Assembly: GCF_009833495.1 (NCBI RefSeq)
Contig: NZ_WUWG01000001.1
Location: 806,001 to 870,000, forward strand
Direction of reading: 5' to 3'
Length of the DNA: 64,000 nt
Source: Oceanomicrobium pacificus
Lineage (GTDB): Bacteria; Pseudomonadota; Alphaproteobacteria; Rhodobacterales; Rhodobacteraceae
Each line of letters starts with the position of its first letter. Positions within the stretch are counted from its first letter, which is position 1. The notes beneath the pieces were generated by a model, which was not told the DNA's origin, did no database searches, and was given only the letters and a program-made list of their open reading frames with translations. Of this stretch, positions 1 through 64,000 are shown piece after piece. The position numbers were made by a program, and so were the translations under genes.

Positions 1-1623
1 GGGCTCGATCGAATCCGGCCCCAGTCGGCGGACCTTGTCGGCCTCGTAATCCTCGAAATTGCCCTCGAACCATTCGACCTGGCTGTCGCCCTCGAAGGCC
101 AGCATGTGGGTGCAGATCCGGTCGAGGAAGAACCGGTCATGGCTGATGACAACCGCACAGCCCGCGAAATCCACCAGCGCATCTTCAAGCGCGCGCAGCG
201 TTTCCACATCAAGATCGTTGGTCGGTTCATCGAGCAGGAGCACATTGCCGCCCGAGCGCAGCAGCTTGGCCATGTGCACGCGGTTGCGTTCACCGCCCGA
301 CAGAAGGCCGATCGGTTTCTGCTGGTCGCCGCCCTTGAAGTTGAACGCCCCGCAATAGGCACGGCTGTTCATCTCCGCGTCGCCCAGCTTGATGATGTCC
401 TGCCCGTCGGAAATCTCTTCCCAGACGGTTTTCTTGTCATCGAGCGCATCGCGCGACTGGTCGACATAGGACAGCTTCACCGTGTCGCCATAGCTGATCT
501 CGCCGCTGTCGGGCGCGTCCTGCCCCGTGAGCATCCGGAAGAGCGTCGACTTGCCCGCGCCGTTCGGCCCGATCACGCCCACAATGCCACCGGGCGGCAG
601 CGAGAAGGACAGGTCGTCGATCAGCAGGTTGCCACCGAACCCTTTGGAGAGGTTCTCCACCTCGATCACTTTGGAGCCGAGCCGCGGCCCGTTGGGGATG
701 ACGATCTGCGCGCGGCCGACCTTCTCGCGTTCGGACTGGCTCGCCAGTTCGTTATAGGCGTTGATACGGGCCTTCTGCTTGGCCTGCCGCGCCTTAGCGC
801 CCTGCCGGATCCAGGCCAGTTCGCGCTCCAGCGTTTTCTGGCGGGAACTGTCCTCGCGCGCTTCCTGCTCCAGCCGTTTGGCCTTCTGCTCCAGCCAGGC
901 GGAATAGTTGCCCTCGTAGGGGATGCCGCGGCCACGGTCGAGTTCCAGAATCCAGCCGGTAATATCGTCGAGGAAATAGCGGTCGTGGGTCACGATCAGG
1001 CAGGTGCCCTTATAGTCGATCAGGTGCTTCTGCAGCCAGGCGATCGTTTCCGCATCCAGATGGTTGGTCGGTTCGTCGAGGAGCAGCATGTCAGGCGCTT
1101 CGAGGAGCAGCTTGCACAATGCGACGCGGCGTTTCTCACCGCCCGAAAGGGTCGAGACATCGGCATCATCAGGCGGGCAGCGCAGCGCTTCCATCGCGAT
1201 GTCGACATTGGCGTCGAGGTTCCACAGATCCTGCGCGTCGATCTCGTCCTGCAGCTTGCCCATCTCTTCCGCCGTTTCGTCGGAATAGTTCATCGCGAGC
1301 TCGTTGTAGCGGTCGAGCACCGCCTTCTTCTCGGCCACGCCGAGCATCACGTTCTCGCGCACATTCAGGCTCTCGTCGAGTTTCGGCTCCTGCGGCAGGT
1401 AGCCGACCTTTGCGCCTTCGGCGGCCCAGGCCTCGCCGGTGAAATCCTTGTCGAGCCCCGCCATGATCTTCATCAGGGTGGATTTACCCGCGCCGTTGAC
1501 GCCCACGACGCCGATCTTCACGCCGGGCAGGAAGGACAAGCGGATGTTCTCGAAGCATTTCTTGCCACCGGGATAGGTCTTGGAGACCCCGTCCATGTGA
1601 TAGACATACTGGTAAGCGGCCAT
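1..1623 (-). CDS. ettA: Energy-dependent translational throttle protein EttA (ABC-F ATPase), 3' end cut by window
   Basis: This is a soluble ABC-F protein of two fused ATPase domains. The family binds the ribosomal E site and gates entry into elongation according to ATP/ADP level. Reading the minus strand from the ATG at 1623 gives about 541 residues. There are two Walker A motifs (GVNGAGKST near residue 38, GPNGAGKST near residue 350), two signature motifs (LSGGERRRVAL and [11 protein letters not shown]) and two Walker B stretches ending [11 protein letters not shown] and [11 protein letters not shown]. An arginine- and lysine-rich linker sits between the domains. EttA is usually about 555 residues, so only around 15 C-terminal residues lie outside the window. 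It is divergent from nadD. EttA is preferred over other ABC-F members because of the closely matching length and the [10 protein letters not shown] start; it could only be another ABC-F if those signs mislead. Confidence 0.95.
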
Positions 1624-1787
1624 GAAACTACGTCCTTTTGCCATGCGATCGGGTGAAGAAGTGGCCGCGTTTTAGCGAAAGCCACGCACGGGCGCAACGC
1701 GGCTGCGCATTGACAGCAGCCGCGGGGACCGTAAGAGGGGTTATCCGCCCATCGGCGGCACGAGACGAGAACCAGGGCGGACCCGTG

Positions 1788-2387
1788 ATGCACGGCTTTC
1801 CCATTGCTGAGCCGGGCCTGCGCGTGGGCCTATTGGGGGGATCTTTCGATCCGCCGCATTCGGGACATGTGCATATCACCCGCTGGGCGTTGCGGCGTTT
1901 CGATCTCGATCAGGTCTGGTGGCTCGTGTCACCCGGCAACCCGCTGAAAGCGGAAGGGCCGGCAAGCCTGGAGCGCCGGATGGCGGCCTGTCACGCGATC
2001 ATCGACCATCCCAAGGTCGTCATCACCGATCTGGAGGCCCGGATCGGCACCCGCTACACCGCCCAGACGCTCGACCGGATATTCCGGCACTATCCCGGCA
2101 CCCGCTTTGTCTGGCTGATGGGGGCCGACAATCTGGTGCAGTTCCACAAGTGGGACAGCTGGGACTGGATCATGGAAAATGTGCCGATCGGTGTGCTCTC
2201 GCGTCCCGGCGAACAGATCCGGGCTGGCCTGTCGCCCGCCGCGCGCCGATACGCCCGCTACCGCCGCGATGCGCGCCGCGCCCGCGGCCTGCCCTTTGCC
2301 GAGGCGCCGGCCTGGACCCTGCTGACCGGGCGGATGGTGCAGGAAAGCTCCACACGGATTCGTGACGCCGGACACTGGCCCCGCTGA
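1788..2387 (+). CDS. nadD: Nicotinate-nucleotide adenylyltransferase
   Basis: This enzyme transfers AMP from ATP to nicotinate mononucleotide, giving deamido-NAD in the cytoplasmic NAD pathway. The 199-residue product has the nucleotidyltransferase signature GGSFDPPHSGH at residues 17-27 with the catalytic HxGH, and the late motif ESSTRIR near the C-terminus (ISSTxIR in the family). The ATG at 1788 is chosen because it places the beta-strand before GGSFDPPH at the usual distance from the N-terminus; the open frame continues upstream to 1638 without any family-like sequence. A dacB-like gene follows 39 bases downstream on the same strand. nadE, the last step of the pathway, is also in this window but far away (42.4-44.0 kb). 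Confidence 0.93.
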   Translation: MHGFPIAEPGLRVGLLGGSFDPPHSGHVHITRWALRRFDLDQVWWLVSPGNPLKAEGPASLERRMAACHAIIDHPKVVITDLEARIGTRYTAQTLDRIFRHYPGTRFVWLMGADNLVQFHKWDSWDWIMENVPIGVLSRPGEQIRAGLSPAARRYARYRRDARRARGLPFAEAPAWTLLTGRMVQESSTRIRDAGHWPR

Positions 2388-2426
2388 ACTGGACAGGGCT
2401 GCGGACGGGGCGCATTATCCGGTCCC

Positions 2427-3953
2427 ATGACGCGATCCAGACCCGCCCCCGACCAGAAACAGCCCGGCCGCAAGCGCCGCCTGTCCCGTCGACATGTTCT
2501 GGCGGGCCTCGGGGCCGCTACGGTGGCCCTGCCCGGTGCGGCATCGGCGGCCAGCCTCCGGTTTGACCGCCCGATCCCGCGCGGCGGTGGTCCGAAAGCT
2601 GCGCCGCAAATGCTCGGCAGCGTGATGGAGGGGCTGGGCCTTGCCGACAAGACCGGCGTGGCGCTCATTGATTTCGACAGCGGCGAGATCCTCGAAACCC
2701 ACCAGCCCGCCAAGACCCTGCCACCGGCCTCCGTCGCCAAGGCGGTGACGGCCATGTATGCGCTCGACAGTTTCGGGCCGGACCACACGTTCCGCACCCG
2801 CATCCTCGCCACCGGTCCGGTGCAGGACGGGCGGGTCAACGGTGATCTGGTGCTGGTGGGCGGCGCGGACCCACATCTCGACAGCGACCACCTTGCGCTT
2901 CTGGCGCGGCAGGTGGTGGCCAATGGCATCCATGGCGTGAACGGTCATTTCATCGTCATCGGCTCGGCCCTGCCCTTCAGCCGCCATATCGACCCGACCC
3001 AGCCTGCATCAGCGAGCTACAACCCGTCCGTTGGCGGGCTGAACCTCAATTTCAACCGGGTGTTTTTCCAGTGGAAACCCGGCGCGGACCTGCTTCTCAC
3101 GCTGAAGGCGCAGGCCGAGCGCCACCAGCCCGACATCCGCACCGTGCGGATCGACGCGGTGGACCGGGCGTCGCCGGTCTTCAACTACCGCTCGATCGAG
3201 GGCCGCGACCATTGGACGGTGGCGCGGCCCGCCCTGAAATCGGCCGGCGGCCAGTGGCTGCCGGTGCGCACGCCCGAGCTTTACGCCGGAGAGACGTTCC
3301 GCGCGGTCGCCAGCCAGTACGGGCTGCGCCTGCCCGACGCGATCCTGTCTCCGGTCGCCATGGGCGGCGAGGTTGTGGCCGAGCACCATTCGATCCCGCT
3401 CTCGCGCATCCTGCGCTCGATGCTGATCTACTCGACCAACCTGACGGCCGAGGTCGTGGGGATGAGCGCCAGCATCAACAATGGCGCCGGGATCACCAGC
3501 ATCGCGGAATCCGGCGCGGCCATGTCGGACTGGATGGCAACGCGGCTCGGCGGCGCCAATGTCGGGCTCGTCAACCATTCCGGCCTGTCCGACCAGAGCC
3601 GCCTGTCCGCGATGGATATGGTCCGCTCGATGCAGTCGCCCGCAGACCGCGCGGCGCTGATCGAGCTGATGCGGACGCATCGCGTGTCCGACGGATCGGG
3701 CGGCGAATATGCGGCCGGTCGGGCCTTCGTGAAGGCCAAGACCGGCACGATGCATTTTACCCGCGGCCTGTCGGGGCTGATCCGGTCGGGCGAAAAGACG
3801 CTCGGTTTCGCGATCTTTGCCGCCGATCTCGACCTGCGGGCGGCCAATCCCTCTCAGGAAGGGTTCCGCCCGCGCGGGTCGCGCAGCTGGTCGAGCAAGG
3901 CCAAGGGGCAGGAACAGCTGCTCCTGCGGCGCTGGATCGACATGTATGGCTGA
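2427..3953 (+). CDS. dacB: D-alanyl-D-alanine carboxypeptidase/endopeptidase, PBP4 (peptidase S13) type
   Basis: A periplasmic penicillin-binding protein of the S13 family, which trims D-Ala from muropeptides and cleaves cross-links. The 508-residue protein carries the three active-site motifs: SVAK (S102, K105), STN (about 336-338) and KTG (from about K438). The N-terminus has a twin-arginine type signal (LSRRHVLAGLG, residues 20-29, then a hydrophobic stretch ending in ASA near 41), so Tat export is likely rather than Sec. It lies 39 bases after nadD and its 3' end faces the terB-like gene with 27 bases between the stop codons. Confidence 0.9.
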   Translation: MTRSRPAPDQKQPGRKRRLSRRHVLAGLGAATVALPGAASAASLRFDRPIPRGGGPKAAPQMLGSVMEGLGLADKTGVALIDFDSGEILETHQPAKTLPPASVAKAVTAMYALDSFGPDHTFRTRILATGPVQDGRVNGDLVLVGGADPHLDSDHLALLARQVVANGIHGVNGHFIVIGSALPFSRHIDPTQPASASYNPSVGGLNLNFNRVFFQWKPGADLLLTLKAQAERHQPDIRTVRIDAVDRASPVFNYRSIEGRDHWTVARPALKSAGGQWLPVRTPELYAGETFRAVASQYGLRLPDAILSPVAMGGEVVAEHHSIPLSRILRSMLIYSTNLTAEVVGMSASINNGAGITSIAESGAAMSDWMATRLGGANVGLVNHSGLSDQSRLSAMDMVRSMQSPADRAALIELMRTHRVSDGSGGEYAAGRAFVKAKTGTMHFTRGLSGLIRSGEKTLGFAIFAADLDLRAANPSQEGFRPRGSRSWSSKAKGQEQLLLRRWIDMYG

Positions 3954-3980
3954 CGCCGTCTGTGACGGGGGCAGGATGGA

Positions 3981-4421
3981 TCAGGATGCGGGCATCGGCA
4001 GATGGCGGGCCCGCGCGCCGCGCTCGATCGCGGCAGCATGCAGCCGGTCGATATTGAGCGCGTAGCGGATTTCCTCCAGCAAACGGATCTCCGGCTCGTG
4101 CAACTCGCCGTCGGACGCGGCCACGTCGCAGGCCAGCGCATAGGCCGTTTCCGACAGTTCGCCCGGCAGGGCCGGCCCGATCAGGCCGAAGAGCGCGTCG
4201 AGCCCGTCCTCTTCCTCGAACAGGTCGAACACGACCTGCGCCACCGTGCGGATGCGGTCCGTGTCATAGCCGATGAAGACCGGCAGATATTCCACGATCC
4301 GGTTGATCGAGACGAGCTCGATGGCGGTCATGTCCTCGTCCGAGGCGGATTGGGCGATCATGATGGCGATCAGCGCATCCTGCGCGGTGAAAATGATCGG
4401 CGGAGACTGGGTGTCGGCCAT
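3981..4421 (-). CDS. TerB-family (tellurite resistance-like) protein
   Basis: A 146-residue acidic helical protein resembling the TerB domain: a repeated helical unit with conserved acidic residues (SASDEDMTAIEL near 26-37 and VAASDGELHEPEI near 107-119) that in TerB bind metal. The two acidic repeats are visible directly. The family name comes from tellurite resistance operons, but stand-alone TerB-like proteins such as this one are common in alphaproteobacteria and have no proven role. It is divergent from lysS with about 140 bases between starts and converges on dacB. No other ter genes are nearby, so a tellurite function should not be assumed. Confidence 0.75.
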   Translation of the reverse strand: MADTQSPPIIFTAQDALIAIMIAQSASDEDMTAIELVSINRIVEYLPVFIGYDTDRIRTVAQVVFDLFEEEDGLDALFGLIGPALPGELSETAYALACDVAASDGELHEPEIRLLEEIRYALNIDRLHAAAIERGARARHLPMPAS

Positions 4422-4565
4422 GGCGTGTCCCTTCGCAAATGGGCGGTGCCGCTGGCCCGCCTGTTGCGCCCGACAATATTGACCCGACCCAAGCGGTTCA
4501 ATAGGAAGCGGCGATCATGAACGCCGGATGATAGGCATCCGGGGGTGATTCCTGCGGGGATAAAA

Positions 4566-6152
4566 ATGTCCGATCTACGTGATCTTGCGATGCAGTCCAA
4601 AGCCTGGCCCTTCGAAGAAGCGCGCAAGCTGCTCAAACGCGTGCAGGGCAAGACCCCGGAGAAGGGCTATGTGCTGTTCGAAACCGGCTACGGCCCGTCC
4701 GGCCTGCCGCATATCGGCACGTTCGGCGAAGTGGCCCGCACCACGATGGTGCGCCGCGCCTTCGAGACGATCAGCGACATTCCCACCAAACTCCTGTGTT
4801 TCTCGGACGATATGGACGGGCTGCGCAAGGTGCCGACCAACGTGCCGAACCGCGAGGCGCTGGCCGAGGACCTGAACCTGCCGCTCACCGATGTGCGCGA
4901 CCCGTTCGGAACGCATGACAGTTTCGGGGCGCATAACAATGCGCGCCTCTGTGCCTTCCTCGACAGTTTCGGCTTCGAATATGAATTTGCCTCCTCGACG
5001 GAATATTATCGGGCGGGCCGGTTCGACGAGATGCTTCTGAAGGCGCTCGCCGAATATGAAAAGATCATGGAGATCATGCTGCCCACGCTCGGCGCGGAGC
5101 GGCAGGCGACCTATTCTCCCTTTCTGCCCGTCAGCCCCAAGACCGGCCACGTGCTGCAGGTGCCGACGCTGGAGCGCAATGTCGAGAAGGGCACGATCGT
5201 CTATGAGGAGCCGGACGGCGAGCGGGTCGAAGTTCCGGTCACCGGCGGCAACGTGAAAATGCAGTGGAAGCCCGACTGGGCGATGCGCTGGGCCGCGCTG
5301 GGCGTGGATTACGAAATGTCGGGCAAGGACCTGATCGACAGCGTGACGCAGGCCAAGAAGATCTGCCGCGCGCTCGGCAAGCCTGCGCCCGAGACGCTGA
5401 CCTACGAGCTGTTCAACGATGAACTGGGCCAGAAAATCTCCAAGTCGAAGGGCAATGGCCTGTCGATGGAGGAGTGGCTGACCTATGCCAGCCCGGAATC
5501 GCTCAGCCTGTTCATGTTCCAGAAGCCCAAGACCGCCAAGCGGCTCTTCTTCGATGTGATTCCCAAGGCGGTGGACGAATATCACCAGCACCTGCGGGCC
5601 TTCCCCGATCAGGATGACAAGGCACGGCTGACCAATCCGGCCTGGCACATCCATGCGGGCCAGCCCCCGCAGAGCGACATGGTGGTGCCGTTCGCGATGC
5701 TGCTGAACCTCGCCTCTGCCTCCTCGGCCGAGGACAAGGACGCCATGTGGGGGTTCATCAACAAATATGCGCCCGACGCCTCCCCCGAGACCCATCCGGG
5801 CCTTGATGCGGCGGCGGGCTATGCGGTGCGCTACTACCATGACTTCGTGAAGCCCGCGAAACAGTTCCGCGCGCCGACCGAACAGGAAACGGCGGCACTT
5901 CTCGACCTGCGCGAACGGCTCGGCCAGTGGACCGGCCCGCTCGACGCCGAAGAGTTGCAATCCATGGTCTTTGCGGTCGGCAAGGAGCACGGGTTCGAGC
6001 CGCTGCGCGACTGGTTCAAGGCGATCTACGAAGTGCTGCTCGGCGCCAGCCAGGGGCCGCGCTTCGGCGGGTTCATCGCGCTTTACGGCCTGCCCGAGAC
6101 CATGGCGCTCATCGACCGCGGCCTCGACGGGAGCCTGCGCACCGAAGCGTGA
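4566..6152 (+). CDS. lysS: Lysyl-tRNA synthetase, class I
   Basis: Charges tRNA-Lys in the cytoplasm. It is the class I (archaeal-type) enzyme, not the class II LysRS, as is usual in many alphaproteobacteria. The 528-residue protein has the HIGH-like motif PSGLPHIG (residues 44-51) and the KMSKS-like motif KISKSKG near residue 290, both diagnostic of a class I Rossmann fold. The ATG at 4566 follows a purine-rich GGGGATAAAA and starts at the usual MSDLRDLA; a GTG at 4545 in the same frame would add seven residues and is less likely. A perfect hairpin begins 13 bases after the stop. Confidence 0.95.
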
Positions 6153-6164
6153 ATTGTCTGTGTG

Positions 6165-6200
6165 CCCCCTGTCTGGCAGATTTCTGCGCCAGACAGGGGG
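6165..6200 (+). terminator. Perfect 13-bp hairpin between lysS and the next gene, overlapping its ribosome binding site
   Basis: The left arm CCCCCTGTCTGGC (6165-6177) is the exact reverse complement of the right arm at 6188-6200, with a 10-base loop. It starts 13 bases after the lysS stop. No T-run follows, so it is not a textbook intrinsic terminator. Its right arm ends in GGGGG five bases before the ATG at 6206, so the only Shine-Dalgarno-like sequence of the following gene is inside the stem. It could end lysS transcription, block translation of the next gene, or both. Confidence 0.6.
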
Positions 6201-6205
6201 TTCAC

Positions 6206-6619
6206 ATGTTTCGACCGATGATTGCCGCCATGCTGTTTCTGGCGGGCCTCAGCTTCAGCCATCCGGCCCGCGCCGACGATCCGGCGGCCATCGAAGCCGT
6301 GATCCTGTCGCAGATCGACGCGTTCCGTGCCGATGATTTCGACACGGCCTTTACCTTCGCTTCTCCCAACATCCGGCGCATTTTCCGCACACCCGACCGG
6401 TTCGGGCAGATGGTCCGCGAGGGCTATCCGATGGTCTGGCGTCCGGCGTCCGTGCAGTTTGCGCCGCTGATCGAGGCGCCGGACGGATGGGTGCAGCGCG
6501 TGCTCTTCACCGACGCGGACGGACGCTTGCACATCGCGCGTTACCAGATGATCCGTGACGGCGGCGCATGGCGGATCGACGGGGTGGCGCTGGAACGCGA
6601 CGCGCAGCAGGGCGTCTGA
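6206..6619 (+). CDS. DUF4864-like small secreted protein
   Basis: The product is 137 residues with a clear Sec signal peptide (hydrophobic stretch about residues 5-17, cleavage after SHPARA near 22). The rest resembles DUF4864: a compact alpha/beta fold of SnoaL/NTF2-like appearance with conserved motifs such as DDFDTAFTFASPNI and GYPMVWRP. Function is unknown; location is probably the periplasm. The ATG at 6206 is the first after the hairpin and gives an intact signal peptide; the frame is open upstream inside lysS but that is out-of-frame shadow. Its ribosome binding site is buried in the hairpin at 6165-6200. Confidence 0.75.
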   Translation: MFRPMIAAMLFLAGLSFSHPARADDPAAIEAVILSQIDAFRADDFDTAFTFASPNIRRIFRTPDRFGQMVREGYPMVWRPASVQFAPLIEAPDGWVQRVLFTDADGRLHIARYQMIRDGGAWRIDGVALERDAQQGV

Positions 6620-6816
6620 TCTCGGGCAAGGTATCGCTGCCTGACTAACTCCAATTTAACGCAATTTGTGGTAGCGCCCGCCCCCGTTGGCCGCGCGCCA
6701 AACGCATATGCGAGTTTCCCACCCATTCCGGTCCGCCCGGGAGGCGGGCGGAAACCGCAATCGCGCGGCTGATCCGGCCATCTGTTCCCGGGGACCGACC
6801 AAGGAGGTCTGCCCAG

Positions 6817-9111
6817 ATGAACAAAGCCGTGACCGATGGTCTCGACCTGATGCCCCCGCCCTTTTCCGCCGGCCTTGCCGACTGGTCCCGCACCGATGGC
6901 ACGCCCGGATCGCCCGCCTACGACATGGACCTCGATGCGGGTCTTGTCGCAGCAGACGCCGATTTCGGCACCTGTCTGGAACTGGAAAAGACCGATTCCG
7001 TTCAAGGCGTGCGCTACAAGGGCGAGATTCCCATTGCCGCCGGCTGCTATCTGCGGGTGTCGGCCCGGCTGAAAGTCATTTCCGGGCCCCTGCCGGCCGT
7101 GCGCATCGGCGGCTGGCCCGGGCAAAGCGGCGGATCGATGGTCGGCGGCATCCCGCAATCGGGTCCGTCGGTCCAGCTTGACGCCTATGGCAAGGTCTTC
7201 ACCGTCTCGGCCCTGATCGGGTCGGGCGCGCGCGGCGGCGTCGATATGCCCTGGGGCGTCACGCCCGAATACGGGCATTTCGGGATCGACCTGACCGGCG
7301 CCAATGGCGGGATCATCCGCATCGAATCGATCCGGGTCGAGGACCTGACCTCGGTCTTCCACCGTGACCTGATGGACTGGGTGGATGTGCGCGACTATGG
7401 CGCGCTCGGCGACGGGGTGACGGATGACAGCGCCGCCTTTCTTGCCGCAGATGCGGCCGCTGACGGGCGCACGGTGCTGGTGCCTGACGGCACGTTCCGG
7501 CTCACCCAGTCGGTGACCATGACGGCGCCGGTGCGTTTCCAGGGCACGATCTCGATGCCCGATGCAGAGGTATTCTCCCTCACCCGCAACCTCGACCTAG
7601 CCACATATGTCGAGGCGTTCGATGACGAGACGCTGGCGCTGAAGAAAGCCTTCCAGGCGCTGTTCAACTATTCCGACCATGCGTCGCTCGACCTGTCGGG
7701 GCGCCGCGTGCAGCTCTCCGCCCCGCTCGACGTGCATGCTGCCGTCGGCAATGTCGACAATTTCAACAGCCGCCGCGCCCTGGTGAACGGCCAGATCGAG
7801 GCGGTGAACGGCAGCGGCTGGACCGTGGGCTCGACCAGTTCCACCGGCAGCTATGCCGTGTCGAACAGCTACCAGATCACCAATGTCACCAATGTCGCCA
7901 ATATCGAGATCGGGTCGCTCGTCACCGGTCAGGGCGTCGGGCGCGAGGTCTATGTGACCGACAAGAATGTCGCCGCCCAGACCGTCACCCTGTCGCGCCG
8001 CCTGCACGGGGCCGCCGGCAGCCAGAGCTACACGTTCACCCGGTTCCGCTACCTGCTCGACTTCTCCGGCTTCACGCGGCTGACCCGCTTCACCATCGAC
8101 GGGGTGGAGTTTGCCTGCAACGGGCGGGCGAGCGCGCTGATGCTGCCGAAAGACGGGATCGCCTGGCATATCGAACATTGCTGGTTCGCCGGCGTGAAGG
8201 ACCGCGGCATCACTTCGATCGGATCGGGCTGCAACGGCATGTCGGTGAACCATAACGAGTTCCTGTCCGACGAGATGGATGTCGATGTCGCGAACCGCTC
8301 CAGCGTGGCGCTCAACACCAACAGCAACGATATGAAGATCCGCGGCAACCGCGCCGTCCGGTTCCGCCATTTTGCCTCGATCTTGGGCGGCGGGCATATC
8401 ATCCAGGGCAACCATTTCTGGCAGAATGACGCGAGCGGCACGCCCGACCGGACGGCGGGGCTGCTGTTGCACGCGGTCAATTCCAAGACGATCCTGAGCG
8501 GCAACTATATCGACAACAGCTGGATCGAGGTGAACAACGAGCATGACAGCACGCCGAACTATGGCTCCAACACCGAATCCATCGGGTCGCTGGCCATCAC
8601 CGGCAACATCTTCACCGCCAATGGCGCACCGAACTGGTTCACCTTCATCCGGCTGGCCCCCTACGGAACCGGCCACCGTATCGACGGGCTGACGATCACC
8701 GGAAACGCGTTCAAGTCGCTCACCACAACCATCGCGCGCGTGGACGATATCGACGACAGCCGCGGCACGGTCGATGTGACGCTGACCCGCAATCTGGAGA
8801 TGCATTCCAACAGCTTCTCCGGCGTCGATACGCGCTCGGCCTCGCCGCTGAGACTCAACGTGACGCAGACGGTGGCGCAAACCAGCTGGACGGTTCCGAG
8901 TTTCGGCGCATTGCCGTTCCTTGGCCGCAGCCGGTCGGCGGGGGCTGTCACGGTTGTGGGCATTCTGCAGACGGGCGGCAATCAGGACCGGTTCCTGTCC
9001 CCCGCGCTGGAGCTTGAAGCCGGTGCGGGCGGGCAGGATGCAACCCTGCGCTGGCCGGAAGCGGTGAAGGGGCGCGCGCTCGTGGAACTGCGCTGCGACC
9101 TCGCCCGCTAG
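6817..9111 (+). CDS. Right-handed beta-helix protein with pectate-lyase-3 (GH28-related) domain, no signal peptide
   Basis: A 764-residue protein starting at an ATG with a strong AAGGAGG at 6801-6807. Residues 1-180 form a beta-rich, possibly carbohydrate-binding region. Residues about 185-240 hold the pectate-lyase-3 start (VRDYGALGDGVTDDSAAFLAA, then a VLVPDGTFRL strand). The middle is rich in short Asn- and Gly-rich beta-helix coils (such as NHNEFLSDEM and ITGNIFTANGA), and the C-terminus is a separate small beta domain. There is no signal peptide or membrane segment, which is odd for a polysaccharide lyase and fits a phage-like spike or a protein exported by another route. Similar proteins are common in Rhodobacterales; some resemble the GhsB head spike of the Rhodobacter gene transfer agent, an inference from remembered family features rather than a search. 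No GTA or phage gene is next to it. Confidence 0.75.
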   Translation: MNKAVTDGLDLMPPPFSAGLADWSRTDGTPGSPAYDMDLDAGLVAADADFGTCLELEKTDSVQGVRYKGEIPIAAGCYLRVSARLKVISGPLPAVRIGGWPGQSGGSMVGGIPQSGPSVQLDAYGKVFTVSALIGSGARGGVDMPWGVTPEYGHFGIDLTGANGGIIRIESIRVEDLTSVFHRDLMDWVDVRDYGALGDGVTDDSAAFLAADAAADGRTVLVPDGTFRLTQSVTMTAPVRFQGTISMPDAEVFSLTRNLDLATYVEAFDDETLALKKAFQALFNYSDHASLDLSGRRVQLSAPLDVHAAVGNVDNFNSRRALVNGQIEAVNGSGWTVGSTSSTGSYAVSNSYQITNVTNVANIEIGSLVTGQGVGREVYVTDKNVAAQTVTLSRRLHGAAGSQSYTFTRFRYLLDFSGFTRLTRFTIDGVEFACNGRASALMLPKDGIAWHIEHCWFAGVKDRGITSIGSGCNGMSVNHNEFLSDEMDVDVANRSSVALNTNSNDMKIRGNRAVRFRHFASILGGGHIIQGNHFWQNDASGTPDRTAGLLLHAVNSKTILSGNYIDNSWIEVNNEHDSTPNYGSNTESIGSLAITGNIFTANGAPNWFTFIRLAPYGTGHRIDGLTITGNAFKSLTTTIARVDDIDDSRGTVDVTLTRNLEMHSNSFSGVDTRSASPLRLNVTQTVAQTSWTVPSFGALPFLGRSRSAGAVTVVGILQTGGNQDRFLSPALELEAGAGGQDATLRWPEAVKGRALVELRCDLAR

Positions 9112-9119
9112 AACGGACA

Positions 9120-9146
9120 CCGCCCACGCGGATGTCGCGCGGGCGG
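9120..9146. terminator. GC-rich hairpin between convergent genes
   Basis: CCGCCC-A-CGCG (9120-9130) pairs with CGCG-C-GGGCGG (9136-9146) around a five-base loop, ten pairs with one A/C mismatch, nine bases after the beta-helix gene stop. A second hairpin with 8-bp arms TGACCGGC (9161-9168) and GCCGGTCA (9180-9187) overlaps the stop codon of the facing gene. There are no T-runs. These are probably transcription end points for the two converging genes. Confidence 0.45.
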
Positions 9147-9184
9147 TTCCGCCAAGAGTTTGACCGGCCGTCGTTTGGCGCCGG

Positions 9185-9454
9185 TCAGCCCGCCGGCTGT
9201 CCGGTCGCGCGCGGGCCCTGCGGGTCGGCCTTGATCCTGTCGACGCGCCGCTTCTTGTCATTGTAGCCGAATTTCGGGTTCTCGATGATGCCCTTGATAT
9301 GGGTCTGCTGGCTGAGCGAGTAGAGCCCGCATTCCTGCGGCTTCAGCTTGATCGTCATTTCCAGCTGCGTGCATTGCCACGACTGGGCGGATGCCGGCGC
9401 GGTGAAGGCGGTGCAGGCGGCGGCGGACAGGGTCAGAAGGATCGGTCTGCGCAT
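9185..9454 (-). CDS. Small secreted hypothetical protein
   Basis: An 89-residue protein with a clear Sec signal peptide (hydrophobic core residues 5-18, cleavage after PASA near residue 23). The mature part is about 65 residues with two cysteines (in WQCTQ and QECGL) that could form a disulfide, and a basic C-terminal half. A GGAGA ribosome site lies upstream of the ATG at 9454. I recognise no family. It faces the beta-helix gene; two hairpins lie between them. Confidence 0.65.
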   Translation of the reverse strand: MRRPILLTLSAAACTAFTAPASAQSWQCTQLEMTIKLKPQECGLYSLSQQTHIKGIIENPKFGYNDKKRRVDRIKADPQGPRATGQPAG

Positions 9455-9594
9455 GGCGCTCTCCTTTCGCGGTTCGCTTCAACCTATCCGCGCCCGCCGC
9501 CCGCCGCCAAGTCACCTTTGGTTGACGCACCAGTGACGGAAAGACGCAATAGGGTTAAAAAGCTGCTATTCTGCCGGCCAGAGGAGGGACGCCC

Positions 9595-9912
9595 ATGCTT
9601 TCGATCTCGACCGACCGCGACTGCCAGACAGTGATCACGACCTTCGAAGTGACGCCAGGCACCTGTCAGGATCTGCTCGACGCGCTGAAGGACGCCTATG
9701 ACGCCTTCATCCGGCATCAGCCGGGCTTCATCGGGGCCGGCCTGCATGTGAACGACGCCCAGACCCGCATCGCCAACTATTCGCAATGGCAGAAGCGGGA
9801 GGATTTTCTGGCGATGCTGCGCAGCGCGGAAATGCGCAAGCGCAACCGCAGCTTCAATGAACTGTGCAAGAGCTTCGAGCCGGTCATGTATGACGTGGGC
9901 GCGGTGTTCTAG
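9595..9912 (+). CDS. Antibiotic biosynthesis monooxygenase (ABM) family protein
   Basis: A 105-residue single-domain protein of the dimeric ferredoxin-like ABM fold: a beta strand with TTFEVTPG, a long helix (LLDALKDAYDAFIRHQPGFIGAGLHV) and the typical NYSQWQKREDF segment where family members carry the substrate- or haem-facing residues. Family members are monooxygenases or stress proteins; the substrate here is unknown. The start has a strong GAGGAGGG at 9581-9588. The next gene begins 30 bases after its stop, so the two are probably co-transcribed. Confidence 0.85.
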   Translation: MLSISTDRDCQTVITTFEVTPGTCQDLLDALKDAYDAFIRHQPGFIGAGLHVNDAQTRIANYSQWQKREDFLAMLRSAEMRKRNRSFNELCKSFEPVMYDVGAVF

Positions 9913-9942
9913 GCTTTGAGCGTATTACGGAGGAAAATTGCC

Positions 9943-10290
9943 ATGCTGAAATGGATTGCACCGCTGCTGATGGTGGCACTGGCCGCCGGACCGGCAGCTC
10001 TGGCCAAGGACAAGAAGAACAAGCCGGTGCCGCCCGGCCAGGTGAAACGGCAACTCACCCCGAGCGGCGCGAAACCGATCCCGCCCGGGCAGGCGAAGAA
10101 ATGGCTGAAGGGCGACGTGCTGCCCGCCGACCTCGACTGGGTGACAATCGACGATCTGTCGAAATGGAAGCTCGATCCGCTGAAGCCCGGGCACAAATAT
10201 GTCCGGCTCGACAACGAGATTTACGAGGTGATCGACGATACCAATACGGTCGTCGAGGCCATCGGCATCGTGGACGACTGGATCAGGTAG
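9943..10290 (+). CDS. RcnB-like small periplasmic protein
   Basis: A 115-residue protein with a Sec signal peptide (hydrophobic residues about 4-19, then a lysine-rich AKDKKNK). The mature part has two PPGQ(V/A)K repeats followed by a segment (HKYVRLDNEIYEVIDDTNTVVEAIG) that resembles the RcnB family, periplasmic proteins linked to nickel/cobalt homeostasis in E. coli. The similarity is modest and no metal ligands stand out. The ATG at 9943 is chosen because ACGGAGGA (9927-9934) lies at the right distance; the upstream TTG at 9916 precedes that site. It faces uvrB with 22 bases between stops. Confidence 0.65.
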   Translation: MLKWIAPLLMVALAAGPAALAKDKKNKPVPPGQVKRQLTPSGAKPIPPGQAKKWLKGDVLPADLDWVTIDDLSKWKLDPLKPGHKYVRLDNEIYEVIDDTNTVVEAIGIVDDWIR

Positions 10291-10312
10291 GGCGCTCCGG
10301 AGAGCGGATCAC

Positions 10313-12472
<2,160 letters not shown>

Positions 12473-12487
12473 GTTCACCCCCTGTTC
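12473..12487 (-). promoter_or_regulatory. Probable LexA (SOS) box of uvrB
   Basis: The plus strand reads GTTC-ACCCCCT-GTTC, an exact match to the alphaproteobacterial LexA direct repeat GTTC-N7-GTTC (described in Rhodobacter and relatives). It abuts the uvrB start codon and overlaps the purine-rich ribosome binding site. uvrB is an expected SOS gene, which supports the call; the overlap with the ribosome site leaves some chance of coincidence. Confidence 0.6.
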
Positions 12488-12781
12488 CGAAGCCCCATAG
12501 TTGGGCCCGACGCGCCGATTTTCAAGGCCGATGCGCGCAACCGGAAGGCGGTCTACTGACAGGGTCTGGCAGGAGCGCACACTTTTAGGTTGATTTAACC
12601 GCAATCTGTTCGCATAGTCGGATTCCGCCGGTTGGTTGCGCAGTCCACACCAAGCACACCTCGCACCCATAGCGTGGTCGACCGGCGGACCCGAAAGCCC
12701 GCGGATGCGGCTCCGCGCCGCTTGAAACAGCCCCACAAATTGGCGATAAGCGGTCAGAATTGACCGAGAGGATTCCGTCCC
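12473..12781. other. 309-base divergent intergenic region between uvrB and the complex I subunit
   Basis: It holds the LexA box at the uvrB end and presumably promoters for both genes. No convincing open frame is present. A TTGATTTAACCGCAATCTG block at 12591-12609 resembles AATTTAACGCAATTTG upstream of the beta-helix gene (6653-6668) and could be a shared promoter element. Several GC-rich imperfect inverted repeats lie around 12640-12720 without a clear role. Confidence 0.5.
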
Positions 12782-13093
12782 ATGCTCGCCCGTATCTACC
12801 AGCCCGCCAGAACCGCCATGCAATCCGGTCAGGCCAAGACGCATGTCTGGCTTCTCGAATTCGTGCCGGAGCAGGCCAAGCGCATCGATCCGCTGATGGG
12901 CTGGACCGGTTCAGGCGACATGAACCGGCAGGTGACGCTGCGGTTCGACAGCAAGGATGCCGCGGTGACCTATGCCGAGCGGCACGGGATCGCCTACCGG
13001 ATCGAGGAGCCGAAGCCGCGCAAGCACATTCTGCGCCGCGCCGGCTATGGTGACAATTTCGCCTCCAACCGTCGCAACGCCTGGACGCATTGA
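12782..13093 (+). CDS. NADH dehydrogenase (complex I) accessory subunit, NDUFS4-like
   Basis: A 103-residue protein of the ETC complex I conserved-region family, the bacterial counterpart of mitochondrial NDUFS4 (18 kDa subunit). It is found in alphaproteobacteria and stabilises the NADH-oxidising arm. Diagnostic features are the early [14 protein letters not shown], the WLLEF segment, [12 protein letters not shown] and a C-terminal Y-G-D-N-F-x-x-N-R motif. It begins at an ATG with GAGAGGA upstream and has no signal or membrane segment. It stands apart from any nuo operon; a tRNA-Arg gene begins 8 bases after its stop. Confidence 0.88.
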
Positions 13094-13101
13094 CGGTCTG
13101 C

Positions 13102-13178
13102 GACCCCTTAGCTCAACTGGATAGAGCAGCTGACTTCTAATCAGCAGGTTGAGGGTTCAAGTCCTTCAGGGGTCGCCA
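13102..13178 (+). tRNA. tRNA-Arg (anticodon TCT)
   Basis: A full cloverleaf of 77 bases. Acceptor arm GACCCCT (13102-13108) pairs with AGGGGTC (13168-13174), followed by G and an encoded CCA (13176-13178). The anticodon stem GCTGA/TCAGC encloses loop CTTCTAA with TCT at 13136-13138, reading AGA. The T arm contains GGTTCAAGTCC. It lies directly after the complex I subunit gene. Confidence 0.95.
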
Positions 13179-13442
13179 TTTCCCAGATTCCTAGCCGCTG
13201 ACCGCGCATCCCGCAGGGCGCAAAAAGCTTGCGCGACCGCCGATCGCGCCCTCCAATGGGCCCCATGTCTATGTCGCACACAGAGGCCGCGGCCATTGGG
13301 CGCCATCCCGGCGCGCCGCACCGCAAGGTCCATGACTGGTGGCCGCCGCCCGCAACCCGGTTCGCCGCGCCTGCGGGCGCGTGATACTGACCGCCCGCAG
13401 CCGGGGTTGCCCCCGCGCGGGCCACGGGATGTGAGACCGACC

Positions 13443-14573
13443 ATGACGGAAATTCGCTTCGATCCAGCGCAGGGATGCCTGCGCCTTATCCGGCCCGATG
13501 GCACGGCCGATGCCTACCCCTATCTCTGGCTGCGGGACAATGACCCTGCCGGCTTCCATCCGCAGACCGGCGAGCGGAGTTTCGATCTGTTGAGCGTGCC
13601 GCCCGATCTGGCGCCGCAAACGGCCTCGGTGGCGGACGGGATGTTGCACCTGTTCTGGCCGGACGGGGCCGAGACACGTGTCGCACTCGACTGGCTGGCC
13701 GCGCATAGGCCCGGGCACAGGCGCCCCGATCCGGCGGATGTCGCCCCGCATGTCTGGACGGCAGATCTGACCCCGGCGGGCATTCCGCGCGCCGCGGCCT
13801 GTGACCTGCTCACCGATGATGCGGCGCTTCTCGACTGGATCGTTGCGGTCAAGCGGGTCGGGCTGGCGCTTGTCACCGGGCTTGCCGACGACCGGGAGGC
13901 CGGGCTCGATGTGGCACGGCGGGTCGGTTTCCTGCGCGAGACGAATTTCGGCCGGACCTTCGAGGTCATGTCGAAACCCGATCCCAACAATCTGGCCTAC
14001 ACGGCCGATGCGCTGCCGCTGCACACGGACCTGCCCAATCAGGATCTGCCGCCCGGCATGCAGTTCCTGCATTGCCTCGCCAACGAGGCCGAAGGCGGCG
14101 GATCGGTCTTTGCCGACGGGTTCGCGCTGGCCGAAGCGCTGGCAAATGCGGCACCAGACGCCGCCGATGCGCTCGCCGACATCGCCATTCCGTTCCGGTT
14201 CCACGATTCGGAATTCGACATTCGCAGCCGCAAGCCGGTGCTGGTGCGCGACCGGGATGGCAGGCTGCGCGAGGTCTGCTACAACGCCCATATCGCAGAT
14301 ATAGCCGATATGGGCCTAGACGAGATGACACGCTTCTACCCCGCCTACCGGCGGTTCATGGCGCTGACGCGCGACCCGGCTTTCCGGCTGGAACTGAAGC
14401 TCGCCGCGGGCGAGATGGTCGTGTTCGACAATCGCCGCGTGCTGCACGGGCGGAGCGCGTTTGACCCCGCGACAGGGCGGCGGCACCTGCGGGGCGCCTA
14501 TGTCGACCGCGGCGAGTGGGACAGCCGGTTGCGTATCCTGACAGCTGCGCTGAACAGGCCGGCCGCCGCATGA
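13443..14573 (+). CDS. TauD/TfdA dioxygenase, gamma-butyrobetaine hydroxylase-like
   Basis: An Fe(II)/2-oxoglutarate oxygenase of 376 residues. The N-terminal GBBH-like domain (about 1-100, with YLWLRDNDP at 27-35) precedes the jelly-roll catalytic domain. Iron ligands are visible as H194 and D196 (LPLHTDLPNQ) and distal H335 (RRVLHGRSAF); R-rich RRHLRGAY near 347-353 probably binds 2-oxoglutarate. In true gamma-butyrobetaine and trimethyllysine hydroxylases the N-terminal domain has a zinc site with several cysteines after WLRDN; here those are replaced (DPAGFHPQTGE), so substrate identity is uncertain. The ATG at 13443 starts family sequence; the frame is open upstream to 13149, which overlaps the tRNA. 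The stop overlaps the next gene start (ATGA), so expression with the transporter is coupled. Confidence 0.85.
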   Translation: MTEIRFDPAQGCLRLIRPDGTADAYPYLWLRDNDPAGFHPQTGERSFDLLSVPPDLAPQTASVADGMLHLFWPDGAETRVALDWLAAHRPGHRRPDPADVAPHVWTADLTPAGIPRAAACDLLTDDAALLDWIVAVKRVGLALVTGLADDREAGLDVARRVGFLRETNFGRTFEVMSKPDPNNLAYTADALPLHTDLPNQDLPPGMQFLHCLANEAEGGGSVFADGFALAEALANAAPDAADALADIAIPFRFHDSEFDIRSRKPVLVRDRDGRLREVCYNAHIADIADMGLDEMTRFYPAYRRFMALTRDPAFRLELKLAAGEMVVFDNRRVLHGRSAFDPATGRRHLRGAYVDRGEWDSRLRILTAALNRPAAA

Positions 14574-15472
14574 GCGACCTGCCCGCCACGCCGAGCCGTC
14601 GTGATGCGGAGATCGGGATCGCGTTCATGCTGCTCGCGATGTTCCTGTTCACCGCCAATGACGCGCTCGGGAAATGGGTGGTGGCGGATATGCCGGTGGG
14701 CCAGATCCTTGCCGTGCGCAGTGCCGCCGCGCTGGCCCTGCTGGCGCTGATCGGCCGTCTGAAGCCGCGCGCGCTGGTGGCCCAGATCAAGGCCGATCCC
14801 GCCCTGTCGGCCCTTCGGCTGGCGCTCGTCGCGGCGGAGCCGGCCTGCTTCTACTGGTCGGTGCGCTACCTGCCGCTCGCGGATGTGTTCGCCTTCTACA
14901 TGGCCTCGCCGCTCTTCCTGACGATCCTGTCGGCGGTGGTCCTGCGCGAGCCTGTGGGACCGCGCCGCTGGACGGCGGTGCTCCTCGGGCTGGTCGGGGT
15001 GGTGCTTGTCTTCCCGCCCTCGGGCGCGGCCCTGTCGCTGCCGGCGCTCGTGGCGCTTGCAGGCTCGCTGTCGCTCGCGGGGATGCTGGTGCTCACGCGG
15101 ATGCTGCGCCACAGCGATGCGGTTGGGCTGCTCGCGCTCCAGACTCTGGTCGTGGGGCTGGCCGGTGCCGCGACCCTGCCCTTTGCTTATGTCGCCGCAT
15201 CACCGCTGGTCTTCGGGCAGATGGCGGTGCTGGGCGTGGTGGCGCTGGCAGCACACTATCTGATGAACCAGTCGGTCTCGATCGCGCCCTCGTCGCTGGT
15301 CGCCCCGTTCCAGTACAGCTCGATCGTCTGGGCGATCCTGCTGGGCTACCTGGTCTGGGGCGATTTTCCGAGCTGGCGGGCGCTGGCGGGCACGGCGCTC
15401 ATCACCGGGTCCGGCCTCGCCGTTCTGCATTTCGAGCGCCGGGCAGCCCAGAGGGCCGCACGACAGAGCTGA
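14570..15472 (+). CDS. EamA-family drug/metabolite transporter
   Basis: An inner-membrane protein of 300 residues with about ten hydrophobic segments in two repeated EamA halves; the second half begins near residue 155. Family members export or import small metabolites. Translational coupling with the upstream 2-oxoglutarate dioxygenase (4-base overlap) suggests a related substrate, perhaps a betaine or its product, but the sequence does not show it. The short loop RAAQRAARQS forms a basic cytoplasmic tail. It converges on rlmN with only five bases between stops. Confidence 0.88.
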   Translation: MSDLPATPSRRDAEIGIAFMLLAMFLFTANDALGKWVVADMPVGQILAVRSAAALALLALIGRLKPRALVAQIKADPALSALRLALVAAEPACFYWSVRYLPLADVFAFYMASPLFLTILSAVVLREPVGPRRWTAVLLGLVGVVLVFPPSGAALSLPALVALAGSLSLAGMLVLTRMLRHSDAVGLLALQTLVVGLAGAATLPFAYVAASPLVFGQMAVLGVVALAAHYLMNQSVSIAPSSLVAPFQYSSIVWAILLGYLVWGDFPSWRALAGTALITGSGLAVLHFERRAAQRAARQS

Positions 15473-15477
15473 CGGGA

Positions 15478-16659
15478 TCAGGCTGCGCCGGTTTCCGCGG
15501 CAATCTGGGCGCGGCTTTTGCGCGCGCGCTCGGTCGCGCTTTTCAGCTGCCCGCAGGCCGCCATGATATCCTCGCCCCGCGGCGTGCGGACGGGCGAGGC
15601 ATAGCCGGCCTTGTTCACGATCTCCGCAAAGGCCTCGATCCGGTCCCAGTCCGACCGCTCATAGGGCGCGCCGGGCCACGGGTTAAAGGGGATCAGGTTG
15701 ATCTTGGCCGGAATGCCCGCGATCAGTTTCACCAGACGCCGCGCATCCGCATCGCTGTCATTCACATCCTTCAGCATCACATATTCGAAGGTGATGCGCT
15801 CGGAATTGGACAGGCGCGGATAGTCGCGCAATGCCTGCAACAGCGTCTCGATGTTCCATTTCTTATTGATCGGCACCAGCCTGTCGCGCACCTCGTCGGT
15901 GGTCGCGTGGAAACTGACGGCGAGCAGGCAGCCGATTTCCGCGCCCGCGCGGGCGATCTCGGGCACGACGCCCGACGTCGAGAGCGTGATCCGGCGGCGC
16001 GAGAGGGAAATCCCCTCATTGTCCATCGCGATCTGCATCGCATCGCGCACATTGTCGAGATTGTAGAGCGGCTCGCCCATCCCCATCAGAACGATGTTGG
16101 ACACAAGCCGGCGGTCCGACGGGCGCTCGCCCGCTTTCGGCCATTCGCCAAGATCGTCGCGCGCAACAAGGATCTGGCCGACGATCTCGGCGGCGGTCAG
16201 GTTGCGCACCAGTTTCTGCGTGCCGGTGTGGCAGAAGGAACAGGTGAGCGTGCAGCCGACCTGGCTGGAAATGCAGAGCGTGCCGCGATCCTCCTCGGGG
16301 ATATAGACGGCCTCCACCTCGTGCCCGCCGGCGATCCGCAGAAGGTATTTGCGGGTGCCATCCTCGGAAATCTGACGCGTGACGATCTCGGGGCGGGCAA
16401 TGTCGAACGCCTCAGAAAGCAGCGCGCGATACGGTTTGGCGAGGTTCGTCATCTCGTCGAAATCCTGCACGCCGCGCACGTAGAGCCATTGCCAAATCTG
16501 CCCCGCGCGCATCCGCGCCTGTTTCTCTGGCGTGCCCGCTTCGATGAGGGCCGCGCGCAACTGGTCGCGGGTCATCCCGATCAGGTTCGGGCGCGCGCCC
16601 TCCTCCGACTTGCGGGGAATGGTCAGAAGGTCCTGCGTGATCGGTGCAGTGGCGGACAT
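15478..16659 (-). CDS. rlmN: 23S rRNA (adenine2503-C2)-methyltransferase (also tRNA A37), radical SAM
   Basis: RlmN methylates C2 of A2503 in 23S rRNA and A37 of some tRNAs. The 393-residue product has the radical SAM cluster motif CxxxCxxC (C136, C140, C143 in GCTLTCSFC) and the two further cysteines used in the methyl-transfer mechanism, C129 (TLCISSQ) and C369 (MAACGQL). The glycine-rich SAM segment ([13 protein letters not shown]) is present. The start at 16659 (MSATAPI) is chosen because the longer frame adds sequence not typical of the family. Both the 3' overlap-free arrangement and orientation suggest a single-gene unit with ialB upstream on the same strand, 111 bases away. Confidence 0.95.
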
Positions 16660-16770
16660 GGCGGGGCTCCGGCGGATCTCAAAGCGTGAAAATGACGACG
16701 CCCCCCGGATGCCGGAGGGCGTGAACAGCCATCTATATAGCATTGACGGCGGGCAGATGCCAGAGGTGCC

Positions 16771-17313
16771 CTATTTGCACATGTTCGCGGCATTCTCGAT
16801 CGCGGCGGTGAAGCCCTTGAGCGAGAAACTGTCGGTCGTCGTGGTCCCGCGGGAGGACACGCCGACAACTCTTGCGGTGATACCGGCTTTCATCTTGGCG
16901 ATGAGCGCAGCTTCGCGGTTCGGGTCGCCCCAGGCCCATTCGGCATCGACGCTGCTGTCGGGATAAAGCGAATATTCCTCGTCATCGATGATGATCTTCA
17001 CGGTGCTGCCCTGCCGCAGCGGGTAGCCGGCGGCGAAGCTGACCTCCGTCACGTTGCTGCCGGGACGCTGAACCACATAGAGCCGGATATCGCCGCGCCG
17101 CACCGACACGGTGGAACCGTTGCGCTTGGCGGTGCTCGACGAGGGTGCGGAAACGATGAAACATTCCACCGGCGCGCCCGTTTTCTTGGCGTACCAATCG
17201 TTGAACTGGGTGGCGTCCTGCGCGGACACGGCCCCGGCGCCAAGGCCGAGACCGGCAGCCAGCACCAGCGTGCGGAACAGGGAACGGGCCGGATTGCGGG
17301 TGGATCGGGTCAT
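16771..17313 (-). CDS. Invasion-associated locus B (IalB) family protein
   Basis: A 180-residue periplasmic or surface protein with a Sec signal peptide (hydrophobic about residues 14-30, cleavage after VSA near 31). Mature features fit IalB: FNDWYAKK after the signal, a cysteine in VECFIV, and the C-terminal GFTAAIENAANMCK with a second cysteine that probably pairs with the first. In Bartonella IalB is linked to erythrocyte invasion; in free-living Rhodobacterales the family is widespread and its role unknown, so the name should not be read as virulence. A GGAGG lies upstream of the start. Confidence 0.88.
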   Translation of the reverse strand: MTRSTRNPARSLFRTLVLAAGLGLGAGAVSAQDATQFNDWYAKKTGAPVECFIVSAPSSSTAKRNGSTVSVRRGDIRLYVVQRPGSNVTEVSFAAGYPLRQGSTVKIIIDDEEYSLYPDSSVDAEWAWGDPNREAALIAKMKAGITARVVGVSSRGTTTTDSFSLKGFTAAIENAANMCK

Positions 17314-17490
17314 CTACTACTCAGCCTCCAGAGGTTCGGTTGCGTGCTGGGGTCCCTGCCCGTGATCGGGTCTTTGCCGGACCGGCGCGCCATGTCTTGC
17401 CTGCTTGTATTTACCCCGAAAGCAAGAGATGTTTCCACCCCCAATGCACCTGCTGGCAGGCTTGTGAAGCGCGATCGAAAGGAAGACGAG

Positions 17491-18504
17491 ATGAGCGAAC
17501 CCGTGATACTGGCCGATGTCTGGCGCGGCGGCCGGATCGAGTCGCGGCACCGCGGCCATGCGGTGATCTGCACGGCAGGCGGGGACACGGTGGCTGCATG
17601 GGGCGACCCGGAAGCGGTGATCTATCCGCGCTCCTCGTGCAAGATGATCCAGGCGCTACCGCTCGTGGAAAGCGGCGCGGCGGACCGGGCGGGGCTGACG
17701 TCGGAACATCTGGCGCTCGCCTGTGCCTCGCACAGCGGTGCGGCCATGCATGTCACCCGTGTCGAGGATTGGCTGAAGGGGCTTGGCATGAGCGAGGCGG
17801 ACCTGCGCTGCGGCATCCAGATGCCCGGCGATCGGACCGAGCGCCACCGGCTGCGTGCCGACGGCACCGCCCCCTGCCAGTGCCACAACAACTGTTCGGG
17901 CAAGCATGCGGGCTTCCTGACCCTGTCGAAGCATCTTCAGGCCGGACCGGAATATTGCGAACTGGACCATCCGGTGCAGCTGGCGGTCCGCGACGCGTTC
18001 GAGGACATGACCGGCGAGCGCAGCGCGGGCTACGGGATCGATGGCTGTTCGGCGCCCAATTTCACGACAAGCCTGACCGGTCTTGCGCGCGCCGCCGCGC
18101 GGATGGCCGACACGTCGGGCCTGCGCCCTGTGCGCGCGGCAGCGGCCGAACGGCTGGTTGCGGCCATGGGGCGGCACCCGCTCCTGATCGCGGGCGAGGG
18201 GCGCGGCTGTTCGGAACTGGTTGCGGCGATGGACGGGCGCACGGTCATCAAGACGGGCGCGGAAGGGGTCTACTTGGGCATCCTGCCCGACCGCGGGCTC
18301 GGGATTGCGCTGAAGGTGGAGGATGGCGCGACCCGCGCGTCCGAAGCGGCCATTGCGGCGCTTCTGGTGCGGCTCAGCCAGATCGAGGCCGACCATCCGG
18401 CGGTGCAGCGCCGGATGAAGGCCGAGTTGCGCAACCGCCGCGACCTGCTTGTCGGTCATGTCACCGCGTCGGAGGAAATTTTCGCAGGCGGCGCGGCGCT
18501 CTGA
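17491..18504 (+). CDS. L-asparaginase, Rhizobium etli AnsA/ReAV-type (asparaginase II family)
   Basis: Hydrolyses asparagine to aspartate and ammonia. The 337-residue protein belongs to the structurally distinct class related to ReAV of Rhizobium etli, with a serine beta-lactamase-like fold rather than the E. coli type. Residues match the known ReAV catalytic and zinc sites closely: S48 and K51 in SSCK, S80 in ASHSG, C135 and K138 in NNCSGK, C186 in DGCSAPN and K254 in VIKTGAEG. There is no signal peptide. The ATG at 17491 follows AAGGAAGA and avoids the non-homologous upstream stretch. It converges on degP with a perfect hairpin between them. Confidence 0.88.
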   Translation: MSEPVILADVWRGGRIESRHRGHAVICTAGGDTVAAWGDPEAVIYPRSSCKMIQALPLVESGAADRAGLTSEHLALACASHSGAAMHVTRVEDWLKGLGMSEADLRCGIQMPGDRTERHRLRADGTAPCQCHNNCSGKHAGFLTLSKHLQAGPEYCELDHPVQLAVRDAFEDMTGERSAGYGIDGCSAPNFTTSLTGLARAAARMADTSGLRPVRAAAAERLVAAMGRHPLLIAGEGRGCSELVAAMDGRTVIKTGAEGVYLGILPDRGLGIALKVEDGATRASEAAIAALLVRLSQIEADHPAVQRRMKAELRNRRDLLVGHVTASEEIFAGGAAL

Positions 18505-18568
18505 GGGGCCTCGCCGCCTGCTGGAACGACAACCGGGCCGACGGGACTGACCCGCCGACCCGGTCGCT

Positions 18569-18595
18569 GGCCGGATCCCTGCTCCGGATCCGGCC
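18569..18595. terminator. Perfect 10-bp hairpin between asparaginase gene and degP
   Basis: GGCCGGATCC (18569-18578) and GGATCCGGCC (18586-18595) pair perfectly around a seven-base loop in the 111-base gap between two convergent genes. No T-run follows on either strand. Position suggests a bidirectional transcription end or RNA 3' end stabiliser. Confidence 0.45.
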
Positions 18596-18615
18596 CGATG
18601 CCGGTACCGGGTGCG

Positions 18616-20070
18616 TCAGGACACGGCGACTTCGGCACCGACATAGAGCGCGTTCCCGCCACGGTTCACCCGCAGGAGCACCTTGTCCTGTGCATCGGCC
18701 GACTTGATCGCTGCGGCCAGATCGGCGGGCGAGGTGACCGGCTTGCCATAGGCTTCCTCAATCACGTCGCCGGGCAGAAGCTTGCCCGCGTTCGGCCCAT
18801 CGGGCGCCACGGAGGCAACAAGCACGCCGGACGTGTCCTCATCGAGGCCCATCTGCCGCGCCAGATCGGCTGTCAGCGGCTCCACGGTGATGCCGAGCGG
18901 CGAACTGGCCGGCTCGACCTGCGCCGGGGCGCCGGACTCCGCAGCCGCAAGTTTCCCGATTTCCACCGGCAGGACCATCTCCTCGCCATTGCGAATGATG
19001 GTCAGCTCCGCCGTGGTGCCGGCACGGATCGCGGCAATGAGACCGGGCAGGTCGCTCATCTCTTCGACGGGCTGGCCGTCAACGGCGACGATCAGGTCGC
19101 CCGATTTCAGCTTGGCCTTCAGGGCCGGACTGTCGGGCTGCACGTCCGAGACGAGCGCGCCGCGCGCCGTGTCGAGGCCCATGGCACCAGCCAGGTCCGG
19201 CGTCACCGTCTGGATCTGCACCCCGAGCCAGCCGCGTTCGACCGTGCCGGTGTCGCGCAGCTGGTCGACGATGCCCTGCACCGTCTTGGCCGGGATCGAG
19301 AAACCGATGCCCACCGAGCCGCCCGACGGGCTGAAGATCGCGGTGTTCATGCCCACGACCTCGCCATCCTCGTTGAAGAGCGGGCCGCCGGAATTGCCGC
19401 GGTTGATCGCTGCGTCGGTCTGGATGTAGCTGTCATAGGGGCCGGAATTGATGTTCCGGCCAAGCGCGGAGACGATGCCCGAAGTCACGGTGCCGCCCAG
19501 ACCGAACGGGTTGCCCACCGCCACGACCGCATCGCCCACACGCAGCTCGTCACTGTCGCCGAAGGGCACGGTCGGTAGGTCCTCCGCGCCTTCGATCTGC
19601 AGGAGGGCGATATCAGTCATCGGGTCGGAGCCGACAAGCGTTGCCTCGAACACGCGGCCGTCCTCGAGCGTCACCTTCAGCTCGGTCGCGCCTTCGACCA
19701 CATGGTTGTTGGTCACGATCTCGCCCGTGTCGGAGATGATGTAACCGGACCCGAGGCCACGGGCCGGGGCAGGCTGCTGGGGCTGGCCCATGCCGGGATT
19801 GCCGAACTGGCGGAAAAACTCCTCGAACGGAGAACCCGGCGGGAAGGGAAGATCGGGAATGGCGCGACCGGCCGCCGGGGTCGGCTTGGTGGAGGTCACT
19901 TCGATGAAGACCACGGCAGGGGAGACCTGTTCCACAAGGTCGGCATAACCGCCTTCAGGCACATGGGCATAGGCCGGAATGGCCGTGGTGCTGGTCAGCG
20001 CGGTCAGGCCGAGTGCCGAGGCCACGGCGAGCGCGCGCACGGATTTGGTCAGGGTCGGGATCTGTGTCAT
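18616..20070 (-). CDS. DegP/MucD-type periplasmic serine endoprotease with two PDZ domains
   Basis: A trypsin-like protease and chaperone that removes damaged envelope proteins. The 484-residue form has a Sec signal peptide (hydrophobic about 12-30, cleavage near PAYA, residue 35), the catalytic triad H123 (NNHVV), D153 (MTDIALL) and S227 (GNSGGP), a Gly/Pro/Gln-rich loop near 90-104, and two PDZ domains at about 265-355 and 385-480. The ATG at 20070 has GAGGAA ten bases upstream; in-frame ATGs at 20088 and 20112 would only extend the signal peptide. It is divergent from a two-component system across 203 bases with repeated TTTCG elements, so stress-responsive control by that system is likely. 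Confidence 0.92.
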   Translation of the reverse strand: MTQIPTLTKSVRALAVASALGLTALTSTTAIPAYAHVPEGGYADLVEQVSPAVVFIEVTSTKPTPAAGRAIPDLPFPPGSPFEEFFRQFGNPGMGQPQQPAPARGLGSGYIISDTGEIVTNNHVVEGATELKVTLEDGRVFEATLVGSDPMTDIALLQIEGAEDLPTVPFGDSDELRVGDAVVAVGNPFGLGGTVTSGIVSALGRNINSGPYDSYIQTDAAINRGNSGGPLFNEDGEVVGMNTAIFSPSGGSVGIGFSIPAKTVQGIVDQLRDTGTVERGWLGVQIQTVTPDLAGAMGLDTARGALVSDVQPDSPALKAKLKSGDLIVAVDGQPVEEMSDLPGLIAAIRAGTTAELTIIRNGEEMVLPVEIGKLAAAESGAPAQVEPASSPLGITVEPLTADLARQMGLDEDTSGVLVASVAPDGPNAGKLLPGDVIEEAYGKPVTSPADLAAAIKSADAQDKVLLRVNRGGNALYVGAEVAVS

Positions 20071-20144
20071 CTGAATCTGGTTCCTCATTGCGTCAGACGG
20101 ACCGGGTGTCATCCCGGCTTTGGCTGATAGATGCGCCGCCGAGG

Positions 20145-20217
20145 TTTCGCCGTCCTGTCCGCAGGATTACAGTTTCGTAAGAAACGCCCGATTTCGCCGT
20201 TTCCGCACGGTTTCGCC
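20145..20217. promoter_or_regulatory. Repeated TTTCG elements in the degP/response-regulator divergent promoter
   Basis: TTTCG occurs at 20145, 20173, 20192 and 20211, the last three exactly 19 bases apart. Three of the copies read TTTCGCC, and the second sits in an inverted repeat GTTTC-GTAA-GAAAC (20172-20185). Even spacing in a shared regulatory gap suggests binding sites for the adjacent OmpR-type regulator; no direct evidence of binding exists. Confidence 0.35.
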
Positions 20218-20273
20218 ATGGAAAGCGCGGGAAATTCGCTCGCAATCGGGCGCGGACATGCTAGCAAATTCCC

Positions 20274-20945
20274 ATGAAGATCCTGCTGGCCGAAGATGAT
20301 GCGCAGACCGCGCGCTACATTCGCGACGGGCTCACCGCCGAGGGCCACGCGCTCGATGTGGTGGGCACCGGGCGCGACGCGCTGGTGCAGGCGACCTTGC
20401 AGAATTACGACCTGATCCTGCTCGACCGGATGATGCCGGAACTGGACGGGTTGGCCGCGCTGCGCGCGCTGCGCGCGGCCAAGGTCGCGGTGCCGATCCT
20501 GTTCCTCACCTCGATGGACGGGGTGGATGACCGGGTCGAGGGGCTGCAGGCCGGAGCCGACGACTATCTGGTCAAACCCTTTGCCTTTGCCGAACTGTCG
20601 GCGCGCATTCAGGCGCTGGCACGCCGGCCCGCCCTACAGGGCGAGGTGACGGTGCTGGAAGTGGGGCCGCTGAGGATGGACCTTGTGCGCCGGCAGGTCA
20701 CCCGCGAGGGGCAGGAGATCGACCTGCAACCGCGTGAATTCCGGCTTCTGGAACATCTGATGCGCAATGCGGGGCGTGTGCAGACCCGTACGATGCTGCT
20801 CGAAGCCGTGTGGGACTTCCATTTCGACCCGCAGACATCGGTCGTGGAGACGCATATCAGCCGGTTGCGCGCCAAGATCGACAAACCGTTCGACACGCCG
20901 CTCCTGCACACGGTGCGCGGCGCGGGCTACATGGTGCGCGCGTGA
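20274..20945 (+). CDS. OmpR-family response regulator
   Basis: A DNA-binding transcription factor of 223 residues. The receiver domain (about 1-115) has acidic pocket residues E7, D8 and D9, phospho-acceptor D51 (LLDRMMPELDG), T/S signal residue in FLTSMDG and the conserved K in YLVKPF. The C-terminal winged helix (about 130-223) ends in the typical LHTVRGAGYMVRA. Its stop overlaps the histidine kinase GTG start by four bases, giving a coupled pair. Location opposite degP suggests an envelope stress regulator comparable in role to CpxR, an inference from neighbourhood. Confidence 0.93.
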   Translation: MKILLAEDDAQTARYIRDGLTAEGHALDVVGTGRDALVQATLQNYDLILLDRMMPELDGLAALRALRAAKVAVPILFLTSMDGVDDRVEGLQAGADDYLVKPFAFAELSARIQALARRPALQGEVTVLEVGPLRMDLVRRQVTREGQEIDLQPREFRLLEHLMRNAGRVQTRTMLLEAVWDFHFDPQTSVVETHISRLRAKIDKPFDTPLLHTVRGAGYMVRA

Positions 20946-22408
20946 GCGGGACGGCGGAGGCGGGCGGCCGCCGCACGCGCGTGCCCGCCTGGGCGGCTTC
21001 GTCCTCCATGCGGCTGGCTTTGACCCTGTCGGCGCTTTTCGTCGTCTCCACCCTGACCGCCGCGGCTGTATCCTTCCTGCTCCTGTCGGGCGAACTGGCG
21101 GGGCGGCACCGCGCGGACGCGCAGCAAATGGCGGAAAATCTGGCCGCCACCTATCAGGTGGCGGGCCTGCCGGAACTGCATGCCCAGATCGCGACCAACG
21201 TCATCACGACCCGGGATTTCAGCAACCTCTACCTCTTTATCGACCGCAGCGGCGCGGCGGTCTTCGGCAATTTTTCCGTCCGCCAGCCCTTCACCGGTTC
21301 CCGCGACCTCGTGGCCGGGCGGGACATCTCGCTTGTCGGCGCCCCGCCGGGGATCGAGGGGCAGAATTTTGCCGCCTACGGTCTGCAGATTCCGGCCGGC
21401 TGGATCCTGACCGCACGCAACACGCGCTGGATCGCCGACACGCGCCGCATCGTGATCCAGACGCTGGCCTGGGGCCTCGGGGCGGCGCTGGCCCTGTCGG
21501 TCCTGATCGCGCTCTGGCTGGGGCGGCGGTCGGAGCGGCGGATTGCGCGGCTCAACGCGATGCTCGATCAGGTGGCGGCGGGCAATATGGCACTGCGCTT
21601 CGATTATGACCCGGGCTGGCCCGACGATATCAGCCGGGTGGCGGATGCGATGAACGACATGCTCGACCGTCTGGGCCGCTCAGTCGACAGTTTGCGGCAG
21701 GTCTCCACCGATGTGGCGCATGATCTGCGCACGCCGCTCACGCGGTTGCGGGCGCGGCTGGAGCCGCTTCTGGTGCGCGATGACCTGCCCGAAGGCGCGG
21801 CGCAGGAACTGGATCTGGCCGTGGCCGAACTCGACACGCTGGTGCGCACCTTCAACGCGGTGCTTCGGATCAGCCAGATCGAGAGCGGGCGGGCACGGCC
21901 GCGCCTCGACGCGGTGGACCTGCGGCAGCTCTGCGCCGATCTGCATGAGATGCTCTTGCCGGTGGCCGAGGATCAGGGCCACCGGTTCCGGTTCGCGGAT
22001 GGCACGGGCGACATGCATGTGACCGGCGACCGCGACATGCTCGCGCAGGCCATCACCAATCTGGTGGAGAACGCGATCCGGCATTGCCCCGATCCCGCGG
22101 AGATCACTCTGGCGCTGGCACGCACCGGCGATGCGGTCGAGGTCAGCGTGGCCGACACGGGCCCCGGCATCGAAGCGGAGGCACGCGACGATGTGTTCCG
22201 CCGGTTCTTCCGGCTGGAAAAGAGCCGCTCGACCGAAGGCAGCGGCCTGGGTCTTGCGTTGGTTGCGGCGATCCTGCGGCTGCATGATGCGACGATCAAC
22301 CTGTCGGACAATGGGCCGGGCCTGCGCGTGACCGTGCGGTTCGGCGGGGCGCACCCACCCGACCGGGCGGCAGGCCGCGATGCATTGGCGGCGGGCACGA
22401 ACTTGTGA
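20942..22408 (+). CDS. Sensor histidine kinase (HAMP, HisKA, HATPase)
   Basis: Inner-membrane partner of the preceding response regulator; 488 residues from a GTG that overlaps the regulator stop (GTGA). Two membrane segments (about 28-48 and 172-194) enclose a periplasmic sensor of about 120 residues. A HAMP domain (195-248) and HisKA follow, with H260 in DVAHDLRTPLTRLR. The ATPase domain has N-box LVENAIRH, G1 DTGPGI, F-box VFRRFFR and G2 GSGLGLALV, so it looks active. An alternative ATG at 21008 would still keep the first membrane segment. The signal sensed is unknown. Confidence 0.93.
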   Translation: MSGTAEAGGRRTRVPAWAASSSMRLALTLSALFVVSTLTAAAVSFLLLSGELAGRHRADAQQMAENLAATYQVAGLPELHAQIATNVITTRDFSNLYLFIDRSGAAVFGNFSVRQPFTGSRDLVAGRDISLVGAPPGIEGQNFAAYGLQIPAGWILTARNTRWIADTRRIVIQTLAWGLGAALALSVLIALWLGRRSERRIARLNAMLDQVAAGNMALRFDYDPGWPDDISRVADAMNDMLDRLGRSVDSLRQVSTDVAHDLRTPLTRLRARLEPLLVRDDLPEGAAQELDLAVAELDTLVRTFNAVLRISQIESGRARPRLDAVDLRQLCADLHEMLLPVAEDQGHRFRFADGTGDMHVTGDRDMLAQAITNLVENAIRHCPDPAEITLALARTGDAVEVSVADTGPGIEAEARDDVFRRFFRLEKSRSTEGSGLGLALVAAILRLHDATINLSDNGPGLRVTVRFGGAHPPDRAAGRDALAAGTNL

Positions 22409-22474
22409 CAAGGTGGGGTCACTGCCTGCGTGCACACTCCCCCGACCCCGGCAACAGATCAAAGGTGCGTCCCC

Positions 22475-23209
22475 GTGTCCAGCAACAAGCCTTTCGCATG
22501 TCGTCCAGATGTTCCTATCGCAGCGGTATCAGGTCGCTGCGCGGCACTGGCGCTGGCCGGCGCCATCTGCGCGACGACCGCGTCCGCGCAAGAGCAGGAA
22601 AAATCCTCTGACGATCCGACGAAGATCGCCACGAAGGCCGGCATTTCCTACACCGATGAGGCGGCGATTTCCGGGTCACTGGCCTTCGGTCCGGCCACAA
22701 AGGTCAATGCGCGCATCTCCGAGAGCGGGCAATGGTCGCTCGGCGCGTCCTACCTCTTTCCGTTCGGCATCGTGACCTTCTCGGCCTCCAGCCTGGAGTT
22801 CGACAATGAAGCGTCGCAGACGCGCTATTCGCTCGGCGGCTTCATCCCCGTCACGGCCATGGGTGTCCGGACCGGCAACTGGCAGGTTTTCGTACCGTTC
22901 GGCTACACCTACACGGAAGGCGAGGTCGTGGTGTCCGCCCTTGGCATCGAAGACCCGTTCTTCGTCGATGTGAACAGCCGCAGCGGCTATACCGGCCTCT
23001 TCGCGATCTATCCGTTCAACGAACAGTTCACGCTTCTGAGCGGCGCCGTGGGCACTGTGGGCACCGACGATTTCACCGGCATATCGCTCGGCACCGGCCT
23101 GTCCTACCATTTCACGGAGCAGGACACCCTGTCCGTTTTCGCGAGCGTCATCGACAACAGTTTCGGCAGCCGCGACCGGCTGGGCATCTCCTACAGACGC
23201 GAGTTCTGA
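22475..23209 (+). CDS. Outer-membrane beta-barrel-like protein
   Basis: About 244 residues from a GTG preceded by AAAGGTG; an in-frame ATG at 22430 is possible but lacks a ribosome site. A signal peptide (hydrophobic AALALAGAICATTASA, residues about 22-38) precedes a mature part of alternating polar/hydrophobic strands rich in Tyr, Phe and Gly, such as WSLGASYLFPFGIVTF and LGTGLSYHF. It ends in aromatic Phe (YRREF), a hallmark of Bam-inserted barrels. About ten strands are plausible. No precise family is recognised. It follows the histidine kinase by 66 bases and might be a target or simply a neighbour. Confidence 0.65.
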   Translation: MSSNKPFACRPDVPIAAVSGRCAALALAGAICATTASAQEQEKSSDDPTKIATKAGISYTDEAAISGSLAFGPATKVNARISESGQWSLGASYLFPFGIVTFSASSLEFDNEASQTRYSLGGFIPVTAMGVRTGNWQVFVPFGYTYTEGEVVVSALGIEDPFFVDVNSRSGYTGLFAIYPFNEQFTLLSGAVGTVGTDDFTGISLGTGLSYHFTEQDTLSVFASVIDNSFGSRDRLGISYRREF

Positions 23210-23648
23210 GGGGATCGGTTGGTTGGTCGGAACATTCCGAACTTTCGGTCCTGTACCGGCAACACAAGGATTTTAAGGCTTGAGAGGCCGCACCTGCATG
23301 AGCGCAGCCACGATCCGGCGACCAAGCTTTTCACTATGGATTGCCAGCAAATTCGGAAGCATGCCTCGTCCCGGAATTTGGATGCCTAAAACAAAACGGA
23401 TTATCCGACATTTCCGCCAGCCAATATGCGCAACATAAACGTTCGCGCCTTTCATGGCCGATTTGCGACATGGCTCGCCCTAAATTCTCTTCTGCACACC
23501 CACGTGGCCATCTGGCCGTCACGTTGCGTTCTGAAACGAAATATTCTGAAAAAAACCAGCGTGCCGATCAATTGGCATCACCATTTCTTACCCGGTTCAG
23601 AATTGGATTCCTCGTGGGAGGGAGCTCAAGCGAAGATCGGAGTTGGCG
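23210..23648. other. 439-base low-GC intergenic region
   Basis: Clearly richer in A and T than its flanks (runs such as TTCTGAAAAAAACC near 23550). Short frames of 60-105 codons exist on both strands but lack ribosome sites, family resemblance or coding bias typical of the neighbours. It may carry promoters for neither flanking gene, since both flanking genes end here (barrel gene stop at 23209 on plus, OprB stop at 23649 on minus). It is likely decayed or imported DNA. Confidence 0.5.
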
Positions 23649-24848
23649 CTAGAAAACAACCCGCGCCCGCAAACCGAGGATCGTCAGGTTATCCGACGCC
23701 GGATCGAGGAGCGGGTTCGAGATATACTGGATCGATGGGGTGATCTGGACATCGGGCGAGATGTTGAAACGATAGAAAAGCTCCGATGTGAACTGTGTGT
23801 CCTCGATCCCGCGCGCTTCGGCCCAGTTGAAGCCGATCCCGGCGAGGTCCGTGTTGCGGCGATACCAGCCCAACCCGGTCGAGAGGGACCGTTCGTAGAG
23901 CGCCGCCGTGCCGTCCGACCAGCCGGCGCGCAGGAAGGGCATCCACTGGTTGTCGATGAACCAGGCGGCTGAGAGGGCCAGCCCCTTATCCTCTGCGCGG
24001 GAGCCGTCCTCGGCCGCATCCGACTGCCATGCCGTGAGGTGGATATTGTCGAAATAGAGCCGGTCGGACCCGCTCGTGTAGCCGAGTTCGAGGGATTTGA
24101 ACGTCTCGCCGGTCCGGAAAACTTGTGCATCCGGCTCGGCCGGGTTGCCATTGGCATCCGCGATTGCGCCGACAGCATAGAAATTGTCCCCGATCCTTGC
24201 CCCACCGGCGATGCCGAGGCCCGGATTGGGTGCGTTGATCGTGGGGTTGGTGTTGAAGGCAAGGTTCTGGAAGGCGGTATAGGGGCTGACCATTCCGTAG
24301 ACATCAAGGAAATCCGTCACGTCGATCTGGCCCAATTGCAGGGTCCAGCGTCCGTCCGGGTCGCGCTGGGTCCAGAACAGGTTTGTCAGTATCGTGCCAC
24401 TGTCATTGAACGCGGTGCCGGTAATGGAAAGCGCGCCGGTCTCGAAGCCGTGGAACTGCGGCGCCACCGCGCCATAGGCCTGCCGGTTCTCGACCTTGAA
24501 GGTGAGGCTGCCGGTGTCCGTCGCCTGCCAGGCCCCATAGAACCGGAGGATGCCACCGCCGGCGCGATCTTCCCCGAGGTCGCTGTCGCTCCACTGGCCG
24601 AGCGCGAGATAATCGAGATTGAACCGGAGACCCTGTTCCGCAAGCCCGTCCTTCCAGGCAAACCCCTCCTGCATAACGCTTCGCGGGAAATCGCTGCGCG
24701 GTTGCGGATCGGTCAGGCCATCGCCCGGCGTCAGGTCCGCCGCGACCGAGGAAGGGCCGGAAAGCCCGCCTTGCGCTTGGACCGCCGCCGGCATGAGAGC
24801 CGCCGGGAGCAAGGCAAGGGCCAGAAGGAACCTTTGGGTCATCATCAC
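23649..24848 (-). CDS. OprB-family carbohydrate-selective porin
   Basis: An outer-membrane channel for sugars, 399 residues. Signal peptide: hydrophobic residues 6-22, cleavage after VQA near 25. The barrel part has OprB features: WKDGLAEQGLRFNLDYLALGQW near the start, a long GQIDVTDFLDVYGMVSPYTAFQN segment, and C-terminal ITPSIQYISNPLLDP followed by a strand ending RARVVF with final Phe. Upstream on the same strand lies the truncated amidohydrolase, 190 bases away. Together with the AraC remnant it may be left over from a small catabolic cluster. It looks intact itself. Confidence 0.85.
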   Translation of the reverse strand: MMMTQRFLLALALLPAALMPAAVQAQGGLSGPSSVAADLTPGDGLTDPQPRSDFPRSVMQEGFAWKDGLAEQGLRFNLDYLALGQWSDSDLGEDRAGGGILRFYGAWQATDTGSLTFKVENRQAYGAVAPQFHGFETGALSITGTAFNDSGTILTNLFWTQRDPDGRWTLQLGQIDVTDFLDVYGMVSPYTAFQNLAFNTNPTINAPNPGLGIAGGARIGDNFYAVGAIADANGNPAEPDAQVFRTGETFKSLELGYTSGSDRLYFDNIHLTAWQSDAAEDGSRAEDKGLALSAAWFIDNQWMPFLRAGWSDGTAALYERSLSTGLGWYRRNTDLAGIGFNWAEARGIEDTQFTSELFYRFNISPDVQITPSIQYISNPLLDPASDNLTILGLRARVVF

Positions 24849-25038
24849 TCCAGTTCGTTTCCGTCGTGGTGCAGACTGTCCTCGGGACTGCGGATCGGTT
24901 GCCGGCCAGACAGTCGGGCTCCGTCGAGACGGACGCGTGGCTCCACATCCGGACGGGTGGACACATGTTCACCGTTGGCCGGTTCCCCCAACTCGGCAGA
25001 AATGGCGGGCGCGCCGAAACTAGCGCGGCCCGCCCACC

Positions 25039-25848
25039 TCACAGATTGCCGAAATAGGCATCGCGTTGCGGACCGGCCGGCTGGAAAGCGGGCGCGTTCT
25101 CGTCGGGCAGCCAGTTCTTGTAGACCAGACCGTCCTTCATCACGAAATCCACATTCTGGCGCAGGATCGCGTCCAGATCCTCCAGCGGGTTGCCATCGAC
25201 AAGGATGATGTCGGCATAGCCGCCCTCTGCAATCGTGCCGAGCGTCCCGTCCTTGTAGGGATTCATCCCGCCGCTCCAGCTCAGCACTTCCGCCGCGTTC
25301 GACGTGGCCGTTTTGAGCGAGAGCAGGTTGTTGTTCGCAACCTTGTTGAACCAGAGCACATTTTCGGCCTGCCGCACCACGTCAGGGCCGAACATGTCGC
25401 CGCCGGTCACGATGAGCACATCATGCTTGATCGCCCATTCGAACATCTGCTGCGCACCGGCATTCACGGATTTGGCCTTGGCCTTCTGGTCGGCGCTGAA
25501 GAAGGTGATGCCTTCCGGGTCGGCAAAGGCTTCGAGCGACATGACGGCTTGCGCCGACAGCGCCACGCCTTCCTCCTTCATCCGGATGATGGTCTCCTCC
25601 GAAACCAGAAAATTGTGATCGATGACGCGCACCCCGGCGTCGATGGCGCGGTTCACGGACCGGTCGTGATAGGCATGGACCAGCACATAGCTGCCATAGT
25701 CCTTCGCCACCTCGACAATGGCCTCCAGTTCCTCGACCGACATTTGGGTGGCGTGGATCGGGTCGAACTGGCTGGCAACCCCGCCGCCGGCCATCACCTT
25801 GATCTGGGTGGCGCCGGCACGGAAATTCTGCCGCGCGGCACGGCGGAC
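25039..25848 (-). pseudogene. Truncated metal-dependent amidohydrolase (C-terminal 269 residues only)
   Basis: The reading frame encodes the C-terminal half of an imidazolonepropionase-like amidohydrolase: FRAGATQIKVMAGGGVAS, then HAYHDRSVNRAIDAGVRVIDHN (metal-binding His residues), TGGDMFGPD with the catalytic Asp, and GTIAEGGYADIILVDGNPLEDL near the end. Family members run to about 400-480 residues with the first HxH metal motif near the N-terminus; that part is absent. Going upstream, resemblance stops abruptly at about 25848, where sequence of an oppositely oriented AraC gene begins. With no metal-binding HxH and no start region it cannot be a working enzyme. The break is best explained by a deletion that removed the 5' parts of two divergent genes. 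Confidence 0.8.
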
Positions 25849-26721
25849 ATGCTTGCCGATCCGTCTGCCCTTGCGCCGGCCAATTCGATCTACCGGTTTG
25901 CGGAACTGGCGGCACAGGAACTGGGCGATCCCCATCTGGGGGTGAAGCTCGGACTGGATCCGCGGATCGTCAAATGGCCTGTCATTGCGGATGCATTTTC
26001 GGCATCGAACGTGATGGTCGAGTTCTTCTCGCGGTTTCTGCTCGACGCGCAGAGGTTCACGACGCGCGTAGAGTTTCACCTCCGGATCGGTGCGGAAACG
26101 TCCTGGTTCGAGCGCGACCGCGGCTTCATGCCGGCCGACAGCCCAGCGCAGATCGACGCTCTGTCGGTTGGCCTCTTCGTGAACATCTTCCGACTTGTAT
26201 TGGGCGACGGCTTTCAGGACAGGGAGATGCTCTTCCGGGTCTGTGCCCCCGAGGTGGCGCGCATACCGGCACTGGGTCAGTGCGCGCTGATGAAGGGGGA
26301 TGCCCGGAAGTTTGCTTTTTCCTTCCCGTCCGAATGGCTGGTGCTGCCCATCCGTCAAGACCGCGACGCGGCATCGCCGCGCCTGACCAACAAACCGCCT
26401 TCGGAGTCGCTGATCGCGGCCATCCGCTCGAACATCCGTTCCAACATGGCTGATCCCGGTTTAGGTGTGCCGGCGCTGGTTGCCCAGATGGGGTTCAACC
26501 GCCGCGCGGTGCAGAAATACCTCCGCGATCGTGGTTCCGGCCTGTCCGACCTGATCGAGGAAGAGCGGCAGAAACTGGCTTGCGAGCTGCTGGACGCGCA
26601 GGCCATGTCAGTAGAGGAGATATCGGACAGGCTCGGCTACACCGACGTGTCCAATTTTTCCCGTGCGTTCCGACGGTGGACGGGTTTGGCGCCTTCGCGG
26701 TGGAGGCGTGAAGGTGATTGA
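25849..26721 (+). pseudogene. N-terminally truncated AraC-family transcriptional regulator
   Basis: From an ATG at 25849 about 290 residues can be read. The ligand-binding domain of the arabinose-binding-like type (PF12625) starts late: the typical AxxxGDPxLGL element, usually near residue 65, is here near residue 28 (ELGDPHLGVKLG), so about 35-45 N-terminal residues are missing. The C-terminal AraC helix-turn-helix pair is complete (VPALVAQMGFNRRAVQKYLRDRG and SVEEISDRLGYTDVSNFSRAFRRWTG). The DNA-binding half could still be made, but without its promoter and N-terminus function is doubtful. It adjoins the truncated amidohydrolase head to head, which was probably its target gene. Confidence 0.7.
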
Positions 26722-27117
26722 AGATCTTAGATCCAATAAGAATCTATCATTGAGGCGAAACACCAAATTAGAAAGCACTCAATCAGCGAAATTTTCAGCG
26801 TGCCGGCGAAAAAAATAATAAAAGTATACGTATATAGAAAATATATCAAGTAATTCAAAATTTGAGATTGATATCCATTGATAAATTCACGAATGTAATA
26901 TTTATTGTTATCACCTTAATATTCGGGAAGCAATTTTTTTTGCAGTCACTGAGTCCAACCAAAGAACCGACCCTGCATCTAAGCTGATCCGGAGGGTGGG
27001 GCGCAGATATCATGGCGCTGACAGCAGACCACTATCTACACCACCCAGAAAACGAGGTGTGTCATGATGGGCGCAACGAGTAAACACCAATTAAGTCATT
27101 GAAATTATTAGGGTGGA
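26722..27117. other. AT-rich island beside tRNA-Ala (396 bases without a gene)
   Basis: GC falls to about 22% in 26821-26940 (26 of 120 bases), against about 65% around it. It contains a perfect 10-base palindrome TATACGTATA (26825-26834) and poly-A and poly-T runs. No frame of useful length is open; tiny frames at 27012 (23 codons) and near 27063 are not supported. It lies on the 3' side of the minus-strand tRNA-Ala, the side where integrative elements insert, but no duplicate of the tRNA 3' end was found in the window. Confidence 0.7.
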
Positions 27118-27193
<76 letters not shown>

Positions 27194-27339
27194 GACAGCG
27201 TCCTTTTCACTGCAACTTGACGGGCTGTCAAGTCAGCCACGGTTGGCGGAATGCCGCCTGCGCGCCACATTTGCACCTTGGTTTCGTCGATTCCGGCCGC
27301 CATATTCAACGCAATGCAACAGGAGGACCCCCGCCCCCC

Positions 27340-27819
27340 ATGCTGACCCGACGCGAGACTTTGACAGGTGTGCTGTCCCTGCCGGCGCTGTCGCTCTTTG
27401 CCTCCGAGGCAGAGGCCGCGCGGGCCGTAGCGCAGGAGATGTTCCTCTATTCCAACCAGTGGCGGCGCAAGAACGGGCTGTCAAACCTTGCCCAATCGCG
27501 CGCGCTGACCCGTTCGGCACAGGATTTTGCAGAATATATGCATCGCACCAACCGGTTCGGACATTCGGTCGACGGGAAACGGCCGATGCTGCGCGCCCGC
27601 GCGGCCGGCTATCGCGCCATGTATATTGCCGAGAACATCGCCGGACGCACCTATCGCGGCGCGCCGGAGCCGAATGTCGGCCAATTGCTCGTCGGCCAGT
27701 GGATCAATTCGCCCGGCCACCGCAAGAACATGGCGTCGCGCAAGGCGCGCGACCTCGGCTGTGGCGTGATGATCGCGGACGGGATGATCTACGCGGTCCA
27801 GACCTTCGGGCGCACCTGA
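27340..27819 (+). CDS. CAP-domain (SCP/PR1-like) secreted protein
   Basis: A 159-residue extracytoplasmic protein of the CAP superfamily, as in bacterial YkwD-like proteins. The N-terminus MLTRRETLTGVLSLPALSLF looks like a twin-arginine signal with cleavage after AEA near 26. The CAP domain shows FLYSNQWRRKNGL, SAQDFAEYMHRTNRFGHS (cavity His), ENIAGRTY (cavity Glu) and WINSPGHRKNM (second His), so the CAP cavity residues are kept. Function in bacteria is unknown. The ATG at 27340 follows AGGAGGA; the open frame continues upstream to 27217 without a signal. It converges on the RsbW-like gene with 13 bases between stops. Confidence 0.87.
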   Translation: MLTRRETLTGVLSLPALSLFASEAEAARAVAQEMFLYSNQWRRKNGLSNLAQSRALTRSAQDFAEYMHRTNRFGHSVDGKRPMLRARAAGYRAMYIAENIAGRTYRGAPEPNVGQLLVGQWINSPGHRKNMASRKARDLGCGVMIADGMIYAVQTFGRT

Positions 27820-27832
27820 CGCCGGTTTTCCC

Positions 27833-28288
27833 CTAGCCTGCCTTTGCCCGTTCGCGCACCAGCGTGAGTGTCCAGATGTTGCGCTGGCCGTTGCGGGCAT
27901 AGCTGACCGTGTCGGCGATCTCGTGAATGATCGACAGGCCAAACCCCCCTTCGCGCAAGGTCTCCGTACCAGAGCTGTTTGGATTTTCCGCCGGAGGTTT
28001 CGCGTCCGGTGCGCGGAAGGGCCTCCCCCTGTCCTCGCTGCGCAACCGCAGGAAGGACGGAGCCAGCGTCATCGTCAAGTCGATCGGCCCTGCGGTTCCG
28101 CCATAGGCGTGACGCGACAGGTTGGTGAGGAGTTCCGCCGAGACAAGTTCCACCTCTTCCTGCCGGTCCGCCCAGGCCGGGGTCCGCGCGATCAGCCGCC
28201 CGATGGCCGCCGCGATTTCGGAGACCCGGCGCAGGTCGGACTGGAACTGCCAGTCGAAATGGCGCGGCAGGGCGGGATCAGTGCGCAT
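27833..28288 (-). CDS. RsbW-like serine kinase / anti-sigma-type ATPase
   Basis: A 151-residue single GHKL ATPase domain of the RsbW/SpoIIAB type, which phosphorylates a STAS partner on serine. The N-box with ELLTNLSRHAYGG (N56, H60), a D-x-G (D86, G88 in SEDRGRPF) and a G2 box GGFGLSII (about 114-121) are all present, so ATP binding looks intact. It is the last gene of the unit acyltransferase-STAS-nucleotidyltransferase-kinase; its start lies one base beyond the stop of the nucleotidyltransferase gene. The STAS partner is two genes upstream and a PP2C phosphatase at 37.5 kb, completing a partner switch. No sigma factor is nearby. Name is by motif, not by tested activity. Confidence 0.85.
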   Translation of the reverse strand: MRTDPALPRHFDWQFQSDLRRVSEIAAAIGRLIARTPAWADRQEEVELVSAELLTNLSRHAYGGTAGPIDLTMTLAPSFLRLRSEDRGRPFRAPDAKPPAENPNSSGTETLREGGFGLSIIHEIADTVSYARNGQRNIWTLTLVRERAKAG

Positions 28289-28289
28289 G

Positions 28290-29438
28290 TCAGGCGTTGG
28301 CCGCCGATGCGGCCAGCCGTAACGGTCGGGCGGGTTTGCCACGCCAGACAGGGCCGCTCCGGTCGAGCGGCGGCGCAGGTCCCCCGCCGTCGCGCGCCAG
28401 CGGCATGGTCACGCTCCAGTTCGGGTCAACCAGCTGGTCGGCCACGATGGCGCCGGGTGACAGGCGCACGCCCGGCCGCAGGATCGAGGCCGAGACGTGG
28501 CAGCGCGGACCGATGACGCAATCCGCTCCGATCCATGTCGGTCCCTCGATCCGCGCCGCGGGGTCGATCCGCGCGCCGGCCTCGACAAAGAGCGGCCCGC
28601 GCCAGTTCAACCGCTCCGGGTCGACCTGCGCGAAAGGCGCCAGCGTCAGTCCCTCGCCCACCTGATGGCCCGGCGGGGACAGGCCCGCAATCCGGCCGTG
28701 GAGCGCGCGCGCGATCGTCTGCCCGTAATCGCGGATGCACCCGATATCGATCCACTGGAACGGCGTTCGGTCCACCTTGACCGGCACGCCGGCGGCAAGG
28801 AGTGCCGGGATCAGATCCTGCGCGATATCGGGTGTGCCGCCCTGCGGCAGATGCGACAGTACCTCCGGCGACATGATGTAGATGCCGACATTGGCGAGAT
28901 TGCTGGCCGCATCCTCCACCTTCGGTTTCTCCTGAAATCCCTCCACGCGTCCGGTGCGCCGCGCGCGGATGATCCCGTATTTGGGAATATCCGAATCCGG
29001 CACCTCCTGCGCGAGGATGGACAGTTGCGCGCCGCTGGCCCGGTGCCGGTCCATCGCAGCCGACAGGTCGGCATCGATGAGTGCGTCGGCACACAGCACG
29101 ATGAAGGGCTGGTCGAACGGTGCGATCCGGTCATGGATCCGGCGGAGCGCACCGGCCGATCCGAGCGGTGACGGCACGGTGCCGCCGCTCGCCCAGCCAT
29201 ATTCGCGCGAATAGGCAATGGAGAGCCCGTGCCGAGACCCCGTGCCGAGCGCATCGATGATGCGCTGGCCGTGATGGGCGACATTGACGATCACTTCCGT
29301 GACGCCGCAGGACGCGAGCCGCCCGAGGAGATGATCCGCGATCGGACGGTCGAAGATCGGCAGGAGCGGCTTCGGCGTATCCGCGGTCAGCGGGCGGACG
29401 CGGCTGCCTTCGCCTGCCGCAAGAAGGACCGCCCTCAC
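28290..29438 (-). CDS. NDP-sugar nucleotidyltransferase with C-terminal left-handed beta-helix
   Basis: A 382-residue sugar-1-phosphate nucleotidyltransferase, probably making an activated sugar for the neighbouring synthase. The N-terminal Rossmann domain has the signature LAAGEGSRVRPLTADTPKPLLP (residues 5-26) and the metal-binding D in VLCADALIDAD. The C-terminus has hexapeptide-repeat-like turns (VEAGARIDPAARIEGPTWIGADCVIGP). Resemblance is to mannose-1-phosphate guanylyltransferase and glucose-1-phosphate transferases; which sugar and nucleotide are used cannot be told. The GTG start at 29438 overlaps the STAS gene stop (GTGA), so it is coupled to it. Confidence 0.85.
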   Translation of the reverse strand: MRAVLLAAGEGSRVRPLTADTPKPLLPIFDRPIADHLLGRLASCGVTEVIVNVAHHGQRIIDALGTGSRHGLSIAYSREYGWASGGTVPSPLGSAGALRRIHDRIAPFDQPFIVLCADALIDADLSAAMDRHRASGAQLSILAQEVPDSDIPKYGIIRARRTGRVEGFQEKPKVEDAASNLANVGIYIMSPEVLSHLPQGGTPDIAQDLIPALLAAGVPVKVDRTPFQWIDIGCIRDYGQTIARALHGRIAGLSPPGHQVGEGLTLAPFAQVDPERLNWRGPLFVEAGARIDPAARIEGPTWIGADCVIGPRCHVSASILRPGVRLSPGAIVADQLVDPNWSVTMPLARDGGGPAPPLDRSGPVWRGKPARPLRLAASAANA

Positions 29439-29797
29439 CCGCCTGCGCCGGGTGCACCGGCGGCGGCTTCGCCGGACAGTGCCTCGGCCCTCGTGCTGCT
29501 GATCTCGAACACGCGGTCCATCCGCGTCAGGCGAAACACTTTCTCCACCCCCGGTGTCAGTCCGCAAAGCTGGAACCGACGCTCGCGGCCAGCCCGTTTC
29601 ATCATGCCGACAATCGCCCCGAGGCCGCTCGAATCCATGAAAACGACCTGGCTGAGATCGAGCAGGATGTCGCCCGTGGCCGTATCGATGAGCGGCAGGG
29701 CGGCATTGCGCACGTCGACCGCCACAGAGGCATCGAGCCGGGCCAATCGCGGCGACAGGATCAACGTGTCGACCTGATGTTCCTGATCGAGATACAT
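29435..29797 (-). CDS. STAS-domain anti-anti-sigma-type protein
   Basis: A 120-residue single STAS domain like SpoIIAA/RsbV. The phosphorylation loop FMDSSGLGAIVGM (residues 53-65) is intact with the target serine at S57, the position of Ser58 in SpoIIAA. The start at 29797 has GAAAGGAA upstream; an in-frame ATG 15 bases earlier is less likely. It lies between the acyltransferase and nucleotidyltransferase genes, overlapping the latter by four bases. Its partners are presumably the RsbW-like kinase (27833) and the PP2C phosphatase (37487). In sigma-independent systems such as SypA of Vibrio fischeri the STAS protein itself carries the output; that may apply here. Confidence 0.88.
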   Translation of the reverse strand: MYLDQEHQVDTLILSPRLARLDASVAVDVRNAALPLIDTATGDILLDLSQVVFMDSSGLGAIVGMMKRAGRERRFQLCGLTPGVEKVFRLTRMDRVFEISSTRAEALSGEAAAGAPGAGG

Positions 29798-29837
29798 GGA
29801 TGTTCCTTTCAATTGGCGACCGGCAGGGCCGGCTCAG

Positions 29838-31118
29838 TCACTCGGCCTGCCGCGGCGCAGGCTCGGACAGGCGGTTCCGGTCGGGTTTGATGGTCGCGGG
29901 CGAGGGCCAGAATTTCAGCGGACCGAGGCCGATGGTCCAGGCGAGCGGCGGCACACGCGCGATGATCGCGACCGCGATGCTGGTGCAGGCCAGCGCGCCG
30001 AAAAATTTTGCGCCCACCTGCGCGGTTGGTGTCAGGTCGAGCCCGGCAATCCGGATTTCCACCAGATCCATGAAGGCCGGATGAACGAGATAGATGCCGA
30101 AACTGTAGGGCGCGAGCCGGTGCAGGATCGGCGGCCAGCTTTTCCACGACAGGGCCATGACCCCGCCGAAAAGCACTGCCGGCATCAGGAAATCGGCCCA
30201 ATAGGCCGGGGCATACCCGTATTGCCAGTCGCCGGCGGCCACGACGCGGGCGGAATAGACCAGCTTCAGCCCGTAGAGCAGCAGCCCCGCGAAAAGCGCC
30301 AGCCGCGCCCAGTCGCGCGCGGCGTCCGGCGTGTATCCGCGCCGGATGATGCCATAGAAGGACGCGCCGACCAGGCCGTAGCCGCCATAGGTCAGGATTT
30401 TGACGAAGCGCAGCAGATAGTCGAAATAGGGTGCGTCCGCGAGGCTGCTCCAGAGCCAGATTTCGATCTCCCGCTTGGCGAAGAGGCAGAGCAGAATCGC
30501 CAGCCCGACCGCAGGCATGCGCACCGCGACCCGGTAGAGCGGCACCATCAGCATCAGGCCGAAAAGCGTCGGCAGAAAATGCATGTGATACTGCACATCG
30601 CCCAGCAGGACATAGCCGAGCCACGACCAGGGATCGGCCAGTTGCGCGCGGATCGCGTCTGCATATCCGAACGCATCGGCCTTGATGAGCCGGTAGAAGG
30701 CGTAGAAGAGCACCCAGAAAGCGAAGGGCACGAGCAGGCGGCGGGCTTGTTCGCCCACCATGACCCGATAGGGGCGCGGCCGGCGGTCCAGCGCCAGCGT
30801 GACAAGGAACAGCGAGATCACCAGAAAGAGCTCTGTCCGTGCAATGTAGACCAGCGAGCGGAAAAGCACCGGCACGATGCGCTCATCCGGTGGATAGTCG
30901 GGAAAGGGCTGGCCGGCAAAGTCGGAGCTTGCATGGAGGCCGACCATCGAGATCCCGGCCATCAGCCGGAGCACATCGAGCCAGACCATCCGCCCCTGCG
31001 CTGTCGCCGGCGGCGCATCAGGCGCCACGCCCGCCGCGCCGGCGGCCATCAGACTGTCCGGCACGGCAGTTGCCCCCCGTCGCGGGTCGGTGTCCGGAAT
31101 ATGGCCGGGCTTCGGCAC
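29838..31118 (-). CDS. Acyltransferase 3 family membrane protein
   Basis: An inner-membrane protein of 426 residues with about ten hydrophobic segments, of the acyltransferase 3 family that acetylates or succinylates surface polysaccharides. The N-terminal catalytic area has WLDVLRLMAGISMVGLHASSDF (about 45-66; family active His in LHAS), and the late segment YSFGIYLVHPAFMDL is typical. The GTG at 31118 is preferred because GAGGGAG sits six bases upstream. It heads the minus-strand unit followed by the STAS gene 40 bases downstream. It presumably decorates the polymer made by the GT2 in the same locus; the acyl group is unknown. Confidence 0.85.
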   Translation of the reverse strand: MPKPGHIPDTDPRRGATAVPDSLMAAGAAGVAPDAPPATAQGRMVWLDVLRLMAGISMVGLHASSDFAGQPFPDYPPDERIVPVLFRSLVYIARTELFLVISLFLVTLALDRRPRPYRVMVGEQARRLLVPFAFWVLFYAFYRLIKADAFGYADAIRAQLADPWSWLGYVLLGDVQYHMHFLPTLFGLMLMVPLYRVAVRMPAVGLAILLCLFAKREIEIWLWSSLADAPYFDYLLRFVKILTYGGYGLVGASFYGIIRRGYTPDAARDWARLALFAGLLLYGLKLVYSARVVAAGDWQYGYAPAYWADFLMPAVLFGGVMALSWKSWPPILHRLAPYSFGIYLVHPAFMDLVEIRIAGLDLTPTAQVGAKFFGALACTSIAVAIIARVPPLAWTIGLGPLKFWPSPATIKPDRNRLSEPAPRQAE

Positions 31119-31388
31119 GAATGGCTCCCTCGGTCGGCTCACGAAACAGGCAACCAAGGCTGCCGCTCTTCGGTTACCAAACCCTTTCGCGCGCACCGCG
31201 GGAGACCTCTATTTATCTATAATTTTCATAAACTTGTTTCGCTCTTTCTCCGGCGGCCGTTATCCGATCCTTTACTCTCACAGCGCCAGTCTTGTCCTCC
31301 CGGTGGCCGCAGAACGCAGCGCTGGCTCTAGGGGTAGGCGGTCCGCGCCACGGCGCGGTCACCGGGGTTCTGAAAGGCGGAGGGGAAG
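31119..31388. promoter_or_regulatory. Divergent promoter region of the polysaccharide locus
   Basis: A 270-base gap between oppositely oriented acyltransferase and DUF3131 genes. Its centre (31205-31255) is AT-rich and holds an exact TATAAT at 31218-31223 (no good -35 at 17 bases) within TTTATCTATAATTTTCATAAAC. Promoters for both units are expected here. GC-rich imperfect inverted repeats near 31330-31365 may affect the plus-strand leader. Confidence 0.35.
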
Positions 31389-32996
31389 ATGCCTGCCATT
31401 CGATACATGTCGCGCCTTGTCTGGCTGGGTGTGGGATTCGTGATCCTGCTGCTGCTCGCGGCGGGGACGGTGTCGCTCCTTGCCAGCTCGATCGCCAGCC
31501 ACCCCCCGGTTCTTGGTCTGGGCGGTCCCGCTGGCACCGCTGGCAGCCCACAGGCGGCGGATTGCGACCGCGGCGCGCCGCCCGCCCGGTCGGCGCGCTC
31601 ACGGCTGGCGGGTGGCTATCGCGACGACGGTGCCTATGTCCGGCCCTACCGGTCCCGCAGCGGCCCCCTGACGGAGGAGGAACTGGCCGCCGCACGCGTC
31701 GCATGGACCTATTTCGAAACATTCACCCAGGAGTCGACGGGCCTCGCCAATTCCGTCGGCAGCTATCCGTCGACGACGCTCTGGGACACGGCCTCCTACA
31801 TCTCGGGCCTCGTCGCGGCCTATGAACTCTGCATCATCGAACGGGCCGAGTTCGACAGCCGGATGTACAAGCTCCTTGCCACATTCGCGACGCTCGATCT
31901 GTTCCGTGGCGAACTGCCCAACAAGGTCTACCACACCGAGACCGGCGCCAAGGTCGACTACACCAATGCCGCGGGCGAGATCGGGTTCTCCGCGCTCGAT
32001 ATCGGCCGGTTCCTCGTCTGGATGCGGATCGTGAAGAACCGCTATCCGCATTTCGGCAACACGATCGACGCGGTGCTGCTGCGCTGGGACTATTCCAACG
32101 TCATCGATGCGGAAGGCACGCTCTACGGCGCCCGCGTCGACCGCAACAGCGGGGAGACGAAATACGACCAGGAGGGGCGCCTCGGCTATGAGGAATATGC
32201 CGCCAAGGGGTTTGCGCTCTGGGGCTTCGACGCCGCGGCGGCGCACCGGCCCGAGCCCTACCAGACCGCCGAAATCTATGAGGTCGACGTCCCCTATGAC
32301 GGGCGCGATCCCCGCGTCTTCCATGCCCAGAATTACGTGGTGACGGAAGGTTATATTCTCGACGGGATGGAACTGAACTGGGACCTGCCGCAGGATGAAA
32401 CAAGCTCGGACGCCGTCCATACAGACGGATGGCGAGCCGAGTTTGCGGACCGGATCTACCGCGTGCAGGAAGCGCGCTACCAGCAGGAAGGGTTCCTGAC
32501 CGCCCGGTCCGAACATAATGTCAAAGGGCCGCCCTATTTCACCTATGACACGATCTTTTCCGACGGATACGCGTGGAACACGGTCACCCCGAGCGGCGAC
32601 TATGCGCCGGACCATGCCGCCATTGCGACCAAGGCGGCGCTCGGGCTCTGGGCGCTCTGGGACACGCCCTATACGGATGCGCTCTATGGCGCGACCATTT
32701 CGCTCCGCGATCCGGAGCGCGGTTTCTACGAAGGGCTCTACGAACGCGGGCAAGGGCCGATCATCCTGCAGACCGCGAACAATAACGGTATTCTCTTGGC
32801 CGCGCTCCTGTACAAGGCGCAGGGCAAGATCCTGACGCCGCCGCGCTCCGATGGTGCCGAGGTCTGGTACACCGCCTATCGCGGCCGCGGCATACGGGAG
32901 GCCCGGAACCTGCCACTTATTGAGGCCGGGCCGGCACGGCTCTCTTCGGCCCCGCAGCCCTTGCAGGCCGACAGTCCGGCTGCGCGCACAAGATGA
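31389..32996 (+). CDS. DUF3131 protein (paralogue 1), membrane-anchored
   Basis: A 535-residue protein with an N-terminal membrane segment (about residues 10-33), so the rest is likely periplasmic. The DUF3131 region (about 95-480) has WTYFETFTQESTGLANS near its start, EGRLGYEEYAAKGFALWG, GPPYFTYDTIFSDGYAWN and GLYERGQGPIILQTANNNG. The same elements recur in the second DUF3131 protein at 34128-35471, so the two are paralogues. The family is predicted helical and resembles alpha/alpha-barrel glycan-active enzymes, but no activity is established. A strong GGAGGGGAAG precedes the ATG. The next gene overlaps its stop (ATGA). Confidence 0.85.
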   Translation: MPAIRYMSRLVWLGVGFVILLLLAAGTVSLLASSIASHPPVLGLGGPAGTAGSPQAADCDRGAPPARSARSRLAGGYRDDGAYVRPYRSRSGPLTEEELAAARVAWTYFETFTQESTGLANSVGSYPSTTLWDTASYISGLVAAYELCIIERAEFDSRMYKLLATFATLDLFRGELPNKVYHTETGAKVDYTNAAGEIGFSALDIGRFLVWMRIVKNRYPHFGNTIDAVLLRWDYSNVIDAEGTLYGARVDRNSGETKYDQEGRLGYEEYAAKGFALWGFDAAAAHRPEPYQTAEIYEVDVPYDGRDPRVFHAQNYVVTEGYILDGMELNWDLPQDETSSDAVHTDGWRAEFADRIYRVQEARYQQEGFLTARSEHNVKGPPYFTYDTIFSDGYAWNTVTPSGDYAPDHAAIATKAALGLWALWDTPYTDALYGATISLRDPERGFYEGLYERGQGPIILQTANNNGILLAALLYKAQGKILTPPRSDGAEVWYTAYRGRGIREARNLPLIEAGPARLSSAPQPLQADSPAARTR

Positions 32997-34102
32997 GCAT
33001 ACGCGCCCGGCGCCGGCCACTGATACAGGCCACATTGCCGCTTCTTGCCCTGCTGGCCGGTCCGGTCCGCGGCGATGACGGGGGCGGAGCGGACGGGGCA
33101 ACCGCCCTCGACACCGGCCTGCCCTTCGCGACCGGCGCGGTCGAACAGGATGTGCAATTGCGCGGCGCGCGCGGGGCGCCCACCGTCCAGACGGGGCGCA
33201 TCGGCGCGCTCAGCTACCGGTTCGGCGCAGACGGGATCGGCGCCATCTGGCGCGACGATCCTTACCGGCCGCTGGCAAGGCTCACCTGCGCGGGTGGCGA
33301 CGGGCAGTGCACCGCCGATTTCGGCGCGCTCAGGGTGCGGGTCAACGGCGAAGGGATCTGGGCCATTGCGGTGGCCGATGGTCTGTCACCTGCGCTGCGG
33401 CTGCACATCCCCGGTGTGGCGGACAGGATCCTGCCGGCCGGCCCGGTCGACCCGGCAGACCTGAGCCTTCTGGTGGCCGCGCGGGCATTGGTGCCCGCGC
33501 CCGATCCGGGGCTCCACGATCCGGTCGACCCGGCCGCGCTCCTGCCCGCACTCGCCTGGCTGGCCTGGGCCGGGGCGGGGCAATCCGTTTCCGGCAAGCC
33601 GCCGTTCGGTGCCTGGCCGGGCTGGTTCGATGGCGGTGTGCCTGCCGATCCGCCAGAGCCGGAGGGCGCGCCGCCCGACGGGTTGCAGGCCCTGATCGCC
33701 GATCCGGTGGACGCGCCTGACCTCCATGTCACGCTCGGACCTGTCCCGGACCTGTCGGACGCGCTTCATGCCGGGTTGACCGTGTCGCGCGCAGGCGCGG
33801 AGCCGGAACGGAGCCGGCTGGCCATGTTGCCCCGACCGCAGCCGCCGAGCGCGCCGCCCCTGTCCCGCGACCCGGACCTCTCGACGGATGCGCTCACCGC
33901 GCCTTGCGCGCCACCGCCGCTCGTTTTCGATGCCGAAGGGCGGATCGGGCCGGCAGGCGATCCGGACTGTGCGTCTCCGGTCCCGCTCGCGCCGCTCGAA
34001 GCACGCCTCTGGCCGGATGCGGAAGATGCTGCCAGTTTCGATCTGCTGAAGGATCTCGTGGGACGGTGGCACGGAAGCGGCCCGCCGGACACGGAAAACT
34101 AG
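32993..34102 (+). CDS. Hypothetical secreted protein coupled to DUF3131 gene
   Basis: A 369-residue protein starting at an ATG that overlaps the previous stop by four bases. The N-terminus has a basic start (MSIRARRRP) and hydrophobic stretch (ATLPLLALLAGPVRG, about 13-27), a likely signal peptide. The mature part is low in lysine, rich in Ala, Pro, Asp and Gly, and has four cysteines (two in CAGGDGQC, two near 300 and 324). No family is recognised. The end of the protein (WPDAEDAASFDLLKDLVGRWHG) is amphipathic helix-like. It converges with paralogue 2, 25 bases away. Context suggests a periplasmic or outer-surface part in the polysaccharide system. Confidence 0.65.
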   Translation: MSIRARRRPLIQATLPLLALLAGPVRGDDGGGADGATALDTGLPFATGAVEQDVQLRGARGAPTVQTGRIGALSYRFGADGIGAIWRDDPYRPLARLTCAGGDGQCTADFGALRVRVNGEGIWAIAVADGLSPALRLHIPGVADRILPAGPVDPADLSLLVAARALVPAPDPGLHDPVDPAALLPALAWLAWAGAGQSVSGKPPFGAWPGWFDGGVPADPPEPEGAPPDGLQALIADPVDAPDLHVTLGPVPDLSDALHAGLTVSRAGAEPERSRLAMLPRPQPPSAPPLSRDPDLSTDALTAPCAPPPLVFDAEGRIGPAGDPDCASPVPLAPLEARLWPDAEDAASFDLLKDLVGRWHGSGPPDTEN

Positions 34103-34127
34103 CCGGCTACACCGTATACCGGCCCTG

Positions 34128-35471
34128 TCAGTCGGGCGCGCCCCGCCGCCCGAACCGGCCCGCGATCAACGGCCCTTCGGCCTTGTAGAGCAGCAATTCC
34201 AGAATGATGCCGTTCGTGTTGGCCGTCACCACGCTGTTGACCGCGCCGTTGCGCTCGTAGATCCCAGAGGCAAAACCGTATTCCGTGGCCGTCGGCTCCA
34301 CATGGTCCCGCAACAGCGCGCCATAGTCGGTTTGGTAGAGCGCCTCCCATCCGAATGCGGCCTTGGTGCTGACCGCGCGCAGCGCGTCCTGTGGCGACCC
34401 GTCCTCGCCCAGCGCGTTCCATGCCTGCCCGTCCGCATAGACGGTGTTGTAGACGAAATAGGGCGGCTCATCGACATTGTCCTCATTCACCGCGGTCAGG
34501 ATGCCGGTCTCCGTATAGCGGCCGAGTTGCGCGCGATAGACGCGTTCGGCCAGTTCGCGGCTCGTCTGGTCGAAGCCGAATTCCACACCGGTCAGCAGAT
34601 AGGGTTCGCTCACCACATACGTGTGCGCGTCATAGAGCAGGTGCGAACGGCTATCGACGGCAATCTCCTCCCCCGAAATCTCCACCAGTTTGAGGTAATC
34701 GTCGACGCGGAGCGCGGTCAGCGCGTCGAGCCCCAGAAGCGCGACCGCCCGGGCGGCATATTCCTCATATCCGAGGCGCCCTTCCTGCACATATTCGATG
34801 CTGCCATCCTCCGCCCTGCGGGTCCCGATCAACTGACCGCCATGCAGCATGGCCGGCAGATCCCAGCTGGCCAGCACCGCCGACGCCGATGCAGCATGTT
34901 GCGGATAGTCGTAAAGCAGCACGTTCAGCACGACCGAAATCCGGGCCACGTCGATGGCGGACCAGCCGATCCCCTCCGGCGCGGGGCTGTTGTCATAGTC
35001 GGTCATCGCCAGCGTGCGGGTGTCGAACGCCTTGTTGGGCAGCTTCCCGTCGAAAAGCGGCATCCGCGCGAGACTGTCGAGCGCCTGTGCGGCCCGCGCA
35101 TCAAAGCTGGCACGGTCGATCAGGCCAAGCCGCTCGGCCGCGACGAGCCCCAGCAGGAAGGACCCCTGATCCCAGAGCGTCGCGGACGGATACCCGTCCG
35201 CCGCATTGGCAAGCCCCGTGTCGGGCTGGATATTGGCCTCGAAATAGCGCCATGCGCGCGCCGCTGCTTCCCGGTCGCGGGCGGAGAGGGGCGCCGGCGC
35301 CGGCAGGGGCAGCGGGTCGTCGCGCAGTGCGATCTCGGGCTGTGCCGACAGATAGGATGGCAGGGTCCGGGACCCGGCTTCGATGGCAAAGACGACGGCC
35401 ACCGCGAGCAGGAGCCCGGTGATGAAAGTGATCTGCCCGCGCGCGCGCAACAGCCCGTCCCGAAAGCTCAT
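34128..35471 (-). CDS. DUF3131 protein (paralogue 2), membrane-anchored
   Basis: A 447-residue protein with one membrane segment (about 14-35) and a large periplasmic DUF3131 region sharing most motifs with paralogue 1: ANIQPDTGLANAADGYPSAT, EGRLGYEEYAARAVALLG, PPYFVYNTVYADGQAWN and GIYERNGAVNSVVTANTNG. It is shorter at the N-terminal side of the domain. Its ATG overlaps the stop of the GT2 gene (ATGA), so synthase and DUF3131 protein are made together, probably as a complex or as polymerase and processing factor. It faces paralogue 1's downstream gene. Confidence 0.85.
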   Translation of the reverse strand: MSFRDGLLRARGQITFITGLLLAVAVVFAIEAGSRTLPSYLSAQPEIALRDDPLPLPAPAPLSARDREAAARAWRYFEANIQPDTGLANAADGYPSATLWDQGSFLLGLVAAERLGLIDRASFDARAAQALDSLARMPLFDGKLPNKAFDTRTLAMTDYDNSPAPEGIGWSAIDVARISVVLNVLLYDYPQHAASASAVLASWDLPAMLHGGQLIGTRRAEDGSIEYVQEGRLGYEEYAARAVALLGLDALTALRVDDYLKLVEISGEEIAVDSRSHLLYDAHTYVVSEPYLLTGVEFGFDQTSRELAERVYRAQLGRYTETGILTAVNEDNVDEPPYFVYNTVYADGQAWNALGEDGSPQDALRAVSTKAAFGWEALYQTDYGALLRDHVEPTATEYGFASGIYERNGAVNSVVTANTNGIILELLLYKAEGPLIAGRFGRRGAPD

Positions 35472-37333
35472 GCAGCCAGCCTTTCCCCATCCGGCGCGGC
35501 GGGCGCGAGCGCAGCCTGCATCACCGGGTCCCGCTCCGGCACCCAAAGCGCGGCACGCACGATCACCCAGACCGCCGCGATATTGTTGAAACCCCAGAAT
35601 CCGTTGACCGTCAGATTGGCAACCGCTTCCCCGCTCGGGTCGTGCATGACCCGCGCAAGTCCGATCGCAAAGGCCGAAACCGTCAGGAAGATGACCGCGA
35701 TCTGCGGCAGTGCCAGATGCACGAAATCCCCGCTTTGACGCTCCTTGGGCGTGGTCGGAAAGCTGATCTTCTGGCCGCGCGCCACGGTCCAGAGCGCGCG
35801 CAGGTTGAAGGAGAAGAAGGCGATGGCAAGTTTGCGCCCGCGCGTCGTTTCCACCCCCCATGTGCCGACCAGAAGCGCCAGTTCATGCATCAGAAGGAAG
35901 GGCAGAAGATGCAGGAAGAATGTCGTGGAATAGGCGGCGACCGGCGCCACGCCGGTGGCCATGGCGATCATCGGCGCGGCCAGAAAGACCACCGTCCAGA
36001 GCGGCGAGAGATAGGACCAGAAGGTCATGCCATACATGAGCCAGCGCCGCAGGGAGAGGCCGCGCCGGAACAGGTGCATTTCGTGCATCATGATGTCGAT
36101 GGTGCCACCGGCATATTTGAACCGCTGCACGGCCCAGCTTTGCAGGTCGAGCGGCGAGAGCATGCGCGTGAGCGGTTCCGGGTGGAGCACGGATTTCCAG
36201 GCGCGATCGGTGTCGGCATGCAGGATGAGCGACGTAAAAATATCTTCCGACACGTGGAACTTGTAGGGCGTCATCTCTGTGTCGAGCGCATGGGCCTGCC
36301 GCAGCGACCCTTCCAGGTCGGCCAGCAGTTCCGGATGCGCGACCTCCCGCGTGACGGCACTGACGCTCTGTTCGATCTGGTCGGCCCAGGCGCGGAGCGC
36401 CGCCTCCATCACAGCATCGCGGCGGTGGAGCGAGCCGGCCCCGCAGCAGAAAGAGCCATAGACGCAGTTCCGGCGGCGCAGGATCACGTCATAGAACAGC
36501 TTCGGATCGGACATGAACGGGTCCTCCCCCAGCCGTACCGTTCCGACCACCGCCTGAAGCCCCTTCGCCGCCCAGCGCCCGGACGCCCCCAGTAGCCCGT
36601 CCCAGACCACATCAAGCGGGCGGCCGGGCGGCAGGTCATAGAACCATTGCGGCGTCTGCACCCAAGCCATATCAGGATCGCGAAAATAGCCGAGTGTCCG
36701 GGCGAGGATCGGGGGAAAGACGCGTGTGTCGGCATCGCAGATCAGGATGAAATCGCCATGGGTCTGCTCCATCGCGTTGCGCAGGTTGCCCGCCTTGAAG
36801 CCGATATTGCTGTCCCGCGTGATGTAGTTCACGCCTTCATCGGCCGCGACGGCGGCCATGGCGGCGCGGTTGCCGTCATCGAGCACATGAACCGTCACCC
36901 GAAGCCCGTTCGGCCGGTCCACCGCGCAGGCATCGCGGATCGACAGGCGGACCAACTCGGGCGCCTCGTCATAGGTCGGCAGGAAAATATCGACGGACAC
37001 CGGACCGTCGCCCCCGCCGGGCACCAGATCCGACCGCCGCTCCGGCGGGGGTGCAGGCGCGGGGTCACGCATCGACCAGAGATTGTGGAAATAGAGGCAC
37101 ATGCCGATGAAGGCACAGGTTTCCGCCATCACGACCGCGAGCGAGAAAAGGAGCGCATCGGGGTTCAGCGACGCCGTCCAGCGCCAGACGAGATACCAGA
37201 GCCCGAGCCCGCCCGCAGCAGCGGCCAGCACCTGCCAGATGGCCTCATGCCGCCGCGAATAGCGCAGCGGCGGCGGGGGGCGCCGGTCCTCGAACGCGCG
37301 GCAATAAAGATGTGTCTCGCTCTGCTCGGTCAC
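35468..37333 (-). CDS. Cellulose synthase-like GT2 glycosyltransferase
   Basis: A processive-type family 2 synthase of the inner membrane, 621 residues, starting at a GTG with AAGGAGGG upstream. Two membrane segments (about 32-50 and 58-82) lead into the catalytic domain, with four or more at 430-590. Motifs: DDG (152-154), DAD (200-202), SED (362-364; TED in BcsA) and QRFKY (403-407; QxxRW in BcsA, here Lys-Tyr for Arg-Trp). A conserved YGSFCCGAGSLHRR segment is present. There is no PilZ domain at the C-terminus, so c-di-GMP control as in BcsA is not expected. No bcsB, bcsC or bcsZ gene is nearby, so the product is probably not ordinary cellulose. The polymer is unknown. Confidence 0.88.
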   Translation of the reverse strand: MTEQSETHLYCRAFEDRRPPPPLRYSRRHEAIWQVLAAAAGGLGLWYLVWRWTASLNPDALLFSLAVVMAETCAFIGMCLYFHNLWSMRDPAPAPPPERRSDLVPGGGDGPVSVDIFLPTYDEAPELVRLSIRDACAVDRPNGLRVTVHVLDDGNRAAMAAVAADEGVNYITRDSNIGFKAGNLRNAMEQTHGDFILICDADTRVFPPILARTLGYFRDPDMAWVQTPQWFYDLPPGRPLDVVWDGLLGASGRWAAKGLQAVVGTVRLGEDPFMSDPKLFYDVILRRRNCVYGSFCCGAGSLHRRDAVMEAALRAWADQIEQSVSAVTREVAHPELLADLEGSLRQAHALDTEMTPYKFHVSEDIFTSLILHADTDRAWKSVLHPEPLTRMLSPLDLQSWAVQRFKYAGGTIDIMMHEMHLFRRGLSLRRWLMYGMTFWSYLSPLWTVVFLAAPMIAMATGVAPVAAYSTTFFLHLLPFLLMHELALLVGTWGVETTRGRKLAIAFFSFNLRALWTVARGQKISFPTTPKERQSGDFVHLALPQIAVIFLTVSAFAIGLARVMHDPSGEAVANLTVNGFWGFNNIAAVWVIVRAALWVPERDPVMQAALAPAAPDGERLAA

Positions 37334-37486
37334 CCTGTCGCGCCCTCCTTCCCTGATGCGAGAGTGGCGCGCGATCTCCTAATCAAGATTTAAGGCCGCG
37401 TGTCGTTTTACCGCCTGTTCACGATGCCGCCGCAGGATGCGGGCGGTCCGGTCCTAGCCGGGCAGAGCGGCAGGAGCGGCGCATGC

Positions 37487-38743
37487 ATGTCGGATGAGAC
37501 GCAGGAGGAGGATGGGGCAGCCATGGCGCATGCGCCCCGCCGGGTGCTCGTCGTCGATGACAGCGCCTCGCAGCGCCGGATGATGCGCTACCTGCTGGAG
37601 GGGCGCGGTCTGGCCGTGGAGGAGGCGGAGAGCGGACGCGCCGCCCTCGATCTGGTGGCGCAAACGCCCGTCGATCTGGTGCTGAGCGACTGGATGATGC
37701 CCGATATGGACGGGCTCGACTTCTGCCGCGCCTATCGCCGGCATCCGCCCGAGAAACAGGGCTATGTCATCCTCGTCACCGCGCGGGAGGAAAAGTCAGA
37801 CCCGGCCATGGGGCTCGATGCGGGCGCGGACGATTTCCTGCGCAAACCGGTGGACCCGTCGGAGTTCCATGCCCGCGTCCGGGCCGGGCTGCGCATTCTC
37901 GATGCGCGCGACGCGCTGTCGGCCGCGCGCCTGAAAGCAGAGAAGGCCCTCCATGAAGTCAAGGCGCTCTACCGCCGGATCGACCGCGATCTGGAGGATG
38001 CGGCGCGGCTCCAGCATTCGCTGGTGCCCGAGCGCGCGATCGAGGTCCGCGGCGGGCGGGTGGAACTGCTATTGCAGCCCGCGCACCATATCGGCGGCGA
38101 TCTGGTCGGCACGTTCGAGATCACCCGCGAACAGGTCGTCATCTATGCGATCGACGTGTCCGGGCACGGCATCCCTTCGGCGCTGTTGACCGCGCGCCTG
38201 TCCAACTATTTCAGCCCCAACAATCGGCGCCAGAATATCGCGGTGGAAATCAGGGCGGACGGCACGCCGGGGTTGCGCCGCCCCGACGCGATTGCCCGCA
38301 GCCTGTCGGAGCGGATGTTCCAGGAACTGGACACGGACCTCTATTTCACGCTCGCCTATGCCGATATCGACCTCGATAGCGGCGCGGCGCGGCTGGTGCA
38401 GGCGGGGCATCCGCACCCGCTCCTGTTGCACCCGGACGGGGCGATCACGCCGATCGGCGACGGGGGCGCGCCGATCGGGCTGGTGGAGCATGTCCCGTTC
38501 GAGATGTTCACTGCCCGGGTGCCTCCGGGCGGCGGTTTGCTGCTCGTCTCGGATGGGATGACGGAGTGCCTCGACCGGGAGGGCGCGGAACTGGGAGAGG
38601 CCGGACTGATCGCGCTGCTGTCGGGTGCGGATTTCCGCGCCCCCGGACTGCTCGACCGGCTCCATGCGCGGCTCCGCGACCATTGCCCGGCGGCAGAAGA
38701 CAGCGATGATATTTCCGCGATTTTGTTCCTGCGCGATCCTTGA
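37487..38743 (+). CDS. Receiver-PP2C serine phosphatase (RsbU/SpoIIE type)
   Basis: A 418-residue regulator: receiver domain (about 18-137; D68 in LSDWMMPDMDG, K120 in LRKPVD), a coiled-coil linker (about 140-180) and a PP2C-SpoIIE phosphatase domain (about 190-415; metal-binding aspartates in GGDLVG, AIDVSGHG and VSDGMTE). In partner switches such enzymes dephosphorylate the STAS protein when their receiver is phosphorylated. It is divergent from the GT2 gene with about 153 bases between starts. The ATG at 37487 follows CAGGAG; a GTG at 37400 and ATG at 37523 are alternatives. No histidine kinase for its receiver domain is in the locus. Confidence 0.9.
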   Translation: MSDETQEEDGAAMAHAPRRVLVVDDSASQRRMMRYLLEGRGLAVEEAESGRAALDLVAQTPVDLVLSDWMMPDMDGLDFCRAYRRHPPEKQGYVILVTAREEKSDPAMGLDAGADDFLRKPVDPSEFHARVRAGLRILDARDALSAARLKAEKALHEVKALYRRIDRDLEDAARLQHSLVPERAIEVRGGRVELLLQPAHHIGGDLVGTFEITREQVVIYAIDVSGHGIPSALLTARLSNYFSPNNRRQNIAVEIRADGTPGLRRPDAIARSLSERMFQELDTDLYFTLAYADIDLDSGAARLVQAGHPHPLLLHPDGAITPIGDGGAPIGLVEHVPFEMFTARVPPGGGLLLVSDGMTECLDREGAELGEAGLIALLSGADFRAPGLLDRLHARLRDHCPAAEDSDDISAILFLRDP

Positions 38744-38838
38744 AAGCCGGGTGCGAACGGTCACCTAGAGAATCGGACACACACCCAAGGGCGCCGGCCG
38801 TCGCAGCCGGTAGCCCGCCATCTGACAGGAGGACGCAC

Positions 38839-39495
<657 letters not shown>

Positions 39496-39511
39496 CGGGC
39501 ATGGGCCACGG

Positions 39512-39533
39512 CACCGGCGCGTCAGCGCCGGTG
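39512..39533. terminator. Hairpin between peroxiredoxin and MATE genes
   Basis: CACCGGCGC (39512-39520) pairs with GCGCCGGTG (39525-39533) around GTCA. It overlaps the MATE gene stop (39522-39524) and lies 16 bases after the peroxiredoxin stop, between convergent genes. No T-run is present; likely a bidirectional end. Confidence 0.5.
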
Positions 39534-40934
39534 ACCGAACAGCTGCAGCCAGCGGATGCGGGCAGAGAAGCGGTGTTTCGGCCCCGCCGTCCCGCCAGCC
39601 GCGCTTTCCGCAATCACGCGGCGGACCATCAGGGCCGATAGCGCGGCAAAAATCACCCCGCCGGCCATCAGGCCGATCAACACACCGGGCGCGCCGAACC
39701 ACTGCGCGCCGAGCCAGACGAGCGGCACCGTGCCGAGCGTGTTCCGCCCCCAGTTGACGAGCGTCGAGTAGAACGGGTGGCCAAGATTGTTGAACCCCGC
39801 ATTGCCGACGAAGATCACCCCGTTGAAGAACCAGGCCAGCGACAGCGGCCCGCAGAAGAGGAAGAGCAGCACCCGCGTCTCCCCTTCGGCCTGAAACAGG
39901 GCGGCCAGCGGCTCGCGCAGGGCAAACAGGGCTGCCGAGACGGCCAGCGTGTAGAGGCCGGTGAAGAGGATTCCCTCGCGATAGGCAAACCGCACCCGGT
40001 CGAACTGGCCGGCACCTGCATTCTGGCCGACGATTGGCCCGATCGCGCCCGAGAGCGCGAAGATCACGCAAAACGCCACAGGCGTCAGCCGCCCGACAAT
40101 CGCCATGCCCGCGACCGCATCCTCGCCGAAGGCCGCCATGGCGCGGGTCACATAGGCCGTGCCGACCGGCGTTGCCAGATTGGTCAGGATCGCGGGCACG
40201 GCCAGACCGGCGATCGGCGCGATATCGGCCCGGAGCGCCGCCCCGTCGAACCGCGCGAAACCGCCATAGTGGCGGACAACGGGATAGAGCGAGACGAACA
40301 GGATCGTCACCCGCGCCAGCACCGAGGCGATGGCCGCCCCGTCGAGCCCCAGCCCCAGCCCGAAAATCAGGATCGGATCGAGCACCGCATTGACCGCTCC
40401 GCCCGCAACGGTCGCATACATGGCGCGCCGCGCATCGCCATGCGCGCGCAGGATCGCGCCGCCGGCCATGCCCACCATCAGGAGCGGCATGGAGGGAATG
40501 ATGATCCGCAGGTAGCGCAGGGCCAGATCGGCGGTTTCCCCTGTCGCGCCGACCAGCGCGAGCAGGGGCCGCAGGTTCAGCCATACGAGCCCTGCCACGA
40601 GGATGCCGACCACCACCCCGAAGACCATGATGTTTGTCGCGCGCTGGCGCACATGCTCAAGATCGCCCGCGCCCAGCGACCGCGCGATCAGCACGCCGGC
40701 CGCGATCGAGACACCGATCGAGACGGAGGTGGTCGAGAAGAGGATCGCACCGGCATAGCCGATGGCGGCGGCGAGCGCGTCATTGCCGAGCATCGAGATG
40801 AAGATCATGTCGACGAAATCGACCAGAAAGATCGCCAGAAGCCCGATCGAGGCTGTGAAAGACATGGTGGAGACGTGGCGCATCAGGCTGCCGTCCAAGA
40901 AGACCGCCCGTTCGCTCTGTCCGTCCTGCGCCAT
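39522..40934 (-). CDS. MATE-family multidrug efflux transporter
   Basis: An inner-membrane antiporter of 470 residues with about twelve hydrophobic segments in two homologous halves (second half from about 235). Family features include the early MSFTASIGLLAIFLVDFVDMIFIS and PVGTAYVTRAMAAFGEDAVAG at the start of the second half. MATE pumps expel cationic drugs or metabolites using proton or sodium gradients; substrate is unknown. gltX ends 35 bases upstream on the same strand, so it may be transcribed together with nadE and gltX. Confidence 0.9.
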   Translation of the reverse strand: MAQDGQSERAVFLDGSLMRHVSTMSFTASIGLLAIFLVDFVDMIFISMLGNDALAAAIGYAGAILFSTTSVSIGVSIAAGVLIARSLGAGDLEHVRQRATNIMVFGVVVGILVAGLVWLNLRPLLALVGATGETADLALRYLRIIIPSMPLLMVGMAGGAILRAHGDARRAMYATVAGGAVNAVLDPILIFGLGLGLDGAAIASVLARVTILFVSLYPVVRHYGGFARFDGAALRADIAPIAGLAVPAILTNLATPVGTAYVTRAMAAFGEDAVAGMAIVGRLTPVAFCVIFALSGAIGPIVGQNAGAGQFDRVRFAYREGILFTGLYTLAVSAALFALREPLAALFQAEGETRVLLFLFCGPLSLAWFFNGVIFVGNAGFNNLGHPFYSTLVNWGRNTLGTVPLVWLGAQWFGAPGVLIGLMAGGVIFAALSALMVRRVIAESAAGGTAGPKHRFSARIRWLQLFGHRR

Positions 40935-40969
40935 GACCGCCCCCCTTTCGCTCGCGCGTCCGGCCGAGC

Positions 40970-42298
40970 CTAGCCTGCCTGTTGCGGCGGCGCCATCAGG
41001 AGCGGCATCAGCTTGCGCATGTCAGGCCCATGGTCGCGTCCGGTGAGCGCGCGGCGCAGCGGCAGGAAGAGTCCCTTGCCCTTGCGGCCCGTCGCGGCTT
41101 TCACCGCACCCGTCCAGTCGGACCATGTGGCCTCGGTCCAGGGCTGTTCGGGCAGGAGTGTCAGCGCGGTTGCGACGAAGTCGCGGTCCTCATCGGCCAC
41201 AACCGGTGCCGTGCCGTCGCGGCAGAGCGCCCACCAATCCGCGATTTCGGCCCGTGTGGCGACATTCTCTCCGATCGCATCCCAGAACGGGGCGGCCAGA
41301 TCGTCCGGCACGCCGGCACGGGCCAGGTCGTCCGCGACCGCCGTCAGCGGCAACTGGTGCAGAAGCCGCGCCGACAGGGCCGGCAGGTCGTCGGGGTCGA
41401 GCTTCGTCGGGGCCGCCCCGAACCGCGACAGGTCGAACCCGTCGGCAAGCGCGGCCAGTTCGGTCTGCAGGTCCACCGGATCGGAGGAACCAAGACGTGC
41501 CATCAGCGACAGGAGTGCCATCGGCTCGACACCGGCGGCCCGCAGGTCGCGCAGCGCCAGCGTGCCGAGTCGTTTCGACAAGGCCTCCCCGCCCGGACCG
41601 GTCAGGAGGGAATGGTGCGCGAACCGCGGCGGGGTTGCGCCCAGCGCGTCCATGATCTGGATCTGGGTGGCGGTGTTTGTCACATGGTCCGCGCCGCGCA
41701 CCACATCCGTGATCCCCAACTCGCTGTCATCGACAACGGAGGCAAGCGTATAGAGCACCTGCCCGTCGCCGCGGATCAGCACCGGATCGGACAGGCTCGC
41801 CGCATCCACCGATTGCGGACCGAGGATCGCATCGTCCCATTCGATCCGGTCATGATCGAGTTTGAAACGCCAGTGTGACGGACGCTCGGCCCGCAGCGCA
41901 TCCTTCTCTGCGTCGCTGAGTGCCAGCGCCGCACGGTCATAGACGGGCGGTTTGCCCATCGCGAGCTGCTTCTTGCGTTTCAGGTCCAGTTCCACCGGCG
42001 TCTCGAAACATTCATAGAGCCGCCCGTCCGCCCGCAGCCGGTCGGCGGCCGCGGCATAGCGGTCGAGCCGGTCGGACTGGATGACTTCCTCGTCCCAGTC
42101 GAGCCCGAGCCAGCGCAGGTCCTCGCGGATCGCATCCTTGAACGCGTCCGTCGACCGCTCCGGGTCCGTATCGTCGAGGCGCAGGATGAACCGCCCCCCC
42201 GGCGCTTTGCGGGCAATCAGCGCATTGAAGAGCGCCGCGCGCAGGTTGCCGACATGCAGATAGCCGGTGGGCGACGGGGCGAAACGGGTGGTGGTCAT
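40970..42298 (-). CDS. gltX: Glutamyl-tRNA synthetase
   Basis: Charges tRNA-Glu (and possibly tRNA-Gln as mischarged precursor) in the cytoplasm. The 442-residue protein has the class I HIGH motif as FAPSPTGYLHVGN (residues 6-18) and the KMSKS motif as ALSKRLG near residue 239. Length is near the lower end for GluRS (typically 440-490). Many alphaproteobacteria carry two gltX copies; whether this is the only one is not visible. It follows nadE on the same strand with 57 bases between them. Confidence 0.94.
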   Translation of the reverse strand: MTTTRFAPSPTGYLHVGNLRAALFNALIARKAPGGRFILRLDDTDPERSTDAFKDAIREDLRWLGLDWDEEVIQSDRLDRYAAAADRLRADGRLYECFETPVELDLKRKKQLAMGKPPVYDRAALALSDAEKDALRAERPSHWRFKLDHDRIEWDDAILGPQSVDAASLSDPVLIRGDGQVLYTLASVVDDSELGITDVVRGADHVTNTATQIQIMDALGATPPRFAHHSLLTGPGGEALSKRLGTLALRDLRAAGVEPMALLSLMARLGSSDPVDLQTELAALADGFDLSRFGAAPTKLDPDDLPALSARLLHQLPLTAVADDLARAGVPDDLAAPFWDAIGENVATRAEIADWWALCRDGTAPVVADEDRDFVATALTLLPEQPWTEATWSDWTGAVKAATGRKGKGLFLPLRRALTGRDHGPDMRKLMPLLMAPPQQAG

Positions 42299-42355
42299 GG
42301 CGGGTCCCCTTTGGGAGTTCGGTCCGGCCGCGCGGCGGGCCGGGGCAATGAACGG

Positions 42356-44014
42356 TCAGGACGGGTCGCGGAACCGGTTGACGATCGGATAGCGCCGGTC
42401 GAGCCAGAAGGCCTTGTGCGACAGGCGCGGGCCGGGCGCAGACTGGAACCGCTTATACTCGGAGATATAGATCAGATGCTCCACGCGGCGCACCGTTTCG
42501 GGATCGTGCCCGGCGGCCACGCAATCAGCAACGGACGCATCCTGCTCGATCAGCAGGTCGAGGATCGCGTCGAGCGTCTCATAGGGCGGAAGGCTGTCCT
42601 CGTCCTTCTGGTCCTCGCGCAACTCGGCCGAAGGCGGCTTGGTGATGATCCGCTCGGGGATCACCGCGCCTTCCGGACCCATCATCCAGTCGCGGAAATT
42701 CCGGTTCCGCCAGCGGCAGGTCTCGAAGACGCGGGTCTTGTACAGGTCCTTGATCGGATTGTAGCCGCCCGCCATGTCGCCATAGATCGTGGCATAGCCG
42801 ACCGCGACCTCCGACTTGTTGCCGGTGGTCAGCAGCATCTCGCCAAACTTGTTGGACAGCGCCATCAGGTAGAGCCCGCGCAGGCGCGACTGGATGTTTT
42901 CTTCCGTCAGGCCCGGCTCCTGCCCCTCGAAGAGCGGCGCGAGTGTTTCCGTGACGGCAGCCCGCGCGCTTCCGATCGACACCTCGTCGAGCCGGCAGCC
43001 CAGCGCAGCGGCAAGTGCGGCCGCATCCTCCAGCGAATGGGCGGAGGTATATTCGGACGGCAGCATCACGCAGCGCACGTTCTCCGCCCCGATTGCATCG
43101 GCGGCGATGGTGGCCACAAGCGCGCTGTCGATGCCGCCGGACAGGCCCAGAAGCACCTTGCCGAAGCCCGTCTTGCGCAAATAGTCGCGCAGACCCGTGA
43201 CCATGACCCGGTAATCCTGCTCCCATTCGTCCGGGTAGGTCAGCCGGTCGCCGGCATCCGCGCGCCAGCCTTCGGCGGTTTCGGTGAACGCGATCAAGCG
43301 GTCGCCCGTGTCGAAGACCGGCATCTGGTGCGCCAGCTGCCCGCCGGGGTTGAGCACGAAAGACCCGCCGTCGAAAATCTGGTCATCCTGCCCGCCCACC
43401 ATGTTGAGATAGACAAGCGGCAATCCGGTCTCGATCACCCGGCTGACCATGATGCTCACGCGGCGGTCGAGCTTGTTGCGATAATAGGGCGACCCGTTCG
43501 GCACCATCAGGATCTGCGCGCCGCTCTCGGCCAGCGTCTCGCAGACATCGCGGTGCCATGCATCCTCGCAGATCGGAAAGCCTACGCGGACAGGCCCGAT
43601 GGAAACGGGCCCCGAAATCGGCCCCTCGTCAAAGACACGCACCTCGTCGAACACATGGGTGTTGGGGCGCTCGTGTTTGCGGATCACCGCGTCGATCCTG
43701 CCGTCGCGCAAGAGGAAATAGGCGTTGTAGAGCCGCCCGCCCTCCATCCAGGGGCCGCCGATGGTGAGCGGCGGGCCATCGGCGACGTCGGCGGCGAGCG
43801 CCTCCAGCCCGGCTTTGACTGCGGCGCAGAAGGCCGGTTTCATCGCCAGATCCTGCGTCTGGTAGCCCGAGAGGAACATTTCCGGCAGGGCCACCAGATC
43901 GGCACCGGCAGCGGTGCCGCGGGCATGGGCCTCGCGCGCCTGCGCGGCATTGCCCGCCAGATCACCGACGGTCGGATTGAGCTGGCACATCAGGATGCGG
44001 AAGCGGTTGGTCAC
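42356..44014 (-). CDS. nadE: Glutamine-dependent NAD+ synthetase
   Basis: Final step of NAD synthesis: amidates deamido-NAD with ammonia taken from glutamine. The 552-residue protein is a fusion of an N-terminal nitrilase-like glutaminase (E45 in LPEMF, K113 in IRKHERP, C149 in PICEDAW) and a C-terminal synthetase with the P-loop SGGIDS (292-297). Both catalytic halves look intact. The start is a GTG at 44014. It is probably the first gene of a nadE-gltX unit. Confidence 0.95.
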   Translation of the reverse strand: MTNRFRILMCQLNPTVGDLAGNAAQAREAHARGTAAGADLVALPEMFLSGYQTQDLAMKPAFCAAVKAGLEALAADVADGPPLTIGGPWMEGGRLYNAYFLLRDGRIDAVIRKHERPNTHVFDEVRVFDEGPISGPVSIGPVRVGFPICEDAWHRDVCETLAESGAQILMVPNGSPYYRNKLDRRVSIMVSRVIETGLPLVYLNMVGGQDDQIFDGGSFVLNPGGQLAHQMPVFDTGDRLIAFTETAEGWRADAGDRLTYPDEWEQDYRVMVTGLRDYLRKTGFGKVLLGLSGGIDSALVATIAADAIGAENVRCVMLPSEYTSAHSLEDAAALAAALGCRLDEVSIGSARAAVTETLAPLFEGQEPGLTEENIQSRLRGLYLMALSNKFGEMLLTTGNKSEVAVGYATIYGDMAGGYNPIKDLYKTRVFETCRWRNRNFRDWMMGPEGAVIPERIITKPPSAELREDQKDEDSLPPYETLDAILDLLIEQDASVADCVAAGHDPETVRRVEHLIYISEYKRFQSAPGPRLSHKAFWLDRRYPIVNRFRDPS

Positions 44015-44223
44015 GCGGGAACTCCGACCGTTGGGACGTGCCTTGGGGCATACAATCGTGGCGGGCGGAATGACAAGGCATTTACAACACAGGCCGCTGA
44101 AACCACCCTTTCACAAAGGATAAATTCGTTGTCAGCCCCAAGCCCAGACCCTAAAGTCCGGCCAAAGCGGCGACCCCGTATCGAGCAAGACCTAATTCGG
44201 CCTTCGGGCCCAAGGGAGTAAAC

Positions 44224-45669
44224 GTGCAAAAACCAGTCCCCACTTCATCTGTGGTTCTTGCCGTCCTGCTCGCCACTGCCGGTTCCGGCATGGCGCAGAA
44301 CGAGACCACGGTTCAGACCAAACAATATGACACCGGCGGTGTCTATGAAGGCGAATTCCTGAACGGACAGCAGCATGGCCAGGGCACCTACCGGCTGCCC
44401 AACGGCTACGAATATACCGGCACTTGGGTCGAGGGGCGCATCGAGGGGGACGGCGTCGCGAAATTTCCCAACGGGTCGGTCTATACGGGCAGCTTCGTCA
44501 ACGGCCGGCCCGAGGGCCAGGGCAAGATCGTCTTTTCCGACGGCGGCACCTATGAGGGCCAGTGGGCCGACGGCAAGATCAACGGCACCGGCATCGCCGT
44601 CTATGCCAACGGCGTCACCTATGAGGGCGAGTTCAAGGATGCGGTGCATCATGGCACCGGCGTGATGACCAGCCCCAACGGCTACCGCTACGAGGGCACA
44701 TGGGTCGACGGGCTGAAGGACGGATCGGGGAAGATCGTCTATCCCGACGGCGCGATCTACGAAGGCGAGCTGAAAGGCGACATCCGCGCCGGCACCGGCT
44801 CGCTGACCCTGCCTGACGGCCTGAGCTATACCGGCGAATGGCGCGAGGGCCAGATCAATGGCACGGGGATTCTCGTGCAGGCCAATGGCGACACGTATGA
44901 AGGCGAACTCGTCAACGGCCAGCGCGAAGGTCAGGGTATTGCCAAATATGCGTCCGGCGACGTCTACGAAGGCAGCTTCTCGGGTGACAAGCGCAACGGC
45001 CAGGGCGTGTTCCGCGGCGCGGACGGCTATGTCTATGACGGCGAATGGGTCGACGGCCGGATCGAGGGCCAGGGCAAGGTCACCTATCCTGACGGGTCGG
45101 TCTATGAGGGCAGCTTCCTCAACGATGTGGCCCATGGCACCGGCAAGATCACCTATCCCGATGGCGGTTCCTACGAAGGCGAGTGGAACAACGGCATCAT
45201 CGAGGGCACCGGTATCGCGCGCTATGCCAACGGTCTGGTCTATGAAGGCGAGTTCAAGAACGCCAAGAACCACGGCAAGGGCAAGATGACCTATGAGGAC
45301 GGTTATCAATATTCCGGTGACTGGAAGGACGGTCTGCGCGACGGCGAAGGCGTCGCAACCTATGCGGACGGCACGGTCTACAAGGGGGCCTTCTCCAACG
45401 GCCAGCGTGACGGGGTCGGCACCATCACCATGCCCGACGGGTTCGAATATACCGGCGCCTGGAAAGGCGGCGAGATCGACGGCGAGGGCGAAGCCAAATA
45501 TCCCAATGGCGACGTCTATTCGGGCCGCTTTGCCAAGGGCCAGCGTCAGGGCAAGGGCGTCATGAAATACGCCACCGGCGAGGAATATGACGGCTACTGG
45601 GCGAACGGCAAACAGGCCACGCAGGAAGAGGCCGAAGCAGCTGACGCGGCGGCGGCCAACAGCCAGTAG
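44224..45669 (+). CDS. Secreted protein with 18 MORN repeats
   Basis: A 481-residue protein from a GTG with AAGGGAGT upstream. Residues 1-24 are a signal peptide (hydrophobic VVLAVLLATAGSG, cleavage after MAQ or MA). Residues 40-453 are exactly 18 tandem 23-residue MORN repeats (Y-x-G-x-W/F-x-x-G-x-x-x-G-x-G), followed by a partial repeat and an Ala/Glu-rich tail. Units alternate between Trp and Phe types. Units 1-9 match units 10-18 in order, so the array arose by duplicating a nine-unit block. MORN arrays form elongated beta-sheet ribbons that bind membranes or proteins; the role of exported bacterial ones is unknown. The gene stands alone between nadE and the photolyase. Confidence 0.9.
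   Translation: MQKPVPTSSVVLAVLLATAGSGMAQNETTVQTKQYDTGGVYEGEFLNGQQHGQGTYRLPNGYEYTGTWVEGRIEGDGVAKFPNGSVYTGSFVNGRPEGQGKIVFSDGGTYEGQWADGKINGTGIAVYANGVTYEGEFKDAVHHGTGVMTSPNGYRYEGTWVDGLKDGSGKIVYPDGAIYEGELKGDIRAGTGSLTLPDGLSYTGEWREGQINGTGILVQANGDTYEGELVNGQREGQGIAKYASGDVYEGSFSGDKRNGQGVFRGADGYVYDGEWVDGRIEGQGKVTYPDGSVYEGSFLNDVAHGTGKITYPDGGSYEGEWNNGIIEGTGIARYANGLVYEGEFKNAKNHGKGKMTYEDGYQYSGDWKDGLRDGEGVATYADGTVYKGAFSNGQRDGVGTITMPDGFEYTGAWKGGEIDGEGEAKYPNGDVYSGRFAKGQRQGKGVMKYATGEEYDGYWANGKQATQEEAEAADAAAANSQ
44341..45582 (+). repeat. 69-base tandem repeat array coding for MORN repeats, duplicated as 9+9
   Basis: Eighteen units of exactly 69 bases without any insertion or deletion. Units 2 and 11 (both with GRIEG), 3 and 12, 4 and 13 (both with GTGIA and YANG), 5 and 14 are especially alike, revealing an internal duplication of 621 bases: 44341-44961 and 44962-45582. 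DNA copies have diverged but protein period is kept. Confidence 0.85.
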
Positions 45670-45675
45670 GTCCGC

Positions 45676-47202
45676 TCAGACCGGGTCCCCCCGGTCGAGC
45701 CGGTCGAGAATGTCCCGGGCCGATGCCAGCGCATCGGCCCGGTCTTTTTCCGCCATCCTGTCCCATGTCCGGTAGATCATCGCCATGCGCGGATTGCCCT
45801 CCATCCGGTCGCGCTGGCGGTCGAGAAAATACCAGTAGAGCGCATTGAACGGACAGGCCCCATCTCCGGCGCGCTGACCCACGGCATAGGTGCAGCCGCT
45901 GCAATAGTCCGACATGCGATCGATATATTTGCCCGACGAGACATAGGGTTTCGAGGCGAAGAGCCCGCCATCGGCAAATTGGCTCATCCCCAGCGTGTTG
46001 GGCGCCTCCACCCATTCCACCGCATCGGCATAGACCGCCAGATACCAGGCATGGACCTGCGCCGGGTCGATCCCGGCCAGCAGCGCAAAATTGCCGGTGA
46101 CCATCAGCCGCTGGATATGGTGCGCATAGGCGCGGTCGCGGGTCTGGCCGAGCGCATCGGCCATGCAGGCCATCTCCGTGTCCGCCGTCCAGTAGAACTC
46201 CGGCAGGTCGCGGCTCTGGCCCAGCGCATTGGATGTCAGATAGTCCGGCCCCTGCAGGTCATAGACCCCGCGGACGAACTCGCGCCAGCCGAGGATCTGG
46301 CGGATGAACCCCTCCGCCGCGTTGAGCGGCGCGTCGCCGGCTTCCCACGCCGCCGCGGCCCGCTTGCACAGGTCAAGCGGGTCCAGAAGGCCGAGGTTCA
46401 GATAGGGCGACAGGACCGCGTGCCAGAGCGTCGGCTGGCCCTGCAGCATTGCGTCCTGATAGGTCCCGAAATCGCGCAGGCACTCTGCGAAGAAATGCAC
46501 GGCCGCGGCTTCGGCATCGCCGCGTGTCACCGCCCAACCGAACCCGTCGAGCGTGCCGTAGCCGTCCGGGTAGCGGTCGGCAATCATGTCGATCACCCCC
46601 TGCGTCACCGCATCGGGGCTGACGGTGAAGGGTTTCGGGATGAACAGATCGTCCGAGGCGGGCTTGCGATTCTCCGCATCATAGTTCCATTCGCCACCGG
46701 CCGGTTTGTCGCCATCCATCAGCAGACCGGTTTCGCGGCGCATCTCGCGGTAGAAATATTCCATCCGCAGGGACTTGCGCCCTTCGGCCCAGGCCTCGAA
46801 ACGGGGCCGGTCGCAGATGAAGCGGCGGTCGGGCAGCACGGTGACGGAAAGCGGCAGGTCCTCGATCTCGGTCCGCAGGCGCCAGTCCCCGCAGAGCGTC
46901 GTCAGGACCTCTCCGGCGCCCTGTTCCTCGGCCCGGCGCAAAAGCTCGCCCGATATCGACTGGCTGTTCCCTTCATCGTCGAGCCGCGTATAGGCGACCT
47001 TCCAGCCCGCCTCTTCCAGCTCCTGTGCGAAATGGCGCATGGCCGACAGGAAGAGGACGATCTTCTGCCGGTGGTGCCAGACATATTCCGTCTCTGCCGC
47101 GACCTCCGCCATGACGACAACATCCCGCGCCCTGTCGGCTTCCGCGAGCGCGGACAGGTCGGGCGTCAACTGGTCGCCGAGCACGAGGACAAGCCGGGTC
47201 AC
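45676..47202 (-). CDS. Iron-sulfur bacterial cryptochrome/photolyase (FeS-BCP; PhrB/CryB type)
   Basis: A flavoprotein of 508 residues in the group that includes Agrobacterium PhrB, a (6-4) photolyase, and Rhodobacter CryB. All four cluster cysteines are present with the correct spacing: C346, C434, C437 and C450 (PhrB: 350, 438, 441, 454). The N-terminal Rossmann-like domain (about 1-130) would hold the lumazine antenna, and FAD binds the helical domain. The GTG start at 47202 overlaps the stop of the upstream SDR gene (GTGA), so the two are coupled; the pairing of these genes recurs in related bacteria as far as I recall. It could repair (6-4) photoproducts or act in light signalling. Confidence 0.9.
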   Translation of the reverse strand: MTRLVLVLGDQLTPDLSALAEADRARDVVVMAEVAAETEYVWHHRQKIVLFLSAMRHFAQELEEAGWKVAYTRLDDEGNSQSISGELLRRAEEQGAGEVLTTLCGDWRLRTEIEDLPLSVTVLPDRRFICDRPRFEAWAEGRKSLRMEYFYREMRRETGLLMDGDKPAGGEWNYDAENRKPASDDLFIPKPFTVSPDAVTQGVIDMIADRYPDGYGTLDGFGWAVTRGDAEAAAVHFFAECLRDFGTYQDAMLQGQPTLWHAVLSPYLNLGLLDPLDLCKRAAAAWEAGDAPLNAAEGFIRQILGWREFVRGVYDLQGPDYLTSNALGQSRDLPEFYWTADTEMACMADALGQTRDRAYAHHIQRLMVTGNFALLAGIDPAQVHAWYLAVYADAVEWVEAPNTLGMSQFADGGLFASKPYVSSGKYIDRMSDYCSGCTYAVGQRAGDGACPFNALYWYFLDRQRDRMEGNPRMAMIYRTWDRMAEKDRADALASARDILDRLDRGDPV

Positions 47203-47885
47203 CAGGGGATCTCCGACCCGTCCCACGCGAAGAACCGGCCGCTGTCTCGCGCCTGCAGCCCGTCGATCACGGCCAGCAGGTTGGATGCGGCCTCGGCGGG
47301 CGCCACGGTGGGATGGCGGGCGGCATAGTCTGCCGTGAGCGGCGTTTCCACCGTGCCGGGGTGGAGCGCGACCACGGCGGCTTTGGGCCATTTGCGCGCG
47401 ATCTCGATCGCCGCGGTGCGGATGATCTGGTTCTGCGCCGCCTTGGCCGCGCGATAGCTCGTCCAGCCGCCCAGCCGGTTGTCGCCGATCGAGCCGACGC
47501 GCGCCGAGAGCGAGGCGAAGATGCTGGCCCGGTCCCGCGGCAGAAGCCGGTGGAAATGTTTCATAAGGAGCGCGGGGCCAATGGCGTTGAGCGCGAACTG
47601 CGCCGCCATCGCATCCGCCTCGATTTGGGCAAGGCTCTTCTCCGGCCCGATGCCGCCGATTTCCAGCCCGCCGGTGGCATTGAAGATCAGGTCGAACCTG
47701 CCGTCGAGACCTTGGGCCGCGCGCGCAACGGATCGGGGATCGGTCAGGTCGAGCCCGTCCTGCGACCGGCTGAGGCCGGTTACCTCCGCGCCACGATTCT
47801 GAAGAGCGTCGGCAACCGCGCGACCGATGCCGCCCGACGCCCCGATCACCAGCGCGCGGCCGCGCAGCACAGCGGATTCCGTCAT
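47199..47885 (-). CDS. Short-chain dehydrogenase/reductase
   Basis: A 228-residue NAD(P)-dependent oxidoreductase with GASGGIG (15-21) at the dinucleotide site, an NATGG motif, the catalytic Ser in SLSARVG and YxxxK in SYRAAKAA. The sequence resembles C-factor/CsgA-like small SDRs of unknown substrate. The ATG at 47885 has CGGAGGG upstream. It is coupled to the photolyase gene and divergent from the leuA leader, 51 bases away. Whether it acts on a photolyase cofactor or is unrelated is unknown. Confidence 0.88.
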   Translation of the reverse strand: MTESAVLRGRALVIGASGGIGRAVADALQNRGAEVTGLSRSQDGLDLTDPRSVARAAQGLDGRFDLIFNATGGLEIGGIGPEKSLAQIEADAMAAQFALNAIGPALLMKHFHRLLPRDRASIFASLSARVGSIGDNRLGGWTSYRAAKAAQNQIIRTAAIEIARKWPKAAVVALHPGTVETPLTADYAARHPTVAPAEAASNLLAVIDGLQARDSGRFFAWDGSEIPW

Positions 47886-47936
47886 TTTCACCCTCCGTTG
47901 CGTCAAGTTCGGCTTTATCTTTCGACTTTCCTACGT

Positions 47937-48035
47937 ATGATGCCCCGCATGTGGATCGAAGAGCATATCGGCACGACCGACCGGCGGGACGCCCAGCGCC
48001 CGGCCGCCGCTCTTCTATTCCTTAGCCGCCTCTGA
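47937..48035 (+). CDS. Candidate leuA leader peptide (Leu-rich end)
   Basis: A 32-codon frame (ATG ATG at 47937, or inner ATG at 47949) 87 bases upstream of leuA encodes a peptide ending ALLFLSRL. The run uses CTT, CTA, CTT and CTC, leucine codons that are uncommon beside the CTG-dominated neighbours, just before the stop. Position, size and codons fit an attenuation leader sensing charged tRNA-Leu. No strong ribosome site precedes it. Downstream, TTGGCGCG (48048-48055) pairs with CGCGCCAA (48077-48084). Confidence 0.5.
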   Translation: MMPRMWIEEHIGTTDRRDAQRPAAALLFLSRL

Positions 48036-48047
48036 GCGTGCCGGGAC

Positions 48048-48084
48048 TTGGCGCGCGCGCTCAGGGGACCTCGTGACGCGCCAA
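48048..48084 (+). promoter_or_regulatory. Hairpin between leader peptide and leuA
   Basis: Perfect 8-bp arms TTGGCGCG (48048-48055) and CGCGCCAA (48077-48084), loop 21 bases, ending 38 bases before the leuA start. It begins 12 bases after the leader stop, a distance at which a ribosome waiting on the leucine codons could affect folding. There is no T-run, so a classic terminator is not evident. Confidence 0.35.
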
Positions 48085-48122
48085 AGGACACCCTCCGGGA
48101 CAGAAGCTAAGGATTTACGGAC

Positions 48123-49697
48123 ATGACCGACCAGACCAACACGACCGCGCGCGAACAGGATCGCGTGCTGATCTTCGACACGACGCTGCGCGACGGGGAA
48201 CAGTCGCCGGGCGCGACCATGACGCTCGAGGAGAAGCTGGAGATTGCCAGCCTGCTCGACGAGATGGGCGTCGACATTATCGAGGCCGGATTTCCGATCG
48301 CCTCCGACGGCGATTTCGAGGCCGTGACCCAGATCGCCAAGGCCGCCCCCAACACGGTGATCTGCGGGCTGGCGCGCGCCAACCTGCGCGACATCGACCG
48401 CTGCTGGGAAGCGGTGCGCAACGCCAACAAGCCGCGCATCCACACGTTCATCGGCACCTCGCCGCTGCACCGCGAGTTTCAGGTGCGGATGAACAAGGAG
48501 GATATGCTGGCCAAGATCCACGAGACCGTGACCCATGCGCGCAACCTCTGCGCCGATGTGCAATGGTCGCCGATGGATGCGACCCGCACCGAGGAGGATT
48601 ACCTCTGCCAGGTGGTGGAAACCGCGATCAAGGCCGGCGCGACCACGATCAACATTCCCGACACGGTCGGCTATACCGCCCCGCGCGAGAGCGCCGACAT
48701 CATCCGGATGCTGCTGGAGCGTGTGCCGGGCATGGACGAGGTCGTGATCGCCACCCACTGCCACAATGATCTGGGAATGGCGACGGCCAATTCGCTGGCG
48801 GCGGTCGAGGCCGGCGCGCGGCAAATCGAGTGCACGATCAACGGGTTGGGCGAACGGGCCGGCAATACCGCGCTCGAAGAGGTGGTGATGGCGATGCGCG
48901 TGCGCAATGACATCATGCCCTACCGGACCGGCATCGATACGACGAAGATCATGCAGGCCTCGCGCATGGTGGCGACCGTGTCGGGCTTCCAGGTCCAGTA
49001 CAACAAGGCCATCGTCGGCAAGAACGCCTTTGCCCACGAGAGCGGCATCCATCAGGACGGGATGCTGAAGCATGCCGGCACGTTCGAGATCATGCGCCCC
49101 GAGGATGTGGGCCTGACCGAAACCACGCTGACCATGGGCAAACATTCGGGCCGTGCGGCGTTGCGCTCGAAACTGTCCGACCTCGGATACGAGCTGGGCG
49201 ACAACCAGCTGAACGACGTGTTCGTGCGGTTCAAGGCGCTCGCGGACCGCAAGAAGGAAGTCTATGACGACGACCTGATCGCGCTGATGACCGACCAGTC
49301 GACAAACAGCGCGAACGACCGGATCAAGGTGAAGTTCCTGCGGGTCATCTGCGGCACCGAGGCACCGCAATCGGCCGACCTGACGCTGACCATCGACGGC
49401 ACCGACCATCAGGTCACGGCGACCGGCGACGGTCCGGTGGACGCGACCTTCAACGCGATCAACCAGCTCTTCCCGCATGAGGCGCGGCTGGCGCTCTATC
49501 AGGTCCATGCGGTCACCGAAGGCACCGACGCGCAGGCCACGGTCAGCGTGCGGATGGAGGAAGCGGGCAAGATCGTCACCGGCCAGTCGTCCGACACGGA
49601 CACGGTCGTCTCCTCGGCCAAGGCCTATGTCAACGCGCTCAACAAGCTGCTCGTCCGCCGCGAGAAGACCGCGCCGGACGCGCTGTCGGCGGAGTGA
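48123..49697 (+). CDS. leuA: 2-isopropylmalate synthase
   Basis: First committed step of leucine synthesis: condenses acetyl-CoA with 2-oxoisovalerate. The 524-residue protein has the TIM-barrel HMGL-like domain (about 12-290; DTTLRDGEQSPG near 19-30, and the metal ligands in ATHCHNDLG), a linker, and the C-terminal regulatory LeuA dimer domain (about 390-515) that binds leucine, so feedback inhibition is expected. AAGGA precedes the ATG. A leader-peptide candidate and hairpin lie upstream. No other leu gene is adjacent. Confidence 0.96.
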   Translation: MTDQTNTTAREQDRVLIFDTTLRDGEQSPGATMTLEEKLEIASLLDEMGVDIIEAGFPIASDGDFEAVTQIAKAAPNTVICGLARANLRDIDRCWEAVRNANKPRIHTFIGTSPLHREFQVRMNKEDMLAKIHETVTHARNLCADVQWSPMDATRTEEDYLCQVVETAIKAGATTINIPDTVGYTAPRESADIIRMLLERVPGMDEVVIATHCHNDLGMATANSLAAVEAGARQIECTINGLGERAGNTALEEVVMAMRVRNDIMPYRTGIDTTKIMQASRMVATVSGFQVQYNKAIVGKNAFAHESGIHQDGMLKHAGTFEIMRPEDVGLTETTLTMGKHSGRAALRSKLSDLGYELGDNQLNDVFVRFKALADRKKEVYDDDLIALMTDQSTNSANDRIKVKFLRVICGTEAPQSADLTLTIDGTDHQVTATGDGPVDATFNAINQLFPHEARLALYQVHAVTEGTDAQATVSVRMEEAGKIVTGQSSDTDTVVSSAKAYVNALNKLLVRREKTAPDALSAE

Positions 49698-49821
49698 TTC
49701 GCGGCTGAGTCGCAATTGGGGCCGTCCTGCCGTGGCGCGGGGCGGTCCAAAGACCCGTCCGGGCGCTATTTCCTTGGCAAAAAGCCCCCGAACAGGCAGA
49801 ATCCCGCGAACGGCACCCTGA

Positions 49822-50985
<1,164 letters not shown>

Positions 50986-51049
50986 CAGGCGGCCGCCCGG
51001 TGCCGGGCAGCCCGCCCGCATCCAGTGCCGCAAGCAGGAGGTGACAGGC

Positions 51050-51952
51050 TTGTCATCGAAGACAGAGGCGATTCCGGGATTCTGGCTGGTCTTGCGCCGG
51101 CTGCTCCTGGCTGGCCTGTGCCTGCTTCTGCTCGGCACCTTCCTGATCTGGCGCATCGACAGTCCGCGTGTCGAACGGTTCCGCATGGCGATGGTGGACC
51201 GTGCGGTGCCGCTGCTCGACTGGACCCTGTCGCCGCTCAGCTTCGCGGCCGGCATCGTGAGCGACTTCCAGTCCTATGCGCGGGTCTACGAACAGAACCA
51301 GGAACTGCGCCGCGAATTGCAACGGATGCGGGACTGGCAGGAAGTGGCGATCCAGCTGGAACAGAAGAATGCCCGGCTGCGCGCGCTCAACAATGTGCGG
51401 CTCTCGCCGCGCCTGTCCTATGTGACGGGCGAGGTCCTGACCGACAGCGGCAGCCCGTTCCACCAGTCCGCTCTTATCAATATCGGCCTGCAGGACGAGA
51501 TTTCGGACGGTATGGCCGCGATGGATGATCTGGGGCTTGTGGGGCGGATATCGGGCATCGGCCAGCGTTCGGCGCGGATCGTCTTCATCACCGACATCAA
51601 CAGCCGCGTGCCGGTGCTGGTGCAGCCGTCTGGCCAGCGCGGGATCGTGTCGGGCGACAATAGCGGACTGCCGGTGCTGGAGTTCCTCGAAGAGGCAAGC
51701 GCGGTGCAGGCGGGCGACCGGGTCATCACCTCGGGCGATGGCGGGGTCTTTCCCTCCGATCTGCTCGTCGGACAGGTGCTGCGCGCCGCCGACGGGCGGC
51801 TGCTGGTGCGTCCGGCGGCCGATTTCCGCCGGCTGGAATATCTGCGCGTGCTGCGCACCGTGGAGCAGCCGCGGATCGAGGGGCCGGGCAATCTGATCCT
51901 GCCGCCGTCTGAAGAACAGAGCCGGGCGGGTCCGCTCGGCGGGGGGCGCTGA
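51050..51952 (+). CDS. mreC: Rod shape-determining protein MreC
   Basis: A bitopic inner-membrane protein linking MreB to periplasmic wall enzymes. About 300 residues: short cytoplasmic start, membrane segment (about 15-36), coiled coil (about 75-115, rich in EQNQELRRELQRM), then the periplasmic beta domain with LINIGLQDEISDGM and SGDNSGLP. The start is chosen as TTG at 51050 because AGGAGGTGA (51036-51044) lies at ideal distance; the GTG at 51041 is inside that ribosome site. The stop overlaps the mreD start (TGATG). Confidence 0.92.
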   Translation: MSSKTEAIPGFWLVLRRLLLAGLCLLLLGTFLIWRIDSPRVERFRMAMVDRAVPLLDWTLSPLSFAAGIVSDFQSYARVYEQNQELRRELQRMRDWQEVAIQLEQKNARLRALNNVRLSPRLSYVTGEVLTDSGSPFHQSALINIGLQDEISDGMAAMDDLGLVGRISGIGQRSARIVFITDINSRVPVLVQPSGQRGIVSGDNSGLPVLEFLEEASAVQAGDRVITSGDGGVFPSDLLVGQVLRAADGRLLVRPAADFRRLEYLRVLRTVEQPRIEGPGNLILPPSEEQSRAGPLGGGR

Positions 51953-52491
51953 TGGCCACCGCACGGTCCCGCAAACTGGTCCGGACGGCCTCTGTCACGG
52001 CGCTCGGCATCGCCGCCCTATTGGTGCACAGCGCTCCGCTCGGCATCTCAGCCGACGCCCGCGCGCTGCCGGACCTGCTCTACCTGCTTCTTGCCGCCTG
52101 GATCCTGCGCCGCCCCGACACGGCACCGCTCTGGCTGGTGGCGCTTCTGGGCATCGGCGCGGATGTGCTGCTCGGCGGGCCGATGGGGCTCGGCGCGGCG
52201 ACATTGCTGCTCGGGACCGAGTTCCTGCGCATGCAGGCGCGCACGCAGGCCGACCGGCCTTTCGCACTGGAGTGGCTGATGGTGGCGCTCGTCTATGCGG
52301 CGATGCTCTTCGGCCGCTATATCGCGCTCAAACTGTCCTTCGCGCCGGTATCGGCGATGAGCGTCTATCTGTGGCATCTGGTCCAGACCGCGCTTGTCTA
52401 TCCGCTGATGGTGCTGGCGCTGCGCTTCGGCATGCGCCTGCGCACACCCGGCGCCGTCGGAGGCCCGGACCGTCTGGGGCGGGTGCCATGA
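51952..52491 (+). CDS. mreD: Rod shape-determining protein MreD
   Basis: A small inner-membrane protein of 179 residues with about five hydrophobic segments, part of the elongasome. Sequence is divergent, as is usual for MreD, but the order after mreC and before mrdA, the size and the DLLYLLLAAWILRRP and LGIGADVLLGGPMGLGA segments support the call. Its start and end overlap its neighbours (TGATG with mreC, ATGA with mrdA). Confidence 0.87.
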   Translation: MATARSRKLVRTASVTALGIAALLVHSAPLGISADARALPDLLYLLLAAWILRRPDTAPLWLVALLGIGADVLLGGPMGLGAATLLLGTEFLRMQARTQADRPFALEWLMVALVYAAMLFGRYIALKLSFAPVSAMSVYLWHLVQTALVYPLMVLALRFGMRLRTPGAVGGPDRLGRVP

Positions 52492-54440
52492 AGAAGAAGA
52501 CCGGACCCGCCGCCCCGTCCGTGACGCGCCGCGGGCTCGTCCTGCTCGGCGCACAGCTCGGCATGGTCGGGCTGTTGGGCTGGCGGATGCGCCAGTTGCA
52601 GGTCGAGGAAGCGGAGAAATACCGCCTTCTGGCCGAGGAGAACCGCATCTCCATCCGGCTGATCCCGCCCGAGCGCGGGCTGATCACCGACCGCAACGGC
52701 ATCCTGATCGCCGACAACCGCCAGAACCTGCGGGTGGTGATGGTGCGCGAACAGGCGCGCGACCCGGAACTTGTGCTCGACCGGCTGGCGCAGCTCATCC
52801 CGATGGATGCGGACGATCGCGAAAAAGCGCTGAAGGAGATGTACCGCCGCAGCGCCTTCGTGCCGGTGACCGTGGCCGAACAGCTTGAATGGGAACATTT
52901 CAGCCGCGTCGCGGCCAATGCACCGGCCCTGCCCGGGGTGACGCCGGAGGTCGGCCTGTCGCGCCACTATCCGATGGGCGGCGACTATGCCCATGTGGCG
53001 GGCTATGTCGGGCCGGTGAGCGACTGGGACCTGCAACAGCTCGACGATCCCGACCCGCTCCTGCAAATCCCGAAATTCCAGATCGGCAAGACCGGGCTGG
53101 AGAAGGATCAAGAAGCGGCGCTGCGCGGGCAGGCCGGCACGAAGAAGATCGAGGTCAATTCCGCAGGCCGCGTCATGCGCGAGCTGGAACGCAATGCAGG
53201 CACGCCCGGCGCCAACACCGCGCTGACCGTCGACCATGACCTGCAGCATTACGCGATGAAGCGGCTCAAGGGCGAAAGTGCTGCGACGGTCGTCATGGAT
53301 GTGCGGAACGGCGACATCCTGTGCATGGCTGCCGCGCCCAGTTTCGATCCCAATGATTTCGTGCTCGGGATCAGCTCGAAGAACTGGAAGGCGCTGCTGG
53401 AAGACGAGTATCGCCCGCTTGCCAACAAGCCTGTCTCGGGTGGCTATCCGCCCGGTTCCACCTTCAAGATGGTGGTGGCGATGGCCGCCCTCGAAGCCGG
53501 TGTCGTGGGCATCGGCGACACGGTCTACTGCCCGGGTCACTACCAGCTCGGCAACCGGCGTTTCCACTGCTGGCGGCGCGGCGGCCACGGCCATGTGGCG
53601 CTGAAGGACAGTCTGAAGAAAAGCTGCGACGTCTATTATTATGACATTGCCCGCCGTGTCGGGATCGACAAGATCGCGGAGATGGCGAACCGTCTCGGCC
53701 TCGGGGTGAAGCACGACCTGCCCCTGCCCGCCGTGTCGCGCGGTCTGGTGCCGACGCAGGGCTGGAAACGGGCCAACCGCGACGAGGGCTGGCTGATCGG
53801 GGACACGCTCAATTCGGGCATCGGGCAGGGGTTCGTGCTGGCGTCTCCGCTGCAACTGGCGGTCATGGCGGCGCGGATCGGATCGGGCACAGATGTGGCG
53901 CCGCGCATCATCCGCTCGGTCGACGGGCAGAGCGTGCCGGCGCCCGAGCCGAAGCCGCTCGATCTGGCGCCGGGCGTTCTGTCTGCCGTGCGCAACGGCA
54001 TGTTTGCCGTGTCCAACGAGCAGGGCGGCACGGCCTACGGATCGCGGATAGCGGAAAAGGCGATGATGATGAGCGGCAAGACCGGCACCAGCCAGGTCCG
54101 CAACATCACCGCCGACGAACGCCGCCGCGGCGTGACCCGCAACGAGGACCTGCCGTGGAACCGCCGCGACCATGCGCTGTTCGTGGCCTATGCGCCGAGC
54201 GACAACCCCCGCTATGCCATCTCGGTCGTGGTGGAGCATGGCGGCGGCGGGTCGAAGGCGGCCGCGCCGATCGCGCGCGACGTGATGCTGCGCACGCTCT
54301 ATGGGGGCGAGGTGCCGCTGGAAGCCTATCCGGCCGGCCAGCGCGACAAGATCCGCCAGATGCATGAGGATATGGACGCCGCGCCCTCGGTCTCGCAGAG
54401 CGATCCGGAAACCCTGCCCGACAATCCGGACCGCGCATGA
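52488..54440 (+). CDS. mrdA: Penicillin-binding protein 2 (peptidoglycan D,D-transpeptidase)
   Basis: The elongation transpeptidase that cross-links new lateral wall and activates RodA. 650 residues: membrane segment about 14-33, pedestal domain to about 230, and transpeptidase domain with SxxK (S324-T-F-K327), SxN variant S379-C-D381 and KTG (531-533). SCD in place of SxN is common in PBP2. It overlaps mreD and rodA by four bases each, so all are coupled. Pro/Glu/Asp-rich tail after 610 is cytologically unremarkable. Confidence 0.95.
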   Translation: MKKKTGPAAPSVTRRGLVLLGAQLGMVGLLGWRMRQLQVEEAEKYRLLAEENRISIRLIPPERGLITDRNGILIADNRQNLRVVMVREQARDPELVLDRLAQLIPMDADDREKALKEMYRRSAFVPVTVAEQLEWEHFSRVAANAPALPGVTPEVGLSRHYPMGGDYAHVAGYVGPVSDWDLQQLDDPDPLLQIPKFQIGKTGLEKDQEAALRGQAGTKKIEVNSAGRVMRELERNAGTPGANTALTVDHDLQHYAMKRLKGESAATVVMDVRNGDILCMAAAPSFDPNDFVLGISSKNWKALLEDEYRPLANKPVSGGYPPGSTFKMVVAMAALEAGVVGIGDTVYCPGHYQLGNRRFHCWRRGGHGHVALKDSLKKSCDVYYYDIARRVGIDKIAEMANRLGLGVKHDLPLPAVSRGLVPTQGWKRANRDEGWLIGDTLNSGIGQGFVLASPLQLAVMAARIGSGTDVAPRIIRSVDGQSVPAPEPKPLDLAPGVLSAVRNGMFAVSNEQGGTAYGSRIAEKAMMMSGKTGTSQVRNITADERRRGVTRNEDLPWNRRDHALFVAYAPSDNPRYAISVVVEHGGGGSKAAAPIARDVMLRTLYGGEVPLEAYPAGQRDKIRQMHEDMDAAPSVSQSDPETLPDNPDRA

Positions 54441-55576
54441 CCTATTTCGATCACAAGCAGTTGCGCGTCCCCACGGGCTTTCGCAAGCTCCTCTACCTCA
54501 ACTGGCCGCTGGCGCTGCTGCTGGCGGCGGTCTCCTCCTTCGGATTCCTGATGCTCTATTCGGTCGCGGGCGGCAGTTTCGACCCCTGGGCGCGGCCGCA
54601 GATGATCCGCTTCGGCATGGGCATGGTGATCATGTTCATCGTGGCGATGACGCCGATCATGTTCTGGCGCGGTGTGGCGCCTTTTGCCTATGTCGGCGGT
54701 CTGGGGCTGCTCGTCGTCGTGTCGCTGTTCGGCGAGGTCGGCATGGGCGCCCAGCGCTGGATCGACCTCGGCTTCATGCGCCTGCAACCGTCCGAGGTGA
54801 TGAAGGTCGCGATGGTGATGGTGCTGGCGCTCTACTATGACTGGCTGCCGCCGGAGAAAGTGTCGCGCCCGCTCTGGGTCCTGATCCCGCTTGTCCTGAC
54901 CGCCGTGCCGACAGCACTAGTCCTGTCGCAGCCAGACCTCGGCACAGCGCTTCTGCTCGTGGCCGGCACCGCGGTGGTGATGTTCCTCGCCGGGGTCAGC
55001 TGGTGGTATTTCAGCGCCGCGATCATCGGCGGTGTCGGGCTCGTGTCGGCGGTCATGTCCTCCCGCGGGACAAGCTGGCAGCTCATCAAGGACTACCAGT
55101 ATCGCCGGATCGACACGTTCCTCGACCCGTCGCTCGACCCGCTCGGCGCGGGCTATCACATCACCCAGTCGAAAATCGCGCTCGGTTCGGGCGGGATGAC
55201 GGGGCGCGGTTTCATGGAAGGCACGCAGAGCCGCCTCAATTTCCTGCCCGAGAAACATACCGATTTCATCTTCACCACGCTGGCCGAGGAGTTCGGCTTC
55301 GCCGGCGGGATCACCCTGCTGGCGCTCTACGCGCTGATCGTGATCTTCTGCATCTGGTCGATGATGACCAACAGGGACCGGTTCGGCGCGCTGCTGACGG
55401 GCGGGCTCGGCGCGACCTTCTTCTTCTTCTTTGCCGTCAACATGGCAATGGTGATGGGGCTGGCGCCGGTCGTCGGTGTGCCCCTGCCGCTCGTGTCCTA
55501 TGGCGGGTCGGCCATGCTGGTGCTTCTTGGCGCTTTCGGCCTTGTGCAAAGCGCCCATATCCACCGACCGAGATAG
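54437..55576 (+). CDS. rodA: Peptidoglycan glycosyltransferase RodA (SEDS family)
   Basis: Polymerises lipid II into glycan strands together with PBP2. 379 residues with about ten membrane segments. SEDS features: LQPSEVMKVAMVMVLA, QPDLGTALLL (catalytic Asp region), the long periplasmic loop with YRRIDTFLDPSLDPLGAGYH, FLPEKHTDFIF and the end motif GVPLPLVSYGGSAML. It is coupled to mrdA by ATGA. The dehydrogenase gene follows by nine bases. Confidence 0.95.
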   Translation: MTYFDHKQLRVPTGFRKLLYLNWPLALLLAAVSSFGFLMLYSVAGGSFDPWARPQMIRFGMGMVIMFIVAMTPIMFWRGVAPFAYVGGLGLLVVVSLFGEVGMGAQRWIDLGFMRLQPSEVMKVAMVMVLALYYDWLPPEKVSRPLWVLIPLVLTAVPTALVLSQPDLGTALLLVAGTAVVMFLAGVSWWYFSAAIIGGVGLVSAVMSSRGTSWQLIKDYQYRRIDTFLDPSLDPLGAGYHITQSKIALGSGGMTGRGFMEGTQSRLNFLPEKHTDFIFTTLAEEFGFAGGITLLALYALIVIFCIWSMMTNRDRFGALLTGGLGATFFFFFAVNMAMVMGLAPVVGVPLPLVSYGGSAMLVLLGAFGLVQSAHIHRPR

Positions 55577-55585
55577 GCCCCCGAC

Positions 55586-56524
55586 ATGACCCTGACCCTG
55601 CTTTTCGCCGCCGGTGGCGACGCTTGGACCGACTATGCCCCACACCTCGATGCTGCAATTGCAGAAGAGGGGCTCGACGCGCGGCTGGTCACCGCCACCG
55701 ACGCGCCCGGCGAGATCGACTATATCATCTATGCGCCCGACAGCGGCCTGCGCGACTTCGCACCCTACACGCGGCTGAAAGCGGTGATGAGCCTGTGGGC
55801 CGGGGTCGAATCGATTGTCGACACGCCGAGCCTGACCGTCCCGCTCTGCCGGATGGTCGATCCCGGCCTGACCGAGGGGATGGTGGAATGGGTGACGGGC
55901 CATGTGCTGCGCCACCATCTCGGCATGGACCGGCATATCCTCGGGCAGGATGGCGTCTGGCGGAACGAGGTGGTGCCGCCCCTGGCCCGTCACCGGCCGG
56001 TCGGGTTGCTCGGCCTCGGCGCTTTGGGCGCGGCTGTGGGTCGGGCGCTTGTCGGGCTGGGCTTTCCCGTCCACGGCTGGTCGCGCAGCGCAAAGAGGCT
56101 CGACGGGATCACCTGCCGCCACGGCGCGGACGGGCTGGCGGCAACGCTGGCCGAGGCGCAGATCCTCGTCTCGCTCCTGCCTGCCACGGCGGCCACCGAC
56201 GGGCTGCTCGACGCGGATGCGCTGGCACTGCTGCCGAAGGGCGCGGTCTTCATCAATCCGGGGCGCGGCTCGGTGGTCGATGATGCGGCGCTTCTTGCCG
56301 CGCTCGATGCGGGCCGCATGGACCATGCGACGCTCGACGTGTTCCGCACCGAACCCCTGCCCGCCGACCATCCGTTCTGGGCGCACCCGCGCGTCACGGT
56401 CACACCGCATATCGCGTCGGCCACCCGGCCCGATACCGCGGCCCAGAGCGTGATCGCCAATATTGCAAACCATGAACGCGGCGCGCCGCTGGCGCATCAG
56501 GTCGACCGCAGCGCCGGTTACTGA
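55586..56524 (+). CDS. D-isomer 2-hydroxyacid dehydrogenase (glyoxylate/hydroxypyruvate reductase A-like)
   Basis: A cytoplasmic NAD(P)H-dependent reductase of 312 residues, similar to GhrA. The dinucleotide motif is GLGALGAAVG (about 142-151); catalytic Arg lies in INPGRGSVVDD, Glu in DVFRTEPLP and His in TPHIAS. The typical early motif LWAGVESI is present. It starts nine bases after rodA and is probably transcribed with it, though a functional link to wall synthesis is not evident. Confidence 0.88.
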   Translation: MTLTLLFAAGGDAWTDYAPHLDAAIAEEGLDARLVTATDAPGEIDYIIYAPDSGLRDFAPYTRLKAVMSLWAGVESIVDTPSLTVPLCRMVDPGLTEGMVEWVTGHVLRHHLGMDRHILGQDGVWRNEVVPPLARHRPVGLLGLGALGAAVGRALVGLGFPVHGWSRSAKRLDGITCRHGADGLAATLAEAQILVSLLPATAATDGLLDADALALLPKGAVFINPGRGSVVDDAALLAALDAGRMDHATLDVFRTEPLPADHPFWAHPRVTVTPHIASATRPDTAAQSVIANIANHERGAPLAHQVDRSAGY

Positions 56525-56534
56525 TCGCCGCGTT

Positions 56535-57320
56535 TCAGGTCAGTTTCGGGGGTTTTGACGGGTCCATGCCGGGCGCCAGGGGGGCGGCTTTGGGCATGTG
56601 CAACTCCGGCAGGTCGAAGCGCAAGCCGGTCCGTCCGAGCGGGTCCATCAACGGATCGTCGCGGCGCAGGAAGGTCACGTCGAGGCTGCCGGCCTCCACA
56701 CCCGAAAACCGCAAGGCCTCCGCCACCGCGCTGGAAATGCCGTCCTGCGCGCCTTCGGGCACATCGACAAGGGCGAGCAGATGCTGCCGCGTCCCGTCTT
56801 CATATTCGGCCTGCACGAGCCACGCGGCGGATGCCACGGCGGACATGTTGGCAAGTTTCGTATCAAGCGCGGTCAGGATCGCTTCAGGCAGGGTGCCGGG
56901 CGGCAGGAACCGCGCCGGACGCAGGGCCAGGGCCTCCCCCGCATCCGGCAATGTGGCGGCGAGCCAGTCCACCGCATCGGCCGGCAACAGGATCGAGGAG
57001 GGCGCGACACCGAGGTTGAGGCCGAGCGCCATGCCCTGCCCCGCGAGCATTGTCACGAGCGCGCGGCCCGACAGCGTCAGATAGGGCGCGGGCGCGTCGA
57101 GAAAGGCCGCCATGCGCGCTTCGCGGTCGAAGAGCAGCACGGTCGGGCCGCTTTCAAGCTCGAAGACGAGCGGCCGCGCGCGGTCGCCTTCGGGCTCGGC
57201 ATCGAGCAGCAGGTGCAATTCGCTGTCGGCCAGCCGTTCGTAGAAGCGCAGCCGCGCGGCATCATTGGCCGGATCGGCCTCCATCGCGGCATGGGCGCGG
57301 TCGAGCGGTGTGTCGGTCAT
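56535..57320 (-). CDS. SseB-family protein
   Basis: A 261-residue protein with an N-terminal SseB domain (about 1-130; ELHLLLDAEPEGD, VLLFDREARMAAFLD) and a C-terminal SseB_C-like region (about 140-245; EALRFSGVEAGSLDVTFL). E. coli SseB was linked to serine sensitivity, and its biochemical role remains unclear. The ATG at 57320 has AAGGAGC upstream. It faces the dehydrogenase gene with ten bases between stops; the uracil-DNA glycosylase gene is 47 bases upstream on the same strand. Confidence 0.82.
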   Translation of the reverse strand: MTDTPLDRAHAAMEADPANDAARLRFYERLADSELHLLLDAEPEGDRARPLVFELESGPTVLLFDREARMAAFLDAPAPYLTLSGRALVTMLAGQGMALGLNLGVAPSSILLPADAVDWLAATLPDAGEALALRPARFLPPGTLPEAILTALDTKLANMSAVASAAWLVQAEYEDGTRQHLLALVDVPEGAQDGISSAVAEALRFSGVEAGSLDVTFLRRDDPLMDPLGRTGLRFDLPELHMPKAAPLAPGMDPSKPPKLT

Positions 57321-57367
57321 GGTCAGGGCTCCTTGCCCCCGACCGATGCCGCAGGCCCGCCGGGCAA

Positions 57368-57982
57368 TCAACCCCTATCGGGGGTCCGCAACAGGGTTGC
57401 GACCCTGTCGCGCAGGGCCGGAACCAGTTCGGCCTCGAACCAGGGATGGCGCTTCAGCCAGCCGGTGTTGCGCCAGGACGGGTGCGGCAGCGGCACCCGC
57501 GCGGGCCAGTTCGCGCGCCAGCCTGCCACCCGGTCCGTGACACTGCGCCGGTCGCCCGCCATATGCCAGCCCTGCGCATAGCCGCCCACAAGGAGCGTCA
57601 GCCGGATCTGCGGCATCAGGTCCAGCGCCCGGTCCCGCCAGGTGGCTGCACAGATTTTCGGCGGCGGCAGATCCGACCCGCTGGCTGAATAGCCGGGAAA
57701 GCAGAAGCCCATAGGCAGGATGGCAAATGCATCGCGATCATAGAAGGTCGCGCGGTCGACGCCGAGCCAGTCACGCAACCGGTCGCCCGACCGGTCGTCG
57801 AAGGGCAGACCGCTGTTATGCACCCGTGCGCCCGGTGCCTGCCCCGCGATCAGGATCGGCGCGCGGTCCGACAGGCGCGTCACCGGCCTTGGCACATGCG
57901 CCGTGCGGGTGGCGGCGAACCGGTCCGCACAAATCCGGCAGCGGGATATCTCCGCTTCGAAATGGTCAAGATCACCCTGCAT
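57368..57982 (-). CDS. Uracil-DNA glycosylase family protein
   Basis: A 204-residue protein of the UDG superfamily in the YqfU/LouDG-like group. Visible motifs are the active-site loop GQAPGARVHNSGLPFDD (about 47-63) and the DNA-intercalation loop PLPHPSWRN (about 165-173). Near the N-terminus a CRICAD cysteine pair is present, but four Fe-S ligands typical of UDG families 4 and 5 cannot be assigned. The family removes deaminated bases or has unknown activity; in this subgroup repair activity has not, to my knowledge, been shown. Confidence 0.8.
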   Translation of the reverse strand: MQGDLDHFEAEISRCRICADRFAATRTAHVPRPVTRLSDRAPILIAGQAPGARVHNSGLPFDDRSGDRLRDWLGVDRATFYDRDAFAILPMGFCFPGYSASGSDLPPPKICAATWRDRALDLMPQIRLTLLVGGYAQGWHMAGDRRSVTDRVAGWRANWPARVPLPHPSWRNTGWLKRHPWFEAELVPALRDRVATLLRTPDRG

Positions 57983-58188
57983 CCGTCCGGTCTACGCGAG
58001 GCCACAGGACCGTGCAAACTGAGAAAGCCGGCGCATTGCGCCATGGCCTTCGCGCCGCGTCCGGTGCAGGATGCAGCCCGTCAGGCCGGAGAACCGGGGT
58101 TCAACGGGGCCGGTCCGGTCTTCAAGCTTCCGCAATGGTTCGACCGATAGCCTGACCGCGTGATTGTAAAACGATAGACTGACGCCCG

Positions 58189-58842
58189 ATGATCGAGTTC
58201 AAGAATGTCAGCAAGTCCTTCTGGACCGGAACCCGCCGCAAGGTCATCCTCGACCAGGCGAGTTTCCGGATCGAACTGGGCCGCTCGATGGGCATTCTGG
58301 CACCCAACGGCACGGGAAAATCGACGCTCATCAACATGATGGCCGGGCTGGAAAAACCGGATGAGGGGCAGATCATCCGCTCGTCGCGCATCTCCTTCCC
58401 GCTCGGGTTCATGGGCGGGGTGAACCCGGCCCATTCGGCGGCGGAAAATGCCCGCTTCGTGGCGCGGCTCTACGGACTTGACGCCGACTATGTGGAAAGT
58501 TTCTGCCGCTACCTCGTCGCGATCGAGGAATATTTCGACATGCCGATCGCCACCTACTCCTCGGGCATGCGGGCACGTTTCACATTCTCGCTCCTGCTCG
58601 CCCTCGATTTCGACATCTACCTGATCGATGAAGGCATGCCCGGCACCACGGATGCCGCATTCAACCAGCGCGCGGGGCAGATCCTGCAACAGCGGCTGAA
58701 AACCGCCACGGTGGTCATCGTATCCCATCAGGCTGATATTCTTGAGAAATTCTGCCGCACTGCCGCCGTCTTGCGGGATGGCAAGCTGCATATGTTCGAC
58801 AGCCTTGGTAGCGCCAAACTCATGTATCAGTATGATCAGTGA
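58189..58842 (+). CDS. kpsT: Capsular polysaccharide export ATP-binding protein (KpsT type)
   Basis: The ATPase of an ABC-2 exporter of group 2 type capsule. 217 residues; Walker A is APNGTGKST (38-46; first Gly replaced by Ala), signature YSSGMRARF near 124-132 in place of LSGG, Walker B IYLIDEG. These signature changes are normal for KpsT. The permease gene kpsM is not next to it. The stop overlaps the kpsE GTG start by four bases. The region upstream (57983-58188) holds no gene. Confidence 0.88.
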   Translation: MIEFKNVSKSFWTGTRRKVILDQASFRIELGRSMGILAPNGTGKSTLINMMAGLEKPDEGQIIRSSRISFPLGFMGGVNPAHSAAENARFVARLYGLDADYVESFCRYLVAIEEYFDMPIATYSSGMRARFTFSLLLALDFDIYLIDEGMPGTTDAAFNQRAGQILQQRLKTATVVIVSHQADILEKFCRTAAVLRDGKLHMFDSLGSAKLMYQYDQ

Positions 58843-60305
58843 CAGACGACAGGGATGTATCCATGCCCGATGATGTGCAACCGCAGGGAAATGACCAGCC
58901 CCGGCAGGACCTTCCGCCGGGCCTGAAACCGCGCGATTTCCGCCGCGCACTGCGGATTGCGCGCCAGAACGGACTCGACCCAGAGAACGGGCGGGAAGCC
59001 TACCGGATGCTGCTCGACCGCGGCATCGACGTGTCGGCCAAACGGCGCAATCTGCTCGAACATACGCCCGACGTGGTGCAGGACGGCACGGCCGAGACCG
59101 GGCAGGTGATGCTGCCGCAGGACAAGGTCGATGCGCTTCTTCAGACCGACGCCCAGCGCGAGGCGGAAATAGCCCGCATCCAGCGCGATCTGGTCAAGCG
59201 CCGGCGCAGCCGTCTGCGGCGGATGCTGCTGCGCCTGACGCTCTTCGTCTTTCTGCCGACGGCTGTCGTGGGCTACTACTATTTCAACATCGCGACCGAC
59301 ATTTACGAGACGAAGACCGAATTCGTCATCCACCAGTCGGGCAGCCCGAACCAGGTTGCCGGGTTTTCCAGCCTTCTGTCGGGCACCGGTTTCGCCAATT
59401 CCAAGGATTCGATGCAGGTGCAGGGCTACCTGACCTCGCGCGAGGCGATGCTGCGACTCGACGGGGAACATGCATTCATCGACCATTACAAGCAGGAAAG
59501 CATCGACCCGATCCAGCGCCTGCCGGCCGATGCGTCGATGGAAGATGCGTTCAAGACCTATGAGGACGCGGTCACCGTCGGGTTCGACCCGTCCGAGGGG
59601 ATCGTGAAGATGAGCGTGAAAGCGGCCTCGCCCGAAAAAAGCCAGGAGTTTGCCGAGGCGCTCATCACCTATGCGGAGGAAAAGGTCGACCAGAGCTCTC
59701 AGCGGGTGCGCGACGACCAGATGAAGGGCGCGCTGGAAAGCGTCGACCGGGCCGAGCAGAACATGCGCGATGCGCAGGCCCGCGTCCTGTCCCTGCAAGA
59801 GGAACTGGGCGTCGTCAGCTCGGAAGCGGAGCTGACCGCGCGCATGTCGGTCATCAACTCGCTGGAACTGGAACTGGAGCAGGAGTATCTGACCCTGGCG
59901 GAGATCCAGGCCAATGCCCGCCCCAATGCGGCTCGGGTGGCCTTCTCCGAAGGGGAGATCGCGCGGCTGGAGAACCGGATCAACACGTTGCGCGGCCAGC
60001 TGACGGAAACCGGAGAGGGCAGCCAGTCGCTCGCCCGCGTGACGGCGGAATTGCGCATAGCCGAGGCCGAACTGGCCACCCGCCAGCTTCTGTTGCAGGA
60101 GGCCGTGGCCCAGCTTGAAACCTCCCGCGTGGAAGCCAACAGGCAGGTGCTCTACCTGTCGATGGGGGTCGCCCCGATCGCGCCCGATGTGGCGAGCCAC
60201 CCGAAGCGGCTGGAAAACACGCTCTTGGCATTCCTGATCTTCTTTGCCATCTACATTCTTGTCAGCCTGACCGTGTCGGTCCTGCGCGAACAAGTGAGTG
60301 TCTGA
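58839..60305 (+). CDS. kpsE: Capsule polysaccharide export inner-membrane protein (KpsE type, PCP-3)
   Basis: A polysaccharide co-polymerase of 488 residues that spans the periplasm between the ABC exporter and the outer-membrane channel. A long Asp/Arg-rich cytoplasmic N-terminus (about 1-127) precedes the first membrane segment (about 128-147); a periplasmic region with coiled coil (about 270-430) leads to the second membrane segment (about 455-478). It starts at a GTG overlapping kpsT; an ATG at 58863 is possible. kdsA begins directly after its stop with no gap. Confidence 0.86.
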   Translation: MTDDRDVSMPDDVQPQGNDQPRQDLPPGLKPRDFRRALRIARQNGLDPENGREAYRMLLDRGIDVSAKRRNLLEHTPDVVQDGTAETGQVMLPQDKVDALLQTDAQREAEIARIQRDLVKRRRSRLRRMLLRLTLFVFLPTAVVGYYYFNIATDIYETKTEFVIHQSGSPNQVAGFSSLLSGTGFANSKDSMQVQGYLTSREAMLRLDGEHAFIDHYKQESIDPIQRLPADASMEDAFKTYEDAVTVGFDPSEGIVKMSVKAASPEKSQEFAEALITYAEEKVDQSSQRVRDDQMKGALESVDRAEQNMRDAQARVLSLQEELGVVSSEAELTARMSVINSLELELEQEYLTLAEIQANARPNAARVAFSEGEIARLENRINTLRGQLTETGEGSQSLARVTAELRIAEAELATRQLLLQEAVAQLETSRVEANRQVLYLSMGVAPIAPDVASHPKRLENTLLAFLIFFAIYILVSLTVSVLREQVSV

Positions 60306-61148
60306 ATGCCGGAAATGAAAACCGTCGCCATCGGCAATGTCTCGGTCGGCAATGACGAAGCCCTGACCCTGATCGCCGGTCCCTGCCAGCTCGAAAGCCG
60401 TGACCATGCGCTGATGATCGCGACGCGGGTGCAGGAGATATGTGCCCGCACCGGTGCGCAGTTCATCTTCAAAGGGTCCTTCGACAAGGCCAACCGCACG
60501 TCGCTGTCAGGCAAGCGCGGTGTCGGGATCGACGAGGGCCTGCGGATCATGGAGGCCGTGAAGGCGGAACTTGGCTGCCCGGTCCTCACCGACATCCATA
60601 CCGAAGAGCAATGCGCGACCGTGGCGGACACGATCGACGTCTTGCAGATCCCCGCCTTTCTCTGCCGTCAGACCGACCTTCTGGTCGCGGCGGCGAAGAC
60701 CGGTGCCGCGATCAACGTCAAGAAGGGCCAGTTCCTCGCACCGTGGGACATGCCCAACGTGATCGACAAGATCACCGGTTCGGGCAATGACCGGATCCTG
60801 CTCACCGAGCGCGGCACGAGTTTCGGCTACAACACGCTGGTCGCCGACATGCGCAGCCTGCCGCAAATGGCGGCGAGCGGCTTTCCCGTCGTCATGGACG
60901 CCACCCATTCGGTCCAGCAGCCGGGCGGGCAGGGCGGCTCGTCGGGCGGACAGCGCGAGTTCGCGCCGGTCATGGCGCGCGCCGCGGTCAGCCTCGGCAT
61001 CGCCAGCGTCTTCATCGAGACCCACGAAGATCCGGACAATGCGCCGTCGGATGGGCCGAACATGATCCCGCTCGACCGGATGGACGCGCTTGTCGGCAGC
61101 CTGATGCAGTTCGACACGCTCGCCAAAGCCGACCCGCTGCGGCTCTGA
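60306..61148 (+). CDS. kdsA: 3-deoxy-8-phosphooctulonate synthase (KDO-8-P synthase)
   Basis: Condenses phosphoenolpyruvate with arabinose-5-phosphate to make the Kdo precursor, used in lipid A core and in the Kdo linker of group 2 capsules. 280 residues; IAGPCQLES near 24-32, FKGSFDKANRTS, the metal/PEP-site region DATHSVQQPGG and the late FIETHEDPDNAPSDGPN are all characteristic. Its ATG is immediately after the kpsE stop, so it belongs to the capsule export unit. This suggests a Kdo-containing capsule anchor. Confidence 0.96.
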   Translation: MPEMKTVAIGNVSVGNDEALTLIAGPCQLESRDHALMIATRVQEICARTGAQFIFKGSFDKANRTSLSGKRGVGIDEGLRIMEAVKAELGCPVLTDIHTEEQCATVADTIDVLQIPAFLCRQTDLLVAAAKTGAAINVKKGQFLAPWDMPNVIDKITGSGNDRILLTERGTSFGYNTLVADMRSLPQMAASGFPVVMDATHSVQQPGGQGGSSGGQREFAPVMARAAVSLGIASVFIETHEDPDNAPSDGPNMIPLDRMDALVGSLMQFDTLAKADPLRL

Positions 61149-61163
61149 GCGCCGGGCGCGGCG

Positions 61164-62363
61164 TCAGAGCGCCTGCCCGACCGCCCAGCCGGACGACCAG
61201 GCCCACTGGAAATTGTAGCCGCCGAGCCAGCCGGTCACGTCCACCACCTCGCCGATAAAATGGAGCCCCGGGACGGTGCGGACCTCCATCGTGCGGCTGT
61301 CGAGCGCATCCGTATCGACACCGCCGAGCGTGACTTCCGCGGTGCGGTACCCTTCTGATCCGACCGGCGTCACGACCCAGTTGGCCGCCGCATCGGCAAG
61401 CGCTGTAATCTGCGTCTCGCTCTGGTCCCCGATCCGGCCGGTGCCGCCCCAGCGCTGGCAGACATGCTGCGCGAGCCGTTCGGGCAGGATCCGCGAGAGG
61501 ACGGTCGCGGGCATCTGCCCGCCCCGCCGGCTGCGCGCCAGCCGCAACGCATCTGCAATGTCCGTCTCGGGCGCAAGTTGCACCCGCAGGCTGTCGCCCT
61601 CGCGCCAGTAGGAGGAGATCTGCAGGATCGACGGGCCGGACAGGCCGCGATGGGTGAAGAGGAGCGCCTCGTCGAATGTGGTGCCGTTGCAACCGACCCG
61701 CGCCGGGCAGGACAGGCCCGCAAGCGGCTTCAGATGGTCGAGTTCCTGATGCGCGAAGGTGAGCGGAACGAGCGCCGGGCGCGTCTCCGTCACCGGAACG
61801 CCGAACCGCGCAGCGACCTCATATCCGAAGCTCGATGCGCCCATTTTCGGGATCGACTTGCCGCCGCAGGCGACAACGAGTTTCGGCGCGGAGACGGTGC
61901 CGCCGTCCAGCGTGACGCGATAGGTGCCGTCGCTCTGCGTGATATCCGAGACGGATCGGCCGAGGATGAGCCGCACGCCGGCGGCTTGCGCCTCGCCCAC
62001 CAGCATCGAGACGATCTGTCGGGCCGAGCCGTCGCAGAAAAGCTGTCCGAGCGTCTTTTCGTGCCAAGCGATCCCGTGCCGCGTCACGAGATCGATGAAA
62101 TCCCATTGGGTGTAGCGTTTCAGAGCCGAGATGCAGAATTTCGGATTGCCCGACAGGAAGCGTGCCGGTTCGACTCCGAGATTGGTGAAATTGCAGCGTC
62201 CGCCGCCGGAAATGCGGATCTTTTCACCCGGATTGCGGGCATGGTCGACGAGCAGCACCCGCCGCCCGCGCTGCGCCGCCGTGGCGGCTGCCATCAGTCC
62301 GGCCGCACCCGCGCCGATCACGATCGCGTCGAACCTGTCCGCTTCTGCCTGCGCTTGTGCCAT
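61164..62363 (-). CDS. HI0933-family FAD-dependent oxidoreductase
   Basis: A 399-residue flavoprotein with the FAD Rossmann motif IGAGAAGLMAA (16-26) and the family hallmark EKIRISGGGRCNFTN (about 47-61), then GGKSIPKMGASSFGYEVA and a C-terminal GEVVDVTGWLGGYNFQWAWSSG. Length is typical of the HI0933/YhiN family, whose substrate is unknown. It converges on kdsA with 15 bases between stops and is divergent from tRNA-Gln. Confidence 0.9.
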   Translation of the reverse strand: MAQAQAEADRFDAIVIGAGAAGLMAAATAAQRGRRVLLVDHARNPGEKIRISGGGRCNFTNLGVEPARFLSGNPKFCISALKRYTQWDFIDLVTRHGIAWHEKTLGQLFCDGSARQIVSMLVGEAQAAGVRLILGRSVSDITQSDGTYRVTLDGGTVSAPKLVVACGGKSIPKMGASSFGYEVAARFGVPVTETRPALVPLTFAHQELDHLKPLAGLSCPARVGCNGTTFDEALLFTHRGLSGPSILQISSYWREGDSLRVQLAPETDIADALRLARSRRGGQMPATVLSRILPERLAQHVCQRWGGTGRIGDQSETQITALADAAANWVVTPVGSEGYRTAEVTLGGVDTDALDSRTMEVRTVPGLHFIGEVVDVTGWLGGYNFQWAWSSGWAVGQAL

Positions 62364-62455
62364 CCGCCCTGCCTAAACCGCCGCGCCCTGCCCCGCAAGC
62401 CGCCCCGTTTCCGGCTTGAAGCCGCACCCGCACTTGATTATGAAGACGCTGCTGC

Positions 62456-62530
62456 TGGGGTGTAGCCAAGTGGTAAGGCAACGGTTTTTGGTATCGTGTA
62501 CCGTAGGTTCGAATCCTACCACCCCAGCCA
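62456..62530 (+). tRNA. tRNA-Gln (anticodon TTG)
   Basis: A 75-base cloverleaf. Acceptor TGGGGTG (62456-62462) pairs with CACCCCA (62520-62526), then G and an encoded CCA (62528-62530). The anticodon stem ACGGT/ATCGT (one G-T pair) encloses loop TTTTGGT with TTG, reading CAA. T loop is GGTTCGAATCC. Confidence 0.95.
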
Positions 62531-62584
62531 GTTTTCCCGAGCATCGGTTCCAGCGTTGACTGGTGCGGCTGTTGGAGACAGCGA

Positions 62585-63079
62585 TCAGCGACCTCCTCTC
62601 CCGACCAAGTGAAATCCGTCATGGACGGTTGCTTCACAGGGTGCGCCGTCATTCGTGACGGCATGCTGGCGATAGACCGGAAAGCCGGGCGGCAGGACGC
62701 TATCCTCGCGTGCAGCATCCACGAAGATGTGCCGTGCCGTGGCCGGGCTGATCTCGAACCAGCACGGGTCGTCGAACACGCCCGCATAGACACCCACCAC
62801 GTCCGCGAACCGGTCGAAGCTCAGCCAGAGTTTGGTGCCGCATCGCGCGCAGAAATGGACGTGAACCGCCTGGCCCGACCCTTCCGATACCCGGTCAAAC
62901 GTCTTGGGCGCGCCCGCGGTGATGGCAAGGTCGCCCGCATTGAAGATCGGTTCGACCATATAGGCTGATCCGGTCGCCTTCTGGCAGAAACGGCAATGGC
63001 AGATCGTCACCCGAAGCGGTTGGCCGGCTGTCCGGAACCGGACCTGTCCGCAGAGGCATCCGCCCTCATGGATTTCCAT
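62585..63079 (-). CDS. GFA/CENP-V domain protein
   Basis: A 164-residue zinc protein of the glutathione-dependent formaldehyde-activating (GFA) family. Zinc-binding cysteines are visible in GGCLCGQVRF (near 7-16), CHCRFCQKATGSAY (near 27-40) and HFCARCGTKLW (near 73-83). Family members bind glutathione or S-hydroxymethylglutathione; most, including this one, have no proven reaction. The ATG at 63079 has GGAGGGG upstream; the longer frame to 63121 lacks it. Confidence 0.87.
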   Translation of the reverse strand: MEIHEGGCLCGQVRFRTAGQPLRVTICHCRFCQKATGSAYMVEPIFNAGDLAITAGAPKTFDRVSEGSGQAVHVHFCARCGTKLWLSFDRFADVVGVYAGVFDDPCWFEISPATARHIFVDAAREDSVLPPGFPVYRQHAVTNDGAPCEATVHDGFHLVGRGGR

Positions 63080-63307
63080 CTCTTCCCCTCCAAAAATGAC
63101 CGATACACGCCGCGTGCGCATTGGTCATTCTAGCAGGGTCTGCGCCATCCAATGTCCCGTTTCTGTGCCCGGCTTTATGGCCCGGTTTCAAAGGGGAAGG
63201 ACAAAAGAGGATACCGGCCGCCACGAAATTGCCTAACGATTTCCGCCCAGATAGCTGGTAGGTGAGTCAGGAGCGCACACCATCCTGATGCCAATGATAC
63301 CAGACGC

Positions 63308-64000
63308 ATGACGCCCAGAATGTCGAGATCACGGGAATTGCTTCAAGGGCCCATCGCCAGAGGGGCCATAACGAGCATTGTCACGCGTATGATCTCGATC
63401 GGCATCCTGTTCGGTCAGGCTGTCCTGACGGCACGCCTGTTGGGGCCGGAAGGATACGGAACGCTGGCATTCGGCCTGTCGGTCGCGACCGTGGCCGCGA
63501 CCGTTGCAACTCTCGGTTTGGGGAAGCTGGCCGTTCGACAGATCGCCTTTCTTCAGGTCAGAGGCGACCCGCAGACTCTGGCGAAGTTTCTCGGGTCTGC
63601 CCTGTCCTCGACACTCGTTTCGGCAATCGTTGTTTCCGCCTTGATTGCCGTGACCTTCCTCGGGTCGGACATTGTCGACGACGATATTCGCGCTGTGTCC
63701 GTGCTGTCGGCAATTCTTGTTACGCCGATTGCGGTTCTGCTGTTTCTGCGTGGCGTGTCCCAAGGCCACCAGAATGTCCTGCTCTCCCAGGGTCCGATTG
63801 ACGTTCTCCGCCCGGCGCTTGTCTCGCTCGTCATTCTGGCGATGCTCGCCAGCGGCCGGCAATTCGGACCGATTTCGGTCCTGCTGGCCTCTGCCACGGT
63901 TCTGCTTTTGGTCGCGCTGTCGACCTTCCTGATGATGAAATCGAAAGGCCTGATCGGCTGGCCGGGCAAGGTGGAGGTGTCAGACATCCGACTTGCGCTC
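63308..64000 (+). CDS. Polysaccharide biosynthesis flippase (oligosaccharide transporter), 3' end outside window
   Basis: The first 231 codons of a membrane protein of the MOP/PST superfamily (Wzx-like lipid-linked glycan flippases). Reading from ATG 63308 (alternative ATG 63320) gives the typical start GPIARGAITSIVTRMISIGI then TARLLGPEGYGTLAFGLSV, the family's LGpegyGxxa signature, and six or so hydrophobic segments in the visible part. The frame stays open to the window end. It is on the same strand as the capsule genes at 58.2-61.1 kb and probably begins a further polysaccharide gene set. Ribosome site upstream is weak. Confidence 0.82.
   Translation, partial: MTPRMSRSRELLQGPIARGAITSIVTRMISIGILFGQAVLTARLLGPEGYGTLAFGLSVATVAATVATLGLGKLAVRQIAFLQVRGDPQTLAKFLGSALSSTLVSAIVVSALIAVTFLGSDIVDDDIRAVSVLSAILVTPIAVLLFLRGVSQGHQNVLLSQGPIDVLRPALVSLVILAMLASGRQFGPISVLLASATVLLLVALSTFLMMKSKGLIGWPGKVEVSDIRLAL

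Follow-up and report, generated by a model that had tools for sequence, protein, structure and literature searches.

Head-to-head remnants of an amidohydrolase and an AraC-type regulator gene in Oceanomicrobium pacificus probably mark a deletion within a divergent gene pair

Gene loss through short deletions is commonplace in bacteria. The kind is well described, for instance as gene loss by deletion in Salmonella (PMC3386194) and as pseudogenes in intracellular bacteria (PMC2374718). Among enzymes, the closest described relatives of the gene treated here are the prolidase-type structures 3feq/3n2c and 3mkv. An intact orthologue from another genome (G038) matches 3feq_A with an E value of 3.4e-61 over 406 residues, whereas the copy in our window lacks the N-terminal part that carries the HxH motif. 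The window is a stretch of 64,000 nucleotides of O. pacificus (contig C1, positions 806001-870000). The genome, 99.43% complete, comprises 3,255,458 bases on 10 contigs. In this window, an enzyme remnant and a regulator remnant lie head to head, with the following features:

23649-24848, minus strand: OprB-type porin gene, intact and next downstream of the enzyme remnant (OprB, E 2e-16)
25039-25848, minus strand: 3' remnant of a prolidase-like amidohydrolase gene, about 270 codons including the stop (Amidohydro_1 profile and identity to orthologues)
25843-25851, no strand: the join (Pfam borders at 25851 and 25843, protein and DNA alignments, switch in codon usage)
25849-26721, plus strand: AraC-type regulator of 290 residues, short of about 40 at the N-terminus (Pfam and alignment of relatives)
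25039-26358, minus strand: chimeric open frame of 439 codons, enzyme remnant plus antisense AraC, not proposed as a gene
25066-26721, plus strand: chimeric open frame of 551 codons, antisense enzyme plus AraC, not proposed as a gene

Relatives of the enzyme were sought in 394 genomes of the family, and the family was also searched for relatives of the regulator. We fetched 20 stretches, of which 12 hold a divergent AraC/amidohydrolase pair, seven hold no such pair and one is the window itself. With our own genome excluded, five intact close orthologues of the enzyme were detected (E up to 1e-70; G007, G038, G180, G239 and G343). The remnant is 82-84% identical to these proteins and the identity ends at the join. 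Its minus-strand frame, which runs downward from about 25851, joins the Amidohydro_1 profile as late as position 95 of 345 (E 1.7e-22). Compared with the G007 protein of 469 residues, the window covers residues 200-469 only, that is, about 199 N-terminal residues are gone. Beyond the join point, all five orthologues continue with the remaining N-terminal half and its DMHSH motif, and in the protein alignment the remnant has nothing that corresponds to the DMHSH of G007, G038, G239, G180 and G343. We take this HxH motif to provide the N-terminal metal ligands of the amidohydrolase. The remnant retains the conserved Lys, His, His and Asp residues further along the protein (in QIKVMAGGG, VHAYHD, IDHNF and GGDMFG), which are presumably metal ligands as well. 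Because start and HxH motif are lost, the remnant is most probably inactive. A search for the missing half throughout the O. pacificus genome yielded paralogues of 30-40% identity as the best other matches, and the half itself was not found.

The first-pass annotation of this DNA had read the amidohydrolase likeness as stopping at about 25848, with AraC likeness starting right there, and had proposed an alignment with intact amidohydrolase/AraC pairs. That reading agrees with the Pfam borders at 25851 and 25843 (window positions calculated from residue numbers) and with the end of the identity to the five orthologues, and borders and alignments together place the join at 25843-25851. The two homologies meet head to head, and their Pfam matches overlap by about 9 nt at the most. 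Either gene could claim codon 25846-25848, so that the assignable overlap amounts to 0-6 nt, which would fit short homology at the deletion ends and equally well chance. At the break, the enzyme frame reads VRRAAR, aligning with EARRAAR or EVIRAAR of relatives, and the AraC frame reads ADMLADP, aligning with SKDMLRDP of the G239 regulator. Codon usage was scored for each frame in 150-base steps, as a log score relative to eight neighbouring genes. In the enzyme frame it runs at 0.32-0.38 per step as far as the join and at -0.00 to 0.15 from there to 26688. A mobile element at the join was considered and rejected: the repeat listing is blank there and Rfam gives only a tRNA.

The geometry of intact pairs was measured in the 12 of the 20 fetched stretches that hold one. 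Each of the 12 has 870-1053 bp between the points that correspond to either side of the join (904, 907, 877 and 870 bp in the four loci with a close orthologue of the enzyme, at 80% identity or more). Since all 12 intact pairs show such a distance, one loss of about 0.9 kb is enough to explain the locus, and we give a probability of about 0.78 to the reading that one such deletion inside a divergent AraC/amidohydrolase pair left two remnants, dead or nearly so. Possibly through slippage or end joining, it would have cost the enzyme gene its first two fifths and the regulator about 40 codons, along with the promoter region that lay between them. The remnants of enzyme and regulator would thereby have been left joined head to head at about 25848. 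The downstream porin gene is complete, though the promoter of the pair is probably lost to it. A single event, an original partnership with this AraC gene, a recent date and a loss of function are each something we infer, and the scar looks like ordinary gene loss.

For the claim of one deletion in a regulator/target pair, which the first-pass annotation had also made, the pair itself is supported by the geometry of the 12 loci and by a divergent AraC neighbour beside four of the five close enzyme orthologues (G180 has none next to its enzyme). That a single event occurred and that the remaining AraC gene is the enzyme's own regulator are presumptions that go beyond this. The AraC remnant is 22-31% identical to all partner regulators of amidohydrolases and 28-29% identical to the best non-partners, and the regulator tree, which omits the insertion-cut G007 regulator, leaves it unplaced. 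Alternatively, a larger deletion or rearrangement could have brought an AraC gene of another neighbourhood up against the enzyme, whose own regulator would then be wholly lost. Such an origin would account for the low identity of the regulator to every partner although the enzyme is so close to its orthologues, and the top-scoring relatives of the AraC remnant outside its own genome (G016 and G109) have no amidohydrolase beside them in the fetched stretches. However, true partners are equally dissimilar: between G038 and G239 the enzymes are 86% identical and the regulators 29%, and between G038 and G343 the values are 78% and 26%. As the partners of close enzymes are this unlike one another, AraC identity cannot decide partnership, and we dropped it as proof of a separate origin. 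Orientation and spacing moreover agree with a simple deletion, so that we regard an AraC gene of other origin as unlikely and retain the deletion within an original pair.

The same comparison touches on a separate matter. Regulators of 26-29% identity beside enzymes of 78-86% identity occur at L035:6253-8877, L067:4456-7013 and L065:4554-7142, while the G038 regulator and the G007 regulator fragment are 50% identical. This suggests that the regulator beside this enzyme has been exchanged or is diverging unusually fast, and such turnover beside near-identical enzymes would matter more than the scar. In G007, within L034:5865-7780, the AraC partner is cut at about L034:6249 by an insertion that carries a DUF772/DDE transposase. 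The AraC/amidohydrolase pair has thus been disrupted differently in the window's genome and in G007, where the loss of the regulator is a second, independent one.

To judge the age of the break, we counted changes in 264 gap-free columns across six rows (the remnant and the five intact enzymes); dN/dS ratios were set aside, dS being saturated or undefined for many enzyme pairs. The remnant differs at 3 of 178 sites that are invariant in the five intact enzymes, and leaving out each intact enzyme in turn gave 4/179, 2/177, 4/179, 7/182 and 16/191. By this count, the remnant has evolved like an intact gene through nearly all of its separate history. Since it carries no decay, the deletion looks recent, although the same lack of decay would follow equally from a misassembly or from a fragment on which selection still acts. 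An assembly or misjoin artefact, with an intact pair in the real genome, would be in keeping with the undecayed enzyme remnant; yet the contig that contains the join in its interior is 1,228,696 bases long and belongs to a nearly complete genome, in which the lost half of the enzyme has no further copy, so that there is no repeat to cause a misjoin. We therefore consider an artefact highly improbable, and a recent deletion remains the preferred reading.

The regulator has lost much less than the enzyme. On the plus strand, Arabinose_bd extends over about 25843-26349 with the profile entered at position 15 of 185 (E 1.2e-10), and HTH_18 over about 26479-26709 with profile positions 2-79 of 80 (E 3.9e-16), leaving the DNA-binding domain whole, as originally annotated. 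If the first plausible Met in intact frames (about 330 residues) is taken as the start, the N-terminal loss is about 39-45 residues, in line with the earlier figure of about 35-45. The underlying alignment comprised 16 intact relatives and one regulator cut by an insertion element, and the G249 frame entered it with its initial 150 residues trimmed off. The statement that the 5' halves of both genes are missing holds for the enzyme and overstates the case for the regulator (about 40 of about 330 residues). The scar had further been called unusual for its ATG at the join. This finds no support: ATG 25849-25851 aligns with the internal Met (D-M-L) of the intact G239 partner regulator, an ordinary internal codon, and a consensus scan gave no sigma-70-like site between 24800 and 26791, which is weak evidence in this bacterial group. 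The codon-usage score of the AraC remnant (0.135 versus 0.27-0.38 in the eight neighbouring genes) speaks against a typical highly adapted gene without demonstrating decay. The shortened regulator may be silent or may be produced at a low level from some other promoter. An operator-like pattern composed by eye matched five times (at most three mismatches) against a mean of 0.89, with no match within 24849-26721, and carries no weight.

The least probable readings concern a function of this fragment. That the shortened AraC does work as a regulator, as a natural short form or re-purposed, would suit its 290 open codons, whole HTH and ATG, as well as the QhpR model (NF049968, NCBIfam; 284 positions), which starts close to the start of the remnant (match residues 12-286) and above whose cut-off the family search, used as a check for short forms, found L096 and L097 without the usual first helices; but we deem it very unlikely, since the QhpR match of 111.1 bits falls below the curated cut-off of 250 and thus outside that family, all 16 uncut aligned regulators have the extra N-terminus, and the ATG is a family-internal Met with no promoter-like site near it in the scan. 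Just as far-fetched is the idea that, with the N-terminal helices and the old promoter gone, AraC has come under new control and would bind operators of this pair or of a paralogous pair, such as the intact one on contig C4; if true, a new regulatory variant would have arisen with the scar, beyond mere loss.

Across the join, each frame reads on into the antisense strand of the other gene, for 170 and 261 codons. TTA, CTA and TCA, whose complements are stops, make up none of the 270 enzyme codons and two of the 290 AraC codons, and the two frames are in register; the long chimeric frames are open because these codons are rare and the reading frames coincide. In the 551-codon frame, the upstream antisense part scores 0.03 in codon usage, versus 0.27-0.38 in the eight neighbouring genes. 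The chimeric frames are no evidence for a fused gene. They are an annotation hazard, as software could call the 439- and 551-codon frames as full amidohydrolase or AraC proteins.

The porin gene occupies the same place and order in G007 (81% identity). GC-poor spacers at 26722-27117 and 23210-23648 (GC 0.45-0.56 in 500-base steps) bound the block of porin, enzyme and regulator, the right-hand one ending at a tRNA-Ala (27118-27193). A tRNA-linked island with a repeated tRNA end was rejected, as the window has the 20 bases of the 3' side of this tRNA just once and the O. pacificus genome does not repeat 26722-27117 anywhere. A search for an empty site via the CAP protein gave matches in 30 of 61 genomes (best 39% outside the own genome) and a tRNA in none of six scanned loci, and a scan of genome contigs returned one weak locus. 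Among plasmids, the protein search reached about 27% for AraC and about 41% for the enzyme at best, and the DNA search returned eight records, none covering 80%. To the left of the block, 22430-23209 encodes a protein of 259 residues with a final Phe as in outer-membrane barrels and with no match in Pfam or NCBIfam.

Elsewhere in the same genome, the short contig C4 (L039, G000:C4:1-8891) carries an intact paralogous cluster of an AraC gene, two amidohydrolase genes and an OprB-like gene, the AraC protein being 88-90% identical to one in G005. Because this related cluster remains intact, loss of the pair in the window may be tolerated.

Set beside known systems, the locus matches the AraC/amidohydrolase/OprB clusters of G343, G239 and G007 in gene order, orientation and the orthology of enzyme and porin. 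In contrast to the window, both genes are whole in those clusters except for the AraC gene of G007, and their regulators are distant from the one found here. With short-deletion gene loss, of the spontaneous, RecA-independent kind and as seen in pseudogenes, the window shares two genes cut at one point, missing sequence that occurs nowhere else, and a join without an inserted element. The scar has little importance beyond good annotation. It differs little from that known process, and does so in that both 5' ends of a divergent pair were hit, so that genes and promoters were lost together.
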